From: Flavobacteriales bacterium UBA4466
GTDB lineage: Bacteria; Bacteroidota; Bacteroidia; Flavobacteriales_D; Crocinitomicaceae
Direction: 5' to 3'
Assembly: GCA_905182335.1 (NCBI GenBank)
Contig: CAJJBE010000003.1
Coordinates: 124,001 to 188,000 of the forward strand
Length of the DNA: 64,000 bases
Shown here piece after piece: positions 1 through 64,000 of this stretch. The notes under the pieces were generated by a model. The model did no database searches, had not been told where the DNA came from, and saw only the letters and a program-made list of their open reading frames with translations. The stretch's first letter is position 1; every line of letters begins with the position of its first letter. Position numbers and translations under genes: made by a program.

Positions 1-1
1 A

Positions 2-583
2 GCATTTTTAACGGCTAATAATATGGACGAACGCCCAATTATTGCAGTTCTTCCTGGAAGTAGAAAGCAAGAGGTGTCTGTAAAGCTACCAATAATGTTA
101 GAGGCTTTGAAAGAATTTACCTCTCATCAAATTGTAGTTGCTGGAGTGCCAACCTTAACCCCAGAGTTTTATGCTTCAATTGACCCTTCAATTATCATTG
201 TGTTTAATGACACATATCGCTTGCTTGCGAATTCAAGTGTAGCAGTTGTAACGTCAGGAACAGCGACTTTAGAAACTGCATTATTCAAAGTTCCAGAGGT
301 TGTTTGCTATAAAGCTTCTGAGATTTCCTATGGCATCGCAAAGCGATTAATTAAAGTAGATTATATCTCCTTGGTTAATTTAATTATGAGTAGAGAAGTA
401 GTGAAAGAACTCATTCAAAAAGAGTGTAGCCCTGATCATATTCGAAATGAAGTTAAACAACTAATTTACGATCTAGAACGTCGAAATCAAATCAATCAAG
501 ATTATGCTTCACTTGAAAACATACTTGGCGCAGGAGGCGCAAGTAAAAAAGTTGCACAATACTTGTTAAAAACTATTCGTTAA
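2..583 (+). CDS. lpxB: Lipid-A-disaccharide synthase LpxB, C-terminal part (cut by window start)
   Basis: LpxB joins UDP-diacylglucosamine to lipid X to make the lipid A disaccharide at the inner face of the cytoplasmic membrane (known for the family). The frame is open back to base 2, so this is the C-terminal ~193 residues of a protein usually near 370-390. The LPGSRKQEV stretch of the GT-B nucleotide-binding half and the SGTATLETALF stretch followed by PEVVCYKAS are typical of LpxB. An ATG at 23 is internal, not a start. The rest of the lipid A pathway (lpxD, lpxC-fabZ, lpxA) lies 21 kb downstream. Confidence 0.93.
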   Translation, partial: AFLTANNMDERPIIAVLPGSRKQEVSVKLPIMLEALKEFTSHQIVVAGVPTLTPEFYASIDPSIIIVFNDTYRLLANSSVAVVTSGTATLETALFKVPEVVCYKASEISYGIAKRLIKVDYISLVNLIMSREVVKELIQKECSPDHIRNEVKQLIYDLERRNQINQDYASLENILGAGGASKKVAQYLLKTIR

Positions 584-623
584 GACTTTAAATAAATACT
601 TAGCGTATTTTAATTTTATTATT

Positions 624-1766
624 GTGAGAATCATATTATTAATCTTCGTGCTAAGTCAAAGCTTATTCCTTTTTGGTCAGCAGATGCGTATTGGTTTGCT
701 TACAGATTATAAGGTGAAGCGCGTTGCGATAAAAAGTGAACATGGTAGTTATGACATTTTTGGTGATACATCGATAGTATCCTCATTAAATTTAGGTAGA
801 ATACTCGAATTGAGTGTCTCGGATTCAAAAGTCATGATCCATGTTGGAGGCTTGGATACTTTTTCTGTTTCAAAAGTGATGCTAATTCCAATAAAAACGA
901 ATTCTTCATTAATATTATCTCCGAAACAACCCGCATTAAAAAAGCGTTCGTATGAGGATGCGCTAGAAGTTTTTGTTTCCAAAGGAGTTCTACAATTTGT
1001 AAATGTTGTTGATATGAAGAATTACATTTCAGGTGTTGTTGAATCTGAAGGTGGCGGAGGAAGGCACATCGAATATTATAAAGTGCAGGCATTAATGAGT
1101 AGAACGTACGCTTTAAAGAATAAGCGTAGACACATAAAAGACGGATTTGAGTTATGTGATCGTGTTCATTGCCAAGCGTATCATAATAAACTAAAACATA
1201 CGCTTAAAATTAGGCAAGCCGTCGAGGAGACATCAGATGAGGTAATAATTAATTTTAATGATGAATTAGTTACAACCTATTTCTCTGCTAATTGTGGAGG
1301 ACAAACATGTGATGCTTCCTACGTTTGGAATAATTCGGTACCTTATTTATCTTCCTTTAAAGATACTTTTTGCATATATACACGTCAAGCTAATTGGACG
1401 AAACGAGTTTCGAAAACTATTTGGTCTTCATTTTTAAATAAGAAATATGGTGTGGTAGAAGCAATGTATGGCAAATTGATTTATGATTTTGATCAAGAAG
1501 ATCGTAAGGCTTTTTATATTCATCCATCGTTAGGGGTACCACTTAGGGAGTTAAGAACAGAGTTTAAACTGAAGTCAACCTATTTTAGTACACGCATTGA
1601 AGGAGATGATGTTATATTGATTGGGCGTGGTTTTGGCCATGGCGTTGGGCTTTGTCAGGAAGGAGCAATGAAGATGGCTGATTTAGGCTTTAGTTACAAG
1701 CAAATAGCATTGTACTATTTCAATAAAATTAAAATTGTAGATTATTCCAAGAGTAAATTCTTCTAG
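624..1766 (+). CDS. SpoIID/LytB-domain secreted protein
   Basis: SpoIID-family proteins bind or cleave denuded peptidoglycan glycan strands, acting with amidases (known for the family). Here a GTG start is followed by a signal peptide (MRIILLIFVLSQSLFLFGQ), a beta-rich N-terminal part, then the SpoIID domain from about residue 125: VDMKNYISGVVESE, the QALMSRTYALKN stretch, CGGQT, and near the C-terminus GRGFGHGVGLCQEGA, which is the family hallmark. It sits 41 bp after lpxB and may be cotranscribed. Four cysteines in the domain centre could form disulfides in the periplasm. No lipobox is visible. Confidence 0.88.
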   Translation: MRIILLIFVLSQSLFLFGQQMRIGLLTDYKVKRVAIKSEHGSYDIFGDTSIVSSLNLGRILELSVSDSKVMIHVGGLDTFSVSKVMLIPIKTNSSLILSPKQPALKKRSYEDALEVFVSKGVLQFVNVVDMKNYISGVVESEGGGGRHIEYYKVQALMSRTYALKNKRRHIKDGFELCDRVHCQAYHNKLKHTLKIRQAVEETSDEVIINFNDELVTTYFSANCGGQTCDASYVWNNSVPYLSSFKDTFCIYTRQANWTKRVSKTIWSSFLNKKYGVVEAMYGKLIYDFDQEDRKAFYIHPSLGVPLRELRTEFKLKSTYFSTRIEGDDVILIGRGFGHGVGLCQEGAMKMADLGFSYKQIALYYFNKIKIVDYSKSKFF

Positions 1767-1799
1767 CAGAAATAGAAAGTTGGAATTGGTAGTTTATGA

Positions 1800-2084
1800 T
1801 TATTCGGAAAAGATGACGAAAACATCTTCATCGTCCTTCTTGAAATATTTATTCTCACGTGCATATCGTTCAACTTCAGGAAGATACTTTAATTGATTTA
1901 AAGTCTTGATAGTCTCAATTAAGTTAGAATTAACACCGGCTTTTTTAATTTCCAAGTTATTTAATTTTCGTGTTTGATAAAAAATGGTAAAGATATCATT
2001 CTCATCTAAGAATAAGGTGTACACGAAGAAAATCGTTATAGCCAAGATGAATTTGTTTTTTAGATATGAAAGTAATTTCTTCAT
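1800..2084 (-). CDS. Septum formation initiator family protein (FtsB/DivIC-like)
   Basis: 94 residues: a short basic cytoplasmic N-terminus, one transmembrane helix (about residues 12-28), then a helical, coiled-coil-prone segment and a C-terminal stretch containing YLPEVERYARENKYFKKDDEDVF. This layout and the closing ERxARExYxFxK-type motif match the FtsB/DivIC family, bitopic division proteins that partner FtsL/FtsQ (known). It is tail-to-tail with the SpoIID-domain gene, 33 bp apart. A terminator for the upstream minus-strand gene lies between the two, so it probably has its own promoter, though I see no clear -7 box. Confidence 0.8.
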   Translation of the reverse strand: MKKLLSYLKNKFILAITIFFVYTLFLDENDIFTIFYQTRKLNNLEIKKAGVNSNLIETIKTLNQLKYLPEVERYARENKYFKKDDEDVFVIFSE

Positions 2085-2165
2085 AAATTAAATATAATAA
2101 GAACTAAGGTGGTTAGCACGAAGTCAAGTTGATGTTATCCAACCAGTGATGTTGAAAAGCGTAGG

Positions 2166-2194
2166 TCAAAAAAAGTACTTCATTGAAGTGCTTT
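2166..2194 (-). terminator. Rho-independent terminator after the 2214-2963 gene
   Basis: A 10-bp stem (2172-2181 with 2185-2194, one G-T pair) and a 3-base loop are followed on the minus strand by a run of T (2167-2174 on the plus strand is all A). It separates the mutase-region genes from the FtsB-like gene. Confidence 0.8.
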
Positions 2195-2213
2195 AATTAG
2201 CATCTATTTTTGA

Positions 2214-2963
2214 TTAGTTTAAGATTTCGTCATAAAGTTCTTTCCAGTCTTCGTCTTCTTCAAACCATTTTGCAGCTTTATTTAATAAACTTTCAGCATT
2301 TGTGTTTTGCCTACCTTTTACCATTGATTTAGCCGTTGAGAGGATTCCATTTTTCAACATCGATCTGTCTGCTTCACTAAATTGATCTAATGAAGTTGTT
2401 TTTTCCATCATTTCATCGCATTCTTTCCAATAATTTCTAGCACTTGTTTTGTCTTGGTCTAAAAATTTGCAAGCCCCCATAATATAGTTCGCACCAATTG
2501 GGTACAATGTTATTTTTTTATATTTAAGAGCCCAACTAAATGCACGTTTAAAATTGTTTGACGTAAATTCATCATCAATAGTTTCTTGTAAACTCAATTG
2601 AAAATTATCTAAGAACTCTCTATGGTCTCCATTAAGCACAGTAGAGCTATCATTATATTTTAAGTCATATTTAATTCCTTTTGAAAGATATTTAATAGCA
2701 TCCTTATATGCGTTCTTAAATTTTATGTCAGTATTTACAGATAAAGAAATTTTATAAAGTCCTTTCGATAACCATATGTATGGTAATACGTCTTTAGCTG
2801 ATTTGTCTTTTTCCGTATACGAAGCAGCAACTTTCACAAGTTTTTCATAGTTTGCATCTGCATAAAGTATTTTTAAGTTATCATAGTTTGGAGCTTGTCC
2901 AAATGACAATGCTGATGAATAAATAAAGAATAATATTATAAGAATATTTTTCATATGTTTCAT
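2214..2963 (-). CDS. Secreted TPR-like protein of unknown function
   Basis: 249 residues with an N-terminal signal peptide (MKNILIILFFIYSSALSFGQ from the second Met). The mature part is all-helical by eye, with repeated patterns such as YLSKGIKYD and LLNKAAKWFEED that look like degenerate tetratricopeptide repeats. I do not recognise a specific family. It lies 62 bp downstream of mutB on the same strand and ends at a good terminator, so it may be the last gene of the EI24-mutA-mutB transcript, but nothing connects it functionally to the mutase. The start may be the ATG at 2963 or the one at 2954. Confidence 0.65.
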   Translation of the reverse strand: MKHMKNILIILFFIYSSALSFGQAPNYDNLKILYADANYEKLVKVAASYTEKDKSAKDVLPYIWLSKGLYKISLSVNTDIKFKNAYKDAIKYLSKGIKYDLKYNDSSTVLNGDHREFLDNFQLSLQETIDDEFTSNNFKRAFSWALKYKKITLYPIGANYIMGACKFLDQDKTSARNYWKECDEMMEKTTSLDQFSEADRSMLKNGILSTAKSMVKGRQNTNAESLLNKAAKWFEEDEDWKELYDEILN

Positions 2964-3025
2964 TTTTAATGATTATTTCAAATATTGTGCCGAAACTAAA
3001 TTTCAGCCAAAGTTATTATTTTTTC

Positions 3026-5158
3026 CTAATCATAACTCTGTATTAATAATTCTAATATTTCTTGCGCAGCTTTTGATATCTTTGTTCCAGGACCAAACAC
3101 ACCAAATACACCAGCTCCATACAAGAAGTCATAGTCTTGCTTCGGAATAACACCTCCAGCGATTACCATAATATCTCCACGGCCTAATTTCTCTAATTCA
3201 GCAATTACTTTTGGGACTAGAGTTTTATGTCCTGCGGCAAGAGATGACACGCCTAAAATATGGGCATCATTTTCCACTGCTTGTCTTGCTGCTTCTTCAG
3301 GGGTTTGAAACAATGGTCCAATATCGACATCGAAGCCTATATCAGCGAATGAAGTGGCAATAACTTTTGCGCCACGATCATGTCCATCTTGTCCCATTTT
3401 AGCAATCATAATTCGAGGGCGTCGACCCTCTAGTTTACTAAATTTATCTGCTAATTCCTTAGCTATATTAAAATCTTTATCTCCCATAGATTCTGCTGAA
3501 TAAACGCCATTAATAGATCTGATTGTTGCTTTATATCTTCCATAGACATCTTCTAAAGCAGATGAGATTTCACCTAAAGAAGCTCTTTCTCGAGCACATC
3601 TAACGGCAATTTCTAATAGGTTACCTGTTTCGTTCTTAGCCGCAGAAATCAACTCATTCAAAGTAGATTTAACTTTATTTTCATCCCGATTTTTTTTCAA
3701 TCTATTTAAGCGTTCTATCTGAGAATCTCTCACTTTAGTATTATCAACTTCGAGAATCTCAATTTGCTCTTTACTTTCAATCTCAAAACGATTTACACCA
3801 ACTATAATATCTTTAGTTGAATCAATTCTTGCCTGTTTTCGTGCCGCTGCTTCTTCAATTCTCATTTTCGGAAGACCCGTTTCAATCGCTTTTGCCATTC
3901 CTCCTAATTCTTCAACTTCCTCTATGAGTTTTGATGCTTGATCAACGAGCTCTTCAGTTAATTTCTCTACAAAATAACTTCCACCTAATGGATCTACATG
4001 CTCTGTGATTCCAGTTTCTGCTTGTAAATAAATTTGTGTATTACGTGCAATTCTGGCCGAAAAATCAGTTGGTAACGCAATTGCTTCATCCAATGCATTT
4101 GTGTGTAAAGATTGTGTTCCTCCAAGAGCAGCAGCCATTGCTTCAATGCATGTTCGCGTTATGTTGTTGAAAGGATCCTGCTCTGTTAAGCTCCACCCGG
4201 AAGTTTGACAATGAGTTCTTAAAGCAAGTGATTTTTGGTTTGCGGGTTTAAACTGATTAACCATTTTAGCCCAAAGAATTCTCGCTGCACGCATTTTTGC
4301 AACCTCTGTAAAATGATTCATCCCAATTGCCCAGAAAAAACTGAGTCTTGGAGCGAATTCATCCACATTCATTCCTGCTTTGATACCTGCTCTTAAGTAT
4401 TCTAAGCCATCGGCTAGAGTATATGCTAACTCAATTGCTGCCGTAGCACCAGCTTCTTGCATGTGGTAGCCAGAAATTGATATTGAATTAAATCGAGGCA
4501 TCTTCTTTGCTGTATATTCAAATATATCTGAAATTATTTTCATTGAAGGAAGAGGCGGGTAGATGTATGTGTTTCTAACCATAAACTCTTTTAAGATGTC
4601 GTTTTGAATCGTTCCACCTAATTCTTTTTGATTTACTCCTTGCTCTTCTGCAGCAACAATGTAAAACGCCATTATTGGCAAAACGGCACCATTCATAGTC
4701 ATTGATACAGACATTTTATCTAATGGGATTTCATCAAATAAGACTTTCATATCCATAATTGAATCAATGGCAACTCCGGCTTTACCAACATCCCCAACAA
4801 CCCGATCGTGATCTGAGTCATATCCACGGTGTGTTGCCAAATCAAATGCAACGGAAAGTCCTTTTTGTCCTGCGGCTAAATTTCTTTTATAAAATGCATT
4901 TGATTCTTCAGCAGTTGAAAATCCTGCGTATTGACGGATGGTCCAAGGACGAATCGTATACATTGAGCTGTATGGCCCTCTAAGGTTTGGTGCAATACCA
5001 GAAACGAAACCAATGTGCTCCGTTGAGTCAATATCTTCTTTAGAATAATAGTTTTTTAATGTGATGTTATCTGCAGTTGTTAAAACATCAGATTTATTTT
5101 GTTTTCTTTTAATTATTTCTGAATCGAAAGGAACAGTGCTGAAATCTACTTTTTTCAT
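3026..5158 (-). CDS. mutB: Methylmalonyl-CoA mutase, large (catalytic) subunit
   Basis: Interconverts succinyl-CoA and methylmalonyl-CoA with adenosylcobalamin. 710 residues, the usual length for the alpha subunit. The N-terminal TIM barrel carries the [18 protein letters not shown] stretch and [18 protein letters not shown]. The C-terminal cobalamin-binding domain has the DGHDRG motif (residues 591-596, with His593 the predicted cobalt ligand), the SSLAAGH loop and a GG near residue 668. Its start overlaps the mutA stop by 4 bp, so translation is coupled. The partner GTPase MeaB is encoded at 52050. No epimerase gene is in the window. Confidence 0.97.
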
Positions 5159-6495
5159 ACTGTTTCAGAGTTTATTTTTTGTTCTAAAACTAATGATTCA
5201 AGTCCTAAATACGTATACATTTGTGTCCATTCATTATTTGTTTCTTCAGGATTTTTAAATGTGTTAATCCCGATTAATAATGTTGATTTTTCTTGAATGT
5301 TTTTAACCCGGAGATCCGATTTTTTAGTAATTTCATTTTTAAATGATTTTGATTTTACACCAGCGTCTAATTGTTCTAGCTCTTGAAATTTAACCCATGC
5401 TTTACGCGCAATTTCTTCTGTTGAGCATTCTACAGAGTAGCTACCTCCGAGTGGGTCAATGACAGCATCGAAATAAGATTCTTCTTTCAGAATATTAGAA
5501 ATATTTAATGCCATTCGCTCTGAAAGTTCAGATGCTCCATTTGTTGAATAGATATCATATGGTTTAACTACTACGGCATTAATCCCTCCAGTTACAGCAG
5601 ACATTACTTCAGTTGTTTGGCGTAATAAGTTTGTGTAAGGATCCTTCAATGATTTGTTTAAATGACCAATTACCGCAGTGATATCACAATTGTGAGAGCA
5701 ATTATGTTCGGGTTTGTATGCGCTTATCACTTTTGCCCAAAGTTGCTTTAATGCTCTAAATTTTGAGGTTTCAAAGAAGTAATTTGAGCCTACTCCCAGA
5801 TTAAATGAGATGCATGCAGATGCCTGGTCAATCGTGAAGCCTAATTCCATTAAGCGTATTAAATAGTCGTGACCTATATTCAAGCAAAATGCAATTTCTT
5901 GCCATGTATTCGCTCCAATATTTTGAACTTTGAATCCATTAACACTGCAGAACCTTTGCTGTTTAATTTTAAAGTGCTCCGCTATTAAATTTAAATCTTC
6001 AACCGATAATAAGCTATCTACGATATCAATGTTGTATTGAACATTGTTTGTATATGGTTTTAGTATGCTGTATAAGTCATCAAATTCAGATTTTGATTCA
6101 ATGACAAATTGAGTATGAATGAATTCAAATTTAATTTCATTGATTACAACGGTCCAATCAACCTTTTCTTTTTCAGGCTTAAAGACAAGTAAATCTGCTC
6201 CTGAATTTAATGCTAAAAGTGCTTTTTTGTTTGCTTCTTTTTCATTTGAAACCAATATAAAAGCACCATTTTTCCATTCGTTTCTCGATTCATTCATTCC
6301 TCGAGTAAATGGAAAGTTGCCAGGAATGTCATTCTTTAAAATGTCCTCAGAATGATAATAACTAGAAAGGCTTAAGTCCTCAATCTTATCATCTATAGCT
6401 ATGATTGATGGGTCCTTACCTTTTAAATCTGAGATAATTTTATCTTCCCATTCAGATTTTGAGACCTTTTTAAACTCGTTGAAAAAATCACTCAT
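5155..6495 (-). CDS. mutA: Methylmalonyl-CoA mutase, small subunit
   Basis: 446 residues, homologous to the large subunit but without catalytic residues, as in other heterodimeric mutases. It is shorter than the ~600-residue actinobacterial MutA because a C-terminal B12-like domain is essentially absent. This shortened form is common in Bacteroidota as far as I know. The [10 protein letters not shown] stretch near residue 348 mirrors [10 protein letters not shown] in MutB. It overlaps the upstream EI24 gene by 8 bp and mutB by 4 bp, a tight operon. Confidence 0.92.
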
Positions 6496-7258
6496 TTTTT
6501 AGCGCTTTCTGTTTGTTTTTTAATTGTTTAGGCTGAATCTTCTTCGTAAGATATAAATATACTAAAGTTGAGACCATAATTGTAATGATTGGAGCAAGAG
6601 GCACTCCGATAATTGGAATATTGTAAATACCTATAAAAATAGCACCAGTGAGGATCATCGTTAATGGCTGATTGAATGCAAAGCATAAGCTACTAAACAC
6701 TCCCGTTTCGTATCTTTCCAGAGCGAAATCATAGAATGAAAATCCAAAGAAAAATCCGGTAATACAAAAGTATACAATCGTGTCTAGTAATTCGAAACCA
6801 GTAATCCATGAGATTATCCAATAAAGACCGATAAAAATAAATTCAAGGAAAAGAGCGAGTATAATGACAAAGATCATTCTTATGAAGTCATTGAAAAAAC
6901 GAAGAAAACCGCCTTCAAACTTACCACCTGTGTATTTTGCGTCTAGCTTTTCACCAAGGTACGTGCTGAACGGAGATAATACACTTAGTACCATGAAGAT
7001 ATAAAGCTGTTCAGTCATTAGTTGAAATAGAGAGAATGCCTTTTGGACAGCAGAACTGACATATCCTGCTATCCAATCAATCCAAGAATAGTCACTAGTC
7101 AATTCAGCAGCATTAATAATGGCCGATGTTTGAGATGTAAACCAATAATAAACAACGGTCAATACTATTCCGGGAATAAAGAATAGAAGAAAGTTTCCTT
7201 TAAATAATTCTTCAAAGGTATTTGTTATCGCTTTAATGTGATAATTGACTGTCTCCAT
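6488..7258 (-). CDS. EI24-domain multi-pass membrane protein
   Basis: 256 residues with about five or six hydrophobic segments (near 22-42, 80-105, 125-150, 150-180, 200-240). The pattern of a short cytosolic N-terminus with FEELFKGNFLLFFIPG and a later GVFSSLCFAFNQP loop resembles the EI24/CysZ-like family of Bacteroidota, whose function is unknown or, in CysZ, sulfate uptake. It is first in the operon with mutA and mutB (8-bp overlap). A -7 box lies 7 bases before the ATG. Any role in propionate metabolism is unproven. Confidence 0.72.
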   Translation of the reverse strand: METVNYHIKAITNTFEELFKGNFLLFFIPGIVLTVVYYWFTSQTSAIINAAELTSDYSWIDWIAGYVSSAVQKAFSLFQLMTEQLYIFMVLSVLSPFSTYLGEKLDAKYTGGKFEGGFLRFFNDFIRMIFVIILALFLEFIFIGLYWIISWITGFELLDTIVYFCITGFFFGFSFYDFALERYETGVFSSLCFAFNQPLTMILTGAIFIGIYNIPIIGVPLAPIITIMVSTLVYLYLTKKIQPKQLKNKQKALKNE

Positions 7259-7265
7259 ATATCAA

Positions 7266-7273
7266 CAAATTTA
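7266..7273 (-). promoter_or_regulatory. -7 box (TAAATTTG) of the EI24-mutA-mutB operon
   Basis: Exact match to the Bacteroidota TAnnTTTG element, ending 7 bases before the ATG at 7258. No -33 TTG was found at the usual spacing. Confidence 0.6.
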
Positions 7274-7284
7274 ACGAATAGAAA

Positions 7285-7446
7285 TCATAATATTTTATTA
7301 AAGAGCAAGTAAAACCCACCGTAAAACAAAAGGATATTCATCGCCCATTGAACTTTTGACGTATAGCCTTGATTTTTCCAGTATAGCCAGTTAATTGTGC
7401 CAAGGATAATAGCAGGTGCGATTGGGTATAAAAAAACGACAGGCAT
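7285..7446 (-). CDS. Small two-helix membrane protein (53 aa), unannotated-size ORF
   Basis: An ATG-to-TGA frame of 53 codons in an otherwise empty gap. The product begins MPVVFLYPIAPAIILGTINW, then a polar turn (YWKNQGYTSK) and a second hydrophobic helix (QWAMNILLFYGGFYLLFNKI). A random frame would rarely give two clean transmembrane helices with a charged, tyrosine-rich turn, so I think it is real. It ends 26 bp before the EI24 gene and could be cotranscribed with it, although the EI24 -7 box lies just after it. I do not recognise a family. Confidence 0.5.
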   Translation of the reverse strand: MPVVFLYPIAPAIILGTINWLYWKNQGYTSKVQWAMNILLFYGGFYLLFNKIL

Positions 7447-7508
7447 TATCTTACGCTTTTTTTGAGATACTTAGAGCACATTTTTTTAGACCATTTAAAT
7501 TCTAATAT

Positions 7509-7533
7509 ATTGAACCTTATATTAAGGTTCAAT
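7509..7533. repeat. Perfect 11-bp inverted repeat with 3-base loop
   Basis: The two arms 7509-7519 and 7523-7533 are exact reverse complements around a TAT loop. It lies 42 bp beyond the stop of the lipid kinase gene (minus strand), so it probably ends that transcript. The T-run expected after a minus-strand terminator is weak, so an operator or mRNA-end stabiliser is also possible. Confidence 0.6.
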
Positions 7534-7575
7534 TTTAAGAAATGATATTTATATCAGGTTTAATAAACTTCATTA

Positions 7576-8454
7576 TCATTTGTTTCCTACCAATATATTA
7601 AGACTTTTTGGTACAACGCTAACGTTTAGTTCATCTTTTACATCAAAGGGTTCACCATCATAGTGTGCAATCTTCTTCGATAATTGAATTTTCACCGTTT
7701 TAAAAGTAATGATTTCGGCGAAACGACTTTTATCTCCACTTTTCCGAAAGAATCGGAAAAGAATCGAAGGAGCAGACCAAATCGAAAAAGGTTTTAATAG
7801 GCATAGTTCAAGCTCTCCATCTGTTACATCAGATTTCGGAGAGACAGTAAAGCCATTTCCAAATTGAGAAGCGTTAGCTACAGTGCATAGTACTACCGGT
7901 AATGTTTTGATTTTTCCATCTAAGTCTATAGAAATATTAATAGGATTGTATTTGAAAAACTCACGAATAATAAGATATGTATATCCGCGCAATCCTCGTT
8001 TACGATGTGTGTCGAATTTTTTAGCGATAACAGCATCAAACCCATAGCCACCAACGCCAAGAAATGATTTATCGTTTACAAGTACAGTATCCATTCTAAT
8101 AGCTTGGTTTCTGTTGATGCAAAAAATGGCATCTTTAATATTTAATGGTATTTTTAGATGTCTTGCAAGCCCATTTCCCGATCCGATAGGGAGAATAGCA
8201 AGTTTTGTGTTTGTCCCAATCAATGCTGTTCCAACTTCGTGCACTGAGCCATCACCACCAACAGCACAAACTATATCATAGTTCATTTTAGCTGATTCCG
8301 TCGCAATATATTTAGCATGCTTTCGGTATTCAGTATATGCGATGTCATAATCAAAGATATTTAAATCTAGATGTTGATCAATTAACTTGGGGATATCCTC
8401 CTTTTTCCCGATACCAGAAATTGGATTAATTATAAATCTGATCTTCTTTTTCAT
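7576..8454 (-). CDS. Diacylglycerol-kinase-family lipid kinase (YegS/DgkB-like)
   Basis: 292 residues, the family's usual length. NPISGIGKK near residue 10 and the nucleotide-binding GGDGSVHEVGTALIG (about 65-80) followed by PIGSGNGLARHL are diagnostic of the DAGK catalytic fold. DGELELCLLKP and HYDGEPF near the C-terminus complete the two-domain pattern. Members phosphorylate diacylglycerol or related lipids at the membrane face. Its first 29 bp lie inside the LTA-synthase-like gene, so the two are translated together. That pairing recalls Gram-positive DgkB, which recycles the diacylglycerol released by LtaS (inference). Confidence 0.9.
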   Translation of the reverse strand: MKKKIRFIINPISGIGKKEDIPKLIDQHLDLNIFDYDIAYTEYRKHAKYIATESAKMNYDIVCAVGGDGSVHEVGTALIGTNTKLAILPIGSGNGLARHLKIPLNIKDAIFCINRNQAIRMDTVLVNDKSFLGVGGYGFDAVIAKKFDTHRKRGLRGYTYLIIREFFKYNPINISIDLDGKIKTLPVVLCTVANASQFGNGFTVSPKSDVTDGELELCLLKPFSIWSAPSILFRFFRKSGDKSRFAEIITFKTVKIQLSKKIAHYDGEPFDVKDELNVSVVPKSLNILVGNK

Positions 8455-10351
8455 CTACTGTCGTTTGATTCAGAATTAGGTCGCGACTGTAGGTTTGAAT
8501 AATGGACTTTATCCTTTTTTCATTTTTTTCAACTTCACTAGAATAGTAAGAAATTGAATCAGTCGGAGCGACGCTCTGATTAGTGAAGTCATACAAATTC
8601 CGTGCCTTATCGTTCGAGAAGGATGTCATCTTCGAGTTTTTATAGTAGTAGTAAGTGCCTCCTATGTATGTAAGTGCTTCTGATTCATGACTTTGAAATT
8701 GTGAATTCCCAAAGGCATAATATTTTGTTTTGATATTTAAAAGGTCTAATATGGTAGGTAAAAGATCTAATTGTTGAATAATTTTATTACTTTTTTCTGG
8801 TTTTATACTTCCATTAGGGTGATAAAAAACAATCGGTATGCGATAGAGATGCGTTCTGGTTTGATATTCAGGCGTCTTTGATCCTGGTGTGTGGTCTGCA
8901 AGGAGAACGAACAGTGTATTGTCGTACCAGGGTTGTTTCTTAGCTTCTTTAAAAAACTCGCTAAGCGCATAATCGCTATAATTTATTGATCCACATATAG
9001 GTTGAGGGCCTTTTTTAACCTTTGGCTTCATATGTTCAGGAATGAAATAGGGATGGTGTGATGACACTGTGAATAAAAAACCAAAGAATGGCTCTTTCAT
9101 TTCTGTTAGCTTTTTCGCAGTCCAAGGATTAAAATATTCATCTAAAATTCCCCATGTTTTATCAAAATGATCATCGTTATTATACTCATGTCTTCCATAA
9201 TAGTTATCGAATCCACATATTTTTGAAAATCCATCGAAACGCATAGAGCCGTTAGTGGCTCCATGGAAGAACCCTGATGAGTAGCCATATTTTTTTAATA
9301 TGTTCGGAAGTGAATTTAACTTGTTATTTCCATATGGAGAAGATATGTAAGGGTTGTCCATTAATGTAGGTATAGATGCAATAGCAGCAGGCACGGCTTC
9401 TATCGATTTTTTCCCGTTTGCAAATGCGTAATTGAAGGTTAAAGAGTGGCCTATTAATGAGTCTAAAAATGGAGTATATCCCTCTCCGCTATTATAGGCT
9501 CCTATAAACTCAATACCAAAACTCTCTAGCATAATCATCACTACATTGGTCCCGTCGGGTAAAATATGTTGTGGAATAGATTGCTTGATAGGGTTGAATA
9601 TCTGTAATAATTCAACTTCGGAATAATAGTCAACGTTATTTAAACCACCTTGGTTAATCGTTTTAATCATCGTGAAAGGTGTTGTAAGAACAAACGCTGT
9701 GTTTTCTGTTTTACAGTAATTGGATGCTTCTATTATTCCAGTTGGTTTTAGAGTAAATCCTCCTCTTCCCATTATAATTAAAATAGGGGTTAATACTACG
9801 AAAGCGATTAAATTTGTCCTATAAAAAGTGATAGTTTTTGTTTTAAAAGTCGCGAGTGATTTTTCTGTTTTTCTATATAACCACTCTGATAATACTACTA
9901 AAATTATCAGAATTAATACTAAAAACCAGAAGTCCTTTAGGAAAGTCGAGATTAATTGTTTTAAATCACTTCCTGTACTCAGCATGGAGAACAAATCAAA
10001 CGTAGATCGCTTACTCGTGTATTTAAAATACTCAACATCTAGTAGGTTGAATGCAATCAAAAGAGTGTTCGTTGAGTGCCATAGTGTTTTTGTAAGTATT
10101 CGGTGGGTTTTATATCCTCGTATAGGAATAGGAAGGAGATAGATAGAGTAGAAAGGAAGAAAAAATAATCCTATAGTGATTAAGTCAAACCATATTGAAA
10201 TAGTGTAATCCCAGAATTCGAGTTCTTGAAAACTCCCAGAATTAAATGCTAAAAAAATGAGTCGTGTTATGTAAAGCATCAATAAGCTAATGCCCATTCG
10301 CTTTAGTATTACACTAACATGAATCGGGATCTTCTCTAGTAATCTTCTCAT
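8426..10351 (-). CDS. LTA-synthase-like phosphoglycerol transferase (alkaline phosphatase superfamily)
   Basis: 641 residues: five hydrophobic segments in the first ~200 residues, then an extracytoplasmic sulfatase-fold domain. Visible metal and catalytic features are MLESFG (about 273, metal Glu), GKKSIEAVPA (about 314; a Ser where LtaS has the Thr nucleophile), TVSSHHPY and LADHTPGSK (Asp-His). Such enzymes move phosphoglycerol or phosphoethanolamine from phospholipids to an acceptor. Gram-negative bacteria have no lipoteichoic acid, so the acceptor here is unknown (periplasmic glycan, lipid A or capsule are options). A -7 box sits 6 bases before the ATG. Confidence 0.85.
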   Translation of the reverse strand: MRRLLEKIPIHVSVILKRMGISLLMLYITRLIFLAFNSGSFQELEFWDYTISIWFDLITIGLFFLPFYSIYLLPIPIRGYKTHRILTKTLWHSTNTLLIAFNLLDVEYFKYTSKRSTFDLFSMLSTGSDLKQLISTFLKDFWFLVLILIILVVLSEWLYRKTEKSLATFKTKTITFYRTNLIAFVVLTPILIIMGRGGFTLKPTGIIEASNYCKTENTAFVLTTPFTMIKTINQGGLNNVDYYSEVELLQIFNPIKQSIPQHILPDGTNVVMIMLESFGIEFIGAYNSGEGYTPFLDSLIGHSLTFNYAFANGKKSIEAVPAAIASIPTLMDNPYISSPYGNNKLNSLPNILKKYGYSSGFFHGATNGSMRFDGFSKICGFDNYYGRHEYNNDDHFDKTWGILDEYFNPWTAKKLTEMKEPFFGFLFTVSSHHPYFIPEHMKPKVKKGPQPICGSINYSDYALSEFFKEAKKQPWYDNTLFVLLADHTPGSKTPEYQTRTHLYRIPIVFYHPNGSIKPEKSNKIIQQLDLLPTILDLLNIKTKYYAFGNSQFQSHESEALTYIGGTYYYYKNSKMTSFSNDKARNLYDFTNQSVAPTDSISYYSSEVEKNEKRIKSIIQTYSRDLILNQTTVDEKEDQIYN

Positions 10352-10357
10352 TTAAAT

Positions 10358-10365
10358 CAAAGGTA
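10358..10365 (-). promoter_or_regulatory. -7 box (TACCTTTG) of the phosphoglycerol transferase/lipid kinase operon
   Basis: Exact TAnnTTTG match on the minus strand, ending 6 bases before the ATG at 10351, which implies an almost leaderless mRNA. Confidence 0.62.
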
Positions 10366-10458
10366 AAAAATCTTGTTAGAATTATAGAAAGAATATGGCA
10401 GTTGTATGCGATTAGATAGATTTGATTTTATAAGCTTTCTTTAATGTAATGAGATCAC

Positions 10459-10466
10459 TATCTTTG
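10459..10466 (+). promoter_or_regulatory. -7 box (TATCTTTG), likely promoter with a ~140-nt leader
   Basis: Exact TAnnTTTG match in the 261-bp gap before the Nif3 gene. Unlike the other boxes in this window it is about 146 bp from the start codon. The leader between holds small inverted repeats (for example around 10544-10563) but no riboswitch class I recognise. Confidence 0.4.
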
Positions 10467-10612
10467 GACAAGAAAAAAACGGGTAATTATCCTGTCTAAA
10501 TTAGTTCGCAAGATATTCCAGTTGAGATTCCGTTTTAGGTAAAACACCTCTTAGAAGCACTAAGGTATATTTTATAGGTGCATGTATCCATATTAGTATT
10601 TGATTTATAATT

Positions 10613-11707
10613 ATGAGAATAAAGGACGTAACAAATTATCTAGAATCATTAGTTCCATTGTCTAGCTCAGAATCGTATGATAACTGTGGGTTAATTGTAG
10701 GTAATGAGGAGGATGAAATTCAGAAAGTTTTAATTAGTTTGGATTGTATTGAGTCAACTATTGATGAGGCGATTGAAAAAGAATGCAATCTTATTATTGC
10801 TCATCACCCCATAATATTTGAGGGGTTGAAAAAATTGAATGGTAATAATTATGTTGAGCGAACGGTTATTAAGGCTATTAAAAATGACATTTCGATATAT
10901 GCTATACATACGAATCTTGATAATTATCAATTTGGAGTAAATAGAGAAATAGGTGAGCGATTAGGTCTGTCTGATTTGAAGGTGCTGAATCCTAAAAAGA
11001 ATGTGCTTTCTAAATTGGTTTGCTATAGTCCTGCTGTTAATTCTGAACTGGTTTTAGATGCCATGCTTAATGCAGGTGCAGGCAAAATTGGTAACTACTC
11101 AAATTGTAGTTTTAAGATAAGGGGAGTAGGGACTTTTTTACCAGGTGAGGATGCGAATCCATACACTGGTGAAATTGGCGAGCTTTCTATTGAGCATGAG
11201 GACAGGCTAGAAGTATTGGTGTCAAATCATAATATTTCATCGGTAGTTAGTGCTATGAAAAATATGCATCCTTATGAAGAAGTTGCTCATGAATTGATTC
11301 CAATTAGTAATTTGAATAAAAATGAAGGTTCAGGTATGGTCGGGACACTAGCTTCACCGATTGAACTCAATGAGTTTTTAGAGAAATTGAAAAAGACGTT
11401 TAACTGTGGAGTTGTTCGACATACAAAATCAACAGGTAAATTGATTAAAAAAGTTGCTTTTTGTGGTGGATCAGGAAGTTTTTTATTAAATAATGCAAAA
11501 ATAATTGGGGCTGATATTTTTATCACTGGAGACTTCAAATACCATGATTTCTTCGACGCTGAAGACGAAATAGTTATTGCAGATATAGGTCATTTTGAAA
11601 GTGAACAATATACTTCTATGCTTTTAGAGCGTATTTTGATGAAAAAATTCACTAAATTTGCCGTTCTCATAACTGAGATAAATACAAACCCAATAAATTA
11701 TTTTTAG
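10613..11707 (+). CDS. Nif3-like dinuclear metal centre protein (GTP cyclohydrolase I type 2 family)
   Basis: 364 residues, matching the long YqfO-type Nif3 proteins that carry a PII/CutA-like insert (about 125-225, containing VVSAMKNMHPYEEVAHEL). Metal-binding motifs are the IIAHHPIIFEG stretch (two His, about 61-70), AIHTNLDN and, at the C-terminal end, IADIGHFESEQY. The family forms toroidal hexamers. Its role is poorly defined despite very wide conservation. The next gene, a zinc-ribbon coiled-coil protein, starts 1 bp after the stop, an arrangement I have seen repeatedly in Bacteroidota. Confidence 0.93.
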   Translation: MRIKDVTNYLESLVPLSSSESYDNCGLIVGNEEDEIQKVLISLDCIESTIDEAIEKECNLIIAHHPIIFEGLKKLNGNNYVERTVIKAIKNDISIYAIHTNLDNYQFGVNREIGERLGLSDLKVLNPKKNVLSKLVCYSPAVNSELVLDAMLNAGAGKIGNYSNCSFKIRGVGTFLPGEDANPYTGEIGELSIEHEDRLEVLVSNHNISSVVSAMKNMHPYEEVAHELIPISNLNKNEGSGMVGTLASPIELNEFLEKLKKTFNCGVVRHTKSTGKLIKKVAFCGGSGSFLLNNAKIIGADIFITGDFKYHDFFDAEDEIVIADIGHFESEQYTSMLLERILMKKFTKFAVLITEINTNPINYF

Positions 11708-11708
11708 C

Positions 11709-12461
11709 ATGGCAAAAACTGCAACTAAAAAAGAGGCAACGGTAGCTGAAAAACTAGACCGCCTATATGATTTGCAATTGATTGATTCAGAGATCGATAG
11801 GATTAAGACTGTTAGAGGAGAATTACCTTTAGAGGTTCAAGACTTGGAAGATGAGTTGGCAGGTCTAGATACTCGTGTCGTGAAAATGCAAGAAGAGATT
11901 AAGACTTTAGAAACGGAAGTTTCTGACCGTAAGAATGCTAATAAAGATTCGGATACGGCAATTGCTAAATATAAAGAGCAACAAAATAATGTTAGAAATA
12001 ACAGAGAATTTGAGTCGCTTGATAAAGAAATCGAGTTCCAAGAACTTGAAATCAAATTGAATGAAAAACGTACAAAAGAAAGTAAATTCAGAATCTCTTC
12101 TAAAAAAGAAATTCTCGATACTGCAAAAGAGCGTTGTGATTTCAGATCAGTAGATTTAAAAACAAAGACTGCTGAGTTAGATGAGATTATAGCAGAAACT
12201 CAAATTCAAGAGCAGAAATTGACAAAAAAATCAGTTTCTGCACTTAAGAAATTGGACAGTAGGCTTGGAGGTGCTTACACGAGACTTAGAGAGAGCGCTA
12301 AGAATGGTTTGGCTGTTGTAAAAGTTGATAGAGATTCTTGCGGTGGGTGTTTTAACAAAATTCCACCTCAGCGTCAATTAGATATTCAAGCTAAGAAAAA
12401 AGTGATTGTCTGTGAACATTGTGGTCGTGTATTGGTTCCTAGTGATGAAGCTACTGAATAA
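11709..12461 (+). CDS. C4-type zinc-ribbon coiled-coil protein
   Basis: 250 residues. Residues ~15-185 are a long, charged, helical coiled coil (many E/K heptads). The C-terminus has a zinc ribbon with two CxxC pairs, SCGGC and VCEHC. This is the layout of the DUF164/CT398 family, thought to act as an adaptor in RNA or secretion contexts in other phyla, function unsettled. It is immediately downstream of the Nif3 gene and ends at a strong terminator, so the two form a bicistronic unit. Confidence 0.88.
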   Translation: MAKTATKKEATVAEKLDRLYDLQLIDSEIDRIKTVRGELPLEVQDLEDELAGLDTRVVKMQEEIKTLETEVSDRKNANKDSDTAIAKYKEQQNNVRNNREFESLDKEIEFQELEIKLNEKRTKESKFRISSKKEILDTAKERCDFRSVDLKTKTAELDEIIAETQIQEQKLTKKSVSALKKLDSRLGGAYTRLRESAKNGLAVVKVDRDSCGGCFNKIPPQRQLDIQAKKKVIVCEHCGRVLVPSDEATE

Positions 12462-12480
12462 GAGAATATAATTTATATAT

Positions 12481-12513
12481 AAAAACCGCCTTGAAAATCA
12501 AGGCGGTTTTTGT
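12481..12513 (+). terminator. Rho-independent terminator of the nif3/zinc-ribbon operon
   Basis: A GC-rich stem (ACCGCCTTG paired with CAAGGCGGT) with a short AAAAT loop, flanked by A-run and T-run. Confidence 0.9.
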
Positions 12514-12516
12514 TTG

Positions 12517-12524
12517 TACCTTTG
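12517..12524 (+). promoter_or_regulatory. -7 box (TACCTTTG) of the DEAD-box helicase gene
   Basis: Exact TAnnTTTG match directly after the preceding terminator and 4 bases before the ATG at 12529. It also decides that start: an upstream in-frame TTG at 12514 would put coding sequence inside the promoter. Confidence 0.6.
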
Positions 12525-12528
12525 TTTT

Positions 12529-13749
12529 ATGAAATTTTCTGATTATAATATTACTAAGGAGGTTAAGTCACAGCTAAATGTTTTGGGCTATACCCGACCT
12601 ACAGATATTCAGTTTAAGGCAATTCAGCATATTATTGATGGAGAAGATGTAATGGCGATTGCTCAAACGGGAACGGGTAAAACAGCAGCGTTTGCCATTC
12701 CTACTTTGAGTGTTATTCAAAAAAGCAAAAAGAAGAATAATGGAATAGGTTGTTTAGTGATGGTTCCTACCAGAGAACTTGCGAAGCAAATTGCAACCGT
12801 ATATCGTGAAATTGGAAAAGATACTGGTGTTAAAACTTTCGGTCTATTTGGTGGTGTTGAACAAGAGCAACAGATTAGAACCTTGAATAACGGTATTGAT
12901 ATTTTAGTATCAACGCCAGGGCGAATGTTCGATTTGATTTCTCAAAAAGTCATTGATCTAACTAATATTAAATTCTTAGTTTTAGATGAGGCAGATTTAA
13001 TGCTAGATCTTGGGTTTGCTAAAGATATTGAGGATGTAATGGCCTTTATTCCTAGAAAAAGGCAAACACTATTTTTTTCAGCTACGATTTCGAAAAAAAT
13101 TAAGTCTTTGGCATATGATGTGGTTCGAAATGCGATTAGAATACAAATTTCTCCGAAGAACCCTGTTGCCAAGACTATTGAGCATGCTTTTATAAAAGTG
13201 AGTATGGATGATAAGCGATTCTTTCTGGAGAATATGATTAAAGAATATCCTGAAAAGAAGGCTGTTATTTTTGTTCGTACTCAAGTTAGAGCAGGAAGAG
13301 TTGTAGATGCGCTTAAACGTGTGAGTATTGAGTCTGAGTGTATGCATGGGGGTATTGAGCAAAAAGATAGATTTCTAATCTTAGACCGCTTTAGAACAGG
13401 TGAGAACAATGTCCTTGTTACAACTGATGTTGCGGCACGTGGTATTGATATCCCAAATGTTGAGTATGTAGTTAATTACGACATTCCTGATGTTCCCGAA
13501 AACTATGTTCACCGTTGCGGTAGAACTGGTCGTGGAAATAAAAGGGGGCAAGCACTTGCCTTTTGCAGTGAGTCAGAGCAAGAATTATTTGATGCTATTG
13601 TTGAGTATACAGGGCAAGATATTGAAGAATATGAAGTTTCTAAAGGAGAATACTTAAGTATTTTAGATGGTTCTGATGATGGGTCAAGTAATTGGAAGCT
13701 TTTACTTAAAAAAGCCAATGAGGAAAGTGAAAAAGGCCTTGATTGGTAA
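12529..13749 (+). CDS. DEAD-box ATP-dependent RNA helicase
   Basis: 406 residues from the ATG chosen because the -7 box precedes it. The helicase motifs are in order: the Q-motif region (FSDYNITKEV, then YTRPTDIQ), motif I AQTGTGKT, PTRELA, GG, TPGR, motif II DEAD, SAT, and in domain 2 ARGIDIP and HRCGRTGR. The C-terminal tail after the core is short, so it is closest to the RhlE/CshA-like compact helicases. These unwind RNA duplexes in ribosome assembly, mRNA decay or cold adaptation. Single-gene transcript facing murB. Confidence 0.95.
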   Translation: MKFSDYNITKEVKSQLNVLGYTRPTDIQFKAIQHIIDGEDVMAIAQTGTGKTAAFAIPTLSVIQKSKKKNNGIGCLVMVPTRELAKQIATVYREIGKDTGVKTFGLFGGVEQEQQIRTLNNGIDILVSTPGRMFDLISQKVIDLTNIKFLVLDEADLMLDLGFAKDIEDVMAFIPRKRQTLFFSATISKKIKSLAYDVVRNAIRIQISPKNPVAKTIEHAFIKVSMDDKRFFLENMIKEYPEKKAVIFVRTQVRAGRVVDALKRVSIESECMHGGIEQKDRFLILDRFRTGENNVLVTTDVAARGIDIPNVEYVVNYDIPDVPENYVHRCGRTGRGNKRGQALAFCSESEQELFDAIVEYTGQDIEEYEVSKGEYLSILDGSDDGSSNWKLLLKKANEESEKGLDW

Positions 13750-13765
13750 ATTGCCTTGTTTTGAA

Positions 13766-14773
13766 TTAAAGAATGTTTACTTCACGCTCTAACGTTACCC
13801 CAAACTTTTCTGTGATATCATCAATTATTTGAGTTGAAAGGGCTAGTATTTCGTTACCTAACGCATCAGAATAATTAACAAGGACTAATGCCTGGTTTTT
13901 ATGTACTCCATGGTTTCCAATTGTTTTCCCTTTCCAGCCAGCTTGTTCAATTAACCATCCCGCGGCTAATTTCACTTTTCCGTCTGCTGCAGGATAGTTT
14001 GGTACTTTTTCGAAAGATGCTTGTATGTTGGATAAGACTTCTTTGTCAACAATTGGATTTTTGAAAAAACTCCCTGCGTTTCCTATTTCTTTCGGGTTTG
14101 GTAATTTACTTGATCTAATTTTAATGACTGCATCACTGATGTCTTTGATTGTAGGATGGTTTATTCCATTCTTTTCTATCTCTTGTTGAATTGCACCATA
14201 ACTGGAATTAATTCTACCTGACATGTTTAGCTCATAAGTCACAGATGTGATAATATATTGGTCTTTAAATTCACGTTTAAATACACTTTCTCGATATCCA
14301 AATTGACATTCTTCGTTTGAAAAGATTCTGATTTTACCAGACCCGATATGATAGGCTTGTAGTTCTATAAAAACATCTTTAATTTCAACGCCATAGGCTC
14401 CAATGTTTTGCATTGGGCTAGCTCCAACGCTACCCGGAATTAAGGATAGATTCTCAACACCAGCAAAACGCAAGTCGATACACTTTAATACGAAATCATG
14501 CCAAACTTCACCTGCGCCAACCTTTACTTGAACAAGATCATTGTCTTGATGAATAATCTCAAATCCTTTTATTTCATTTTTAAGTACCAAGCCGTCAAAA
14601 TCTTGAGTAAATAAAATGTTGCTTCCTCCTCCTAAAACCAAGAGTTTAGAACTGTCTCTTTTTGCTAGAATTTGAGTCAGGTCATCTACAGAGGTGAACG
14701 TTGCGAATCGTGCTGAATTAACAGATATACCAAAGGTGTTGTGTTCTTTTAAGTTTATATTCGTTAAAATCAT
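13766..14773 (-). CDS. murB: UDP-N-acetylenolpyruvoylglucosamine reductase
   Basis: MurB reduces UDP-GlcNAc-enolpyruvate to UDP-MurNAc with FAD and NADPH in the cytoplasm. 335 residues, type I length. The FAD-binding GGGSNILFT stretch (about 48-56), PGSVGASPMQNIGAYG, FGYRESVFK and NAGSFFKNP (carrying the catalytic Ser) are all present, with the final Glu in the LEREVNIL region. It is divergent from the menaquinone operon, with the two -7 boxes about 80 bp apart. Convergent with the helicase gene, 16 bp apart. Confidence 0.96.
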   Translation of the reverse strand: MILTNINLKEHNTFGISVNSARFATFTSVDDLTQILAKRDSSKLLVLGGGSNILFTQDFDGLVLKNEIKGFEIIHQDNDLVQVKVGAGEVWHDFVLKCIDLRFAGVENLSLIPGSVGASPMQNIGAYGVEIKDVFIELQAYHIGSGKIRIFSNEECQFGYRESVFKREFKDQYIITSVTYELNMSGRINSSYGAIQQEIEKNGINHPTIKDISDAVIKIRSSKLPNPKEIGNAGSFFKNPIVDKEVLSNIQASFEKVPNYPAADGKVKLAAGWLIEQAGWKGKTIGNHGVHKNQALVLVNYSDALGNEILALSTQIIDDITEKFGVTLEREVNIL

Positions 14774-14777
14774 AAAT

Positions 14778-14785
14778 CAAAAGTA
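14778..14785 (-). promoter_or_regulatory. -7 box (TACTTTTG) of murB
   Basis: Exact TAnnTTTG match on the minus strand, 4 bases before the murB ATG. Confidence 0.6.
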
Positions 14786-14840
14786 ATTGAATATGACTTC
14801 AGAAATGATGAGTGTTAAAATAAACTTCAACGTTCGATTG

Positions 14841-14870
14841 TTGTTAATTACATGAATGCCCTTAAATTTG
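14841..14870 (+). promoter_or_regulatory. Promoter of the menaquinone operon (TTG-N19-TAAATTTG)
   Basis: Both elements of the Bacteroidota housekeeping promoter are seen: TTG at 14841-14843 and TAAATTTG at 14863-14870, 19 bases apart. The ATG at 14876 follows by 5 bases. An in-frame ATG at 14852 lies between the two elements and is rejected as the start for that reason. Confidence 0.68.
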
Positions 14871-14875
14871 TAGTT

Positions 14876-15301
14876 ATGCAAATCAAAAAAGTCTCTTTAG
14901 AAACAATTAATGCGCTTAATAAAAACACATTAATTGACCATTTAGGTATTGTTGTGACTGAACTTGGTGACGATTATTTAATCGGTAGAATGCCTGTGGA
15001 TCATCGGACAGTTCAACCTTTTGGTCTTTTGCATGGAGGTGCTTCAGTTGTTTTAATAGAAAGTTTAGGCTCAATAGGATCAGGCTTACTTGTAGATCAT
15101 AATAAAGAATTTTCTGTTGGTTTAGAAGTAAACGCGAATCATGTAGGTGCTGTAAAAAGAGGTTTTGTTGTTGCGACAGCGCGTTTGTCTCATGGAGGTA
15201 GAAGTACACATGTTTGGGTTGTTGAGGTGTGTGATGAATCTACGAATAAATTGATTTGCACAGGAAGACTCACAGTTATGGTCGTTGATAAAAAACAATA
15301 A
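14876..15301 (+). CDS. Hotdog-fold thioesterase, probable DHNA-CoA thioesterase
   Basis: 141 residues from the ATG behind the promoter. The hotdog fold is indicated by LLHGGASVVLIESLGSIGS (HGG with a following Glu, the PaaI/MenI-type active site) and a C-terminal ATARLSHGGRSTHVWVVEV. PaaI-like enzymes hydrolyse acyl-CoA thioesters. The next two genes encode isochorismate synthase and MenD, so hydrolysis of 1,4-dihydroxy-2-naphthoyl-CoA in menaquinone synthesis is the best guess (context inference). The end overlaps the next gene by 17 bp. Confidence 0.85.
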   Translation: MQIKKVSLETINALNKNTLIDHLGIVVTELGDDYLIGRMPVDHRTVQPFGLLHGGASVVLIESLGSIGSGLLVDHNKEFSVGLEVNANHVGAVKRGFVVATARLSHGGRSTHVWVVEVCDESTNKLICTGRLTVMVVDKKQ

Positions 15302-16265
15302 TTTGGGAGATGTTCTTCACTATAGGGTCCCAAATCAAACGTCAATTTCGTCGTGTGGAAAATTCACAAAAGTGAATTCGATTTTAGATGCTACTGGTTT
15401 TTTTGTGTCAGACTTTGAGAAAAAGAATGTGTTTGTCTTTGAATCAAGTGAATCAACACCAACTTTTTGTTATTCAGAATTTCTTATTGAAGAGCAGTCA
15501 AAAGAGAATTATATAAAAACGGGCGAAGAATTTTTATCAGAAATTAGAAGTAATAACCTTGATAAAGCAATTCTTTCACGTGTTAAGTTGATTGACCGTA
15601 ATGTTGATTTGTTTCAGTTTTACGAAGCCTTGTGTACGCGCTATGAAAGTGCGTTTGTTTATTTAATTTCAAGTGAAGTTTTCGGGACATGGATTGGAGC
15701 GACACCCGAGGTTTTGATTCGTCGCGAAAAGAACAATGCTAGAACAATGTCTCTTGCTGGAACATTGCCTGTAAACTCAAATGAAGTATGGTCTTCTAAA
15801 GAATTAAGTGAGCAGGCATTTGTCACAAAATTTATTCAGGAACAACTATCAAAACTAAATTTAGGGAACATAGAAGAGAGCGAGTTAAATACAGTTACAG
15901 CGGGACCTGTAAGGCACTTGAGAACCGATTTCGAATTTAATATCTCCAAAAATAATGTATTGAAACTGGCTTCTTTGTTACATCCTACACCTGCAGTTAG
16001 TGGTTTACCTAGAGCAGGTGCTGTTTCACTGATTAATAATTTAGAGAAGCATAATAGACAATTTTATTCAGGTTTAATAGGTATTCAGAATGCGAAAAAT
16101 TCGGATATCTTTGTGAATCTTAGATGTGCACAGGTGTTTGATACTAAAATTGCGCTTTACCTTGGAGGTGGTTACACGAAAGATTCATTAGTTCATAAGG
16201 AATGGGCTGAAACAGAAGCGAAAGCAGCAACATTACTTGATGTTATTAAGGATATAGAAAATTAA
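15285..16265 (+). CDS. menF: Isochorismate synthase
   Basis: Converts chorismate to isochorismate, the first committed step of menaquinone synthesis. 326 residues, short for the family because the N-terminal part is reduced, but the catalytic core is complete: KAILSRVK, TWIGATPEVLI, TMSLAGTLP, VTAGPVRHLRTDFE, LLHPTPAVSGLPR and FYSGLIGI. The proposed TTG start overlaps the thioesterase gene by 17 bp. A second in-frame TTG is at 15303 and I cannot decide between them. It is followed 1 bp later by menD. Confidence 0.93.
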   Translation: MIKNNNLGDVLHYRVPNQTSISSCGKFTKVNSILDATGFFVSDFEKKNVFVFESSESTPTFCYSEFLIEEQSKENYIKTGEEFLSEIRSNNLDKAILSRVKLIDRNVDLFQFYEALCTRYESAFVYLISSEVFGTWIGATPEVLIRREKNNARTMSLAGTLPVNSNEVWSSKELSEQAFVTKFIQEQLSKLNLGNIEESELNTVTAGPVRHLRTDFEFNISKNNVLKLASLLHPTPAVSGLPRAGAVSLINNLEKHNRQFYSGLIGIQNAKNSDIFVNLRCAQVFDTKIALYLGGGYTKDSLVHKEWAETEAKAATLLDVIKDIEN

Positions 16266-16266
16266 T

Positions 16267-17961
16267 ATGATTTCAACAGAAAAATCAGGGGTAAGTACAT
16301 TTATTCAAGCATGTTTGGATAATAAATTAACACACGTTGTCTGTTCTCCAGGTTCTAGAAATGCAGCAATCATAATTGCCTTAGATGAACATCCTGAAAT
16401 TGAAACAATTGTTATTCATGACGAGCGTTCAGCAGGTTTTTATGCTCTTGGTATGGCTCAGCAGCTAAACGCTCCGGTTGGGGTTGTTTGTACTTCGGGT
16501 TCCGCAATGTTAAATTATTATCCTGCCGTTGCAGAGGCTTATTATCAATGTGTTCCTTTGGTCGTGATTTCAGCAGATAGACCCCATGAATGGGTAAACC
16601 ATGGTGATGGTCAGACAATTGTTCAAAAAGGAGTGTATGAAAACCACATTAAGTTTGAGATGGAGGTGCCTGAAATGGTAAATTCATTAAGGGATATAAA
16701 TTCATTAAAATCTAAAGTAAATACAGCCTTTGTTGCTTGTAACCGAGGGTGGAAAGGTCCAGTACATTTTAATGTGCCAATTTCAGAACCGCTTTATACT
16801 ACCGTAGAAATCGATTTTATCGAATCAGAACCTCAGCCGATTGAGCTAAATGAAGAAGAGTTTGATTTAACCTCTTTTTCTAAGTTATGGAAGTCTTCTC
16901 AGCGAAAAATGATTATTTGTGGTCAAAGCCCAAAGAACACAGATTTACTCAAAATTCTTTCTGATCTAGCAAAAGACACCTCTGTTGCGGTTTTGGTTGA
17001 GAACACCTCAAATTTAGTAGATGGTAGATTTATTCAATGTATAGATCGTACGTTGAACGCGATTGAAGTCAATGAAATTGAAGCGTATAAGCCGGAGGTT
17101 TTGATTTCCATTGGTGGTGCAATTGTTTCGAAAAGAATAAAGCATTTTTTGAGGTCTTCAGATTTAAAATCGCATTGGAAAATTGGCTTCGAGTTCCCTG
17201 AAATGGATACATATAGGGCATTGAGTAAGTCTGTTAAGTGTCTTCCTAAGACCTTTTTATCAGCTGTTATTAATGCGTGTGGATTTGTAAACAATTCTAC
17301 ATTCGGTAATCGTTGGAAACAGAAAGATTACCTTGTTCAAAACGAATTACCTGAATTTTATTCAGGTGTAGCGTATTCAGACTTAGCGGTTTTTGATATT
17401 ATTCTAGATTACCTTCCTGAAGATTCTTTGTTACATATGGGGAATAGCTCAGTTGTTCGTTATTGCCAACTGTTCGATCCGATAAAATCAATTTCTTATT
17501 TCGCTAACAGGGGAACGAGTGGGATTGATGGATCTTTGAGTACAGCTTGTGGTGCAGCAATTATTGCGAATAATAAATACAACGTAATGATTACTGGTGA
17601 TGTATCATTTTTTTATGATAGCAATGCACTGTGGAGTAATTACTTGAATGAGAACTTGAGAATCATTTTGATTAACAACGGAGGTGGTGGCATTTTTAAG
17701 ATTATTGATGGCCCTGCAGATACAAAACAGCTTGACAAATATTTTGTTACAAAGCAAGATGCTAAAGCCAAAAGTTTATGTGAAGCTTTTAATGTTGAGT
17801 ATTTTAAGGCGAATAGTATCGAAGAGATTGAACGTCAAATGGCTCAGTTTTATGACGCGTCCGATTCAAAGTGCCCGAAACTAATGGAGATTTTTACTCC
17901 GTCAAACATGAATGATAAAATTTTGAAACAGTTTTTTCAATCAATGAAAGTCATTAAATAG
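16267..17961 (+). CDS. menD: 2-succinyl-5-enolpyruvyl-6-hydroxy-3-cyclohexene-1-carboxylate synthase
   Basis: ThDP-dependent enzyme that adds 2-oxoglutarate-derived succinyl semialdehyde to isochorismate. 564 residues, normal length. CSPGSRNAAI and HDERSAGFYALGMA near the N-terminus, TSGSAMLNYYPAVAEA, SADRP, then the C-terminal ThDP-binding region with NRGTSGIDGSLSTACG and TGDVSFFYDSNAL, INNGGGGIF. Third gene of the menaquinone operon. The remaining men genes are not in the window. Confidence 0.97.
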   Translation: MISTEKSGVSTFIQACLDNKLTHVVCSPGSRNAAIIIALDEHPEIETIVIHDERSAGFYALGMAQQLNAPVGVVCTSGSAMLNYYPAVAEAYYQCVPLVVISADRPHEWVNHGDGQTIVQKGVYENHIKFEMEVPEMVNSLRDINSLKSKVNTAFVACNRGWKGPVHFNVPISEPLYTTVEIDFIESEPQPIELNEEEFDLTSFSKLWKSSQRKMIICGQSPKNTDLLKILSDLAKDTSVAVLVENTSNLVDGRFIQCIDRTLNAIEVNEIEAYKPEVLISIGGAIVSKRIKHFLRSSDLKSHWKIGFEFPEMDTYRALSKSVKCLPKTFLSAVINACGFVNNSTFGNRWKQKDYLVQNELPEFYSGVAYSDLAVFDIILDYLPEDSLLHMGNSSVVRYCQLFDPIKSISYFANRGTSGIDGSLSTACGAAIIANNKYNVMITGDVSFFYDSNALWSNYLNENLRIILINNGGGGIFKIIDGPADTKQLDKYFVTKQDAKAKSLCEAFNVEYFKANSIEEIERQMAQFYDASDSKCPKLMEIFTPSNMNDKILKQFFQSMKVIK

Positions 17962-17994
17962 TTCTTAATTTCACCCTAATAGTTAAACATAAGT

Positions 17995-18738
17995 ATGGAT
18001 TTTTCAATTTTATTTACTTGGGATGGACTCATGTATTTGATGATTTTATCATTGTTAGAGATTGTACTAGGGATCGATAATATTATTTTTATTTCGATTA
18101 TTACAGATCGATTGCCAGAAAAGAATAAACGACTTGCGCGTAATATTGGACTGGCATTAGCGTTAATTGTACGATTGATTTTATTGAGCTTTGTGGCTTG
18201 GATAATGCAAATGACAACACCTTTGTTTACATTAATTGAAGTTGATTTTTCTGGACAAAGCTTAGTGTTGTTAATAGGTGGGTTGTTCTTAATTTATAAA
18301 AGTACAACTGAAATGCACAGCAGTGTAACAGGCAATGAAGAACACGCACAAAAAGGAAATGTAACGTTAAAGAGCGTAATTACGCAAATTGTATTGATTG
18401 ATATTGTCTTTAGTTTTGATTCTATTATTTCAGCCATTGGTATGACAAATGGAATGGGTGATGGGAGTCAAGACCCAATGGTTATCATTTATATTGCTGT
18501 AATTTTTTCAATGATTGTGATGCTTGTTTTTTCGAGACACATTGCTGACTTTATCAATAACCGTCCAACAATAAAGATGATTGCTTTAGGTTTCTTGGTA
18601 ACTATTGGTGTGTTTTTAGTAGCTGAAGCATTCGGGCATCATATACCAAAAGAATATATTTATTTCGCAATTGTTTATTCGCTAGCTGTAGAGTTTTTGA
18701 ATATAAGAATGAGAAATAATAAAATTAAAGGTGAATAA
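17995..18738 (+). CDS. TerC-family integral membrane protein
   Basis: 247 residues with seven or so transmembrane segments. The EIVLGIDNIIFISI stretch near residue 21 and DIVFSFDSIISAIGMT near 140, each with an acidic residue within a helix, are the TerC family signature, and the C-terminal EFLNIRMRN is also typical. TerC proteins are implicated in tellurite resistance and, more recently, in metal (manganese) export that supports secreted enzymes (known for homologues). The stop overlaps the next start (TAATG), so it heads a four-gene unit. Confidence 0.9.
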   Translation: MDFSILFTWDGLMYLMILSLLEIVLGIDNIIFISIITDRLPEKNKRLARNIGLALALIVRLILLSFVAWIMQMTTPLFTLIEVDFSGQSLVLLIGGLFLIYKSTTEMHSSVTGNEEHAQKGNVTLKSVITQIVLIDIVFSFDSIISAIGMTNGMGDGSQDPMVIIYIAVIFSMIVMLVFSRHIADFINNRPTIKMIALGFLVTIGVFLVAEAFGHHIPKEYIYFAIVYSLAVEFLNIRMRNNKIKGE

Positions 18739-19319
18739 TGACACGAGAAGATGCTTTGTTGTACCTTCCTTATGAGGATAAAGATGAATTAGATGATCTT
18801 TATGAAGAGAAGTTGTTTGCGTTTAAACGAAAAGTACTTAACGCTGTTCCGTCCACAAAACTGTATCAATTTTACCTTAAGAAAATGGCTTTGGTACACG
18901 GAGCCTATGTTTTTTTTACTAAAAAAAATGATATAAGGTTAACGCTTCAGTATAAGGTTAGTGTCGATCAAGCGCACTTGAAACTTGCATGGCATGATTA
19001 TAATCAGAATAAAACGGAACTAAAGTTGATGTTAGCAAATGCGGCTAATTTTTTTGATGTTGAGTTTTTACTCAGTCAGTTGCTCGAAAATAAAAGACAG
19101 TTTGCAATGCTTTTTCAATCCTTGAGTTTTCCACTATCTAATACTATTGTTGTTGGTAAAGAGCCAGATTTAATGGCGTTGGGTATTGAAATTGATGCGT
19201 TTATTCCTTCGGCTTATTCAGGTATAAGAGAAATTGAAAAATTAGATGCTATGAATATGCTGTTTCAAGAAGCGAATCGATTATCTTTGTGGCTTAAAAC
19301 AGAAAATAATGTCAGGTAA
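18738..19319 (+). CDS. Conserved-looking protein of unknown function (193 aa)
   Basis: I do not recognise this soluble, helix-rich, acidic protein. It begins with TREDALLYLPYEDKDELDDLYEEKLFAFK, has an aromatic-rich middle and no signal peptide or membrane helix. It is translationally coupled to terC (1-bp overlap) and overlaps the DUF493 gene by 11 bp. The coupling suggests it works with one of its neighbours, but nothing in its own sequence says how. Confidence 0.7.
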   Translation: MTREDALLYLPYEDKDELDDLYEEKLFAFKRKVLNAVPSTKLYQFYLKKMALVHGAYVFFTKKNDIRLTLQYKVSVDQAHLKLAWHDYNQNKTELKLMLANAANFFDVEFLLSQLLENKRQFAMLFQSLSFPLSNTIVVGKEPDLMALGIEIDAFIPSAYSGIREIEKLDAMNMLFQEANRLSLWLKTENNVR

Positions 19320-19575
19320 GTTTGATAGTCTTAAAGTGCAATTAGAGTTAGAGGAGTGGCCAATGGTCTACTTGTTCAAATTCATTATGCCGAATGATTC
19401 AGTCGTAATTGCAAAAGTGACTGCTTTGTTTGATGATGGTGCAGACTTGAAGTATTCGAATTCTAAAACAGGAAAGTACGTTAGTTTAAGTGTTAAAGAA
19501 ATGATGCTGAATGTAGGTTCAGTCATTGAAAAGTATCATAATGCCTCAGAGTTTAAAGGTGTAATCTCGTTATAA
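19309..19575 (+). CDS. DUF493 (YbeD-like) family protein
   Basis: 88 residues, the size of E. coli YbeD. The YLFKFIMPNDSVVIAKVTALF stretch (shortened here), the SKTGKYVSLSVKEMML segment and the closing FKGVISL match the Bacteroidota DUF493 proteins I know, which adopt an ACT-like ferredoxin fold and have no settled function. It sits between the unknown 193-aa gene (11-bp overlap) and the anchored small protein (2 bp gap). Confidence 0.75.
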   Translation: MSGKFDSLKVQLELEEWPMVYLFKFIMPNDSVVIAKVTALFDDGADLKYSNSKTGKYVSLSVKEMMLNVGSVIEKYHNASEFKGVISL

Positions 19576-19577
19576 AT

Positions 19578-19973
19578 ATGTTCTTAGTTGGTACTTCTTG
19601 GTATGATGTTTTGATAGGTATTCTTTATGCTTCGACCACCTTACTAATTACTTCAATAGCCTACAGAAGGCTTTTGAGCTACTTTGGAAGGAGTGCTGTC
19701 AAGCACGAGGATTATTGTCAATTAGACAGCTTGGAAGTAAGTCCAGCCTCAGGAGAGTTGTCATTTTATTTTACATCTAAAGTTGAAAGATATTACCAAT
19801 TATTGGTCTTAGACACTGAGATGAATGAGTTCATAGAGATAGTTGCTCAAGATTGCAAGATTGGAGGTAATATTATCAGGTTTGATTCGTCTAAGCTGCC
19901 AAATGGTGATTATTTTTATTGCCTGAAAACAGATAATCAAAAAGTAAGTAAGAAGATGACTATATTAAATTGA
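19578..19973 (+). CDS. Membrane-anchored small protein with a type IX sorting-domain-like C-terminus
   Basis: 131 residues. One transmembrane helix (about 8-25) is followed by a basic linker and a ~75-residue beta-rich domain. The end of that domain (SKLPNGDYFYCLKTDN, then KKMTILN) closely resembles the last strands of type A T9SS C-terminal sorting domains, which usually read xLxxGxYxxxxxxxxxxxxxKxxxx. Unlike secreted cargo, it has no signal peptide or cleavable passenger; the domain is tethered by an uncleaved helix. Function unknown. Last gene of the terC unit. Confidence 0.65.
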   Translation: MFLVGTSWYDVLIGILYASTTLLITSIAYRRLLSYFGRSAVKHEDYCQLDSLEVSPASGELSFYFTSKVERYYQLLVLDTEMNEFIEIVAQDCKIGGNIIRFDSSKLPNGDYFYCLKTDNQKVSKKMTILN

Positions 19974-20034
19974 TAACTGGAAAAGTGATATTAATTTTTT
20001 GTGGAAAAATAATCGAATTATATATATTATAGAT

Positions 20035-20042
20035 TAAATTTG
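20035..20042 (+). promoter_or_regulatory. -7 box (TAAATTTG) of the thioredoxin gene
   Basis: Exact TAnnTTTG match 39 bases before the ATG at 20082. An in-frame TTG at 20040 is part of this box and is not used as a start. Confidence 0.55.
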
Positions 20043-20081
20043 ATACCTAAAAGCAAGGTGAAATATAAAAAACAGAATATT

Positions 20082-20399
20082 ATGGCATTAGAAATCACAG
20101 ATGCAAATTTTGAAGAATTAGTATTAAACTCAGAAAAACCAGTTATGGTTGATTTTTGGGCCGAATGGTGTGGGCCATGTAGAATGATTGGTCCAGTTGT
20201 TGAAGAGATGTCAGGAGAATATGAGGGTAAGGCAATTATCGGTAAGGTAAATGTAGATCACAATCCAGGTGTTTCAGCAAAGTTTGGTGTTAGAAACATT
20301 CCTACTGTCTTATTTATTAAGGATGGTGAGGTTACAGATAAGTCTGTTGGTGCTGTTCCAAAAGCTCAGTTAGCTGCTAAATTAGATGCAATCTTGTAA
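20082..20399 (+). CDS. trxA: Thioredoxin
   Basis: 105 residues, the classical length. WAEWCGPCRM (about 28-37) is the redox-active site and the cis-Pro occurs in RNIPTVLFIKDGE. General cytoplasmic disulfide reductase. The ATG was chosen because the protein then starts with MALEITDANFEE, typical of thioredoxins, and because the -7 box sits upstream. It ends in a strong terminator and is probably monocistronic. Confidence 0.96.
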   Translation: MALEITDANFEELVLNSEKPVMVDFWAEWCGPCRMIGPVVEEMSGEYEGKAIIGKVNVDHNPGVSAKFGVRNIPTVLFIKDGEVTDKSVGAVPKAQLAAKLDAIL

Positions 20400-20415
20400 C
20401 AAGATTAAAATTAAA

Positions 20416-20451
20416 TAAAAAATGCTCTTCATTTTGAAGGGCATTTTTTTC
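20416..20451 (+). terminator. Rho-independent terminator of trxA
   Basis: AAATGCTCTTC pairs with GAAGGGCATTT (one G-T pair) around ATTTT, followed by seven T. Confidence 0.88.
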
Positions 20452-20461
20452 CCCATTGTGT

Positions 20462-20469
20462 TATCTTCG
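20462..20469 (+). promoter_or_regulatory. -7 box variant (TATCTTCG)
   Basis: One mismatch to TAnnTTTG, right after the trxA terminator and 13 bases before the ATG at 20483. A similar TATCTTCG precedes the TonB-dependent receptor gene, which supports the variant. Confidence 0.42.
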
Positions 20470-20482
20470 TGAAAATGAGGTT

Positions 20483-21163
20483 ATGGAATCATGGGTTAAA
20501 AGACTGAAATTCTACGGTGTTGGATTTGGGTTAGGGTTAGTTTTTGTTGCTTTTTTCTTTCAAAATCGTGGCTGTTCTTGGACGCCATCAAATCGTGTTA
20601 AGAATGCTGTTCTTGATCGATTAATAGTTGTTTCTGATGAAACAGAATCTGTAATGAAATCGAAAGGTTTGGATAAGGATGATATCGTTATGGTTTTGAA
20701 TGATGGCAATGTTGATTTTGGTAAGAGCCTAAAGGAAGGGGATTCAAAAATTTATATCATGGAAAAAGACGGTGCAAGCTATGCTTTCACCTTGCCACAT
20801 GAGAGCTTCGTTTCAGAAGTCTTTGTTACTGATCAATTCAGTAAGGCAGGTAATTCATTAACAGGTTTTGGAAATATAATTCATTATCCAAATGATGATA
20901 ACATGGTTTATCCAGATTCAAGTGTATTAGTTACCTGTCAGCAAGAGTTATTAGGCTTGATTAATCCCAAGGATATTTTTACTTTAATTAAAATTTCAGG
21001 TAAGATAGATTTTACCAAAACGAATTTTGAAAAACGTCCAAAAGCAGAGCATTATGTTGTTTTTAATCAAGATGAAGATCAGATTGGTTGTAAAGTCATT
21101 TGGTATAAAAACAAATTAAATATTACTTCGTTTGAATCGGATAAGACAGCAGCTTGTGATTGA
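20483..21163 (+). CDS. Membrane-anchored protein of unknown function
   Basis: 226 residues from the ATG at 20483 (an in-frame TTG at 20456 would overlap the terminator and promoter). One transmembrane helix near residues 8-25 (FYGVGFGLGLVFVAFFFQN), then NRGCSWTPSNRVKNAVLDR, which looks like a short conserved motif, then an extracytoplasmic or cytoplasmic alpha-beta domain. Single Cys-Ser-Trp after the helix and a few more cysteines further on. I do not recognise the family. Flanked by trxA and lpxD, each with its own promoter, so likely monocistronic. Confidence 0.62.
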   Translation: MESWVKRLKFYGVGFGLGLVFVAFFFQNRGCSWTPSNRVKNAVLDRLIVVSDETESVMKSKGLDKDDIVMVLNDGNVDFGKSLKEGDSKIYIMEKDGASYAFTLPHESFVSEVFVTDQFSKAGNSLTGFGNIIHYPNDDNMVYPDSSVLVTCQQELLGLINPKDIFTLIKISGKIDFTKTNFEKRPKAEHYVVFNQDEDQIGCKVIWYKNKLNITSFESDKTAACD

Positions 21164-21229
21164 TTGTTTATTAAACTAACCTTGTTAATAAAATGGACGT
21201 CTATATGCTGAAAGAACACATTGTTTTTA

Positions 21230-21237
21230 TATTTTTG
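21230..21237 (+). promoter_or_regulatory. -7 box (TATTTTTG) of the lpxD-lpxC/fabZ-lpxA operon
   Basis: Exact TAnnTTTG match 5 bases before the lpxD ATG at 21243. A CTG triplet lies 19 bases upstream where TTG would be expected. Confidence 0.55.
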
Positions 21238-21242
21238 AGTTT

Positions 21243-22283
21243 ATGAAGTTTACAGCTAAGCAAATTGCGACCATGTTGAACGGTAAGGTAGAAGGAGACC
21301 CTTCTGCTGAAGTGAATGCTTTAGCAAAAATTGAAGAGGGATTTCCTGGGGCCCTATCATTCTTATCTAACCCTAAGTATGAAGAGTTTATTTATGAAAC
21401 AGAATCAACCGTATGTATTGTTAATGATACATTCGTACCTAGTAATTCTCTTGCTAAAACATTGACACTGATTAAAGTAAAAGATGCATACTCTTGTTTT
21501 GCAAAGTTATTAGAGATGTATGATTCAATGACGAAGGAAAAACCTAGAATTGAAAGCCCTTCATTTATTCATTTAACAGCAAAAGTAGGGAAGGATTTAT
21601 TCTTAGGTGCGTTTTCTTATATTGCTCGTGAAGCTCTTATTGGAGATGATGTTGCTATTCATCCTAACGTAAATATTGGAGCTAATGTTCAGATAGGTGA
21701 AGGGACGATTATTTATCCTGGAGCTACGGTTTATCATGATTGTATCATTGGTAAAAACTGTATTATCCATGCTGGTTCTGTAATTGGTGCGGATGGTTTT
21801 GGATTTGCTACGGATGAAAAAGGGGAATTTCAAAAAATTCCTCAAATTGGTAATGTCATTATTGAGGATAATGTAGACGTTGGAGCTAATACGACAATTG
21901 ATCGTGCTACTATGGGGAGTACAATTATTCGCCAAGGAGCTAAGATTGATAATTTAGTACAAATCGGTCACAATGTTGAGGTTGGAAAGAATTCAGCAAT
22001 GGCAGCACAAGTTGGTGTTGCAGGGTCATGTAAAATTGGTAACAATGTTATGATTGGTGGCCAAGTAGGTCTTAATGGACATATAAAAGTTGGAGATAAA
22101 GTAATGATAGCTGCACAATCAGGTGTGGTAGGAAACGTCAAAGATAGTTCTGTGTTAATGGGTACACCAGCTTTCGATAGTAAAGAATATAAAAAATCCT
22201 ACTTAGGATTTAGAAGATTGCCAAGAATTCTTGAACGCCTTCAGGCAATTGAAGATAAAATGAAAGCACTAACTAAAGATTAA
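21243..22283 (+). CDS. lpxD: UDP-3-O-(3-hydroxyacyl)glucosamine N-acyltransferase
   Basis: Adds the N-linked hydroxyacyl chain in the third step of lipid A synthesis. 346 residues: an N-terminal uridine-binding domain (to ~100, with [15 protein letters not shown]), then a left-handed beta helix of hexapeptide repeats ([19 protein letters not shown] and onward), the active-site His in [10 protein letters not shown], and a C-terminal helix ending [16 protein letters not shown]. First gene of the operon; lpxC-fabZ starts 4 bp after its stop. Confidence 0.97.
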
Positions 22284-22287
22284 AGCA

Positions 22288-23691
22288 ATGGCAGAAATGC
22301 AAAGAACCGTTAAGAGCCCTGTTTTATTGTCAGGTATTGGGTTACATACGGGAGAAAAGGTTAACTTACAAATTATTCCTGCAGAAGAGAATTATGGGTA
22401 TAAATTTCAACGCATAGACCTAGAAGGAGAGCCCATAATCAAGGCCGATTGTGATTTAGTAGTTGCGACTGATCGCGGTACAACACTAGAGAAAAATGGT
22501 ACGAGAGTTTATACTACAGAGCATATACTTGCTGCTTTATATGGCTGCCAAGTAGATAATGCATTGATTAAAATTGACGGTCCCGAAGTGCCAATAATGG
22601 ATGGGAGCTCTAAGTTGTTCGTTGATGCTATTGAAGAAGTTGGCTATGAAGATCAAAATGCAGAACGTATTTATCTTGAGCTTGATGAAAATATTGCTTG
22701 GGAAGACCTTGATAAGGGAATTGAATTTTTAGCTATTCCCGATAAAAATTATAGAATCACTGTTATGGTGGATTATAAATCACCTGTTCTTGGTACCCAG
22801 CATGCTTCAATGTATAAAATTGATGAGTTTAAGCATGAGATTGCTCCAAGTAGAACGTTCGTCTTTTTAAGAGAGTTAGAGTTTTTAGCAAAAAACAATT
22901 TAATTAAGGGTGGGAGCCTAGATAATGCTATCGTACTTATTGAAAGAGAAAATGTAGGCACAGAGGAGTTAGATCGCTTAGCGAAACTTCTAGGTAAAGA
23001 AGATGTGAAATTTAAAATAGAAGGAATTGGTGTTTTGAACAGCACAAAGCTTCAATTTGAAAATGAACCTGCAAGACATAAATTATTAGATATTGTAGGA
23101 GATTTAGCGTTAATTGGCCGGCCGGTTAAAGCTCATATCTTAGCGGCACGTCCTGGTCACTCCGGAAATGTTCGCTTTGCTAAAGTATTGAAGGAATATA
23201 TGAAGTCTAAAGAGAAAGCTGGACCTCATTTTGATTTGACCAAAACGCCTCTTTATAACATTAACGATATAGAATCAATGTTGCCACACCGTTTCCCATT
23301 TCTAATGGTGGATAAGGTTATGGAGATTGGAGAAGATTCAATTATTGGTGTAAAAAATATAACAATGAATGAGCCGATATTTACAGGCCATTTCCCCGGT
23401 AATCCAGTTTTCCCTGGAGTACTTCAGGTTGAAGCAATGGCACAAGTGGGGGGTATATTTGCTTTGAGTAAGGTAGATGATCCACACCTGTATTCTACTT
23501 ACTTCATGAAGATAGATAAAGTTAAGTTTAAGCAAAAGGTAATACCTGGAGATACTATTGTTTTCGAACTTAAATTAATTTCACCAATGAGAAGAGGTTT
23601 AGTTGATATGAAAGGCATCGGCTATGTTAATGGTAATCCAGTTGTAGAAGCGCAAATGCTTGCTCAGGTAATTAAGGATAAAACAGAATGA
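22288..23691 (+). CDS. lpxC-fabZ: Bifunctional UDP-3-O-acyl-GlcNAc deacetylase / 3-hydroxyacyl-ACP dehydratase (LpxC-FabZ fusion)
   Basis: 467 residues carrying two enzymes. Residues 1-~300 are LpxC, the zinc deacetylase that commits to lipid A: GIGLHTGEKV, YTTEHILAALYG (zinc His), GPEVPIMDGSS and HKLLDIVGDLALIGRP (His-x4-Asp zinc ligands), RPGHSGN. Residues ~310-467 are FabZ: MLPHRFPFLMVDKV with the catalytic His, GHFPGNPVFPGV and VEAMAQ with the catalytic Glu. The fusion is known from Bacteroidota and Chlorobi. It links lipid A and fatty acid synthesis in one chain. Stop overlaps lpxA by 4 bp. Confidence 0.97.
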   Translation: MAEMQRTVKSPVLLSGIGLHTGEKVNLQIIPAEENYGYKFQRIDLEGEPIIKADCDLVVATDRGTTLEKNGTRVYTTEHILAALYGCQVDNALIKIDGPEVPIMDGSSKLFVDAIEEVGYEDQNAERIYLELDENIAWEDLDKGIEFLAIPDKNYRITVMVDYKSPVLGTQHASMYKIDEFKHEIAPSRTFVFLRELEFLAKNNLIKGGSLDNAIVLIERENVGTEELDRLAKLLGKEDVKFKIEGIGVLNSTKLQFENEPARHKLLDIVGDLALIGRPVKAHILAARPGHSGNVRFAKVLKEYMKSKEKAGPHFDLTKTPLYNINDIESMLPHRFPFLMVDKVMEIGEDSIIGVKNITMNEPIFTGHFPGNPVFPGVLQVEAMAQVGGIFALSKVDDPHLYSTYFMKIDKVKFKQKVIPGDTIVFELKLISPMRRGLVDMKGIGYVNGNPVVEAQMLAQVIKDKTE

Positions 23692-24464
23692 TAAGTACTC
23701 TTGCAAATATTTCTAACGATGTTCAACTAGGACTGGGGGTTACTGTAGATTCTTTTTCTACGATTTACGAGAATGTTATTATTGGTGATGGAACTAAGAT
23801 TCATCCTAATGTAACGATATATCCTGGCACTAGAATTGGTAAAAATTGTGAGGTTTTTCCTGGTGCAGTAATTGGTGTTCAGCCTCAAGATTTAAAGTTT
23901 GAAGGTGAAGATACTGTTGTTGAAATCGGAGATAATACTATCATACGTGAGTGTGTAACTATTCATAAAGGAACAAAGGATAAATGGAAGACAACAATTG
24001 GTAGTAATTGTCTATTGATGACTTATGTTCACGTTGCGCACGATTGTCAGATTGGAGATAATGTTATTTTAGCAAGCTATGTGGGTCTGTCTGGGCATGT
24101 TATCATTGATGATTATGCAATACTTGAGGGTAAGGTCGCTGCCCAGCAGTTTGTACATATTGGAGCACATTCATTTATTAGTGGGGCATCTTTAGTACGT
24201 AAAGATATACCTCCATATGTGAAAGCTGCGAGAGAGCCATTGACTTTTTCTGGAGTTAATTCCGTTGGATTAAGAAGAAGAGGATTGTCGGATGAGGATG
24301 TTCGGGAAATCGAAGATATATATAGGACATTATATGTTCAGAACAATAATATTTCAAAAGGAATTAAAGAGATTGAAGCTTCAATTTCTAGCTCTAAATT
24401 AAGAACTGAAATAATAGACTTCGTGTCTAATTCAGAACGAGGAGTCATTCGTGGAATGATTTAA
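23688..24464 (+). CDS. lpxA: Acyl-ACP--UDP-N-acetylglucosamine O-acyltransferase
   Basis: First enzyme of lipid A synthesis. 258 residues, normal length, mostly left-handed beta-helix hexapeptides (IHPNVTIYPGTRIG, then FPGAVIGVQPQDLKF). The catalytic His lies in LMTYVHVAHDCQIGDNV. The C-terminal helical domain carries GLRRRGLSDEDVREI. Translationally coupled to lpxC-fabZ by a 4-bp overlap. Confidence 0.97.
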   Translation: MISTLANISNDVQLGLGVTVDSFSTIYENVIIGDGTKIHPNVTIYPGTRIGKNCEVFPGAVIGVQPQDLKFEGEDTVVEIGDNTIIRECVTIHKGTKDKWKTTIGSNCLLMTYVHVAHDCQIGDNVILASYVGLSGHVIIDDYAILEGKVAAQQFVHIGAHSFISGASLVRKDIPPYVKAAREPLTFSGVNSVGLRRRGLSDEDVREIEDIYRTLYVQNNNISKGIKEIEASISSSKLRTEIIDFVSNSERGVIRGMI

Positions 24465-24473
24465 TCATATTTT

Positions 24474-25904
24474 ATGTTTAAACGTGCAGACGTTATTACC
24501 GTCGATATTACTGGATATGCGTTCGGAGGAAAAGGTGTCGCTAAAGTAGCAACAGAAAGTGGTGATTACGTAATATTCGTAGACAACACATTTCCAGGTC
24601 AAAAAGTTAAGGCAAGAATTGCTAAAAAGCGTAAACGCTTTGCTGAAGCGAAATTACTTGAGGTCATTGAAAGGTCTCCCATTGAGAAAATCTCTGAGTT
24701 TCAGGAAATTTCTGGTGCTCCTTATATTCATGTCCCCATTGAAGAGCAAGAAAAAGTTAAGAAAAAATCTACACTTGAGATTTTCAAAAGAATTGGGAAT
24801 ATTGAAAATCTGGAAGGTTCTTTTGATGAGTTTATAAGTTCACCAGAACACCTTTTTTATCGTAATAAGATGGAGTATAGTTTTTCATCCATTGAACATG
24901 ATTTGGAAACAGGAGAGGAATTAGATGATGCTTTTGCATTAGGCTTTAAGCGAAGAGGAACTTGGTGGAAAGTTGAGTCATTAAACAAGCCTAGTGGGAT
25001 GTTTGATGTGCGATGGGAGACTATTATTAGAGAGTTGAGAGAGCTCCTTAAATCTTCAGGATTACCTGCATGGCATCCGCCACAAAAGACAGGTTTCTTT
25101 CGTTATATCGTGGTAAGAAAATCATTTCATCAAGATAAATTATTAATCAACCTTGTGACTTCCTCTGTTGGTATTGATGATTTTAATGTGGATGAGTTTA
25201 CCGCATTTATCAAAGGGAAGCTAGGAAGTAGATTGGCAGGATTACAACATACGGTTAATGATAATATAGCTGATCGTGCAAAAATTGAAAATGGACAATG
25301 TTCCTTACTGCATGGTGAACCTGTTGTCATTGAGCGATTATTAGGATTGGATTTCGAGATTTCAATGGAGAGTTTTTTTCAGACTAATCCTAAAAGCGCA
25401 GAGCGCTTGTATAACAAGGCACTTGATTATGTTTTTGAGGAGGATTTAGCGTCAAAAGATGTCGTTATGGATTTGTTTTGTGGAACAGGCACCATCGGTC
25501 AGCTTTTAACTTCAAGAAATGCAGATGTTAAAATTGTAGGTGTAGATATTGTAGAGGAAGCAATTAAAGATGCACGAAGAAATGCGAGGAGAAATAATAT
25601 TACAGGGATAGATTTTTATGCCGCAGATGTCGGAAAGTTCTTGAAGGAATATCCAAAATATGTTGGTAAGATAAAAACTGTCATTTTAGATCCTCCAAGA
25701 GCTGGGATTGCACCTAAGACATTACTTAAGGTTATCGCTATTGGGGCTAATAATATTATTTATATTTCTTGTAATCCTTCTACGCAAGCTAGAGATACCG
25801 ATACTCTAATGAAAGAAGGCTATCTTCTGGATAAGATTTCATTCGTTGATCAGTTTCCACATACAGGTCATATTGAATCTATCGCAAAATATAAAAAGGC
25901 ATAA
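24474..25904 (+). CDS. 23S rRNA (uracil-5-)-methyltransferase, RlmD/RumA-like, lacking Fe-S cysteines
   Basis: 476 residues: an N-terminal TRAM domain (1-~65), a central domain and a Rossmann methyltransferase. FCGTGTIGQLL, DPPRAGIAPK and YISCNPSTQARD (catalytic Cys) are the m5U methyltransferase motifs. In RlmD a CxxxxxCxxC group binds a 4Fe-4S cluster near residue 80. Here that position reads FQEISGAPYIHVP with no cysteine, so the cluster is predicted absent. The target uridine cannot be told from sequence. It follows lpxA by 9 bp, so it is cotranscribed with the lipid A genes, and abuts cinA. Confidence 0.9.
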   Translation: MFKRADVITVDITGYAFGGKGVAKVATESGDYVIFVDNTFPGQKVKARIAKKRKRFAEAKLLEVIERSPIEKISEFQEISGAPYIHVPIEEQEKVKKKSTLEIFKRIGNIENLEGSFDEFISSPEHLFYRNKMEYSFSSIEHDLETGEELDDAFALGFKRRGTWWKVESLNKPSGMFDVRWETIIRELRELLKSSGLPAWHPPQKTGFFRYIVVRKSFHQDKLLINLVTSSVGIDDFNVDEFTAFIKGKLGSRLAGLQHTVNDNIADRAKIENGQCSLLHGEPVVIERLLGLDFEISMESFFQTNPKSAERLYNKALDYVFEEDLASKDVVMDLFCGTGTIGQLLTSRNADVKIVGVDIVEEAIKDARRNARRNNITGIDFYAADVGKFLKEYPKYVGKIKTVILDPPRAGIAPKTLLKVIAIGANNIIYISCNPSTQARDTDTLMKEGYLLDKISFVDQFPHTGHIESIAKYKKA

Positions 25905-27157
25905 TGAAAGTTGAAGTAATTTGTATTGGAGATGAGTTATTGATTGGTCAGACTATTAATACAAACGCTACATGGATTGGTGCTGAATTCGTTAAGCAAG
26001 GAGTCAAAGTTGAATTTTGTACTGTAACTAAAGATATTAAATCAGATATTGTAAATGCAATTGATCTTGCTTTGACTAGGGTAGATGTAGTTGTTATTAC
26101 AGGCGGGTTAGGCCCAACGAAAGATGACATCACAAAGCATACATTAACAGAGTATTTCAACACTGAATTAGAGATAGATCAAGAGGTCTTAGAGCGCGTA
26201 ACAACGTTTTTCAAGAAGCGCGGGCGTAATATGCTTGATATTAATATTCAACAGGCAGCAATGCCGAGAGGGTGTAAAGTACTTTCGAATGATCGAGGTA
26301 CGGCTTCTGGAATGTGGTTTGATGTCAATAATCAGGTGGTTATTAGTTTACCAGGTGTTCCATATGAGATGAAGCACATCCTAAAAGAACGAGGTTTCCC
26401 CTTGTTATTAGAGAAGTTTGGTTCTAAAGCTCTTTTTCAAAGAACATTACATTTTCAGGGTATTGGTGAGTCATATATTGCAGATCGAATATCCGATTTA
26501 GAAGAACAGATGTTGATCGATAATTTGAGTTTAGCTTATTTGCCTTCCGTAGGCTCGGTACGTTTAAGGTTGAGCGGTAAACTCAACTTAAGTCATAAAG
26601 AGTTGATGTCTAGATATATATTAGAGATGTATAGGCGTTTTCCAACATACATTTTCGGGGAAGAGGAGGATACTTTAAGTGAGGTTATAGGCCGTATTTT
26701 ACTTAAAAAAAACCTAATTCTTGGGACAGTTGAAAGTTGCACAGGTGGAGCTGTTTCAAGTGAGGTTGTTCGTGTTCCTGGCTCTTCTAAATACTTTCAA
26801 GGAAGTATTGTTAGTTATGGGAATGATTTAAAAATAAATCTTGTTGGTGTTGATAAAGTAGATCTTGAAAGAGATGGTGCTGTTAGTGAAGTTGTCGTAA
26901 AACAGATGGCGCTAAATGGTAGAAGACAACTAGGAGTCGATTATTGCATCTCAACTTCCGGAATTACTGGTCCTAGCGGAGGTTCTGAAGAAAAACCCGT
27001 TGGATTAGTTTGGATTGGAATTGCTGGCCCAGAGAGAGTTACTACAAAGAGTTTTCTTTTTGGCGATTTTAGAGAGCGAAATATTAGGATGACAGTTTTA
27101 TCAGCCTTAAATTTACTGCGTTGCGAATTGCTAGCGATAAATACTGAGAAAAAGTAA
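25904..27157 (+). CDS. cinA: CinA-family protein (nicotinamide-nucleotide amidohydrolase)
   Basis: 417 residues with two domains. The N-terminal MoCF/molybdopterin-binding-like domain (CIGDELLIGQTINTN, TGGLGPTKDD) and the C-terminal amidase domain (TVESCTGGAVSSEV, SYGNDLKINLVGV, GITGPSGGSEEKPVG). CinA hydrolyses NMN to nicotinic acid mononucleotide in pyridine-nucleotide salvage and may clean up ADP-ribose. Overlaps the methyltransferase stop by 1 bp. No competence genes are nearby. Confidence 0.95.
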   Translation: MKVEVICIGDELLIGQTINTNATWIGAEFVKQGVKVEFCTVTKDIKSDIVNAIDLALTRVDVVVITGGLGPTKDDITKHTLTEYFNTELEIDQEVLERVTTFFKKRGRNMLDINIQQAAMPRGCKVLSNDRGTASGMWFDVNNQVVISLPGVPYEMKHILKERGFPLLLEKFGSKALFQRTLHFQGIGESYIADRISDLEEQMLIDNLSLAYLPSVGSVRLRLSGKLNLSHKELMSRYILEMYRRFPTYIFGEEEDTLSEVIGRILLKKNLILGTVESCTGGAVSSEVVRVPGSSKYFQGSIVSYGNDLKINLVGVDKVDLERDGAVSEVVVKQMALNGRRQLGVDYCISTSGITGPSGGSEEKPVGLVWIGIAGPERVTTKSFLFGDFRERNIRMTVLSALNLLRCELLAINTEKK

Positions 27158-27231
27158 ATATTACTTGGAAGTTAGTTGATTTTGTGGTTACTTTACAACC
27201 GCTTTTTAATATAAGGATTAAATAAATAGAG

Positions 27232-27468
27232 ATGTCAAGAGTTTGTCAAATCACAGGAAAATCGGTAATGGTTGGGAACAATGTTTCTCACTCACAACGT
27301 AAAACTAAACGTAAGTTCTACCCGAACTTAATAACGAAAAAATTCTTCATTCCAGAGGAAGATGAATTTATTACGTTAAAGATATCGACTTCTGCGTTGA
27401 GAACAATCAATAAGAAAGGTATTGGTGTATGTGTTAAAGAAGCACGCGCTAAGGGATTTATAAAGTAA
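27232..27468 (+). CDS. rpmB: Large ribosomal subunit protein bL28
   Basis: 78 residues, basic, starting MSRVCQITGKSVMVGNNVSHS, with KRKFYPNLITKKFF in the middle. This is a standard bL28. First of a three-gene ribosomal cluster with bL33 and the DUF4295 protein. Confidence 0.97.
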   Translation: MSRVCQITGKSVMVGNNVSHSQRKTKRKFYPNLITKKFFIPEEDEFITLKISTSALRTINKKGIGVCVKEARAKGFIK

Positions 27469-27515
27469 AACGTTTTCTACCCATTGTGAAATGGTAGTTG
27501 AATAAATAAAAGAAA

Positions 27516-27698
27516 ATGGCTAAAAAGGGAAATAGAGTTCAAGTTATTTTGGAGTGTACAGAGCATAAGAAATCTGGAGTAGCAGGTACATCTCGTTATA
27601 TTACAACGAAGAATAGAAAGAACACTCCAGACAGAATGGAGATCAAAAAGTTTAATGCTATATTGAAGCGTTACACGCTTCATAAAGAAATTAAATAA
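27516..27698 (+). CDS. rpmG: Large ribosomal subunit protein bL33
   Basis: 60 residues, starting [21 protein letters not shown] and ending RYTLHKEIK. It is the Cys-poor form (a single Cys at ECTEH), so it should not bind zinc as the CxxC form does. Located 47 bp after bL28. Confidence 0.96.
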
Positions 27699-27707
27699 TA
27701 CTAAGAC

Positions 27708-27863
27708 ATGGCAAAGAAAGTAGTAGCATCCTTACAAAAAGGTGGTGGAAAAGAGCATACGAAAGTGATCAAAATGATTAAGTCTGAAAAGACGGGGTCT
27801 TATTCTTTAAAAGAGGAAATCGTTCACAATGATAAAGTAAAAGAATGGTTCACTAAGAACTAA
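27708..27863 (+). CDS. DUF4295 small basic protein (Bacteroidota ribosome-associated)
   Basis: 51 residues, too short for many gene callers: MAKKVVASLQKGGGKEHTKV at the start, then MIKSEKTGSYSLKEEIV and KEWFTKN. This matches the DUF4295 family, found almost only in Bacteroidota and nearly always directly after bL33. I recall that a Flavobacterium ribosome structure named an extra large-subunit protein (bL38), which may be this family, but I cannot verify that here. It starts 9 bp after rpmG and ends just before a terminator. Confidence 0.85.
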   Translation: MAKKVVASLQKGGGKEHTKVIKMIKSEKTGSYSLKEEIVHNDKVKEWFTKN

Positions 27864-27888
27864 TTCTTTATATATCTTATTTAAGTTT

Positions 27889-27920
27889 AAGCTTCTACTT
27901 CTTTTAGTAGAAGCTTTTGT
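27889..27920 (+). terminator. Rho-independent terminator of the rpmB-rpmG-DUF4295 operon
   Basis: A perfect 11-bp stem (27889-27899 with 27906-27916) and 6-base loop followed by T-rich sequence. It ends only 12 bases before the ftsY start. Confidence 0.85.
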
Positions 27921-27931
27921 TGTTATTAGTT

Positions 27932-28885
27932 ATGGCGTTATTTAATTTCTTTTCGAAAGAGAAAAAACAAACATTAGACAAAGGACTTGAGAAAACAAAA
28001 ACAAGCTTCTTTAATAAACTTGCACGCACTATTGTCGGTAAGTCAAAAGTTGATTCAGAGGTCCTTGATGATTTAGAAGAGGCTTTAATTAAGTCAGATG
28101 TTGGCGTGGATACAACTTTGAAAATCATTGATAAAATTGAAGCGCGCGTAGCTCGTGATAAAGTAGTCGGTGTTGAAGAGCTTAATTCAGTACTTAAAGA
28201 AGAGATTGTCAATTTATTGGAGGAAAATAATTCAGTAGATAATTTTGATTTTTCTATCCCTAAACATTCAGATGGACCACATATTATCATGGTGGTTGGT
28301 GTGAATGGTGTTGGTAAAACAACTACAATTGGAAAATTAGCATATCAGTATAAGCAGGCAGGGCACAAAGTTATGCTTGGTGCTTCAGATACATTTAGAG
28401 CAGCAGCTGTTGATCAGTTGATTATTTGGGCAGAGCGTGCAGGTGTTCCAATTGTACATCAAGGAATGGGAGCTGACCCAGCTTCTGTTGCGTACGATGC
28501 ATTACAATCTGCAAAAGCTCAAAAAGCTGATGTAGTTATTATTGATACTGCAGGCCGACTTCATAATAAGGTTAACTTAATGAATGAACTTGGTAAGATA
28601 AAGCGGGTTATGGATAAAGTAATACCTTCTGCTCCGCATGAAGTTATGTTGGTTTTAGATGGTTCAACAGGTCAAAATGCTTATGAGCAAGCAAAGCAAT
28701 TTTCAGCAACAACTGATATTACTGCATTAGCGATTACTAAGTTAGATGGTACTGCTAAAGGAGGTGTTGTAATTGGTATTTCTGATCAAATGAAAATTCC
28801 AGTTAAATACATTGGTGTAGGAGAGGGGGTGGATGATTTACAACCTTTTAATAGGGTTGAATTTGTTAATTCATTGTTCTCTTAA
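27932..28885 (+). CDS. ftsY: Signal recognition particle receptor FtsY
   Basis: 317 residues from the ATG that gives MALFNFFSKEKKQ; an upstream TTG would lie in the terminator stem. The short N-terminus lacks the long acidic A domain of E. coli FtsY, as is usual in Bacteroidota. The NG domain is complete: GVNGVGKTTTIGKLA (G1), DTFRAAAVDQL, DTAGRLHNK (G3), TKLDGTAKGG (G4) and GVGEGVDDLQPF. It receives SRP-ribosome complexes at the membrane. The preceding terminator implies its own weak promoter or read-through. Confidence 0.97.
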   Translation: MALFNFFSKEKKQTLDKGLEKTKTSFFNKLARTIVGKSKVDSEVLDDLEEALIKSDVGVDTTLKIIDKIEARVARDKVVGVEELNSVLKEEIVNLLEENNSVDNFDFSIPKHSDGPHIIMVVGVNGVGKTTTIGKLAYQYKQAGHKVMLGASDTFRAAAVDQLIIWAERAGVPIVHQGMGADPASVAYDALQSAKAQKADVVIIDTAGRLHNKVNLMNELGKIKRVMDKVIPSAPHEVMLVLDGSTGQNAYEQAKQFSATTDITALAITKLDGTAKGGVVIGISDQMKIPVKYIGVGEGVDDLQPFNRVEFVNSLFS

Positions 28886-28905
28886 TTTAACTAGGTTACA
28901 ATTTT

Positions 28906-28937
28906 AAAAGGGAGGATGGAAACATTCTCCCTTTTTT
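28906..28937 (+). terminator. Rho-independent terminator of ftsY
   Basis: GGGAGGATG pairs with CATTCTCCC (one G-T) around GAAA, with flanking A-run and T-run. Confidence 0.9.
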
Positions 28938-29020
28938 TATTCTATTATCTAGATCTTATTCCTTTCCTTTTCTCTATTTTTGATAAGACTACAGTTTCAA
29001 ACGATAAATATTAATCACGC

Positions 29021-30061
29021 ATGAGTAAACTGAAAATTAACGGTCACGGACACTTACTTCCTGAACCTAATGAAATCCCTAGATTCATGAGGGAAAAGAA
29101 GTTATTTTCAATTGATGATGACAAAAAATTCATGTGTCAAGGTGATTGGTCACGTCCAATTACTGATTCAAGTTTCTTTTTTAATGAGAAATTAGTTTGG
29201 ATGGATAAGCATAATATCGATCATGCTGTAATGCTTAATCTTTCTCAATTGTATTGTAATGGTTGGGCAAGAAAAGATGCCTATGATGCAATTCGCTGGC
29301 AAAATGATTTTAATGCAAGTGTTCAACAAAGAAGATCTGATAAATTTACGTGTGGTTTTGTAGTTCAACCACTTTACATAGAAGATGCATTAAATGAGAT
29401 TGAACGCTGTGTTACTCAATTAAACATGAAATTACTTTGCCTTCCTTCTCATTTTGTAAATGAAGATGATGAGTGGCTTTCTGTAGCAGACGATAGTGTA
29501 TTGCCAATATTTGAATTAGCAAACAAATATAAATTAGCTGTAGAGATTCATCCGTATGATGGTCAGAAAATGATTAAGTTGAAAGATGTTTATTGGAGAT
29601 TTCATTTAGTTTGGATGATGGCTCAAACTGCCGATACATTGCATTTGTATTCACTCAAAGGATTTGCAGATAAATTTCCTGATGTAAGAACATGTTTTGC
29701 ACATGGATGTATGCTCGGTCAAGCAAATTATGGACGCCGCCTTCAAGGGTATGATGGGAGACCAGACTTATTCGAAGATGTTAGCGACCCTAGATCTTCT
29801 TTGGGACATAAGAATTTATTCTTTGACACACTGGTGCATGATTCACACACGCTCCAGTTATTAAAAACGCGAGTAGGATCTGATCAAATCGTAGCTGGAC
29901 TAGACGATCCTTATCCATTAGGAGAAATGGAAGGAGTGGCTAACTCGTATCCAGGTCGTGTTATTGACTTCGCAGTAGAGGTAGATATCTTAAAACAATC
30001 CGAAGCTGATAAGATTTGGTACGATAATGTACTTCGTTGGCTTGGAAAGTCTAAACTATAA
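29021..30061 (+). CDS. Amidohydrolase-family protein, ACMSD-like
   Basis: 346 residues of the metal-dependent amidohydrolase fold: an HxH pair at the N-terminus (NGHGHLLP), a third His in VEIHPYDGQ, CFAHGC, and the Asp-rich AGLDDPYPLGEME. The latter half, with TLVHDSHTLQLL followed by VGSDQIVAGLDDPYPLGE, is strikingly like 2-amino-3-carboxymuconate-6-semialdehyde decarboxylase (ACMSD) of the kynurenine pathway. No other kynurenine genes are in the window, so the substrate is uncertain. Followed 40 bp later by hisS, which has its own -7 box. Confidence 0.82.
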   Translation: MSKLKINGHGHLLPEPNEIPRFMREKKLFSIDDDKKFMCQGDWSRPITDSSFFFNEKLVWMDKHNIDHAVMLNLSQLYCNGWARKDAYDAIRWQNDFNASVQQRRSDKFTCGFVVQPLYIEDALNEIERCVTQLNMKLLCLPSHFVNEDDEWLSVADDSVLPIFELANKYKLAVEIHPYDGQKMIKLKDVYWRFHLVWMMAQTADTLHLYSLKGFADKFPDVRTCFAHGCMLGQANYGRRLQGYDGRPDLFEDVSDPRSSLGHKNLFFDTLVHDSHTLQLLKTRVGSDQIVAGLDDPYPLGEMEGVANSYPGRVIDFAVEVDILKQSEADKIWYDNVLRWLGKSKL

Positions 30062-30075
30062 TTCAACGCATTTAT

Positions 30076-30083
30076 TAACTTTG
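30076..30083 (+). promoter_or_regulatory. -7 box (TAACTTTG) of hisS-hutH
   Basis: Exact TAnnTTTG match 18 bases before the hisS ATG. Confidence 0.55.
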
Positions 30084-30101
30084 CGAACAAATTAAAATTG
30101 A

Positions 30102-31472
30102 ATGGCTCAAAAACCGTCTATACCAAAAGGTACGAGAGATTTTTTATCTGCAGATGTTGCAAAACGAACATATATCTTTGACACGATTAAAAAGTCGTTT
30201 CAAACTTTCGGGTTCGCTCCGATTGAGACGCCCTCCTTTGAACTTTCGAGTACATTACTCGGTAAGTATGGTGAAGAAGGAGATCGCTTGATTTTCAAGA
30301 TCCTTAATTCAGGAGATAAAGTAAAAAAAGCTGATTTGCAGGCGTTAGAAGAAGGAAACCTTCCTAGATTTTCTAATTCTATATCTGAAAAAGCACTTAG
30401 ATATGATCTAACAGTGCCTTTCGCACGATTTGTGGTACAGCACCAAAATGAAATTAACTTTCCATTTAAACGGTATCAAATTCAGCCAGTTTGGAGAGCA
30501 GACAGACCACAACATGGAAGGTACCAAGAGTTTTATCAGTGTGATGCTGATCTTGTTGGTAGTGATTCACTGCTGTATGAAGTTGATTTCGTAATGTTAT
30601 TCGATGAGGTTTTAACAAATTTGAATATTCCTGATTTTACAATTAAATTAAATAACAGAAAAATATTATCTGGAATTGCAGAAGTGAGCGGTGAATCCGA
30701 TAAATTGATTCAGATTACGGTGGCAATTGATAAATTAGACAAAGTTGGAATTGATGGTGTGATTAAAGAATTAACCGAGAAAGGTGTTTCTGAGGCTGCA
30801 CTTGAAAAAATAAAACCTTTGTTTACAATTGATGGTGATACAAAGGAACGTCTTGCACAAATGAAAGACTACCTTATCTCAAGTGAAATTGGAAGGAAGG
30901 GGATTGAAGAATTAGAGTTTGTGTTAGAGCGAGTGGAAATATTAGGATTAAAAAGAGCTAAGATAGAGTTTGACGTGACATTGGCTCGTGGATTGAACTA
31001 CTATACGGGCGCAATATTCGAAGTTAAGGTAAATGGAGTGAAAATGGGGAGTATTTGTGGTGGAGGCCGTTATGATGACCTTACAGGTGTTTTTGGTTTG
31101 AAAGATGTTTCTGGTGTTGGTGTTTCTTTTGGTGCAGATCGTATTTATGATGTTTTAAATGAATTGAAATTATTTCCACAAGAAGTCGATAATAAGTTGG
31201 AATTATTGTTCATTAACTTCGGTGAAGTAGAAGAGTTACATTGCTTAAGTCTTGTTAAGCAGGCGCGTGAAGCAGGTATATCATGCGAACTGTACCCTTC
31301 CTCAGTGAAAATGAAAAAACAAATGAAGTATGCCAATGACATTGGTGTGAAAAATATTGCACTGGTCGGTCAAGACGAAATAGATGAGTCCTGTATTCAA
31401 TTGAAAAACATGCAGTCAGGAGCCCAAGATAAGATGACTATGGCAGAAGTAATTAATGTATTAAAGAAGTAA
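30102..31472 (+). CDS. hisS: Histidyl-tRNA synthetase
   Basis: 456 residues. PKGTRDF at the N-terminus, motif 2 around FKRYQIQPVWRADRPQHGRYQEFYQ (shortened here), the histidine loop ARGLNYYTG and motif 3 region CGGGRYDDL then GVGVSFGADRI, with a C-terminal anticodon-binding domain. Charges tRNA-His. Its stop overlaps the hutH start by one base (TAATG), so synthetase and histidine lyase are translated from one message. Confidence 0.97.
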   Translation: MAQKPSIPKGTRDFLSADVAKRTYIFDTIKKSFQTFGFAPIETPSFELSSTLLGKYGEEGDRLIFKILNSGDKVKKADLQALEEGNLPRFSNSISEKALRYDLTVPFARFVVQHQNEINFPFKRYQIQPVWRADRPQHGRYQEFYQCDADLVGSDSLLYEVDFVMLFDEVLTNLNIPDFTIKLNNRKILSGIAEVSGESDKLIQITVAIDKLDKVGIDGVIKELTEKGVSEAALEKIKPLFTIDGDTKERLAQMKDYLISSEIGRKGIEELEFVLERVEILGLKRAKIEFDVTLARGLNYYTGAIFEVKVNGVKMGSICGGGRYDDLTGVFGLKDVSGVGVSFGADRIYDVLNELKLFPQEVDNKLELLFINFGEVEELHCLSLVKQAREAGISCELYPSSVKMKKQMKYANDIGVKNIALVGQDEIDESCIQLKNMQSGAQDKMTMAEVINVLKK

Positions 31473-32953
31473 TGGGGAACTTTATTATAAAAAATGAGTG
31501 GGTTACGTTAACTCAATTGGATGAGATATTAATGTCAAATGTCAAAGTAACACTAAGCGAACCTGTAAAAAAAGATATTGCAAAATGTCGTGAATATCTC
31601 GATAAAAAAGTAACGCGCCATGATAAACTGATTTACGGGGTTAATACTGGTTTTGGGTCATTGTGTAATACAGCAATCCCCACTGAAGATCTAGGGATAT
31701 TACAACGTAATCTTGTTATTTCACATGCTTGTGGAGCAGGGGAAGAGGTTCCCTTTGATCTAGTAAAGCGAATGCTACTTTTAAAAGTGTTTGGACTTTC
31801 TCATGGTTCTTCTGGTGCTCAGGTAGAAACTATTGAACGCTTGTTGTATATGTTCAATAACAATATTATCCCTGTTGTGTATCAACAAGGGAGTTTGGGC
31901 GCATCAGGTGATTTAGCGCCATTAGCACATATGTCATTGCCTTTAATTTCTGAAGGTGAAGTATATTATAAAGGAGAGAAAAGAGACAGTGTTGATGTTT
32001 TTAGTGAACTTAGTTTGAAACCAATTACTCTTCGTTCTAAAGAAGGATTAGCATTGTTGAATGGTACTCAGTTTATGAGTTCGTATGCTTCGTATGCTGT
32101 TTCTAATGGTTTTAAGCTATGGAATCAGTTTAATCTAGTTGGTGCGCTTTCATTAGAAGCTTACGATGGTCGATTAAATCCGTTTCAAGCAAATGTGAAC
32201 GAAATTAGAAAGCAAAAAGGTCAAATTGAAGTCGCTGAAAATTTTAGATCCATATTGGCTGGAAGTGAAATGATTCTTAGAGAAAAAGAACATGTTCAAG
32301 ATCCATATTCGTTCAGGTGTATCCCTCAGGTACATGGAGCATCCAAAGATGCTATTGATTATGCTGCACAAATTGTAGAACGTGAAATAAACGCAGTTAC
32401 TGATAATCCAACGGTCTTTCCAGATGAGGATGATGTAGTTTCAGCTGGTAATTTTCATGGACAGCCTCTTGCAATTACGATGGACTTTCTTGCAATCGCA
32501 ATTGCTGAGTTGGGAAGTATATCGGAGCGAAGAGTTTATAAATTGATTTCAGGTACACGTGGTTTACCTGCGTTTTTAGTTGCTGAGCCAGGATTAAATT
32601 CTGGATTCATGATTCCTCAATACACAGGGGCTTCTATCGTGAGCCAGAACAAACAGTATTGCACTCCTGCTTCAGTTGATTCAATTGATTCAAGTAATGG
32701 CCAAGAAGACCATGTAAGTATGGGGGCCAATGCAGCAACTAAATTGTATAAGATTGTTGAAAATTGTTATTCAATTCAGGGAATTGAATTAATGAATGCA
32801 GCTCAAGCAATGGATTTTAGAATAGAGAAAAGTTCGCTGAAAATCGAAAAATTAAGAGCTGATTACAGAAAAGAAGTCGCTTTTGTTAAAGATGATGTGT
32901 ATTTACACCCTTTACTGAAGAAGAGTACACACTTTGTAAAGTATATTTTATAA
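31472..32953 (+). CDS. hutH: Histidine ammonia-lyase
   Basis: Eliminates ammonia from histidine to give urocanate using the MIO cofactor, formed from A144-S145-G146 (in GSLGASGDLAPLAH). 493 residues, normal length. Specificity residues favour histidine: Ser84-His85 where tyrosine lyases have His-Leu, and Glu412 in QEDHVSMG where phenylalanine lyases have Gln. Coupled to hisS by a 1-bp overlap. The rest of the hut pathway (hutU, hutI, hutG) is not in the window. Confidence 0.92.
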   Translation: MGNFIIKNEWVTLTQLDEILMSNVKVTLSEPVKKDIAKCREYLDKKVTRHDKLIYGVNTGFGSLCNTAIPTEDLGILQRNLVISHACGAGEEVPFDLVKRMLLLKVFGLSHGSSGAQVETIERLLYMFNNNIIPVVYQQGSLGASGDLAPLAHMSLPLISEGEVYYKGEKRDSVDVFSELSLKPITLRSKEGLALLNGTQFMSSYASYAVSNGFKLWNQFNLVGALSLEAYDGRLNPFQANVNEIRKQKGQIEVAENFRSILAGSEMILREKEHVQDPYSFRCIPQVHGASKDAIDYAAQIVEREINAVTDNPTVFPDEDDVVSAGNFHGQPLAITMDFLAIAIAELGSISERRVYKLISGTRGLPAFLVAEPGLNSGFMIPQYTGASIVSQNKQYCTPASVDSIDSSNGQEDHVSMGANAATKLYKIVENCYSIQGIELMNAAQAMDFRIEKSSLKIEKLRADYRKEVAFVKDDVYLHPLLKKSTHFVKYIL

Positions 32954-32987
32954 GTACTTCACATTATAATTAATAAAAAAATCTATT

Positions 32988-33500
32988 ATGAACGAATTGG
33001 AATTAAACGAAGAAGAATTTAGAGGGTCAAGACCAGGGCTTTTAACGGTGCTTTGTGTTTTGAGTTTTATCTCAACCGGGTTAGGTATTATTTCAGCACT
33101 CTTTAATTTTGTCGCAGGACCACAATCTGATGAGAAGTTGTTAGATGCTAAAGTTGCATTAACAAAATCGACTTCTGAATTGAAAGATCTCGGAATGGAT
33201 TTATTTGTTGAAATAATGGAGAAAATTCAGAGAATGACTGAGCAGGTAAATGAGAATTTCTACTTAGCTTCAATTGTTAACCTAATAGCAGTGGCTATTG
33301 GGTTATTTGGTGCTATAAAGATGTGGCAAGGGGTGAAAATTGGATTTCACTTATATATTGGATATTGTTTATTGACAATTGCAGGGCTATACATTTATGT
33401 ATCTCCAGAGAACATTCCAACAGTTGTTGTTGTTTTGAATTTAATTGTTTCGGCGATATTTATCTTCTTATATTCACGTAACTTGAAATGGATGCGATAG
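32988..33500 (+). CDS. Four-helix membrane protein of unknown function
   Basis: 170 residues. An acidic N-terminus (MNELELNEEEFRGSRPGLL), a helix at ~18-42, a soluble ~40-residue helical loop with heptad-like pattern, then three helices (about 90-165). No family recognised. 34 bp after hutH, before a terminator, so it may be the last gene of the hisS-hutH transcript. Confidence 0.62.
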   Translation: MNELELNEEEFRGSRPGLLTVLCVLSFISTGLGIISALFNFVAGPQSDEKLLDAKVALTKSTSELKDLGMDLFVEIMEKIQRMTEQVNENFYLASIVNLIAVAIGLFGAIKMWQGVKIGFHLYIGYCLLTIAGLYIYVSPENIPTVVVVLNLIVSAIFIFLYSRNLKWMR

Positions 33501-33508
33501 TATTCGCT

Positions 33509-33550
33509 CTTAATTTTACCTTAAATAAGGTATTTAGAGCCTTTTTTTTC
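33509..33550 (+). terminator. Probable terminator after the 170-aa membrane protein gene
   Basis: An inner stem TACCTT/AAGGTA with AAAT loop and an outer GCTCT/AGAGC pairing, followed by eight T. Confidence 0.72.
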
Positions 33551-33620
33551 ATTTTAGATATTATTTCTATTTTTAATAGTATGTTCAGGTTTAACATTTG
33601 TTTGAACTTGATGTACTTAA

Positions 33621-35294
<1,674 letters not shown>

Positions 35295-36185
35295 TTGAAA
35301 AAAGAAAATCTTAAATATTATTCTTATCCATTAAGGCACAGATTAATTAGCTGTGTAAGGGATATAGATGTAAAAGGTTTTCGTAAACTATCTTTACTTC
35401 TTCCCCAATGGCTTTTACCGAATTCTAAAACTATTAACGAATCGATTATTAAAACCATTCATGGCATTCATCTGATCATAAACCCTTCGGTAGATAATGG
35501 GGTAGAATTAAGTTTGTTTGAAACGGGTACCTATGAAAAGGGAACTCTCTGTTTTATAGAAAAGAGCTTAAGTTCAAATGGTATTTTTATTGATGTTGGA
35601 GCAAATATTGGGCTAATGTCAGTATTTACAGCTTCAAAGTTTCCAACTGCTAAAGTAATTAGCTTTGAGGCGCATCCAAATACGTTTCAATTACTTCAGC
35701 GCAACATCAGATTAAATAAACTAGATAATATCCAAGTGATACATAATGCACTTGGGAATTTAACTGGTTCTGTTCAGATCTTCGATAATTGGCATGTGAA
35801 TAGAGGTGGGGCTTCCACAGTTGTTAAAGGGGAGGAGTCAAATAGTTTTAATGTTGAACAGGTCCGAATGGATGATGCTCTCAATAATGTTTCACCTGAA
35901 ATGATTAAAATTGATGTGGAAGGGGCAGAACTCGATGTTATTAAAGGTGCAGAGCAACTTATAAAAGATAATCTACCAATCCTTATTATAGAGGTTTCTG
36001 ACTTAAGAGAAACAACGAAAAGTGAATCAGAGGCCATTGTAGATTACATTAAGTCATTGGGGAATTATAAAATATTTAAGCTTAAAGGTGGGAAAGAGCG
36101 AAAATCTGCGCTTATTGAAGTTTTAGATCATCAAGGATTACCCAAACACGACAACATTATTTGTATCGCAGAGAAGGTTTTGTAA
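35295..36185 (+). CDS. FkbM-family SAM-dependent methyltransferase
   Basis: 296 residues. The methyltransferase core is recognised by GIFIDVGANIGLMSVF (SAM-binding, about 95-110), VISFEAHPNTFQLLQRN and MIKIDVEGAELDVIKGAE. FkbM-type enzymes O-methylate sugars or small molecules, and in bacteria are often linked with surface polysaccharides. Substrate unknown. The only plausible start is a TTG immediately after the ABC-F stop, so it is expressed from the ABC-F message; there is no in-frame ATG near the N-terminus. Confidence 0.85.
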   Translation: MKKENLKYYSYPLRHRLISCVRDIDVKGFRKLSLLLPQWLLPNSKTINESIIKTIHGIHLIINPSVDNGVELSLFETGTYEKGTLCFIEKSLSSNGIFIDVGANIGLMSVFTASKFPTAKVISFEAHPNTFQLLQRNIRLNKLDNIQVIHNALGNLTGSVQIFDNWHVNRGGASTVVKGEESNSFNVEQVRMDDALNNVSPEMIKIDVEGAELDVIKGAEQLIKDNLPILIIEVSDLRETTKSESEAIVDYIKSLGNYKIFKLKGGKERKSALIEVLDHQGLPKHDNIICIAEKVL

Positions 36186-36206
36186 CTTTACGTAAAATAG
36201 ACATTG

Positions 36207-37922
36207 ATGACTCAATTTACCTTCAATGTTGAGAATCCTTCTCAACAATTTATCCAAATTTCAGTACAGTTTAACACACCAAACGCAGAGACTTTTGTTC
36301 AGCTTCCTACTTGGAGGCCTGGACGTTATGAATTAGCTGATTTTGCGAAGTTCGTACGAAACTTTACAGTTATTGATCTTAATGGAAAAAAACTTGATTT
36401 TATTAAAGTAACGAAAGATCGATGGAAAGTAGATTCAGCATCAGCCGATGAGATTATTGTTAATTACAGTTTTTATGCAGATACAATTAATGCTGGGTCA
36501 TCATTCTTAGATGAGACACAATTGTATGTCAATCCTGTAAATTGTTGCGTGTTTACAGATGAAACTTATGAGGAAAAAGTCAATGTAAAGTTAAATATAC
36601 CTCCTCACTGGGATGTTGCAACTTCAATGTTGAGTAATGATAGTGGTTGGGAATGTGATAATATGGATGAATTATTAGATTCTCCGTTTATTGCTTCTAG
36701 CCAACTACAATGCAATACGTATATTTCAAACGATACCAAGTTTTTTGTTTGGTTTAATGGCGAGGTAAAACCAGACTGGGGTCGATTGATTCCAGATTTC
36801 AAGTCTTTTACAGATGCACAAATTAAGAAGTTTACTGAGTTTCCAGTAAAAGAGTATCATTTCTTAAATCAAATATTACCTTATAAGGCATACCATGGTG
36901 TTGAACACTGTAAATCAACAGTGATATCACTTGGTCCTTCATACGAAGTTTTCGGGAGTTTATATAAAGAATTGTTAGGAGTAAGCTCACATGAGTTATA
37001 TCACACGTGGAATGTAAAAGCAATTCGTCCAATAGAGATGTTTCCATACGACTTCATCAAAGAGAATTATTCAAGATTGGGATATATATATGAGGGTGTC
37101 ACAACCTATCAGGGCGATTTATTCTTGATGAAAAGTGGTGTGTTTAATGAACAAGAATACTTTAATGAGTTACAAGCGCAGTTTCAAAAACACTTCGACA
37201 ATCACGGTAGATTTAATTATTCGGTATCCGAATCGTCATTTGATACGTGGTTAGATGGGTATGTTCCTGGAGTGCCAAATCGTAAAGTGTCTATTTATAC
37301 TGAAGGGTGTCTATTGGCATTTGTAACAGATGTAAATATCAGACGTGCAACATTGAACAAATCTGGAATAGACGAATTAATGAAGCGCTTATATTTCAAC
37401 TATGCTTTACAAGGAGAAGGCGTTTCAGAAGAAGATTATAAAACTGTGATTGAAGATATTACAGGAGAGTCTCAAACGGATTTTTTTGATAACTTCATTA
37501 ATGGTTGTATGCCTTATGAGTCTATCATTACTAAATCATTAGAGTATTTAGGTTTAGAATTGGATCATCAACCTTCAACAAGCTATGCGGAAGGAAGGTT
37601 AGGGTTTAAAGTGATTAAGTATACCGATGGGTTTGTAGTGAACACAATGTATCCAGGCAGCCCAGCGGAAACAGGCGGGCTTTTTAAAGGAGATAAGATT
37701 ATTGCTGTTAATGGATTCGCATGCAATGGTGAATTGGATAAGTGGCTAAGTTATTTTGATGATACTACAAAAACAGTAACTGTTCTAAGGAATGGGGTTT
37801 ACAAAGAGATTTCCTTTCCAGAAGTGATGCGTAACTTCTATATGAAATACACCATTAGTAAGCTGAAAGACCCTGATAAAAATCAGTTTACTGCATTCGA
37901 AGCTTGGAAGAGTAATAGATAA
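36207..37922 (+). CDS. M61-family metallopeptidase with PDZ domain
   Basis: 571 residues from ATG 36207 (a TTG at 36204 is equally in frame). An N-terminal beta domain with PTWRPGRYELADFAKFVRNF, typical of M61 peptidases, precedes the zinc site HELYH (His262-Glu263-His266, in SSHELYHTWNVKAIRP) and the downstream YEGVTTYQGD with the likely third ligand Glu. A PDZ domain occupies ~445-540 (GLFKGDKIIAVNG). Family members are glycyl aminopeptidases. No signal peptide is visible, suggesting a cytoplasmic enzyme or a misjudged start. Confidence 0.9.
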   Translation: MTQFTFNVENPSQQFIQISVQFNTPNAETFVQLPTWRPGRYELADFAKFVRNFTVIDLNGKKLDFIKVTKDRWKVDSASADEIIVNYSFYADTINAGSSFLDETQLYVNPVNCCVFTDETYEEKVNVKLNIPPHWDVATSMLSNDSGWECDNMDELLDSPFIASSQLQCNTYISNDTKFFVWFNGEVKPDWGRLIPDFKSFTDAQIKKFTEFPVKEYHFLNQILPYKAYHGVEHCKSTVISLGPSYEVFGSLYKELLGVSSHELYHTWNVKAIRPIEMFPYDFIKENYSRLGYIYEGVTTYQGDLFLMKSGVFNEQEYFNELQAQFQKHFDNHGRFNYSVSESSFDTWLDGYVPGVPNRKVSIYTEGCLLAFVTDVNIRRATLNKSGIDELMKRLYFNYALQGEGVSEEDYKTVIEDITGESQTDFFDNFINGCMPYESIITKSLEYLGLELDHQPSTSYAEGRLGFKVIKYTDGFVVNTMYPGSPAETGGLFKGDKIIAVNGFACNGELDKWLSYFDDTTKTVTVLRNGVYKEISFPEVMRNFYMKYTISKLKDPDKNQFTAFEAWKSNR

Positions 37923-37926
37923 GTTA

Positions 37927-37957
37927 AAACGTCGTTTCAATTGGAATGGCTTTTTTT
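37927..37957. terminator. Possible terminator between the convergent M61 and TonB-receptor genes
   Basis: GTCGTTTC pairs with GGAATGGC using several G-T pairs around AATT, followed by seven T on the plus strand. Weak stem. Confidence 0.45.
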
Positions 37958-37961
37958 GAAA

Positions 37962-40340
37962 CTAGAATTTATAACTCAACCCAAAACTTGGTAGAATTGG
38001 GAATTGGTATATTGTTTCGTTTGTAGCCCTATTTACATAGAAGATATTCTTTCTATCGTAAATGTTCGTAATACTACCTACAATTTCAAATTCTGATTCG
38101 TTTTTAAATAAGAACTTCTTCTTTATTGTTACATCTAGCCTATGATAAGTTGGTAATCTAGAAGAGTTGAAATCTCCAAGTAGAATCTCTGGGCTATCAC
38201 CATTTGTTGTTGTTGGATCAGTTGTGATTCCACCTGTGAACGGTTCGTTTTCATAGAATCCAGCAGTAGGTGTAAAGGGTAATCCAGAACCAAAGTTCCA
38301 ACGAATACTGACCTCTAATGTTTTCTTCTTTCCAAATAGATATGTACCTACAAGGTTTATATTGTGCCTTCTATCAAAAACGGGGAAGTAAGTAGTGTCT
38401 CCGTCCCAACGTGTAGAGTATCCATATGAATATACACCCCATAGGTACATTCGGTTACCTGTATACTTTAATAATAAGTCAGCTCCAAAAGATTCACCAT
38501 TCTCTAATATGAAATCTTTTTTGAATACATCTGGCTCTAGGACATGCTCTGCATCATCGGAATACTTTTTATTTTGATTGATATTACTCAATTGAGAGAA
38601 ATATTTGTAGTATCCTTCAATATTCACAGAAAGTTTATTTGTTAAGTCGTACTCCAATCCACCAATAGCATGCCATGCATATTGCAAACCGTTTTTAGGT
38701 TCTTTTTCATTTTGAAAAACTGTTACAAACGTTTCTTGAACATTTGTAGGTGCGGACAAAATACCGTTGAACAGATTAACGACATCTTTGTCTGATGAGG
38801 CAGAGGTGAAGTTTTGAGAGAATCTACCCCCAGAGACTTTAAATCTCAATTTTTCAGTAGCATTAAACTTAACTCTCAAACGAGGCTCAGGGGATACCGT
38901 TCCTAGTGAAGCATATAATTGAGTTCTGAAGCTAGGTTGAATAACAAAACGTGTAGAAACAAATCTATAACTGAAGTAAACGCCAATTTCTGTAGAGAAG
39001 TTCTCTGCCTCAATTTTTTGTTTGGCAGAATTGTATGTTTCAAATACAGTATTGAATCCTGATAAGTTAATTCCGTAGTTTAATTGTGATTCATTTTTCA
39101 AGAATAAAGAAAAGTCAAATCCTAAATCAAACCCTCCAATAGAACTGTATCTTGATGTTGAATCCGAAGAGCCAATAATCGGCTCATTAAATCTTGTTTG
39201 AAAATTAGATCCATTTATATGTCCTTTCACGAAAATTGGTGAACTAGATGGAACAAGTACAAAGTTTAATCCACCACCACTCTGATTCCATTTGATATCT
39301 GCTTGCGTATAATTTACACGATCTTTATTATGGAATCCAAAAACACTAAATTTTGAGCTTCCATTTCCTTTAAATGTCAACTTACCATATAGATCAGTAA
39401 AGTTGAATGGCATTCCTTTATTTAAAGTGTCATTTTCATTAATACGTGGGTAAAGCCTAGGAGAGCTATAGTCAATTAAACTTTGTTTCGCTGAGATTAC
39501 ATAGGATCCAATAGCATTTTTACCTTTTACTGTACCTAATGGGCCTTCTAATACAGCTTTAGCTATAAATGGAGAAGCCGACACCTTTCCTCCAAATTTT
39601 TTTTTATTACCATCTCTATATGTGATATCCATAATCGAAGAGATTCTTCCACCATACTCAGCATCGAAGCCTCCAGTAAAAATACTTGCATTTTGAACTA
39701 GTTCTGTTTCAAAAATTGAGAAGAATCCAATCGAGTGGAAAGGATTGTAAATTGTCATGCCATCCAATAAAATCTTATTTTGAATAGGTGTACCACCACG
39801 AACATAAATCTGTCCACCTTGATCTCCTGTTGTTATGACACCTGGAGTAACACCGAATGCGCTAACTATGTCATTTTCACCACCTACAGAAGGGATTCGC
39901 TCTAGTCCCTTCTGGTCTAAACGAATTTCAGAAATTAATACTTGCGTTGTTTTACGCTTAGAATCAGCACTTACAGACATTTCTTGAATATCAATTATTC
40001 CTTTTTGCTTCTCTAATTCAAAACTAACGACTACAATTTTTCTTGAAACAGTTAGATTAACAGATTTTGTTTGAGATATATACCTGTAAGCCTCAACCTT
40101 AAGAAGGTAACTTCCTTTATATAACTTACTAATTTGATAAAAACCATTAACATCAGTCACAGCTCCACCTGCAGTTGTACTATCCGTATTAAGTAATTTC
40201 ACTTTTTCGAATGGCATTGGTTCGCCATCCGATTGGTTTGTGAGAAACCCTCTAATCGTAAAGTCTTGTGAGCTCAAGCTTTGTGAGTAAGATGATTGGC
40301 TCATGGTGATAAGAGCAAGTAGGGGTAATAACAGTCTCAT
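37962..40340 (-). CDS. TonB-dependent outer-membrane receptor with carboxypeptidase-regulatory-like N-terminus
   Basis: 792 residues from the ATG that gives a clean signal peptide (MRLLLPLLALITMSQSSYSQ); a longer frame upstream is rejected because a -7 box lies inside it. Order: signal, a CarboxypepD_reg-like beta domain (~30-115, with GGAVTDVNGFYQISKLYKGSYLLKV shortened here), plug domain (IPSVGGENDIVSAFGVTPGV, GGQIYVRGGTPIQNKILLDGM), then a ~600-residue barrel ending in Phe (FGLSYKF). Energised uptake of an unknown ligand. No SusD partner is adjacent, so glycan uptake is not supported. Confidence 0.92.
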   Translation of the reverse strand: MRLLLPLLALITMSQSSYSQSLSSQDFTIRGFLTNQSDGEPMPFEKVKLLNTDSTTAGGAVTDVNGFYQISKLYKGSYLLKVEAYRYISQTKSVNLTVSRKIVVVSFELEKQKGIIDIQEMSVSADSKRKTTQVLISEIRLDQKGLERIPSVGGENDIVSAFGVTPGVITTGDQGGQIYVRGGTPIQNKILLDGMTIYNPFHSIGFFSIFETELVQNASIFTGGFDAEYGGRISSIMDITYRDGNKKKFGGKVSASPFIAKAVLEGPLGTVKGKNAIGSYVISAKQSLIDYSSPRLYPRINENDTLNKGMPFNFTDLYGKLTFKGNGSSKFSVFGFHNKDRVNYTQADIKWNQSGGGLNFVLVPSSSPIFVKGHINGSNFQTRFNEPIIGSSDSTSRYSSIGGFDLGFDFSLFLKNESQLNYGINLSGFNTVFETYNSAKQKIEAENFSTEIGVYFSYRFVSTRFVIQPSFRTQLYASLGTVSPEPRLRVKFNATEKLRFKVSGGRFSQNFTSASSDKDVVNLFNGILSAPTNVQETFVTVFQNEKEPKNGLQYAWHAIGGLEYDLTNKLSVNIEGYYKYFSQLSNINQNKKYSDDAEHVLEPDVFKKDFILENGESFGADLLLKYTGNRMYLWGVYSYGYSTRWDGDTTYFPVFDRRHNINLVGTYLFGKKKTLEVSIRWNFGSGLPFTPTAGFYENEPFTGGITTDPTTTNGDSPEILLGDFNSSRLPTYHRLDVTIKKKFLFKNESEFEIVGSITNIYDRKNIFYVNRATNETIYQFPILPSFGLSYKF

Positions 40341-40369
40341 AAATAGTCTAACTTGAGTATAACAAGCAT

Positions 40370-40377
40370 CGAAGATA
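40370..40377 (-). promoter_or_regulatory. -7 box variant (TATCTTCG) of the TonB-dependent receptor gene
   Basis: One mismatch to TAnnTTTG, 29 bases before the ATG at 40340. Confidence 0.42.
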
Positions 40378-40453
40378 CAACAAACACATTGAAAAATGTT
40401 CATTCAAGTGTGAAGAAGTGTAAATGTTGAATTTTATTTATTTTTCGGCCCTT

Positions 40454-41227
40454 TTATTTTTCAAATTTCTTTGCTTTCACCCAATATTTATCCATTAATT
40501 CAATATTAGCATCTTCAATTTTCAAATTATCTATATTAAGTAATTCTTCCATTTTAGTGAACCTTCCGATAAATTTCTTATTTGTTTTAGCTAAGGCATT
40601 TTCTGGATTAACACCTATGAAACGCGCATAATTAATTAAAGAAAATAAAACATCTCCAAATTCATCTTCAACACGCTCTATTGGAGCATCAGAATTTACT
40701 TCGTGAGCAAGTTCGGCCAGCTCTTCATTTACCTTCCCCCAAACATCATCTTTATGTTCCCATTCAAAACCAATGCCTTTAACTTTTTCTTGAATCCGTT
40801 GTGCTTTAACTAATGCGGGAAGTGAGTTAGGGACTCCGGATAAAACTGATTTCTTTCCTTCTTTCAGTTTTAGCTTCTCCCAATTTGCTTTCACTTCTTC
40901 TTCAGTGTCAGCTTTTACGTCACTGTAAATGTGTGGGTGTCGGTAGACGAGCTTGTCACATATTCCATTTAAGACGCTTGTTACATCAAATTTATTTTGC
41001 TCATCTCCAATTTTACAATAAAAAACCAGATGTAAAAAAAGATCTCCAATTTCTCCTTTCAGTTCTTTTGTGTCATTATCAATAATTGCATCTGCAAGTT
41101 CATATGTTTCCTCAATCGTTAAATGACGCAAAGATTCAAATGTTTGTTTTTTATCCCATGGACATTTTTCACGTAAATCATCCATGATATCTAATAAGCG
41201 TTTAAATGCTTTTAGGCGTTGTTCCAT
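40454..41227 (-). CDS. mazG: Nucleoside triphosphate pyrophosphohydrolase MazG
   Basis: 257 residues with two tandem MazG domains (about 1-115 and 130-245). CPWDKKQTFESLRHLTIEETYELADAI (shortened here) has the EExxE metal-binding pattern, and the second domain carries WEHKDDVWGKVNEELAEL and EFGDVLFSLINYAR. The enzyme cleaves NTPs to NMP and PPi, including damaged nucleotides and possibly limiting ppGpp. Start placed at ATG 41227 because an upstream in-frame TTG belongs to the -7 box. Confidence 0.94.
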   Translation of the reverse strand: MEQRLKAFKRLLDIMDDLREKCPWDKKQTFESLRHLTIEETYELADAIIDNDTKELKGEIGDLFLHLVFYCKIGDEQNKFDVTSVLNGICDKLVYRHPHIYSDVKADTEEEVKANWEKLKLKEGKKSVLSGVPNSLPALVKAQRIQEKVKGIGFEWEHKDDVWGKVNEELAELAHEVNSDAPIERVEDEFGDVLFSLINYARFIGVNPENALAKTNKKFIGRFTKMEELLNIDNLKIEDANIELMDKYWVKAKKFEK

Positions 41228-41242
41228 TCTTTTGTTTTTTCT

Positions 41243-41250
41243 CAAAAATA
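41243..41250 (-). promoter_or_regulatory. -7 box (TATTTTTG) of mazG
   Basis: Exact TAnnTTTG match on the minus strand, 15 bases before the mazG ATG and 29 bases from the divergent box. Confidence 0.52.
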
Positions 41251-41279
41251 ATATTTATACAGTCTTAAGTCTGTTTTAT

Positions 41280-41287
41280 TATTTTTG
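41280..41287 (+). promoter_or_regulatory. -7 box (TATTTTTG) of the PagL-like gene
   Basis: Exact TAnnTTTG match 5 bases before a GTG start at 41293. Divergent from the mazG promoter. Confidence 0.55.
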
Positions 41288-41292
41288 TCTTT

Positions 41293-42360
41293 GTGAGAAA
41301 ATTTATTTTAATTTTAATATTATTATTGTCTCAGTCATTATTCGCTCAAAAAGTAGGGGATATTTGGATTGAGGGTCGCGTAAAAGTCGGTTTTTTAGCC
41401 GCGCATAGAACTATTATGGGACACCTCGCAAATGAGCATGCGTTTGCTGGGGAATTAAGCTATGCAATTCAACCTAAAGGAAGAAGGTCTTGGCAAAGTG
41501 CTTACCGTTATCCTGTTTATGGAGTTGCTGCATTTTTTGGGAGTGTTGGCAATAGCGATCTGCTAGGTAATTATTTCGGAATTTTTGGTTTTATTAATTT
41601 AAATCTTGTAAAACGAAAACATTATACACTTTCTAGTAAAATGGGTTGTGGATTGGCTTATTCAAATAAGTATTACGATTCAGAAGAGAATATATTAAAT
41701 GTTGGCGTGAGTACACCGGTTAACGCCCTTGTAACAATAGCATTGGAGAATCGTTTTGTTTTTGGTCGTCATTCTATAAATGCTTCCTTGGATGCAACTC
41801 ATTTTTCGAATGGCGCATTTAAATTACCCAATTCAGGATTGAATTTACCTTTTATTAGCGTGGGATATGGATACAAGGTGAAAGAGTCTGCAGATACGTC
41901 CTTCAACCACTCTGACTTCCAAAAGAAATGGGAGTTTGGTGCTATAGGATTTGTTTCAATAAAAGAAGTATATCCAACTGGAGGTAGGCGTTACCCTGTA
42001 TTTGGATTGAACCTGGTTAGTAGAAAGTATTTTGGTCCGAGATCAGGAGTTGAATTGACGTTAGATATAATTTCCAAGCAAGCAATCTTTGGCTATAAAC
42101 CTAAAATTCCTAAAACGCAATTAGGTATTATTCAAATGGGTATTTTTGTTGGGTATTTATTGCCAATGAATCATTTTCATTTAATTACAGGAATGGGCGT
42201 TTACCTTCGTGATAAATATCAGCCAGAAGATGCTTTATATCATAGAGTTGGTATGAGATATGTGTTTGATAATGGTATTAATTTAAATTTAGTTTTAAAA
42301 TCACATTGGGCAAGAGCAGATTACGTAGAATATGGTATAGGATATACATTTAAAAGATGA
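41293..42360 (+). CDS. Acyloxyacyl hydrolase / PagL-like outer-membrane protein
   Basis: 355 residues with a signal peptide (MRKFILILILLLSQSLFAQ) and an amphipathic beta-strand pattern. LDATHFSNGAFKLPNSGLNL (His170, Ser172) followed by PFISVGYGYKV corresponds to the PagL active-site region, which removes the 3-O acyl chain from lipid A at the outer membrane. PagL uses a Glu about 14 residues after the His; here Asn occupies that place and no nearby Glu is seen. It is longer than PagL (~150), with a second barrel-like half. GTG start just after the -7 box. Coupled to the next gene by a 4-bp overlap. Confidence 0.72.
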   Translation: MRKFILILILLLSQSLFAQKVGDIWIEGRVKVGFLAAHRTIMGHLANEHAFAGELSYAIQPKGRRSWQSAYRYPVYGVAAFFGSVGNSDLLGNYFGIFGFINLNLVKRKHYTLSSKMGCGLAYSNKYYDSEENILNVGVSTPVNALVTIALENRFVFGRHSINASLDATHFSNGAFKLPNSGLNLPFISVGYGYKVKESADTSFNHSDFQKKWEFGAIGFVSIKEVYPTGGRRYPVFGLNLVSRKYFGPRSGVELTLDIISKQAIFGYKPKIPKTQLGIIQMGIFVGYLLPMNHFHLITGMGVYLRDKYQPEDALYHRVGMRYVFDNGINLNLVLKSHWARADYVEYGIGYTFKR

Positions 42361-43094
42361 GATTAATTATATTTTTTATTGGAACTTTAATGTTATTTGG
42401 TTGTAAAAAATCAGAGGACAGAAACTGCTTTAAATCAACGGGAGCTATGTCTGTTAAAGAAATTGAACTAGGAGAGTTTAGCCGATTATATATGGGTCCA
42501 CATCTAAAGTATGTTTTGATTCAGTCAGATGAAAATAAGTTGAGAATTGTAGGCGGAAAAAATGTAATTAATTTTGTTGAGCCAATAATAGAGGGAGATA
42601 TATTAAATATTAATAATATTAATAAATGTAATTTCTTACGCTCATATGGTAAGGTAATTACAGTGTATATTTATTTTAAGAGTTTATACAATATTACATT
42701 TGAAGGTACCGAAGAGGTGACTTGTGATAATGTATTAAATTTAGAAGATGTTTTTTTGACTATTAGGGATGGAGCAGGGGAGTTTAATTTATCCATAAAT
42801 GCGAATTCTTTGCAAACGATTGTTACTCACGGTTGGGGAAATTTCAACTTGGATGGTAATGTGAATTATCTAAGACTTGAAGTGAAAAGCAATGGATTTT
42901 GCAATACGAATGGATTAGCTGTTAATGATTCTATTTTAGTTATATCTAAAACTGTTGAAACTGTTAAGATTAATACAGACGATTGTTTTTTACGGGCAGA
43001 AACAGGTAGTGCTGGTGATATTTGGTACATTGGCACACCAACATCAATCGTTTACCATAACAACGGATCAGGGTCACTTTTAGATAAAAATTAG
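42357..43094 (+). CDS. DUF2807 (head GIN domain-like) lipoprotein
   Basis: 245 residues. Signal peptide with lipobox (MLFGCKKSE, lipidated Cys16), then a right-handed beta-helix-like domain of DUF2807 type: FSRLYMGPHLKYVLIQSDEN, later repeating short strands such as VTHGWGNFNLDGNVNYLRL. This domain is widespread in secreted Bacteroidota proteins with unknown function, perhaps adhesive. Overlaps the PagL-like gene by 4 bp, so the two are coexpressed at the cell envelope. Confidence 0.82.
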   Translation: MRLIIFFIGTLMLFGCKKSEDRNCFKSTGAMSVKEIELGEFSRLYMGPHLKYVLIQSDENKLRIVGGKNVINFVEPIIEGDILNINNINKCNFLRSYGKVITVYIYFKSLYNITFEGTEEVTCDNVLNLEDVFLTIRDGAGEFNLSINANSLQTIVTHGWGNFNLDGNVNYLRLEVKSNGFCNTNGLAVNDSILVISKTVETVKINTDDCFLRAETGSAGDIWYIGTPTSIVYHNNGSGSLLDKN

Positions 43095-43115
43095 TAAATT
43101 TGTGAAAACGGTTGT

Positions 43116-43316
43116 ATGATTGTAATATTTCTCTCTATTGGTTTGTTAGCATTATCTTTCGCAGGGATTGCAATTAAGATTTGGGCGAAAAAAGGTGGAG
43201 AGTTCGCTGGAACTTGTGCCAGCAATAATCCAATGCTTCAAGAGAAAGGAGCTAATTGTGGCCTATGTGGAGCAAAACCACAAGAACAATGTCTTAACGA
43301 TGAAAAAGAAGCTTAA
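43116..43316 (+). CDS. Small membrane protein with a Cys-rich soluble tail
   Basis: 66 residues: one transmembrane helix (about 2-24) and a tail with four cysteines, GTCASNN, then ANCGLCGAKPQEQC. The CxxC followed by a further Cys could bind a metal or be redox active. Similar short proteins occur in many Bacteroidota under names like 'membrane or secreted protein'; function unknown. 21 bp after the DUF2807 gene. The stop overlaps the convergent ACT-like gene by 4 bp. Confidence 0.68.
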   Translation: MIVIFLSIGLLALSFAGIAIKIWAKKGGEFAGTCASNNPMLQEKGANCGLCGAKPQEQCLNDEKEA

Positions 43317-43975
43317 ATACTTCTTTTCAATTGCATTAATATTTTGAAAGCATCATCGATGTCGTTTGAATTTACTATTCCCGTAAATTCATTCGCTGTC
43401 GAAACTACTTGTTCAATATTTAGACCTTCCCAAGCAAGATGCTTCATGATGTAATAATATACACCGTATGTTTCAGTATTTGTTTCAGGTAGCTTAACTG
43501 TAATTGAAGATAAGTCAGTTGTATGTGCCTTGATTCTTTCTGTAGAAAATATACGCTTCATTTCTCTCGTATACTTAGCATTCATGATATATGTAGTTTC
43601 TGTAATTCCTTTGCAAAGGGTAAAGAAACTGTCTTTGTCATTTCTAATATATTGAATCAATTTACTTTGGCAATCGCATAGTGATTCTGAATTCTCATAT
43701 GTGAAATCAACAAGATCACTTTTTACCAGAAAGTCACTAATACCACCAATAACCTTTTTAATTTTAACATCTAAACGGTGATAAACACCAGGAGTCATAC
43801 GCTTGATCGCCATAACGATTGCGCCTTCTTTTATTTCTTTACCTGTTCTTTTTTCAACTTCCGGTTTAATCTTTCGAGCGAGTGCTGAAATATTGATTAA
43901 ATTTTCTGTCATAGCCTCTCTAACGAAAGGACTGCGGTTAATAATTTCTTCTGTAACTTTACTTATAGAGCTCAT
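43313..43975 (-). CDS. Protein of unknown function with a C-terminal ACT-like domain
   Basis: 220 residues, soluble. The N-terminal 70 residues look like a small winged-helix-like or helical domain (ISALARKIKPEVEKRTGKEI, then GAIVMAIKRM). The C-terminal ~75 residues have the pattern of an ACT domain (SITVKLPETNTETYGVYYYI, then HLAWEGLNIEQVVSTANEFT and DIDDAFKILMQL), as at the end of aspartate kinases. It could be an amino-acid-sensing regulator, but no DNA-binding motif is clear. Its mRNA end overlaps the convergent small membrane gene. Confidence 0.66.
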   Translation of the reverse strand: MSSISKVTEEIINRSPFVREAMTENLINISALARKIKPEVEKRTGKEIKEGAIVMAIKRMTPGVYHRLDVKIKKVIGGISDFLVKSDLVDFTYENSESLCDCQSKLIQYIRNDKDSFFTLCKGITETTYIMNAKYTREMKRIFSTERIKAHTTDLSSITVKLPETNTETYGVYYYIMKHLAWEGLNIEQVVSTANEFTGIVNSNDIDDAFKILMQLKRSI

Positions 43976-44019
43976 AATCTTATTATTATGAATGCAATCT
44001 AATTAAATTATTTGATTTT

Positions 44020-44070
44020 AAATAAATATTTAACATTTATGAAATAATTTAACAATTCATAAAATAATTA
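44020..44070. repeat. AT-rich imperfect inverted repeat before the ACT-like gene
   Basis: TTTATGAAATAATT and an inverted counterpart AATTCATAAA face each other in the 81-bp gap and into the cmk stop region. It may be a weak terminator for cmk or simply AT-rich sequence; no GC in the stem. Confidence 0.25.
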
Positions 44071-44752
44071 GTGATTTAGCTAAATTAAAAGCCTCATTAA
44101 GTTGTTCCTCTCTTGTTAGTTTAGTATTATCAATAATAATAGCATCGCCTGTTTTTATTAAAGGACTTTCTTTACGCGTGCTATCAATTAAATCTCTTTC
44201 TTCCAGGTTAAACTTAACGTCATATTTGGAGATGTCAATTCCTTTGGATATTAGTTCTTTGTGTCTTCGTTCTACCCTTACATCAGTAGAAGCAGTGATG
44301 AATAATTTTAGCTCCGCGTTAGGAAATACCACAGAGCCAATATCTCTACCATCCATAACTAGCCCGCCATGAATGCCAATTTTACGTTGTTCCAATACAA
44401 GTTTTTCTCTTACCTCTTTAATTACTGCTACTTTTGAAACTACTTCAGCAACTCGGGGAGTTCGAATTTCGGTTTCAGTATTTACTCCATTAAGAATAAT
44501 TTCAGGTGAATTTGTAGTTGAGTTTAACTCAAAGTATAGTTCAATGTCTTTTAAGGATTCAATTAGAGCCGGTTCATCAATAATTCCATTTTTTATGTAA
44601 TTGTTATTCAATGTGTAAAGTGAAACAGCTCTATACATTGCGCCGGAATCAATAAATATATATCCTAATTTTTTCGCAAGATCTTTGGCTAGTGTACTTT
44701 TTCCGCAAGAGGAAAAGCCATCAATTGCAATTGTAATTTTTTTACTTTTCAT
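44057..44752 (-). CDS. cmk: Cytidylate kinase
   Basis: 231 residues from the ATG 6 bases after a -7 box. P-loop DGFSSCGKSTLAKDLA, then YRAVSLY, DGRDIGSVVFP (CMP binding) and the RRHKELISKG lid. Phosphorylates CMP and dCMP. In Bacteroidota cmk often neighbours porQ; here the two are separated by one barrel gene that ends at its own terminator. Confidence 0.96.
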   Translation of the reverse strand: MKSKKITIAIDGFSSCGKSTLAKDLAKKLGYIFIDSGAMYRAVSLYTLNNNYIKNGIIDEPALIESLKDIELYFELNSTTNSPEIILNGVNTETEIRTPRVAEVVSKVAVIKEVREKLVLEQRKIGIHGGLVMDGRDIGSVVFPNAELKLFITASTDVRVERRHKELISKGIDISKYDVKFNLEERDLIDSTRKESPLIKTGDAIIIDNTKLTREEQLNEAFNLAKSLIIL

Positions 44753-44758
44753 TCTATA

Positions 44759-44766
44759 CAAAGATA
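44759..44766 (-). promoter_or_regulatory. -7 box (TATCTTTG) of cmk
   Basis: Exact TAnnTTTG match on the minus strand, 6 bases before the ATG. A TTG lies 17 bases upstream (plus-strand 44784-44786), within the barrel-gene terminator. Confidence 0.6.
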
Positions 44767-44784
44767 ACTAATAAAATGTGGATC

Positions 44785-44814
44785 AAAAAAAAGGGTGCCC
44801 TTAGGGCACCCTTT
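44785..44814 (-). terminator. Strong Rho-independent terminator of the outer-membrane barrel gene
   Basis: A perfect 11-bp stem AAAGGGTGCCC/GGGCACCCTTT with a 3-base loop and a T-run on the minus strand. Confidence 0.92.
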
Positions 44815-44833
44815 CAAATATATTTTCAACTTA

Positions 44834-45691
44834 CTAGAAGTGGAAAGTCATTCTTAATGATCCAGAAGGACCGAACCCACCAGTAGTACTATCTGTATCA
44901 ACTCCAAAACCAGAACCATTAGATGTTTCTACTGTTTGTGATCCAACAGTAACTCCATCAGTTGATTCCATTGTTACAGAGCTAGTTCCGCCTGTTGAGA
45001 AACCTAATCCCCATCCAAACTCACCACCTACAGCCACTCTTGGCATAACGAAGTATTCAGCTCCAATAAAAGCTCTAGCTCCAATAAAGAAAGATGTTCC
45101 TGATTTAGACTCAGTAACACGTGCAGAGTTTCCCCATGCATCTTGACCTAAAGCCCAATCAGTAGTGTTGGTCGCATCAACACCTGCAACAGTAACAGCG
45201 TTTCCATATTCGTAGCTTTCACTTGATGAAGCCATACCTATTCCAGCCTCAGCACCGTAGTATCCTTGAAGACGTCCAAAACCTCTTCTTTTCTCCATAC
45301 CAACCCCTATAGTTACATTCATGCTACTAAATTTAGCATTATCCTCAACCATTGCTGGTAAATTAGGGTAAACTAAACCATCATTTGCATTAGGTGTTGC
45401 ATCACCAATCATACTAGAAGCTGAGCTAGACCCAAACCCAAGTCTTAAAGATCCACGGTAAGCAGTATTAGCATCAACAAAGTACTTTCCAGTAATTACT
45501 TGACTTGTCAAGGCATTCCATGATGGAGCAACGTTTCCTCCTCCAAGAAGGTTACCAGCATAGTTTAAGAAAGGTGTAGCATCAATTCCTACAGCCCAAT
45601 CACCAGCTTCTGGCAAATAGTTTTTCTCTTCTTGAGAAAATGAAGCAGAAGCACATAGTACAACTGCAACAGATAAAATTAACTTTTTCAT
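44834..45691 (-). CDS. Outer-membrane beta-barrel protein of unknown function
   Basis: 285 residues from the ATG that gives a signal peptide (MKKLILSVAVVLCASASFSQ). The mature part is Gly/Ser/Thr rich with alternating strands (DWAVGIDATPFLNYAGNLLG, then FFIGARAFIGAEYFVMPRVAVGGEFGWGLGF shortened here) and ends in Phe (SLRMTFHF), the classical barrel-assembly signal. It lacks an OmpA peptidoglycan domain. It resembles abundant major porin-like proteins of Flavobacteriales; its own strong terminator suggests high expression. Sits between porQ and cmk. Confidence 0.78.
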   Translation of the reverse strand: MKKLILSVAVVLCASASFSQEEKNYLPEAGDWAVGIDATPFLNYAGNLLGGGNVAPSWNALTSQVITGKYFVDANTAYRGSLRLGFGSSSASSMIGDATPNANDGLVYPNLPAMVEDNAKFSSMNVTIGVGMEKRRGFGRLQGYYGAEAGIGMASSSESYEYGNAVTVAGVDATNTTDWALGQDAWGNSARVTESKSGTSFFIGARAFIGAEYFVMPRVAVGGEFGWGLGFSTGGTSSVTMESTDGVTVGSQTVETSNGSGFGVDTDSTTGGFGPSGSLRMTFHF

Positions 45692-45813
45692 AATTAAAAA
45701 ATATTTAATTTGTTTGCACAATTATACTCATCTTTTCTTTTAAGGTTACAAAAAAAAGATAAACAAAGAGATGTTAATAAAGTGGTTGAGTAGTGTTTTT
45801 TTAGTTACCCCCT

Positions 45814-46848
45814 TTATTTACGACACTTAGAGATGTCGGTGGAAAGAGTTAGGAGGTTGTTAAATCCAGATCGAGAGTAAATCATAAAACCATAATCAAG
45901 GCTAAACTTATCGAATTTCAGCCCTAATCCGCATGAAAACCCAGAGATTCCAGGCCTACTTTCCAATGCCAATTCCTTACGCCTTTGATAGTCGAACCCA
46001 AATCTTAAATCAATATTTTTTGTTGCAAGTACTTCTAATTGGTATGAAAAGTGCCTTCCTATTATCTCTAAAAGACCTGTTATTGGAACGGGAATGATAT
46101 CACCTGTAAGTTGGTCTAATGTTGGTTCAAGATTAGGGTTGTTGTAGCTGAGGTCCCATTTATTTAAATGATGCCCTAATAATGTAAATCTAAAAGGGGC
46201 GTGTTTTACTTTATAAGAAACAGCCGCTTGTATTTCTGTCGATAGTGGGTTTCTATTGCCTTTTACATAGGTCTTAAATTGATAGCCAATGTTTTTTGCT
46301 AATATAGTCACTAATACTCCTTTGTCTTCATTATGGTAAGTTCCTGCGAAATCAACTGATACTCCAATAGAATTATAAATTTCTAGTTGTGAGTACAGTA
46401 AGTTAACTGATGCTCCAATAGAAATGCGAGGATTTAACTCTCTACCGATTGATGTTCCTGCAATCATTTCAAAAGGGTAGAAAGAACCATCAGCTGTTCC
46501 ATTTATATTTGTTCTATCAAACTTACCATAAGCAACATATTTAATATAACTTGTTAATGTTCCTACATTCTTTATGTCGTATCCATATCCTACAGCACCA
46601 TAATTAATACTTCCAGAAAGCAAAGCTGTGTTGAAAGTGACTTGCTTATCCATTTTAACATTGACTAAAGATGGATTGCTAATCCCCATGTTGACATCTT
46701 TGTCTCTAACTGAGATAAAATCTCCACCTAAACCTGCGGAGCGTGCGTTGTAGGTCAGATCTAACATTGGAAAAGAACTTGTTCCACCAGTCTGTCCAAA
46801 TAAAAAGAGTGAACAGGTAAAGAATAAAACGAGAAGAATTGTTTTCAT
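45814..46848 (-). CDS. porQ: Type IX secretion system protein PorQ
   Basis: 344 residues with signal peptide (MKTILLVLFFTCSLFLFGQ). The start of the mature part, FPMLDLTYNARSAGLGGDFISVRDKDVN and MGISNPSLVN (shown in two pieces), plus the barrel pattern up to LRFGFDYQRRKEL, matches PorQ of the PorP/PorQ-type outer-membrane barrels. PorQ works in the PorUVQZ attachment complex that holds and anchors cargo (known). Only T9SS component certain in this window. Start assigned at 46848. Confidence 0.9.
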   Translation of the reverse strand: MKTILLVLFFTCSLFLFGQTGGTSSFPMLDLTYNARSAGLGGDFISVRDKDVNMGISNPSLVNVKMDKQVTFNTALLSGSINYGAVGYGYDIKNVGTLTSYIKYVAYGKFDRTNINGTADGSFYPFEMIAGTSIGRELNPRISIGASVNLLYSQLEIYNSIGVSVDFAGTYHNEDKGVLVTILAKNIGYQFKTYVKGNRNPLSTEIQAAVSYKVKHAPFRFTLLGHHLNKWDLSYNNPNLEPTLDQLTGDIIPVPITGLLEIIGRHFSYQLEVLATKNIDLRFGFDYQRRKELALESRPGISGFSCGLGLKFDKFSLDYGFMIYSRSGFNNLLTLSTDISKCRK

Positions 46849-46886
46849 GTAAATCATTAACGCAAAGTAAAACGAAAAATTCTATA

Positions 46887-47384
46887 TCAAACTCTTTTTC
46901 CTAACTCAATTACTTCAAGATCATGAATTTTATCACTAGTGATTGAGAATCGAAGAAGTGTTTTTACTTGATGAAATCCTTTGAAACCACATGCTCCAGG
47001 ATTCATCCATAGCATCTTGTAGTTGGGGTCCAATTTAACTAAAAGAATATGTGAATGCCCACAAATAAATAAATCTGGTGCTTCTTTATCTAATGCTTCT
47101 TTAGCATTTTTATAGTATTTATTAGGCTTGCCAGCAATATGAGTAATGAGTACATTAACATCCTCACACTTGAATCTACAAAACTCTTTGTATTCGGTTC
47201 TGATTTCAGCACCATCAATATTTCCGTAGACTCCTCTAACTGGCTTGAATGCTTTTAACTCATCCATTACATCAATTGTGCCGATGTCTCCAGCGTGCCA
47301 TATTTCATCTACTTCTTTAAAGTGTTCATATATTTTAGGATCAATAAACCCATGCGTATCAGACATTAATCCGATTCTTTTCAT
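46887..47384 (-). CDS. YfcE-type metallophosphoesterase
   Basis: 165 residues, the family's size. Metal ligands in LMSDTHGF, WHAGDIG, GNIDGAE, ITHIAGKP and CGHSHI are all in place for a dinuclear calcineurin-like site. Such enzymes act on phosphodiesters of unknown natural identity. Overlaps the lycopene cyclase gene by 4 bp, so it is the last gene of the carotenoid transcript by position, and ends 38 bp before porQ. Confidence 0.93.
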   Translation of the reverse strand: MKRIGLMSDTHGFIDPKIYEHFKEVDEIWHAGDIGTIDVMDELKAFKPVRGVYGNIDGAEIRTEYKEFCRFKCEDVNVLITHIAGKPNKYYKNAKEALDKEAPDLFICGHSHILLVKLDPNYKMLWMNPGACGFKGFHQVKTLLRFSITSDKIHDLEVIELGKRV

Positions 47385-48070
47385 CGGCTAAAGCACTTTT
47401 TTAGTTTTTCAAAAACAATGATGTTTGAAACGATCAGAGTGAAAGAATATAGAATATCTTCCATGGGAATCGAGAATATGCGCTGACTGATTTTTTGATC
47501 TTCGTTATACCATACAACAGGTTGTTCAGTAAACCCACCCGTAAGGGCTCCGTTGACGATTAAAAATGGAATAGTACTAATCAAAAAAGCCAGTAGAGCA
47601 AATCGGTAGCTTGAATTAAAGCGCAACCATGTCAGAACAATAGATGATGAAATAACTACTGATACCGTATAATATCCGTAATCATCGCGTAGTATAAGAA
47701 AAAGTGCGTAGAGAGGAATGAAAAAGAAGAATACTTTGTTAAATCTATCCATATCCCAACCATTAAAAAAGTACTTACAAACTTCATAGATAAAAGTACA
47801 TGCAAACGGAATAAGAATAAAGAACAGAACCTCTTCTAGTGGAAGATTATAAATATAAATCCCACTTATGTAGTCTGGAGTGAAACCCCAAAAACCATTT
47901 TCTGTAAAAATCGAATCCCAAATAAGGAATGGCACTGCAATAACAAAGCTTGCCGTAATTGAACTTACCCATGAGTTTCTATATTTCACCTTTTGATCAA
48001 AACTTAAAAGGAAAGGACCTAAAAATGTGCCAAGGTCAAGAAGTAAATACATCCATTTCATTGTTTCCAA
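47381..48070 (-). CDS. crtY: Lycopene cyclase, fused two-domain (CrtYcd-type)
   Basis: 229 residues, about seven transmembrane helices, two copies of the heterodimeric lycopene-cyclase domain. Each half has the PxEE/D-type motif within a helix: NLPLEEVLFF (~75) and SIPMEDILYSF (~200). Related to bacterial CrtYc/CrtYd and the fungal CarRP cyclase half. Cyclises psi ends of lycopene to beta rings. Overlaps crtZ by 13 bp and the YfcE gene by 4 bp. In-frame ATGs at 48061 and 48052 are alternative starts. Confidence 0.9.
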   Translation of the reverse strand: METMKWMYLLLDLGTFLGPFLLSFDQKVKYRNSWVSSITASFVIAVPFLIWDSIFTENGFWGFTPDYISGIYIYNLPLEEVLFFILIPFACTFIYEVCKYFFNGWDMDRFNKVFFFFIPLYALFLILRDDYGYYTVSVVISSSIVLTWLRFNSSYRFALLAFLISTIPFLIVNGALTGGFTEQPVVWYNEDQKISQRIFSIPMEDILYSFTLIVSNIIVFEKLKKCFSR

Positions 48071-48495
48071 TATTTTTTAGGGATACATAAAAGACCAAAA
48101 CATTTTCCGTCTTCTTTTTCTATTTTTTCGTGGTGAGCACGGTGAGCTTTTTTTACTGCTCTGAAGTAAGTATTGTCAACGTTGTCTAGCCAATTGAATC
48201 TACGATGAATTAATACTTCATGAATCAGAAAATATGAAATACCATAAAGTGCAATACCAAAGCCAATTCCTATTGAAAGTGCATTTGCGAATATAAACCC
48301 TAGCATAATACATTGCCAAGAAGGGATGGCGAAAATTAAAAAGAACAAATCGTTTCGTTGAAAAAAAGTTGCAGTGGGTCTATGATGGTCTTTATGAATG
48401 ATCCATAGAAATCCATGCATAATAAATTTGTGTGCAAACCAAGCGGTAAATTCCATAGAAATAAATGCAGTAAATAATCCTGTTAAAAAAATCAT
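48058..48495 (-). CDS. crtZ: Beta-carotene hydroxylase
   Basis: 145 residues of the fatty-acid hydroxylase-like membrane family. The histidine boxes that hold the di-iron site are visible: HKFIMH, HKDHH, HEVLIH and HRAHH. Adds 3-hydroxyls to beta rings (to zeaxanthin, or to the single ring of monocyclic carotenoids). Overlaps its neighbours on both sides by 4-13 bp. Confidence 0.94.
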   Translation of the reverse strand: MIFLTGLFTAFISMEFTAWFAHKFIMHGFLWIIHKDHHRPTATFFQRNDLFFLIFAIPSWQCIMLGFIFANALSIGIGFGIALYGISYFLIHEVLIHRRFNWLDNVDNTYFRAVKKAHRAHHEKIEKEDGKCFGLLCIPKKYWKQ

Positions 48496-49118
48496 CCCAT
48501 CAATTTAATTAAAGAAAAGAAACCAACCCAAATTAAAAATAAATAAACACCAATTTTATTAATGGAAAGTTTTAACGCAATATAAATGTATGCAAACACA
48601 AAACTAAATCCAAACCAATCAACGAAATTAGAGAAAGGAATTATGTTCCCTTCCCATGACCAAAAATTAAATTTTATTGCAACAGGCTCTATGATATAAT
48701 CCATTCCAGTACATAGAAGAGCAGCAATAAAAGCTGTTATGAGTTTGTTAGAGGTGAGGTTAAATGCCTTAACCACTGATACACTTGAAATTACAATGGC
48801 AATCCAATTAACACCAATAATTATGGGTATTCCGAATAATTTGTATCCAAGGGAATTACCGTAAGTATACGTTCCGAATAAGTAGTTTGTTTTTACTCCG
48901 ATGTATTCAATAATAAAGCCTAAAATAAAAATGGAAAGATATGCTATGGCTGATTTTGATTTGTTTTTTTCGGAAATAAAAATGGCTGAACCACAAATAG
49001 CTAGTATTATATATGATAATGATACGCCACTTGGATAAAAAAGGAAAATCAAGATTCCAACAATATGAATTAGAAGGAGTATTGTTAAACTAATTTTGAA
49101 GAGAGTGATTTTTTTCAT
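48492..49118 (-). CDS. Carotenoid biosynthesis membrane protein (DUF422/CruF-like)
   Basis: 208 residues, about six transmembrane helices. ILGFIIEYIGVKTNYLFGTYTYG, GIPIIIGVNWIAIVIS and TGMDYIIEPVAIKFNFWSWEG (shortened) match the DUF422 family, which includes CruF, the carotenoid 1',2'-hydratase acting on psi ends. Its place between idi and crtZ supports a carotenoid role. If it is a hydratase, one end of the carotenoid may remain linear (inference). Confidence 0.8.
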   Translation of the reverse strand: MKKITLFKISLTILLLIHIVGILIFLFYPSGVSLSYIILAICGSAIFISEKNKSKSAIAYLSIFILGFIIEYIGVKTNYLFGTYTYGNSLGYKLFGIPIIIGVNWIAIVISSVSVVKAFNLTSNKLITAFIAALLCTGMDYIIEPVAIKFNFWSWEGNIIPFSNFVDWFGFSFVFAYIYIALKLSINKIGVYLFLIWVGFFSLIKLMG

Positions 49119-49639
49119 TAGTTCAGGGTTTTATTTATTTCTAGTGAAACCTTATCTATGAGTTTTAAAAACCACGATGTATAATTGTCAGTATTATATT
49201 TAATATCTAGTGTTAGTTGTTCTAAGCTAACATATTTAAAATCTGATACTTCTTGAGGGTTAGGATTAGGGGGTGTGTCTGTAACTCCAAAGAAAACATG
49301 GTCAACCTCATGCTCAAATAATCCATTCATCATTTCAGACTTATATTTAAACTTGAATTTAAATTCAAGATCTGATTTCATCCCCATTTCTTCTTCTAAT
49401 CTTCTTGAGGCTGCATAAATACTTTCTTCATTGAGTCTAGGGTGACTGCAAGCCGTATTGCTCCATAAGCCACCAGAATGGTATTTGCTATTTGCTATTT
49501 GCTGAATTAGCAGTTCGTTTTTGGAGTTAAAAATGAATACAGAGATTGCTCTATGAAGCTTTGCTGTTTCATGGGCAAGTAGTTTTTCCATCGTCCCGAG
49601 GACTTCATCGTTTTCGTTAACAAGGATAACTTCTTCCAT
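49118..49639 (-). CDS. idi: Isopentenyl-diphosphate delta-isomerase (type I, Nudix)
   Basis: 173 residues. TACSHPRLNEESIYAASRRLEEEMGM (shortened) contains the Nudix-like metal site with Cys, His and Glu, and the later FEHEVDHVFFG is the second active-site block with Glu. Converts IPP to DMAPP, feeding the phytoene synthase gene next to it. 6 bp downstream of crtB and 1-bp overlap with the CruF-like gene. Confidence 0.94.
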   Translation of the reverse strand: MEEVILVNENDEVLGTMEKLLAHETAKLHRAISVFIFNSKNELLIQQIANSKYHSGGLWSNTACSHPRLNEESIYAASRRLEEEMGMKSDLEFKFKFKYKSEMMNGLFEHEVDHVFFGVTDTPPNPNPQEVSDFKYVSLEQLTLDIKYNTDNYTSWFLKLIDKVSLEINKTLN

Positions 49640-49645
49640 ATTGAA

Positions 49646-50482
49646 TTAAATGAGGTTAAGTATTTTTTTTAAATATGCTTTTTGGAGAATTATAAACTTT
49701 ATAAATCCAGGAACTCGAATACGTTCCTTCAGAAGTTCTGTAGCAGATTTCTTCTTGATTTTAAGAAGTAATTTTTGATAATAAGAGTAGCTTATATAAA
49801 CCCCAAATCTGGCCGACTTCGGCAGTAATCTAATTCCTATTAAGGCGTCATCAAATTCTTTTTGAATATCATTTTCAATGGCTTTTTTATTCTCATCATT
49901 AAAATCAATTCCTTCAATATTTGGGAAGTAAACACGCCCTAATTGATTGATGTCATTTTGGATGTCTCTTAAGAAATTTATTTTTTGAAAAGCAGAACCT
50001 AAAACCATTGCATGGGGTTTTAATTTTTCATATTCCGATTGACTTCCTTGGACGAATATTTTTAGACACATTAACCCAACAACCTCTGCTGAACCTAGGA
50101 TGTATTCTTTATATTTCTCCGGGGTGTATTCAACGGGATTTAAATCCATTTCCATAGAATGAAGAAATTGATCTATAAGCTCATTATCTATGTTGAATTT
50201 ATTTACAGAGTTCTGAAATGAATTTAGAATAGGGTTCAAAGAAATGCCTTGTTCAATTGCTTGGTAAGTACTCTTTTTGAAATCAGCAAATAATTCTTCT
50301 TTATTATAATCGTGAAATGAATCTACAATCTCATCTGCTAGTCGAACAAAGCCATATATATTATGAACATCAGTGCGCAATTCTTTTCCAAGACAATTTA
50401 CTCCTGCATAAAAGGATGTGCTGTATCGTTTAGTAACTAATTTAGAGGCTACTTTAGAATATTCATCATACAGATTCTTCAT
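49646..50482 (-). CDS. crtB: Phytoene synthase
   Basis: 278 residues. Two aspartate-rich motifs for the diphosphate magnesium ions: RLADEIVDSFHD (about 47-58) and NFLRDIQNDINQLGR (about 170-184). SFYAGVNCLGKELR near the N-terminus is typical. Joins two geranylgeranyl diphosphates to phytoene. Overlaps crtI by 4 bp. Confidence 0.95.
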   Translation of the reverse strand: MKNLYDEYSKVASKLVTKRYSTSFYAGVNCLGKELRTDVHNIYGFVRLADEIVDSFHDYNKEELFADFKKSTYQAIEQGISLNPILNSFQNSVNKFNIDNELIDQFLHSMEMDLNPVEYTPEKYKEYILGSAEVVGLMCLKIFVQGSQSEYEKLKPHAMVLGSAFQKINFLRDIQNDINQLGRVYFPNIEGIDFNDENKKAIENDIQKEFDDALIGIRLLPKSARFGVYISYSYYQKLLLKIKKKSATELLKERIRVPGFIKFIILQKAYLKKILNLI

Positions 50483-51942
50483 AATTCAGTAATTAATTGT
50501 TTTGCAGCAATTTTACCAGAAATTAAAGCCGGTGGAATGCCAGGACCAGGCACTGTCAGTTGCCCGCAAAAATAAACATTTTGAAGCTTCGATTTTATCT
50601 TAGGCTTTAAGTTTGCTGTTTGTCCAAGAGTATTTGCTAAGCCATAAGCATTGCCTTTGTATGAGTTGTAAGCAGATTTGAAATCATTAATACAGAATGA
50701 TTTTTTGTAAATAAGATATTCCAGAATAGGTTCTTTACAATGCAATTCCATACGATCCATGATGATTTTAAAATACTTTTCACGCATTTCAGGAGTATCA
50801 TCTAATTCAGTTGCTAGAGGAATCAATACCATTAAGTTTTCAAAGCCTTTAGGTGCTACTGAAGAATCTGTCTTCGTTGTTGCACTAACGTAGAAAAGAG
50901 GTTTTGTAGGCCACTTTGGATCATCATAAATTTCCTTCCCATGATCTGTAAGACTTTCGTCAAAGAATAGATTATGATGATTTAATTGTGCTATTTGCTT
51001 GTTTAGTCCAATATAGAATATCAAAGAGCTTGGAGCCATTTTACGTTTGTCCCAATATTTATGGTCGTAGCGTCTATATTTTTTTGGAAGTAAATTTTGC
51101 TCAACATGATTGTAATCTGCACCAGCAATAATTTTATCAAATTTTTCAATCTTTCCATTGACTTTTAATCCAGATGCAAGGTTGTTTTCAACAGTAATTT
51201 CTTCAACAGCAATATTATAATGAAATTCAGCTCCATGTACCTTTGCTATTTTTTCAAGAGCTGCTGCAATAGCATTCATTCCTCCTTCAGGATACCATGT
51301 CCCTAATTCTAGGTCTGCATAATTCATTAGGGTATACATTGCAGGAATTTTATCCGGTCGTTCACCTAGAAATAATGCAGGAAAATTTAATATGTTACGT
51401 GCTTTATCAGACGAAAATCGTTTTGCAATATCTTTTTCAACGGATTTAAAAATATCCAATTTCAAAGCATCATTTAAAATACTCAGCTTAAGTAACTCAT
51501 TCAGTTTAATTCCTGGATTCTCAATGAATGAGTCCATAGCGATGTCATACTTAATTTTAGCATCATCTAAGAATTTCTGAAGTTTTTCGCCTCCCTTATC
51601 TTCATAAGTGTCGAAAAGTTCAATCAATTCAGCTTTTTTAGATGGGATGCGCGTAGAGGTTTTATCTTCCCAAAAAACTTGATATGCAGGATCTAAGCGT
51701 GTTAAGCTAAAATAGTCCTCACGCTTTTCACCTAAATCATTAAACATGCGGTCAATTACATCAGGCATCCAATACCATGATGGTCCCATGTCAAAAGTAA
51801 ATCCATCTTCTTGAAAAGATTGAGATCTTCCTCCGGGCATTGTGTTTTTATCAAACACAACAACTAGATGTCCTTGTTTAGCTAAATAACATGCAGAGTA
51901 TAGGCTAGCTAAACCGGCTCCAATAATTCCAATTCGTTTCAT
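50479..51942 (-). CDS. crtI: Phytoene desaturase
   Basis: 487 residues. N-terminal FAD-binding GAGLASLYSACYLAKQGH, then PGGRSQSF and a later GADYNHVE, and a C-terminal FAD block YFCGQLTVPGPGIPPALISG. Desaturates phytoene to lycopene. First gene of the carotenoid operon, with a TATATTTG -7 box 4 bases before the ATG. The divergent gene is meaB, 107 bp away. No CarH/LitR-type light regulator is next to it. Confidence 0.95.
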   Translation of the reverse strand: MKRIGIIGAGLASLYSACYLAKQGHLVVVFDKNTMPGGRSQSFQEDGFTFDMGPSWYWMPDVIDRMFNDLGEKREDYFSLTRLDPAYQVFWEDKTSTRIPSKKAELIELFDTYEDKGGEKLQKFLDDAKIKYDIAMDSFIENPGIKLNELLKLSILNDALKLDIFKSVEKDIAKRFSSDKARNILNFPALFLGERPDKIPAMYTLMNYADLELGTWYPEGGMNAIAAALEKIAKVHGAEFHYNIAVEEITVENNLASGLKVNGKIEKFDKIIAGADYNHVEQNLLPKKYRRYDHKYWDKRKMAPSSLIFYIGLNKQIAQLNHHNLFFDESLTDHGKEIYDDPKWPTKPLFYVSATTKTDSSVAPKGFENLMVLIPLATELDDTPEMREKYFKIIMDRMELHCKEPILEYLIYKKSFCINDFKSAYNSYKGNAYGLANTLGQTANLKPKIKSKLQNVYFCGQLTVPGPGIPPALISGKIAAKQLITEL

Positions 51943-51946
51943 AGTG

Positions 51947-51954
51947 CAAATATA
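51947..51954 (-). promoter_or_regulatory. -7 box (TATATTTG) of the carotenoid operon
   Basis: Exact TAnnTTTG match 4 bases before the crtI ATG. No TTG at -33, which could mean activator dependence. Confidence 0.58.
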
Positions 51955-52049
51955 GCTACATTTCGTTTAACTAAATAACGAAAAGATTAAACTTTTTAAT
52001 TTTCTGAATTTCTAATTCATTGATGTATATTTATAGTAATAATTAAGAC

Positions 52050-53090
52050 ATGGAGCCTAATAATATTAAAGATTGGATAAAGAGAAAGAAGGATCAGCGT
52101 GAGCGTATGAATCCAGAAACGCTTTTTGATGGAATCTTAAAAGGTGACTTGAGCTCCCTCAGTTCAGGTATTACTCTTATTGAAAGTCAGGATAAGGATC
52201 AGCGATATGCAGCAGATGGCTTAATTCAAAAGTGTTTACCTTATTCAGGCAAGTCTATTAGAGTAGGTATTACGGGGGTGCCTGGAGTAGGTAAAAGTAC
52301 TTTTATTGAAGCTTTTGGTATGCTTTTAATAAGAGGCGGATTTAAGGTTGCAGTATTAGCGATTGATCCTTCAAGTTCTGTTTCAGGAGGAAGTATTTTA
52401 GGAGATAAAACGCGTATGAATGAATTGTCTGCGCAGGATTCGGTTTTTATTCGGCCTTCTCCGGCAAGATATACTCTTGGGGGAGTTGCTAGGAAAACAC
52501 GTGAAAGTATTTTGTTGTGTGAAGCCGCAGGGTATGATTTTATACTTGTTGAAACTGTGGGGGTTGGTCAATCTGAAACTGTAGTTAAGTCAATGGTAGA
52601 TTTTTTCTTATTATTAATGCTTTCAGGAGCTGGAGATGAGCTTCAAGGCATAAAGAAAGGGATAATGGAAATGGCAGATGCTCTCGTAATAACAAAGGCG
52701 GATGGAGACAATAAGCTTCGTGCTAAGTTGGCTGCGCGAGAATACAAGAATGCACTTCATTTATTTCCTTCGAATAAAAACAACTGGATACCAAAAGTCT
52801 TTACTTGTAGTGCATTGGAAAAAAAAAACATTACAAATGTTTTAGATGTGATTGAAGATTTTCGTTCACACGTAATGTCTAGTGGATTCTTCGAGACCAA
52901 CAGAAAGAGTCAGGACAATAAATGGTTATCAGAGACATTGAAAGAATTGATTATTAATGATTTCTTCTTAGATGGACAGATGATAATACATTTAAAAGAA
53001 ATTGAACAAAAAGTAATTAACGGAGAGAAGACTTCTTTTCAAGCGGCAGATGAGCTTTATAAAATTTACACAAATGCAAGAAGAGTTTAA
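52050..53090 (+). CDS. meaB: Methylmalonyl-CoA mutase-associated GTPase MeaB
   Basis: 346 residues of the ArgK/MeaB G3E GTPase family. P-loop GVPGVGKSTFIEAF (about 79-92), ETVGVGQSE (G3, about 170), TKADGDN (G4). MeaB protects and reactivates methylmalonyl-CoA mutase by gating cobalamin loading. Its partner genes mutA and mutB lie 46 kb away on the other strand, so they are not in one operon. Overlaps the S4-domain gene by 17 bp. Confidence 0.94.
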   Translation: MEPNNIKDWIKRKKDQRERMNPETLFDGILKGDLSSLSSGITLIESQDKDQRYAADGLIQKCLPYSGKSIRVGITGVPGVGKSTFIEAFGMLLIRGGFKVAVLAIDPSSSVSGGSILGDKTRMNELSAQDSVFIRPSPARYTLGGVARKTRESILLCEAAGYDFILVETVGVGQSETVVKSMVDFFLLLMLSGAGDELQGIKKGIMEMADALVITKADGDNKLRAKLAAREYKNALHLFPSNKNNWIPKVFTCSALEKKNITNVLDVIEDFRSHVMSSGFFETNRKSQDNKWLSETLKELIINDFFLDGQMIIHLKEIEQKVINGEKTSFQAADELYKIYTNARRV

Positions 53091-53283
53091 GATTGAAGGA
53101 GAATATATTGAATTAATGCAATTGTTAAAAGCAATTGGTTTAGCTCAAACAGGTGGTAACGCAAAGATGATTGTTGATTCAGAAATCGTGTTTAGAAACG
53201 GTGAAATTGAAACACGTAGGCGTGCAAAGATTCGCTCAGGTGAACAAATTAAAATCAAAGATCATATTATCGATTTAAAATAA
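53074..53283 (+). CDS. S4-domain RNA-binding protein (YbcJ/YaaA-like)
   Basis: 69 residues from ATG 53074 (an in-frame ATG at 53050 is possible). The single S4 domain is seen as IELMQLLKAIGLAQTGGNAK, then VFRNGEIETRRRAKIRSGEQ. YaaA/YbcJ-type proteins bind RNA; some act in ribosome assembly. Coupled to meaB by overlap, and its stop overlaps the convergent gene by 9 bp. Confidence 0.87.
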   Translation: MQEEFKIEGEYIELMQLLKAIGLAQTGGNAKMIVDSEIVFRNGEIETRRRAKIRSGEQIKIKDHIIDLK

Positions 53284-53796
53284 TCCTTGAAGTTCTTTTT
53301 TTAGAATATCAACGGCAATTTCTGTTGGTAAAACACCAACTTCGGCTACAATCTCAAATATTTTAGAAGAAAGGTCCATTCCTAAAGAGGTGGTTTCCAT
53401 TTGTTGACCAGCAAGGTGAATGATTCGTGTAGTCTCATCCTTTGCTTTCTTAACTAAATCCCAAGATTCTTTTGATATGAATATTTGTTGAGCCATGTTG
53501 TGCTCGTATTCGTTCCTAATTGATTCAAGTAAAGTTACTTGCATTGCAGCAGCAGGTAGTCCAGGATTATTATGTCTCATTACTAGACTGTTAGGATGTA
53601 TTCGTTCCATCAATAAAACTGTGCGTTGATACGCATCAACACGATTAGGTAGAAAGAATGTTTGTCTTTCCTTTTTTAACTCCAATTGAATAGAACGAAT
53701 ATCACGTTCCCCAGATTTGCGCATGAAAAAAATTGCGGTGATTAACACTGCTCCAGCTGGAATGATTATCAGACCTAATTGAAAAATAATATCCAT
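53275..53796 (-). CDS. Single-pass membrane protein of unknown function (173 aa)
   Basis: A transmembrane helix near residues 5-25 (FQLGLIIIPAGAVLITAIFF), then a charged helical cytosolic domain with an FFLPNRVDAYQRTVLLMERI stretch that looks conserved. I have seen similar proteins in Bacteroidota as an unnamed DUF family but cannot give a function. Convergent with the S4 gene (9-bp overlap). Confidence 0.66.
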   Translation of the reverse strand: MDIIFQLGLIIIPAGAVLITAIFFMRKSGERDIRSIQLELKKERQTFFLPNRVDAYQRTVLLMERIHPNSLVMRHNNPGLPAAAMQVTLLESIRNEYEHNMAQQIFISKESWDLVKKAKDETTRIIHLAGQQMETTSLGMDLSSKIFEIVAEVGVLPTEIAVDILKKELQGLF

Positions 53797-53909
53797 ATTA
53801 TTATAATTAAAGTTGTACTAGTATAATTCTCTTACGCACGAAAGTAACAAAATGATATTGAAAATTATTGTTTATGTGTTGTGGTAAGTTCAATACTTGT
53901 TATATTTGC

Positions 53910-54467
53910 CTACCTAGTTTTAACTTGAAGTTTAGCACCTTGCATTTCTACTTTTCTTATTTTATTTGGATTAACAAATATACTTTGAATAGGACCTCCT
54001 TTGTAGCATTTTTCTTTGTAGCTGAAGGTTAGTGTTTCGATATCAGAATATCTTACTGTCATCGTATCGATTTTAATCGGAATTCGATAAATATAAAGGG
54101 GTTTATTACCGACACTAATCAATTTATCAAAATTAGTCCATCGTGTATCCCGAATTTTATTTTTAAATTCTTGATTCGTCAATGTGTCGTAATCAAATTT
54201 TAAAGTTCGATGTAAGAGCAAACGATCGTTATAAAAACCCTTGAACTCCCAGCGAGACCTTGCGTATAAGCTATCACAATCTTTGCAAATAGATTCACAT
54301 TCTTTGAAAGGGTATGTTTCACCTTTCATAGTTATAGCACCTTTAGTTCCAGGTTTAATGATATGATTTCCAAATTCAGTTTTTATAATAAGCTTCGTTT
54401 GAGAGCACCCCACAAATAGTGATGTATATAAACTGACTGTAGTAATAATTAAGATTTTTTTTAACAT
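53910..54467 (-). CDS. Lipoprotein of unknown function
   Basis: 185 residues with a lipoprotein signal (SLYTSLFVGC, lipidated Cys near 21). The mature part is beta-rich, with a Cys-rich short segment ECESICKDCDSLYARS. Not recognised. A TATCTTTA element lies about 40 bases upstream (minus strand), a one-mismatch -7 box. Confidence 0.62.
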   Translation of the reverse strand: MLKKILIITTVSLYTSLFVGCSQTKLIIKTEFGNHIIKPGTKGAITMKGETYPFKECESICKDCDSLYARSRWEFKGFYNDRLLLHRTLKFDYDTLTNQEFKNKIRDTRWTNFDKLISVGNKPLYIYRIPIKIDTMTVRYSDIETLTFSYKEKCYKGGPIQSIFVNPNKIRKVEMQGAKLQVKTR

Positions 54468-54598
54468 CGGGCGCTATGGGTTTATGCTTTAAATCTTCTA
54501 AAGATAGAAATAGTATTATTCTTTTAATTCACTTATGAGTGTTAATTGATAACTCGAAGCCTTGAGTTGTAAGATTTATTTATGTTTAGCTTTAACCT

Positions 54599-56146
54599 AT
54601 GACAAACACACTAATCGTTACAGTTTTAATTGCGTACTTCCTGGTTCTAATTACGATTTCTTATTTGACGGCTCGTAAAGCAACGAATGATTCGTTTTTT
54701 CTAGGTGAACGTAAGTCACCTTGGTACATCGTTTCATTTGGTATGATTGGCGCATCACTGAGTGGTGTTACGTTTATTTCTGTACCTGGATGGGTCGGAA
54801 ATGAAAGTAATCAGTTTAGTTATATGCAAGCAGTGCTAGGGTATCTGGTAGGGTATTTTATCGTAGCCTATGTGTTATTGCCAATTTATTATCGGCTAAA
54901 TCTTACATCTATATATGAGTATTTGAAGCAGCGTTTTGGATTTTGGTCTTATAAAACAGGAGCTTTTTTCTTTTTGGGGTCACGAATTATTGGTGCTTCT
55001 GTACGATTATTGTTAGTTGCAAATGTTCTTCAGTCTATTCTGTTTGATGGATGGGGCATTCCATTTGAAGTAACAGTGATTATTTCAGTGTTGCTTATTT
55101 GGATTTATACCAGTCGTGGTGGAATTAAAACGATTGTTTGGACTGATACCCTTCAGACTGCATTTATGTTATTGAGTGTATTATTGACTGTTTGGTTTAT
55201 TAGTGATGCGCTTGATTTATCGAGTATGAAAGGACTTGTAGCGACTGTTTCAGAAAGTGGGTATTCTAAAATATTCTTCTTTGATGACTTTATGAGTAGT
55301 AACCATTTCTTAAAGCACTTTCTAGGAGGAATGTTTATTACAATTGGTATGACAGGGCTTGATCAAGATATGATGCAAAAGAATTTGAGTTGTAAAAACA
55401 TCAAAGATGCACAGAAGAACATGATTAGTATGGCTGTAGTATTGGTCGTTGTTAATTTAATCTTCTTAGCTCTTGGCGCTTTGCTTTATATCTATGCAGA
55501 TGTAAACGGAATAGAATTTGACAAACCTGATTTATTATTCTCAGCAGTCGCTTTAAGTGATGGTGCCGGTCAAGCAATAGGAATATTGTTTTTACTTGGG
55601 CTAATAGCTGCTGCGTATTCCAGTGCAGATTCAGCATTAACATCGCTAACAACATCCTTCTCTGTAGATTTTTTAAACATCAAAGATAAGCAACAGGTTA
55701 CTGATCGTATTGAAAAATCAGACTCAATTGACAGACGAAGCTCATCGAAAAATAATACTGAGAAAACACGTAAGATGGTTCATGTTGTCATGTCTGTGGT
55801 GATTATACTGGTTGTGATTTTATTGAAATACACAACTTCTGATTCGGCAATTGGTCTGTTAATGAAATTTGCAGGATTTACGTATGGTCCCTTAATTGGA
55901 ATCTTCTTTTTCGGAATATTGAGTAAACGATCTATCAATGATTTTTTTGTTCCATTTATATGTCTTTTTGCCATTGGAATGACATTTGTTCTGTGGTACT
56001 ATTCTTGTGGTGCTCCAGGAGCAGAGGTTGGAGAGCCGGGTATTTTTGGGATGTATAAATTTGGATTTGAATTAATCATCTTAAATGCTTTCATTACCTT
56101 TATTGCCATGCTTGCTTTGTCGAGCAGAAAAAAACAAATTACCTAA
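54599..56146 (+). CDS. Sodium:solute symporter family transporter
   Basis: 515 residues with 12-13 transmembrane segments of the SSS (LeuT-fold) family. FFLGERKSPWYIVSFGMIGASLSGVTFIS (shortened) near residues 35-60 and YSSADSALTSLTTSFSVDF near 340 are SSS hallmarks, the latter with the sodium-site serines. Substrate cannot be read from sequence. The gap before the GlmU-like gene is 1 bp, so the two form an operon. Confidence 0.92.
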   Translation: MTNTLIVTVLIAYFLVLITISYLTARKATNDSFFLGERKSPWYIVSFGMIGASLSGVTFISVPGWVGNESNQFSYMQAVLGYLVGYFIVAYVLLPIYYRLNLTSIYEYLKQRFGFWSYKTGAFFFLGSRIIGASVRLLLVANVLQSILFDGWGIPFEVTVIISVLLIWIYTSRGGIKTIVWTDTLQTAFMLLSVLLTVWFISDALDLSSMKGLVATVSESGYSKIFFFDDFMSSNHFLKHFLGGMFITIGMTGLDQDMMQKNLSCKNIKDAQKNMISMAVVLVVVNLIFLALGALLYIYADVNGIEFDKPDLLFSAVALSDGAGQAIGILFLLGLIAAAYSSADSALTSLTTSFSVDFLNIKDKQQVTDRIEKSDSIDRRSSSKNNTEKTRKMVHVVMSVVIILVVILLKYTTSDSAIGLLMKFAGFTYGPLIGIFFFGILSKRSINDFFVPFICLFAIGMTFVLWYYSCGAPGAEVGEPGIFGMYKFGFELIILNAFITFIAMLALSSRKKQIT

Positions 56147-56147
56147 G

Positions 56148-57275
56148 ATGAAAATTCAACTTCACGATAACGACAAACACTTAGTTTTTGCACCATTAAC
56201 CCTAACAAGACCTGTTGGCACCCTTCGTATGGGGATTCTTACGAACGATGAGCGTTGGCAAAAACTCTTGCCAGATGCATTAATTTCTTTTGAGACGGAA
56301 GATTATTTACAAGAGAAGTTTCAGTTCGACAGCAATACGATATGTGTAAATGCATGCTTGATTCCAAATGAAGAGTTAGCAGTGGCTGTCGCGAGTTTAT
56401 CTGGGAATGAAAAGTTGACGTATAATGGGATATGGATTGCTCGTGTTGGAACAGGTGATGTTGCTGTTGATTATGTAGGAGAAGAAGCTACCTATATTTC
56501 AGAGCGATGGCATTTATTTCAAAAGAATGGAGAGGTTTTAAAGCAAGATTTCAACTTAATTACAGCTTCTCGTCAAACGGTTCAATTGTCTTCTACGAAT
56601 ACTATTATTGGTGATCCAAATCTAATATTCTTAGAACAAGGGGCCCGTGTAGAGGCGTCAATATTAAACACCCAAGGAGGACCAATTTATATTGGGAATA
56701 ATGCTGAGGTTATGGAGGGGAGTATCGTTCGTGGGCCTTTTGCGATGTGCGAAAATTCAGGATTAAAATTAGGTGCTAAAGTCTATGGCCCAACAACTTT
56801 AGGTCCACATTGTAAAGTTGGAGGTGAAGTGAATAACGTGATTTTTCAAGGATATTCAAACAAAGGGCATGATGGATTCTTAGGTAGCTCAGTGATTGGT
56901 GAATGGTGTAATTTGGGAGCAGACACGAATACATCGAACCTAAAGAATAACTATGGAAAAGTAAAAGCATATTCTTATAAAACGGATGACATTGACCAGA
57001 CAGATGTTCAATTTATGGGGCTTTTTATGGGGGACCATTCTAAATGTGGAATTAACACAATGTTCAACACTGCATCAGTTGTAGGGGTTTCATGTAATGT
57101 GTTTGGCGCGGAATTTCCACCAAAAAACATCCCATCGTTTACATGGGGAATGGGTAATGATCATTATGACTTAGCTAAGGCAATCGAAAGTGCCAATAAT
57201 ATGATGATACGTCGTGACAAAGTATTAAGTGAAGCCGAAATTTCCATATTCAAATATCTTTCTGACAAAAAGTAA
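56148..57275 (+). CDS. GlmU-like sugar nucleotidyltransferase/acetyltransferase (Bacteroidota type)
   Basis: 375 residues from the ATG 1 bp after the symporter stop (a longer in-frame stretch reads into the symporter gene and is rejected). The start, LTRPVGTLRMGILTNDERW, matches the divergent Bacteroidota family annotated as GlcNAc-1-P uridyltransferase/GlcN-1-P acetyltransferase. The C-terminal half is a left-handed beta helix (PNLIFLEQGARVEAS, GPTTLGPHCKVGGEV, GAEFPPKNIPSF). It probably makes UDP-GlcNAc for peptidoglycan and lipid A, though acetyltransferase activity is less certain. Confidence 0.87.
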   Translation: MKIQLHDNDKHLVFAPLTLTRPVGTLRMGILTNDERWQKLLPDALISFETEDYLQEKFQFDSNTICVNACLIPNEELAVAVASLSGNEKLTYNGIWIARVGTGDVAVDYVGEEATYISERWHLFQKNGEVLKQDFNLITASRQTVQLSSTNTIIGDPNLIFLEQGARVEASILNTQGGPIYIGNNAEVMEGSIVRGPFAMCENSGLKLGAKVYGPTTLGPHCKVGGEVNNVIFQGYSNKGHDGFLGSSVIGEWCNLGADTNTSNLKNNYGKVKAYSYKTDDIDQTDVQFMGLFMGDHSKCGINTMFNTASVVGVSCNVFGAEFPPKNIPSFTWGMGNDHYDLAKAIESANNMMIRRDKVLSEAEISIFKYLSDKK

Positions 57276-57298
57276 GACAAAATAGCAGTCTATTTCCC

Positions 57299-57315
57299 TT
57301 GGCACAACGTTTGAA
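57299..57315 (+). promoter_or_regulatory. Sigma-54-like element upstream of lon (GG-N10-GA)
   Basis: TTGGCACAACGTTTGAA matches the sigma-54 pattern TTGGCAC-N5-TTGC, with GA instead of GC at -12. It lies 82 bases before the lon ATG. No sigma-54 gene or activator is in the window, so this is a candidate only. Confidence 0.35.
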
Positions 57316-57348
57316 ATGGTCTACATCTATTAGAATTAATAAAATTTA

Positions 57349-57385
57349 GTGCGTCAGAAGCGACTTTTCTGACAGTTTGGCGCAC
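57349..57385 (+). promoter_or_regulatory. Hairpin/inverted repeat in the lon leader
   Basis: GTCAGAA (57353-57359) and TTCTGAC (57367-57373) form a perfect 7-bp stem with a 7-base loop. An outer GTGC/GCAC pair (57349-57352 with 57382-57385) encloses it, leaving AGTTTGGC bulged on the 3' side. Ends 11 bases before the lon ATG. It could be an operator or an RNA structure. Confidence 0.45.
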
Positions 57386-57396
57386 GCTATATATAT

Positions 57397-59844
57397 ATGA
57401 GTGAATTTTTTGATAAAACATTTATGCAATTGTCATCTAATGTTGATGCCGATGCTGAGTTTATACCATTGATTACAGCTGAAGAGGAAGAGAACATGAA
57501 TAATGCCTCTTACCCTGATGAGCTTCCAATTTTGCCATTGAGAAATAATGTATTGTTTCCAGGTGTAGTTATTCCAATTACTGTAGGGCGAGATAAATCA
57601 ATAAAACTGATTCAAGAAGCAAATAAAGGATCAAAGATTATTGGTGTTGTTTCTCAAAAAAACCAAGAAAAAGAAGCTCCTGAGTTTGTGGATCTCCATT
57701 TAGTTGGAACGGTTGCACAAATTGTTCGTTTGTTGAAAATGCCTGACGGAAGTTCTACTGTGATAATTCAAGGTAAGCGCCGATTTGAATTGGTTCAGCC
57801 TGTACAAACAGAACCTTATATGACAGCTAAAGTAAAGTTGTTAGAGGAGGCAAAGTTTGATGCAAAGAATAAAGAAATGGACATTATGTTCAAGTCAATT
57901 AAAGAATTGGCTTTAAAAATCATCCAAGAGAGTCCAAACATTCCTTCTGAAGCTTCCTTTGCTATCGGGAATATTGATAGTCCTACGTTTTTAGTGAATT
58001 TTATTTCATCTAATATGAATGCAGATGTTGCTAAGAAGCAAGAAATGCTTGGTGAAATGAACATGAAAAAACGCGTATTGATGGTTCTTGAGCATTTGAC
58101 CCTGGAGGTACAAATGTTGGAGATGAAAAATGAAATTCATTCTAAAGTCCGTAAGGATATGGATCGCCAGCAACGTGAGTATTACTTGCATCAACAAATG
58201 CGAACGATTCAAGATGAATTGGGTGATAATCCGCAAGAGCTTGATGTAAATGATATGAGTGAGCGTGCATCTAAAAAGAAGTGGGATGAGCGCATAGAGA
58301 AATTGTTTCACAAAGAGTTGGATAAGCTTGGTAGAATGAATCCTCAAGGAGCTGAATATACCGTTCAGATGAACTATTTAGATCTAATGTTAACTCTTCC
58401 TTGGAATGAATATTCTAAAGATGTTTTAGATCTAAATCGTGCTGCTAAGATTTTGGAAAGAGATCATTACGGATTAGAAAAAGTGAAAGAAAGAATACTT
58501 GAATATCTCGCAGTACTTAAGTTGAAAGGAAATATGAAGTCACCTATTTTATGCTTCTACGGACCTCCAGGTGTTGGTAAAACTTCATTAGGAAAGTCTA
58601 TTGCTGAGGCATTAGGGAGAAAGTATATTCGTATGTCTCTTGGTGGGTTGCACGATGAATCTGAAATTCGTGGTCATCGTAAAACGTATATAGGTGCGAT
58701 GCCCGGACGTATTATTCAAAGCATAAAGAAAGCAGAGATAAGTAATCCTGTTTTTGTTTTGGATGAGGTAGATAAGTTGGGGCGAAGTAATCATGGAGAC
58801 CCTTCTTCAGCATTATTAGAAGTCTTAGATCCTGAGCAAAACTCTGAATTCTATGACAACTATATAGAAACGGAATACGATTTATCCCGTGTCATGTTTA
58901 TAGCTACAGCAAATAATTTAGCTAATATTCAAGGTCCATTGAGGGATCGTATGGAACTGATTGAAGTGAATGGGTATACAGTTGAAGAGAAAGTCGAGAT
59001 TGCTAAGCGTCATTTATTACCAAAACAAATCAAAGCACACGGAATCACAAAAAAAGATATTTCAATTGATTCAAAGACATTAGAGAAATTGGTGGAAGAA
59101 TATACCAATGAATCTGGTGTCCGTGGACTAGACAAGATGGTTGCTAAGCTTGTTCGGAATAGAGCCAGACAAATCGCTATGGAGCAAGAGTTCACTGTAA
59201 AGGTTAAATCAGCTGATTTATTTGACATTATAGGTGTTGGTAGAGGTAGAACTGTTTATGACAACAATGATGTTGCTGGAGTTGTTACAGGACTTGCATG
59301 GACAAGCGTTGGAGGTGATATTTTATTTATAGAATCTTCAATTACTCAAGGTAAAGGAAAATTAACGTTGACTGGTAATTTGGGTGATGTAATGAAAGAG
59401 TCTGCGGTAATTGCTTTAGAATACTTAAAATCACATAGTAATTTTCTTGGATTGAAACAAGATGTTTTTGATCGTCATAATATTCATATTCACGTTCCAG
59501 AAGGTGCAACACCAAAAGATGGTCCAAGTGCTGGTATTACAATGTTGACGTCTTTGGCTTCAGTTTTCACTCAATTTAAAGTAAAGAAGAATGTAGCAAT
59601 GACAGGTGAGATTACTTTAAGGGGCGATGTTTTGCCAGTTGGTGGAATTAAAGAAAAGATACTTGCTGCTAAACGCGCGAATATTAAAGAGATTATCCTT
59701 TGTGAAAAAAACAGAAAAGACATCGAAGACATTAAAAAAGATTATCTGAAAGGATTAACATTTCATTATGTAACTAAGATGGAAGAGGTATTAGGTTTAG
59801 CGCTTACAAAAGCGAAAGTTAAAAATCCACAGATTATAAAATAA
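57397..59844 (+). CDS. lon: ATP-dependent protease Lon
   Basis: 815 residues. N-terminal substrate-binding domain (LPILPLRNNVLFPGVVIPI and onward), coiled region, AAA+ domain with Walker A GPPGVGKTSLGKS and Walker B VFVLDEVDK, then the protease domain with the catalytic dyad Ser711 (PKDGPSAGITM) and Lys754 (GGIKEKILAAK). Degrades misfolded and regulatory proteins. Short N-terminal extension before the LON domain is usual for the phylum. Upstream region holds a sigma-54-like element and a hairpin. Confidence 0.97.
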   Translation: MSEFFDKTFMQLSSNVDADAEFIPLITAEEEENMNNASYPDELPILPLRNNVLFPGVVIPITVGRDKSIKLIQEANKGSKIIGVVSQKNQEKEAPEFVDLHLVGTVAQIVRLLKMPDGSSTVIIQGKRRFELVQPVQTEPYMTAKVKLLEEAKFDAKNKEMDIMFKSIKELALKIIQESPNIPSEASFAIGNIDSPTFLVNFISSNMNADVAKKQEMLGEMNMKKRVLMVLEHLTLEVQMLEMKNEIHSKVRKDMDRQQREYYLHQQMRTIQDELGDNPQELDVNDMSERASKKKWDERIEKLFHKELDKLGRMNPQGAEYTVQMNYLDLMLTLPWNEYSKDVLDLNRAAKILERDHYGLEKVKERILEYLAVLKLKGNMKSPILCFYGPPGVGKTSLGKSIAEALGRKYIRMSLGGLHDESEIRGHRKTYIGAMPGRIIQSIKKAEISNPVFVLDEVDKLGRSNHGDPSSALLEVLDPEQNSEFYDNYIETEYDLSRVMFIATANNLANIQGPLRDRMELIEVNGYTVEEKVEIAKRHLLPKQIKAHGITKKDISIDSKTLEKLVEEYTNESGVRGLDKMVAKLVRNRARQIAMEQEFTVKVKSADLFDIIGVGRGRTVYDNNDVAGVVTGLAWTSVGGDILFIESSITQGKGKLTLTGNLGDVMKESAVIALEYLKSHSNFLGLKQDVFDRHNIHIHVPEGATPKDGPSAGITMLTSLASVFTQFKVKKNVAMTGEITLRGDVLPVGGIKEKILAAKRANIKEIILCEKNRKDIEDIKKDYLKGLTFHYVTKMEEVLGLALTKAKVKNPQIIK

Positions 59845-59876
59845 GTTTAAAACCCTGATTGTTTAAATCTTTAGAT

Positions 59877-59908
59877 AAAAAAAGGCACTTGAATAAGTGC
59901 CTTTTTTT
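59877..59908. terminator. Bidirectional terminator between lon and the BNR-propeller gene
   Basis: AAAAAAAGGCACTT and AAGTGCCTTTTTTT form a stem with a short loop and T-runs in both directions, serving the convergent genes. Confidence 0.92.
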
Positions 59909-59923
59909 ATGAGTTATTTGAAC

Positions 59924-62900
59924 TTAATATTCTTTCCAGCTGTCATCTTTTCCCTTAATGTATGGGATGTTAAACTCCGCTAGTTTTTCTTCTAATACTT
60001 TAAGCTTAATTAGTGCATTATTCAATATCGTTCTAAATTCTGAATAAGACTCTTTAGCAATTGCTTTGTTTTCTTTTTGAGTGTTTGTGACACTAGTTGT
60101 ATTTGTTGAAAGTTGGTATTCTACTATTCCAATTCTTCCAGAGATACTTGGTGCTGTTTCAAATTCATGAGATGATTTTAATCCATCACCCCAAAGCATA
60201 AGTTTACATCGCTCTAATAATGAATCAATTTCTTTTGTTTCTGAAAGTAAACTCATATCAATATTTGGATATATTTTAATTACATGTCTGTATAGCTTTA
60301 ATTTATCTTTAGTTTCACTAATTAGCTTGCTTGCCCCATTAATTCCACGTTGTGTTTCAGCAACTTCGTTTCTAAACTGATCTAATTCTTCCGTATTTGT
60401 TGCAATTAAAGTTTGATTATTTAATCCAACAACATTGAACGTCGTTCTAGAAACAATGTTCTTTATTACATCTCCTTTTAAAGAAATCACTTCAACAGAA
60501 TAAGTTCCTGGAGTAACCAAGAAACCTACATCTGCACTTGAATATCTTCCAGGTTTTTGTTTGCTTATTCGAACGGGAGATGTTGTCTCCTTTCTTAAGT
60601 CCCATGTAATACGTGAGATTCCTTTTGATGGAGAAGAGATTATTCGTCTTATTTCTTCTCCTTTAGAGTTTTTTATAATCCATATCAATTGCATTTTAAC
60701 TTCATTTTTCTCAGCTCTCAATTCTTCGAAAGTAGGGTAGGAAACAGCTTCTTTGTTTTTCTCTTGCTCTTTTTGCTTTTTATGTCTCGCTTCTTTTAAT
60801 GTCGTTTCAGTTTCTTTTAAATATAAACTAAAAGTTGCTCCAAATGCTGGGTTTTTAGCAAACCACATATTGGCACCTTGAGACCCTGTTCCTCTTAAGC
60901 CGAGAGGGGCAGAAGGTATGTATAGTAAAGCATCTTTTATATGAAATAAATTTACCTTCTTATCTAAGGTTTTTTTTGAAATTGTTCTTAAAGGTGCATA
61001 GTTATCTAAGACATAGAAGCCACGCCCAAAGGTTGCAACAACCAAGTCATTTTCTCGCTGTTGAATATCGATGTCATAAACAGCAACCGTTGGGAGACCT
61101 GCTAATTTTGTCCAATTTATTCCGCCGTCATTGGAGAAAAAACATCCAAATTCTGTTCCTGTAAATAGTAATTCCGGATTTATGTGGTCTTGTCGAATAG
61201 CAAAAGCAGCTCCTGCCTTTGGTAGGTTTCCAGATATTAATTTCCATGTCTTCCCTTTATTGGAACTTTTTATTACATATGGTTTGAAATCACCAGACCT
61301 GTGATTATTCAATGTAGCAAAAACAACATTTTCATCGTGCAAACTTGCAGAAATCATATTCACTCTTGTATTCGGAGGGACACCTGGAAATTTATTCACT
61401 TTGGACCATGAGTTTCCTCCATCAGTAGATGTATGGATTAATCCATCATCTGTTCCAGTATATAATAATCCTTTTGTAATTGGCGATTCATCTAGAGCTA
61501 CGATGTTCCCGTAAATTGTCGTCGACTTATTTTTCATTACGGCATCAATAGACCAAACTTGATCCATTACAGGTAATTTATTTCGGTCAATTTGCTGTGA
61601 TAAATCAGGGCTGATTGTTTCCCAGTCATCCCCACGATTTGTGCTTTTAAATACTTTGTTTGCACAGAAATAGAGTGTTTTGTTATCGTGTGGAGAGATC
61701 AATAGCGGTGAGTCCCAATTCCATCGATATGCTAATTCATCTTTACCTGGCATTGGTTGTATAGGAGTGCGTTCACCTGATATTTTATCATACCTCACTA
61801 ACCAACCGTATTGCGCTTGTGCATAAGCGATATTTGGATTGATGGGGTCGATAGCAGATTCGAATCCATCTCCACCATTGGTTATAAACCAATCCGAATT
61901 TAAAATTCCAGCATTATTAATTGATGCTGAAGGTCCTCCCATTGAGTTATTATCTTGTGTTCCGCCATATATATTATAGAATGGTGAATCATTGTCTGTT
62001 GCTACTTTGTAAAACTGAATAATAGGAAGGTTGCTATAGTATTTCCAGTCTGTTGCGTGATTATATGTTTCATAAATTCCACCATCACAACCAACAATCC
62101 AATGATCAGGATTATTTGGGTCAATCCAAATACAATGATTATCTACATGCTTACTTGTTTCACCCGTTTTTTCAAATGTTTTACCACCATCTTCAGTGTG
62201 ATGGAGCCAAGTATTCATGGAGAAAACCTTATCTACATCTGTTAAGTCACAAATGATCTCTTGATAGTAATTTCCACTTGTTTTGTAATTCGACATTTTA
62301 GACCACGATTCACCACGGTTTGTTGATCTGAAAAAACCAGATTTATCTCCACGAGCCTCAATAATTGCATATAAATAATCAGTATTTACTGGAGATACAG
62401 CAATTCCAATTCTTCCCATTTCTCCCGTTGGGAGACCTGAGTTAATTTCCCTCCAGGTTTCACCACCATCACTAGATTTATACAGGCCAGATTCTGGTCC
62501 ACCGCCAATATATGTCCATTCACGCCTTCTTCGTTGGTGTGCAGAAGCATAAAGTGTCATTGGATTCTTAGGGTCGATTGCTATTTCTGCAATTCCTGTA
62601 TGTTCAGATATTTTAAGTGTCTTTTTCCAAGTTTCACCTCCGTTTATCGATTTGTAAACTCCGCGCTCTCCACCTTTAGACCATAGAGGGCCATAAGCTG
62701 CCACCCAAATAATATCCTCATTAGTAGGGTGAACTATTATTTTCCCAATATGCTCGGAAGATTTGAGTCCCATGTTCTTAAATGACTTTCCGCCATCTAC
62801 AGATTTATATACCCCATCACCATAAGCTACAGAACGTTGATTGTTGTTTTCACCAGTTCCTATCCAAACAGTATTTACGTTTGTAGGAGCTAAAGTCACA

Positions 62901-63193
62901 CAGCCAACAGAATAAGCACCGTAGTTATCGAAAATAGGAGAGAAGGTCGTTCCATGATTCGTTGTTTTCCATACTCCACCAGAAGCAGCTGCTACATACC
63001 AGGTGTTGTTATTATTAGGATCCACAGCAATATCAGCAATTCTACCAGATGTTAATGCTGGACCAACCAATCGAAATTTTAAACCCGAGACAATAGAAGC
63101 TTTAATTCCTGATGGATCACTTGTTTTTATTTTTTGAGCAAATAATACTGTTCCAATGCAAATAGCAAGAAACAATGATGTCAGTTTTTTCAT
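59924..63193 (-). CDS. Large secreted BNR/sortilin-like beta-propeller protein
   Basis: 1089 residues with a signal peptide (MKKLTSLFLAICIGTVLFAQ). At least ten BNR-type repeats (SxDxGxTW, for example KSINGGETWKK, KSSDGGETWRE, TSTDGGNSWSK, SSNKGKTWKL) span ~40-720 as one or two propellers of the VPS10/sortilin kind. A C-terminal ~300 residues holds a beta domain and a helical region. It lacks a type IX sorting domain; ends GKDDSWKEY. Homologues are often called glycosyl hydrolases without proof. An outer-surface or periplasmic role is likely, enzymatic activity unproven. Confidence 0.82.
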   Translation of the reverse strand: MKKLTSLFLAICIGTVLFAQKIKTSDPSGIKASIVSGLKFRLVGPALTSGRIADIAVDPNNNNTWYVAAASGGVWKTTNHGTTFSPIFDNYGAYSVGCVTLAPTNVNTVWIGTGENNNQRSVAYGDGVYKSVDGGKSFKNMGLKSSEHIGKIIVHPTNEDIIWVAAYGPLWSKGGERGVYKSINGGETWKKTLKISEHTGIAEIAIDPKNPMTLYASAHQRRRREWTYIGGGPESGLYKSSDGGETWREINSGLPTGEMGRIGIAVSPVNTDYLYAIIEARGDKSGFFRSTNRGESWSKMSNYKTSGNYYQEIICDLTDVDKVFSMNTWLHHTEDGGKTFEKTGETSKHVDNHCIWIDPNNPDHWIVGCDGGIYETYNHATDWKYYSNLPIIQFYKVATDNDSPFYNIYGGTQDNNSMGGPSASINNAGILNSDWFITNGGDGFESAIDPINPNIAYAQAQYGWLVRYDKISGERTPIQPMPGKDELAYRWNWDSPLLISPHDNKTLYFCANKVFKSTNRGDDWETISPDLSQQIDRNKLPVMDQVWSIDAVMKNKSTTIYGNIVALDESPITKGLLYTGTDDGLIHTSTDGGNSWSKVNKFPGVPPNTRVNMISASLHDENVVFATLNNHRSGDFKPYVIKSSNKGKTWKLISGNLPKAGAAFAIRQDHINPELLFTGTEFGCFFSNDGGINWTKLAGLPTVAVYDIDIQQRENDLVVATFGRGFYVLDNYAPLRTISKKTLDKKVNLFHIKDALLYIPSAPLGLRGTGSQGANMWFAKNPAFGATFSLYLKETETTLKEARHKKQKEQEKNKEAVSYPTFEELRAEKNEVKMQLIWIIKNSKGEEIRRIISSPSKGISRITWDLRKETTSPVRISKQKPGRYSSADVGFLVTPGTYSVEVISLKGDVIKNIVSRTTFNVVGLNNQTLIATNTEELDQFRNEVAETQRGINGASKLISETKDKLKLYRHVIKIYPNIDMSLLSETKEIDSLLERCKLMLWGDGLKSSHEFETAPSISGRIGIVEYQLSTNTTSVTNTQKENKAIAKESYSEFRTILNNALIKLKVLEEKLAEFNIPYIKGKDDSWKEY

Positions 63194-63417
63194 AGTACTA
63201 ATTTGAGATCTAAATTTAGTTAAAATCGAAAGAATAAGAGGTATAAATATGATAGGGATATTGAAAAGCTGATGAGAGAAAGGTTAATTTATTTAGTAAC
63301 ACTTTTTCAAGTTTAAGTAAGACTTTCATTGTAACCTTTTGCGCTTTTTACTGTATATATTATTCAGATATAGAATTTGAATGCATTATACCATAAAACA
63401 ATTATACAAGTGTCGAA

Positions 63418-64000
63418 ATGAATAAATTATCTCTCTCTCTTTTAATGATGTCGCTAGCCATTATTTCCTTTGCTCAAGAAGAGTCAGAGGCTTGTGTTGA
63501 CCCATCTAAAAAAGTATTAAAATTAATTACTAAGGCAGTGAGATCGAAAGACTCTCGAACGGCTATTGAGAGTTTTAAGGTTGCGATAAAACTGAATGAG
63601 GATAATGCAAAAGCTTATTTTGAATATGGGGTGTATGCATACAATACTGGATTAAAACATTATGACTTACAGCCTAGCCCTGCGATGGGAGATCGTAGCT
63701 TTAAGAAGGCTGAGGAGATGTTTCGTATTGCACTAGATTTGTGTGGTGACTATCACGCGAATGCATCATATTATTTAGGTGTTATTAATTATGCGCAGCA
63801 GGAAATACCTGATGCAATCATGTGGTTTGAAGAATTTAAAAACTATAATCACTCTGATATGGATAGATATCCTGAGGATTTTACAAAGAAATTGTCTGAT
63901 GTTGATGAAGTCTTAGTTGATTTAGAAAAAGAAATCGAAATAAAATCAGATCCAGTTCCATTTTCTCCAAGATTGGTGCGTAATGTGAGTACATCTGACA
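63418..64000 (+). CDS. TPR protein, likely N-terminus of a TPR-PD40-OmpA-type protein (cut by window end)
   Basis: 194 visible residues with a signal peptide (MNKLSLSLLMMSLAIISFAQ). Tetratricopeptide-type helices follow (AIESFKVAIKLNEDNAKAYF, then AEEMFRIALDLCGDYHANAS), and the last residues, PFSPRLVRNVSTSD, look like the entry to a PD40 beta-propeller. This order is seen in PorE-like, T9SS-linked outer-membrane-associated proteins that end in an OmpA domain. The rest lies outside the window, so the assignment is provisional. Confidence 0.6.
   Translation, partial: MNKLSLSLLMMSLAIISFAQEESEACVDPSKKVLKLITKAVRSKDSRTAIESFKVAIKLNEDNAKAYFEYGVYAYNTGLKHYDLQPSPAMGDRSFKKAEEMFRIALDLCGDYHANASYYLGVINYAQQEIPDAIMWFEEFKNYNHSDMDRYPEDFTKKLSDVDEVLVDLEKEIEIKSDPVPFSPRLVRNVSTSD

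Follow-up and report, generated by a model that had tools for sequence, protein, structure and literature searches.

What do a transferase resembling the lipoteichoic acid synthase LtaS and a kinase resembling the diacylglycerol (DAG) kinase DgkB, a combination that serves lipoteichoic acid in Gram-positive bacteria, do together in overlapping genes of a Gram-negative bacterium? The two genes lie in a 64,000-nucleotide stretch of Crocinitomicaceae DNA, analysed as a whole and referred to here as the window; the closest named relative, 80% identical, is a MAG of the same family. The genome that contains the window comprises 2.36 Mb in 7 contigs, and absences from it are provisional because the assembly is 91.9% complete. 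Drawing on sequence, structural models and analogy, we put the probability at roughly 60% that the pair couples a headgroup transferase that releases DAG with a kinase of its own that salvages it, forming a headgroup-transfer-and-salvage unit. The two open reading frames and the 29-bp overlap that an earlier note on this DNA had described were both recovered, on the minus strand, and the features used below are as follows.

8426-10351, minus strand: transferase gene, open reading frame of 641 aa, upstream member of the pair
7576-8454, minus strand: kinase gene, open reading frame of 292 aa
8426-8454, minus strand: 29-bp overlap common to the transferase and kinase reading frames
9404-9406, minus strand: codon of Ser316, the predicted nucleophile, in the motif NGKKSIEAVP, aligned with LtaS Thr300 (codons counted from 10351)
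8891-8896, minus strand: codons of Asp486-His487 (ADHT), predicted metal ligands from the alignment (codons counted from 10351)
7259-7575, minus strand: stretch 3' of the kinase gene, site of a DUF1569 gene in most relatives
Transferase model, residues ~10-36, 46-71, 81-112, 130-160 and 176-196: about five transmembrane helices
Transferase model, residues ~245-626: sulfatase-fold periplasmic domain

The junction varies among relatives. Relative to the end of the transferase gene, 40 of 64 named pairs have the kinase start at -4 (ATGA) and 10 have it at -29; the remainder stand at +6 (4 pairs), -77 (3 pairs), and -11, -17, -50 or -53 (7 pairs). Because the -4 arrangement prevails, the 29-bp overlap is, judging by these sequences, a derived variant of the 4-bp ATGA stop-start overlap usual in relatives, and the transferase and kinase are presumably translationally coupled. 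A promoter and terminator scan gave no excess over shuffled sequences.

Fold and catalytic residues of the transferase

A Pfam scan at E 0.001 returned Sulfatase (PF00884, E 6.7e-39) as the only domain of the transferase; the EptA-type N-terminal domain, which we take to be PF08019, was not found in that scan. The window genome holds only one PF00884 protein over cut-off. Against NCBIfam, the transferase stays below the cut-offs of both the LtaS model (97 bits versus 970) and the OpgB models (47.7 versus 574, and 41.8 versus 572). The structural model (pLDDT 87.6) begins with five long helices, which are followed by a domain of sulfatase fold, and its closest fold is that of 3lxq (Z 45.1, 382 residues aligned at rmsd 2.6), the Vibrio parahaemolyticus protein VP1736, which the structure entry lists as uncharacterised. 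LtaS and LtaP structures follow at Z 38.9-39.9 (rmsd 2.7-2.9, 362-373 residues aligned; for LtaS 4uoo, Z 39.9 and rmsd 2.7 over 369), as against Z 31.5 for YejM (rmsd 2.9, 315 aligned) and 31.5 or less for sulfatases. The structure prediction of the catalytic domain that the earlier note had proposed as a check thus returned an LtaS-class fold. EptA/MCR is not among the best 50 fold matches, an absence that carries no weight.

Profile alignments place E276, S316, D486 and H487 on LtaS E255, T300, D475 and H476, of which Asp475 is presumably a metal ligand, and none of the four varies among the 65 sequences aligned. The expectation that the nucleophile position reads Ser, not Thr, was thereby borne out. 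Going by the sequence of the Vibrio relative 3lxq, which also has Ser there, such a residue is not unusual, and Ser for Thr is a conservative substitution. Apart from Asp475, the roles of the LtaS metal, nucleophile and glycerol-phosphate residues are described in PMC4973235. Two glycerol-phosphate histidines of LtaS, H347 and H416, match H363 and H432 of the transferase (VP1736 differs in lacking the H347 equivalent), whereas LtaS D349, W354 and R356 are replaced by A365, M370 and F372 in 65 of 65 aligned sequences. Selection A1 comprises the window sequence and 21 of the other 27 transferase reading frames (28 were recovered from 30 loci); two further selections, A3 and A4, comprise the window sequence with 37 of 72 and 34 of 64, respectively. 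From sequence and model, we predict an LtaS-class membrane headgroup phosphotransferase with intact catalytic residues.

The donor lipid

The strongest competing account, and the one in the earlier note, is that the transferase uses phosphatidylglycerol (PG) and attaches phosphoglycerol to a periplasmic glycan, lipid A or a surface polysaccharide, with the kinase recycling the DAG; we consider this possible but unlikely. The nearest characterised folds are those of LtaS enzymes, and the two matching histidines belong to the LtaS glycerol-phosphate site. The PG user OpgB of Escherichia coli, with which the transferase aligns at an hhalign probability of 97%, has a similar local motif (QGAN...LRF versus HGATNGSMRF in the transferase). 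The replaced LtaS residues D349, W354 and R356 speak against PG, yet this headgroup set is absent from OpgB too; we therefore dropped these residues as a test against a PG donor, as positions missing from a PG user cannot decide the donor.

Searches for the PG synthase PgsA (TIGR00560) count against phosphoglycerol: no genome among 150 of the order scored over cut-off, as compared to 6 of 14 controls. The best score among the 150 was 95 bits (G132), the rest reaching 52 or less. Of the two CDP-alcohol phosphatidyltransferases in the window genome, the first nearly attains the PssA cut-off (106.1 bits versus 107) and the second, L203, scores 23.9 bits against the PgsA cut-off of 109.1. L203, located at L203:1138-1905 (-) on contig C2, finds its best model in archaetidylinositol phosphate synthase (63 bits versus 180); as an enzyme without an assigned product it bears on the donor question and leaves the PG account some support. 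We take the genus Brumimicrobium to belong to the Crocinitomicaceae. In the isolate Brumimicrobium ulvae, the predominant polar lipids are reported to be phosphatidylethanolamine (PE) and an aminolipid, and the main text of that paper makes no mention of PG (PMC12313589). For E. coli, ClsB is reported to make PG from PE without pgsA (PMC8027125), and by analogy PG could possibly be made by another route in these genomes.

Overall, phosphoglycerol as the transferred group is not supported, and PE may be favoured over PG as donor, since the searches turned up no canonical PG synthase and a cultured relative has PE as a predominant lipid. A more specific proposal, which we offer tentatively and at less than even odds, is that in bacteria devoid of a PG synthase an LtaS-class enzyme switched its donor from PG to PE and attaches phosphoethanolamine to an envelope acceptor, in an operon with a salvage kinase and with a DinB-like DUF1569 protein for a third step. 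With PE as donor, the acceptor may be lipid A or a surface glycan, and conceivably even an aminolipid or a ceramide-type lipid.

The kinase and a predicted salvage cycle

The kinase carries the Pfam domains DAGK_cat (PF00781, E 2e-27) and YegS_C (PF19279, E 3.6e-17); it scores 107.1 against the TIGR00147 subfamily cut-off of 118.65, and no NCBIfam kinase model is over cut-off. Within its GGDG(S/T) sequence, GGDG is invariant in the aligned kinases, as is a DGE motif; selection A2 comprises the window kinase and 21 of the other 29. In fold comparisons of the model (pLDDT 91.3), the sphingosine kinase SphK1 3vzb is the top match (Z 30.4, rmsd 2.5 over 288), followed by the DAG kinases 3t5p (Z 29.5, rmsd 2.8 over 276) and DgkB 2qv7 (Z 28.4, rmsd 3.1 over 273), scores that, for this model, do not separate DAG kinases from sphingosine kinases. 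Sequence profiles score DAG kinases at 86-115 bits, YegS at 74-76 and SphK1 at 31. The hydrophobic V142 presumably stands at the place of SphK1 Asp178. These comparisons indicate a soluble lipid kinase of the DgkB/YegS class that probably has DAG kinase activity. One divergent kinase, at L157:6868-7764 (+), shares no more than 50% identity with any of the other 64 in the alignment, with a typical transferase and typical neighbours; it is possibly an in-place replacement.

We consider it improbable that the substrate of the kinase is a sphingoid base or ceramide, in a chemistry unrelated to the transferase and in the manner of Porphyromonas gingivalis dhSphK1 (PG1348), which acts on dihydrosphingosine (PMC9045371), or Caulobacter CpgB, which acts on ceramide (PMC10331486). 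All are lipid kinases, CpgB has GGDG and PG1348 comes from a member of the Bacteroidota, likenesses drawn by description only. In favour of such a substrate are the top rank of SphK1 by fold, tied with 3t5p, the dihydrosphingosine kinase activity known from the phylum, and the alpha-oxoamine synthase L209, whose best model is the Bacteroidota serine palmitoyltransferase (287 bits versus a cut-off of 640). Against it stand the sequence-profile scores, the presence of the kinase in 50 of 50 transferase genomes, and the finding that serine palmitoyltransferase exceeds its cut-off in none of the 150 genomes and in one control; that model (NF047600), which at E 1e-100 caught mostly glycine C-acetyltransferase, is informative on its cut-off only. 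The NF047600 match of the window genome is at the same place as L206, named as glycine C-acetyltransferase.

The headgroup-transfer-and-salvage unit that we favour would operate as follows. In the periplasm, the membrane enzyme would take the phospho-headgroup from a glycerophospholipid by way of an intermediate on metal-bound Ser316. The headgroup would be passed to an acceptor outside the inner membrane, with DAG left in the membrane, and the cytoplasmic kinase would then use ATP to convert the DAG back to phosphatidic acid. The genes, the fold class, the intact catalytic residues, the linkage and the co-occurrence are directly established; from these we infer the activities of both enzymes and DAG as their shared intermediate. 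The cycle is supported by the presence of the kinase in all 50 transferase genomes, unlinked cases included. DgkA (PF01219) was not found in the window genome in a search that was positive in 8 of 14 controls, which likewise supports the cycle. A second DAGK_cat protein, L004, is encoded in the window genome, and the kinase of the pair need not be the sole salvage enzyme. Counting against the cycle, no kinase among the matches listed adjoins the close relatives of the transferase found outside the order.

The cycle has precedents. As in LtaS and DgkB, the transferase has five helices, a sulfatase-fold domain, the metal site, a Ser/Thr nucleophile and both glycerol-phosphate histidines, and the kinase is of the DgkB class; the pair differs in the LtaS score, the replaced D349/W354/R356, the Gram-negative host and the overlap of the genes in one unit. 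In E. coli, OpgB releases DAG that DgkA salvages, EptA has been suggested as a further source of DAG, and an mdoB mutation that relieves the DAG build-up of a dgkA mutant was isolated as a suppressor (PMC8027125). The pair is predicted to share periplasmic DAG release and ATP-dependent DAG salvage with that system, its kinase being of the soluble DgkB/YegS class rather than DgkA. The earlier note was right in pairing a transferase of the LtaS class with a lipid kinase of the DgkB/YegS class, in overlapping Bacteroidota genes that prove to be a conserved unit and fit DAG release and recycling, but overstated the logic as unrecognised, given that the E. coli enzymes run the same salvage cycle without an operon. 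Among the titles and abstract openings listed for literature on this pairing and on LtaS-like enzymes in Gram-negatives and Bacteroidota, none describes the pair. If the cycle is real, DAG-releasing headgroup transfer and DAG salvage would be joined in one operon in a widespread aquatic group of Bacteroidota, opening a way to an as yet undescribed modification of little-studied bacterial envelopes and providing a test of whether LtaS-class enzymes can work without PG.

Linkage, distribution and a third gene

At least 300 nt follow the transferase gene in 76 of the 80 named loci, and the kinase gene lies directly downstream in 74 of these, far beyond chance; L187 and L198 have the room but no kinase next. 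Both proteins were searched through 150 genomes of the order and the results joined per genome, with presence set at ~220 bits for the transferase and ~145 bits for the kinase from the listed rows, weaker paralogues being ignored. The transferase is present in 50 genomes and the kinase in 53, and all 50 transferase genomes also have the kinase, counts that shared ancestry inflates. Three genomes (G021, G028 and G045) have the kinase only, and G045 has transferase fragments at or near contig ends. The pair is directly adjacent in 40 of the 53 kinase-bearing genomes, across seven families (f1, f4, f5, f6, f8, f10 and f12). The main exception is genus g2, in which the kinase adjoins the transferase in 4 of 14 genomes.

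That the adjacency is merely inherited gene order with no functional link is very improbable. Neighbours are conserved as well, a methylmalonyl-CoA mutase gene being found in 40 of the 80 loci, but the pair is kept in 34 of 36 loci that have room and lack a detected mutase gene (in some, the contig ends too early to show the mutase). Both genes also persist together where they are unlinked, and outside family f1 the transferase occurs in 8 of 108 genomes, all 8 of which have the kinase. It is scarcely credible that the transferase has no catalytic role and serves, in the way of YejM/PbgA, as a sensor or lipid-binding protein with a regulatory linkage to the kinase: the helices and sulfatase fold are shared, but the transferase retains its metal and nucleophile residues, without variation among the aligned sequences, whereas PbgA lacks the metal site (PMC4973235), and YejM fits 7 to 8 Z units worse than LtaS.

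Across the phylum, a survey of 296 genomes, each at least 90% complete, gave transferase profile matches in 56 at 1e-30 and kinase profile matches in at least 193 at 1e-15. Among genomes outside the order with a transferase above 400 bits, 0 of 26 have a directly adjacent kinase among the kinase matches listed, in a count read by eye that could miss weak neighbours; G377, read in the same way, has a kinase ~2 kb upstream of the transferase. In two other genomes (G170, contig C23, ~157469-159470; G250, contig C1, ~1037239-1039249), a more distant, divergent LtaS-like match ends ~120 nt from a related lipid kinase; this pairing involves another family of the class and is possibly of independent origin. 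With 0 of 26 adjacent and two pairings of a more distant transferase, the unit therefore belongs mainly to one order, and conservation of the pair, which the earlier note had proposed to check, holds across seven families of that order but does not extend to the Bacteroidota at large, among the matches listed.

A DUF1569 (PF07606) gene, whose product we take to be DinB-like, was found by protein match in 54 of the 80 named loci, and tblastn adds two. It directly follows the kinase gene in most of the 54 (for example, L138:2911-3366 (+)), and in two it lies at 124 and 270 nt. Five histidines of the protein (37, 121, 139, 142 and 143) are invariant in the 30 of 54 sequences in selection A5 and would fit a metal site. 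Of 35 genomes with a strong DUF1569 match among the 150, 32 have it adjoining the kinase, and 24 of those have the full trio. Eight genomes of genus g2 keep the kinase and DUF1569 genes together with the transferase elsewhere; for this reason, and given the 4 of 14 adjacency, part of the kinase's role may lie elsewhere. In the window genome, DUF1569 was not found at E 1e-5, and 7259-7575 contains neither the gene nor a remnant; the sequence comparison points to loss of the gene in the window species. As a recurrent partner of the pair, DUF1569 gains a functional lead for a family of unknown role. Next to that stretch, at 6488-7258 (-), the window encodes a 256-aa protein that appears membrane-like by eye and has no Pfam or NCBIfam match. 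Its gene overlaps a small methylmalonyl-CoA mutase gene by 8 bp, and its relatives are found near the pair in 27 of the 80 named loci.
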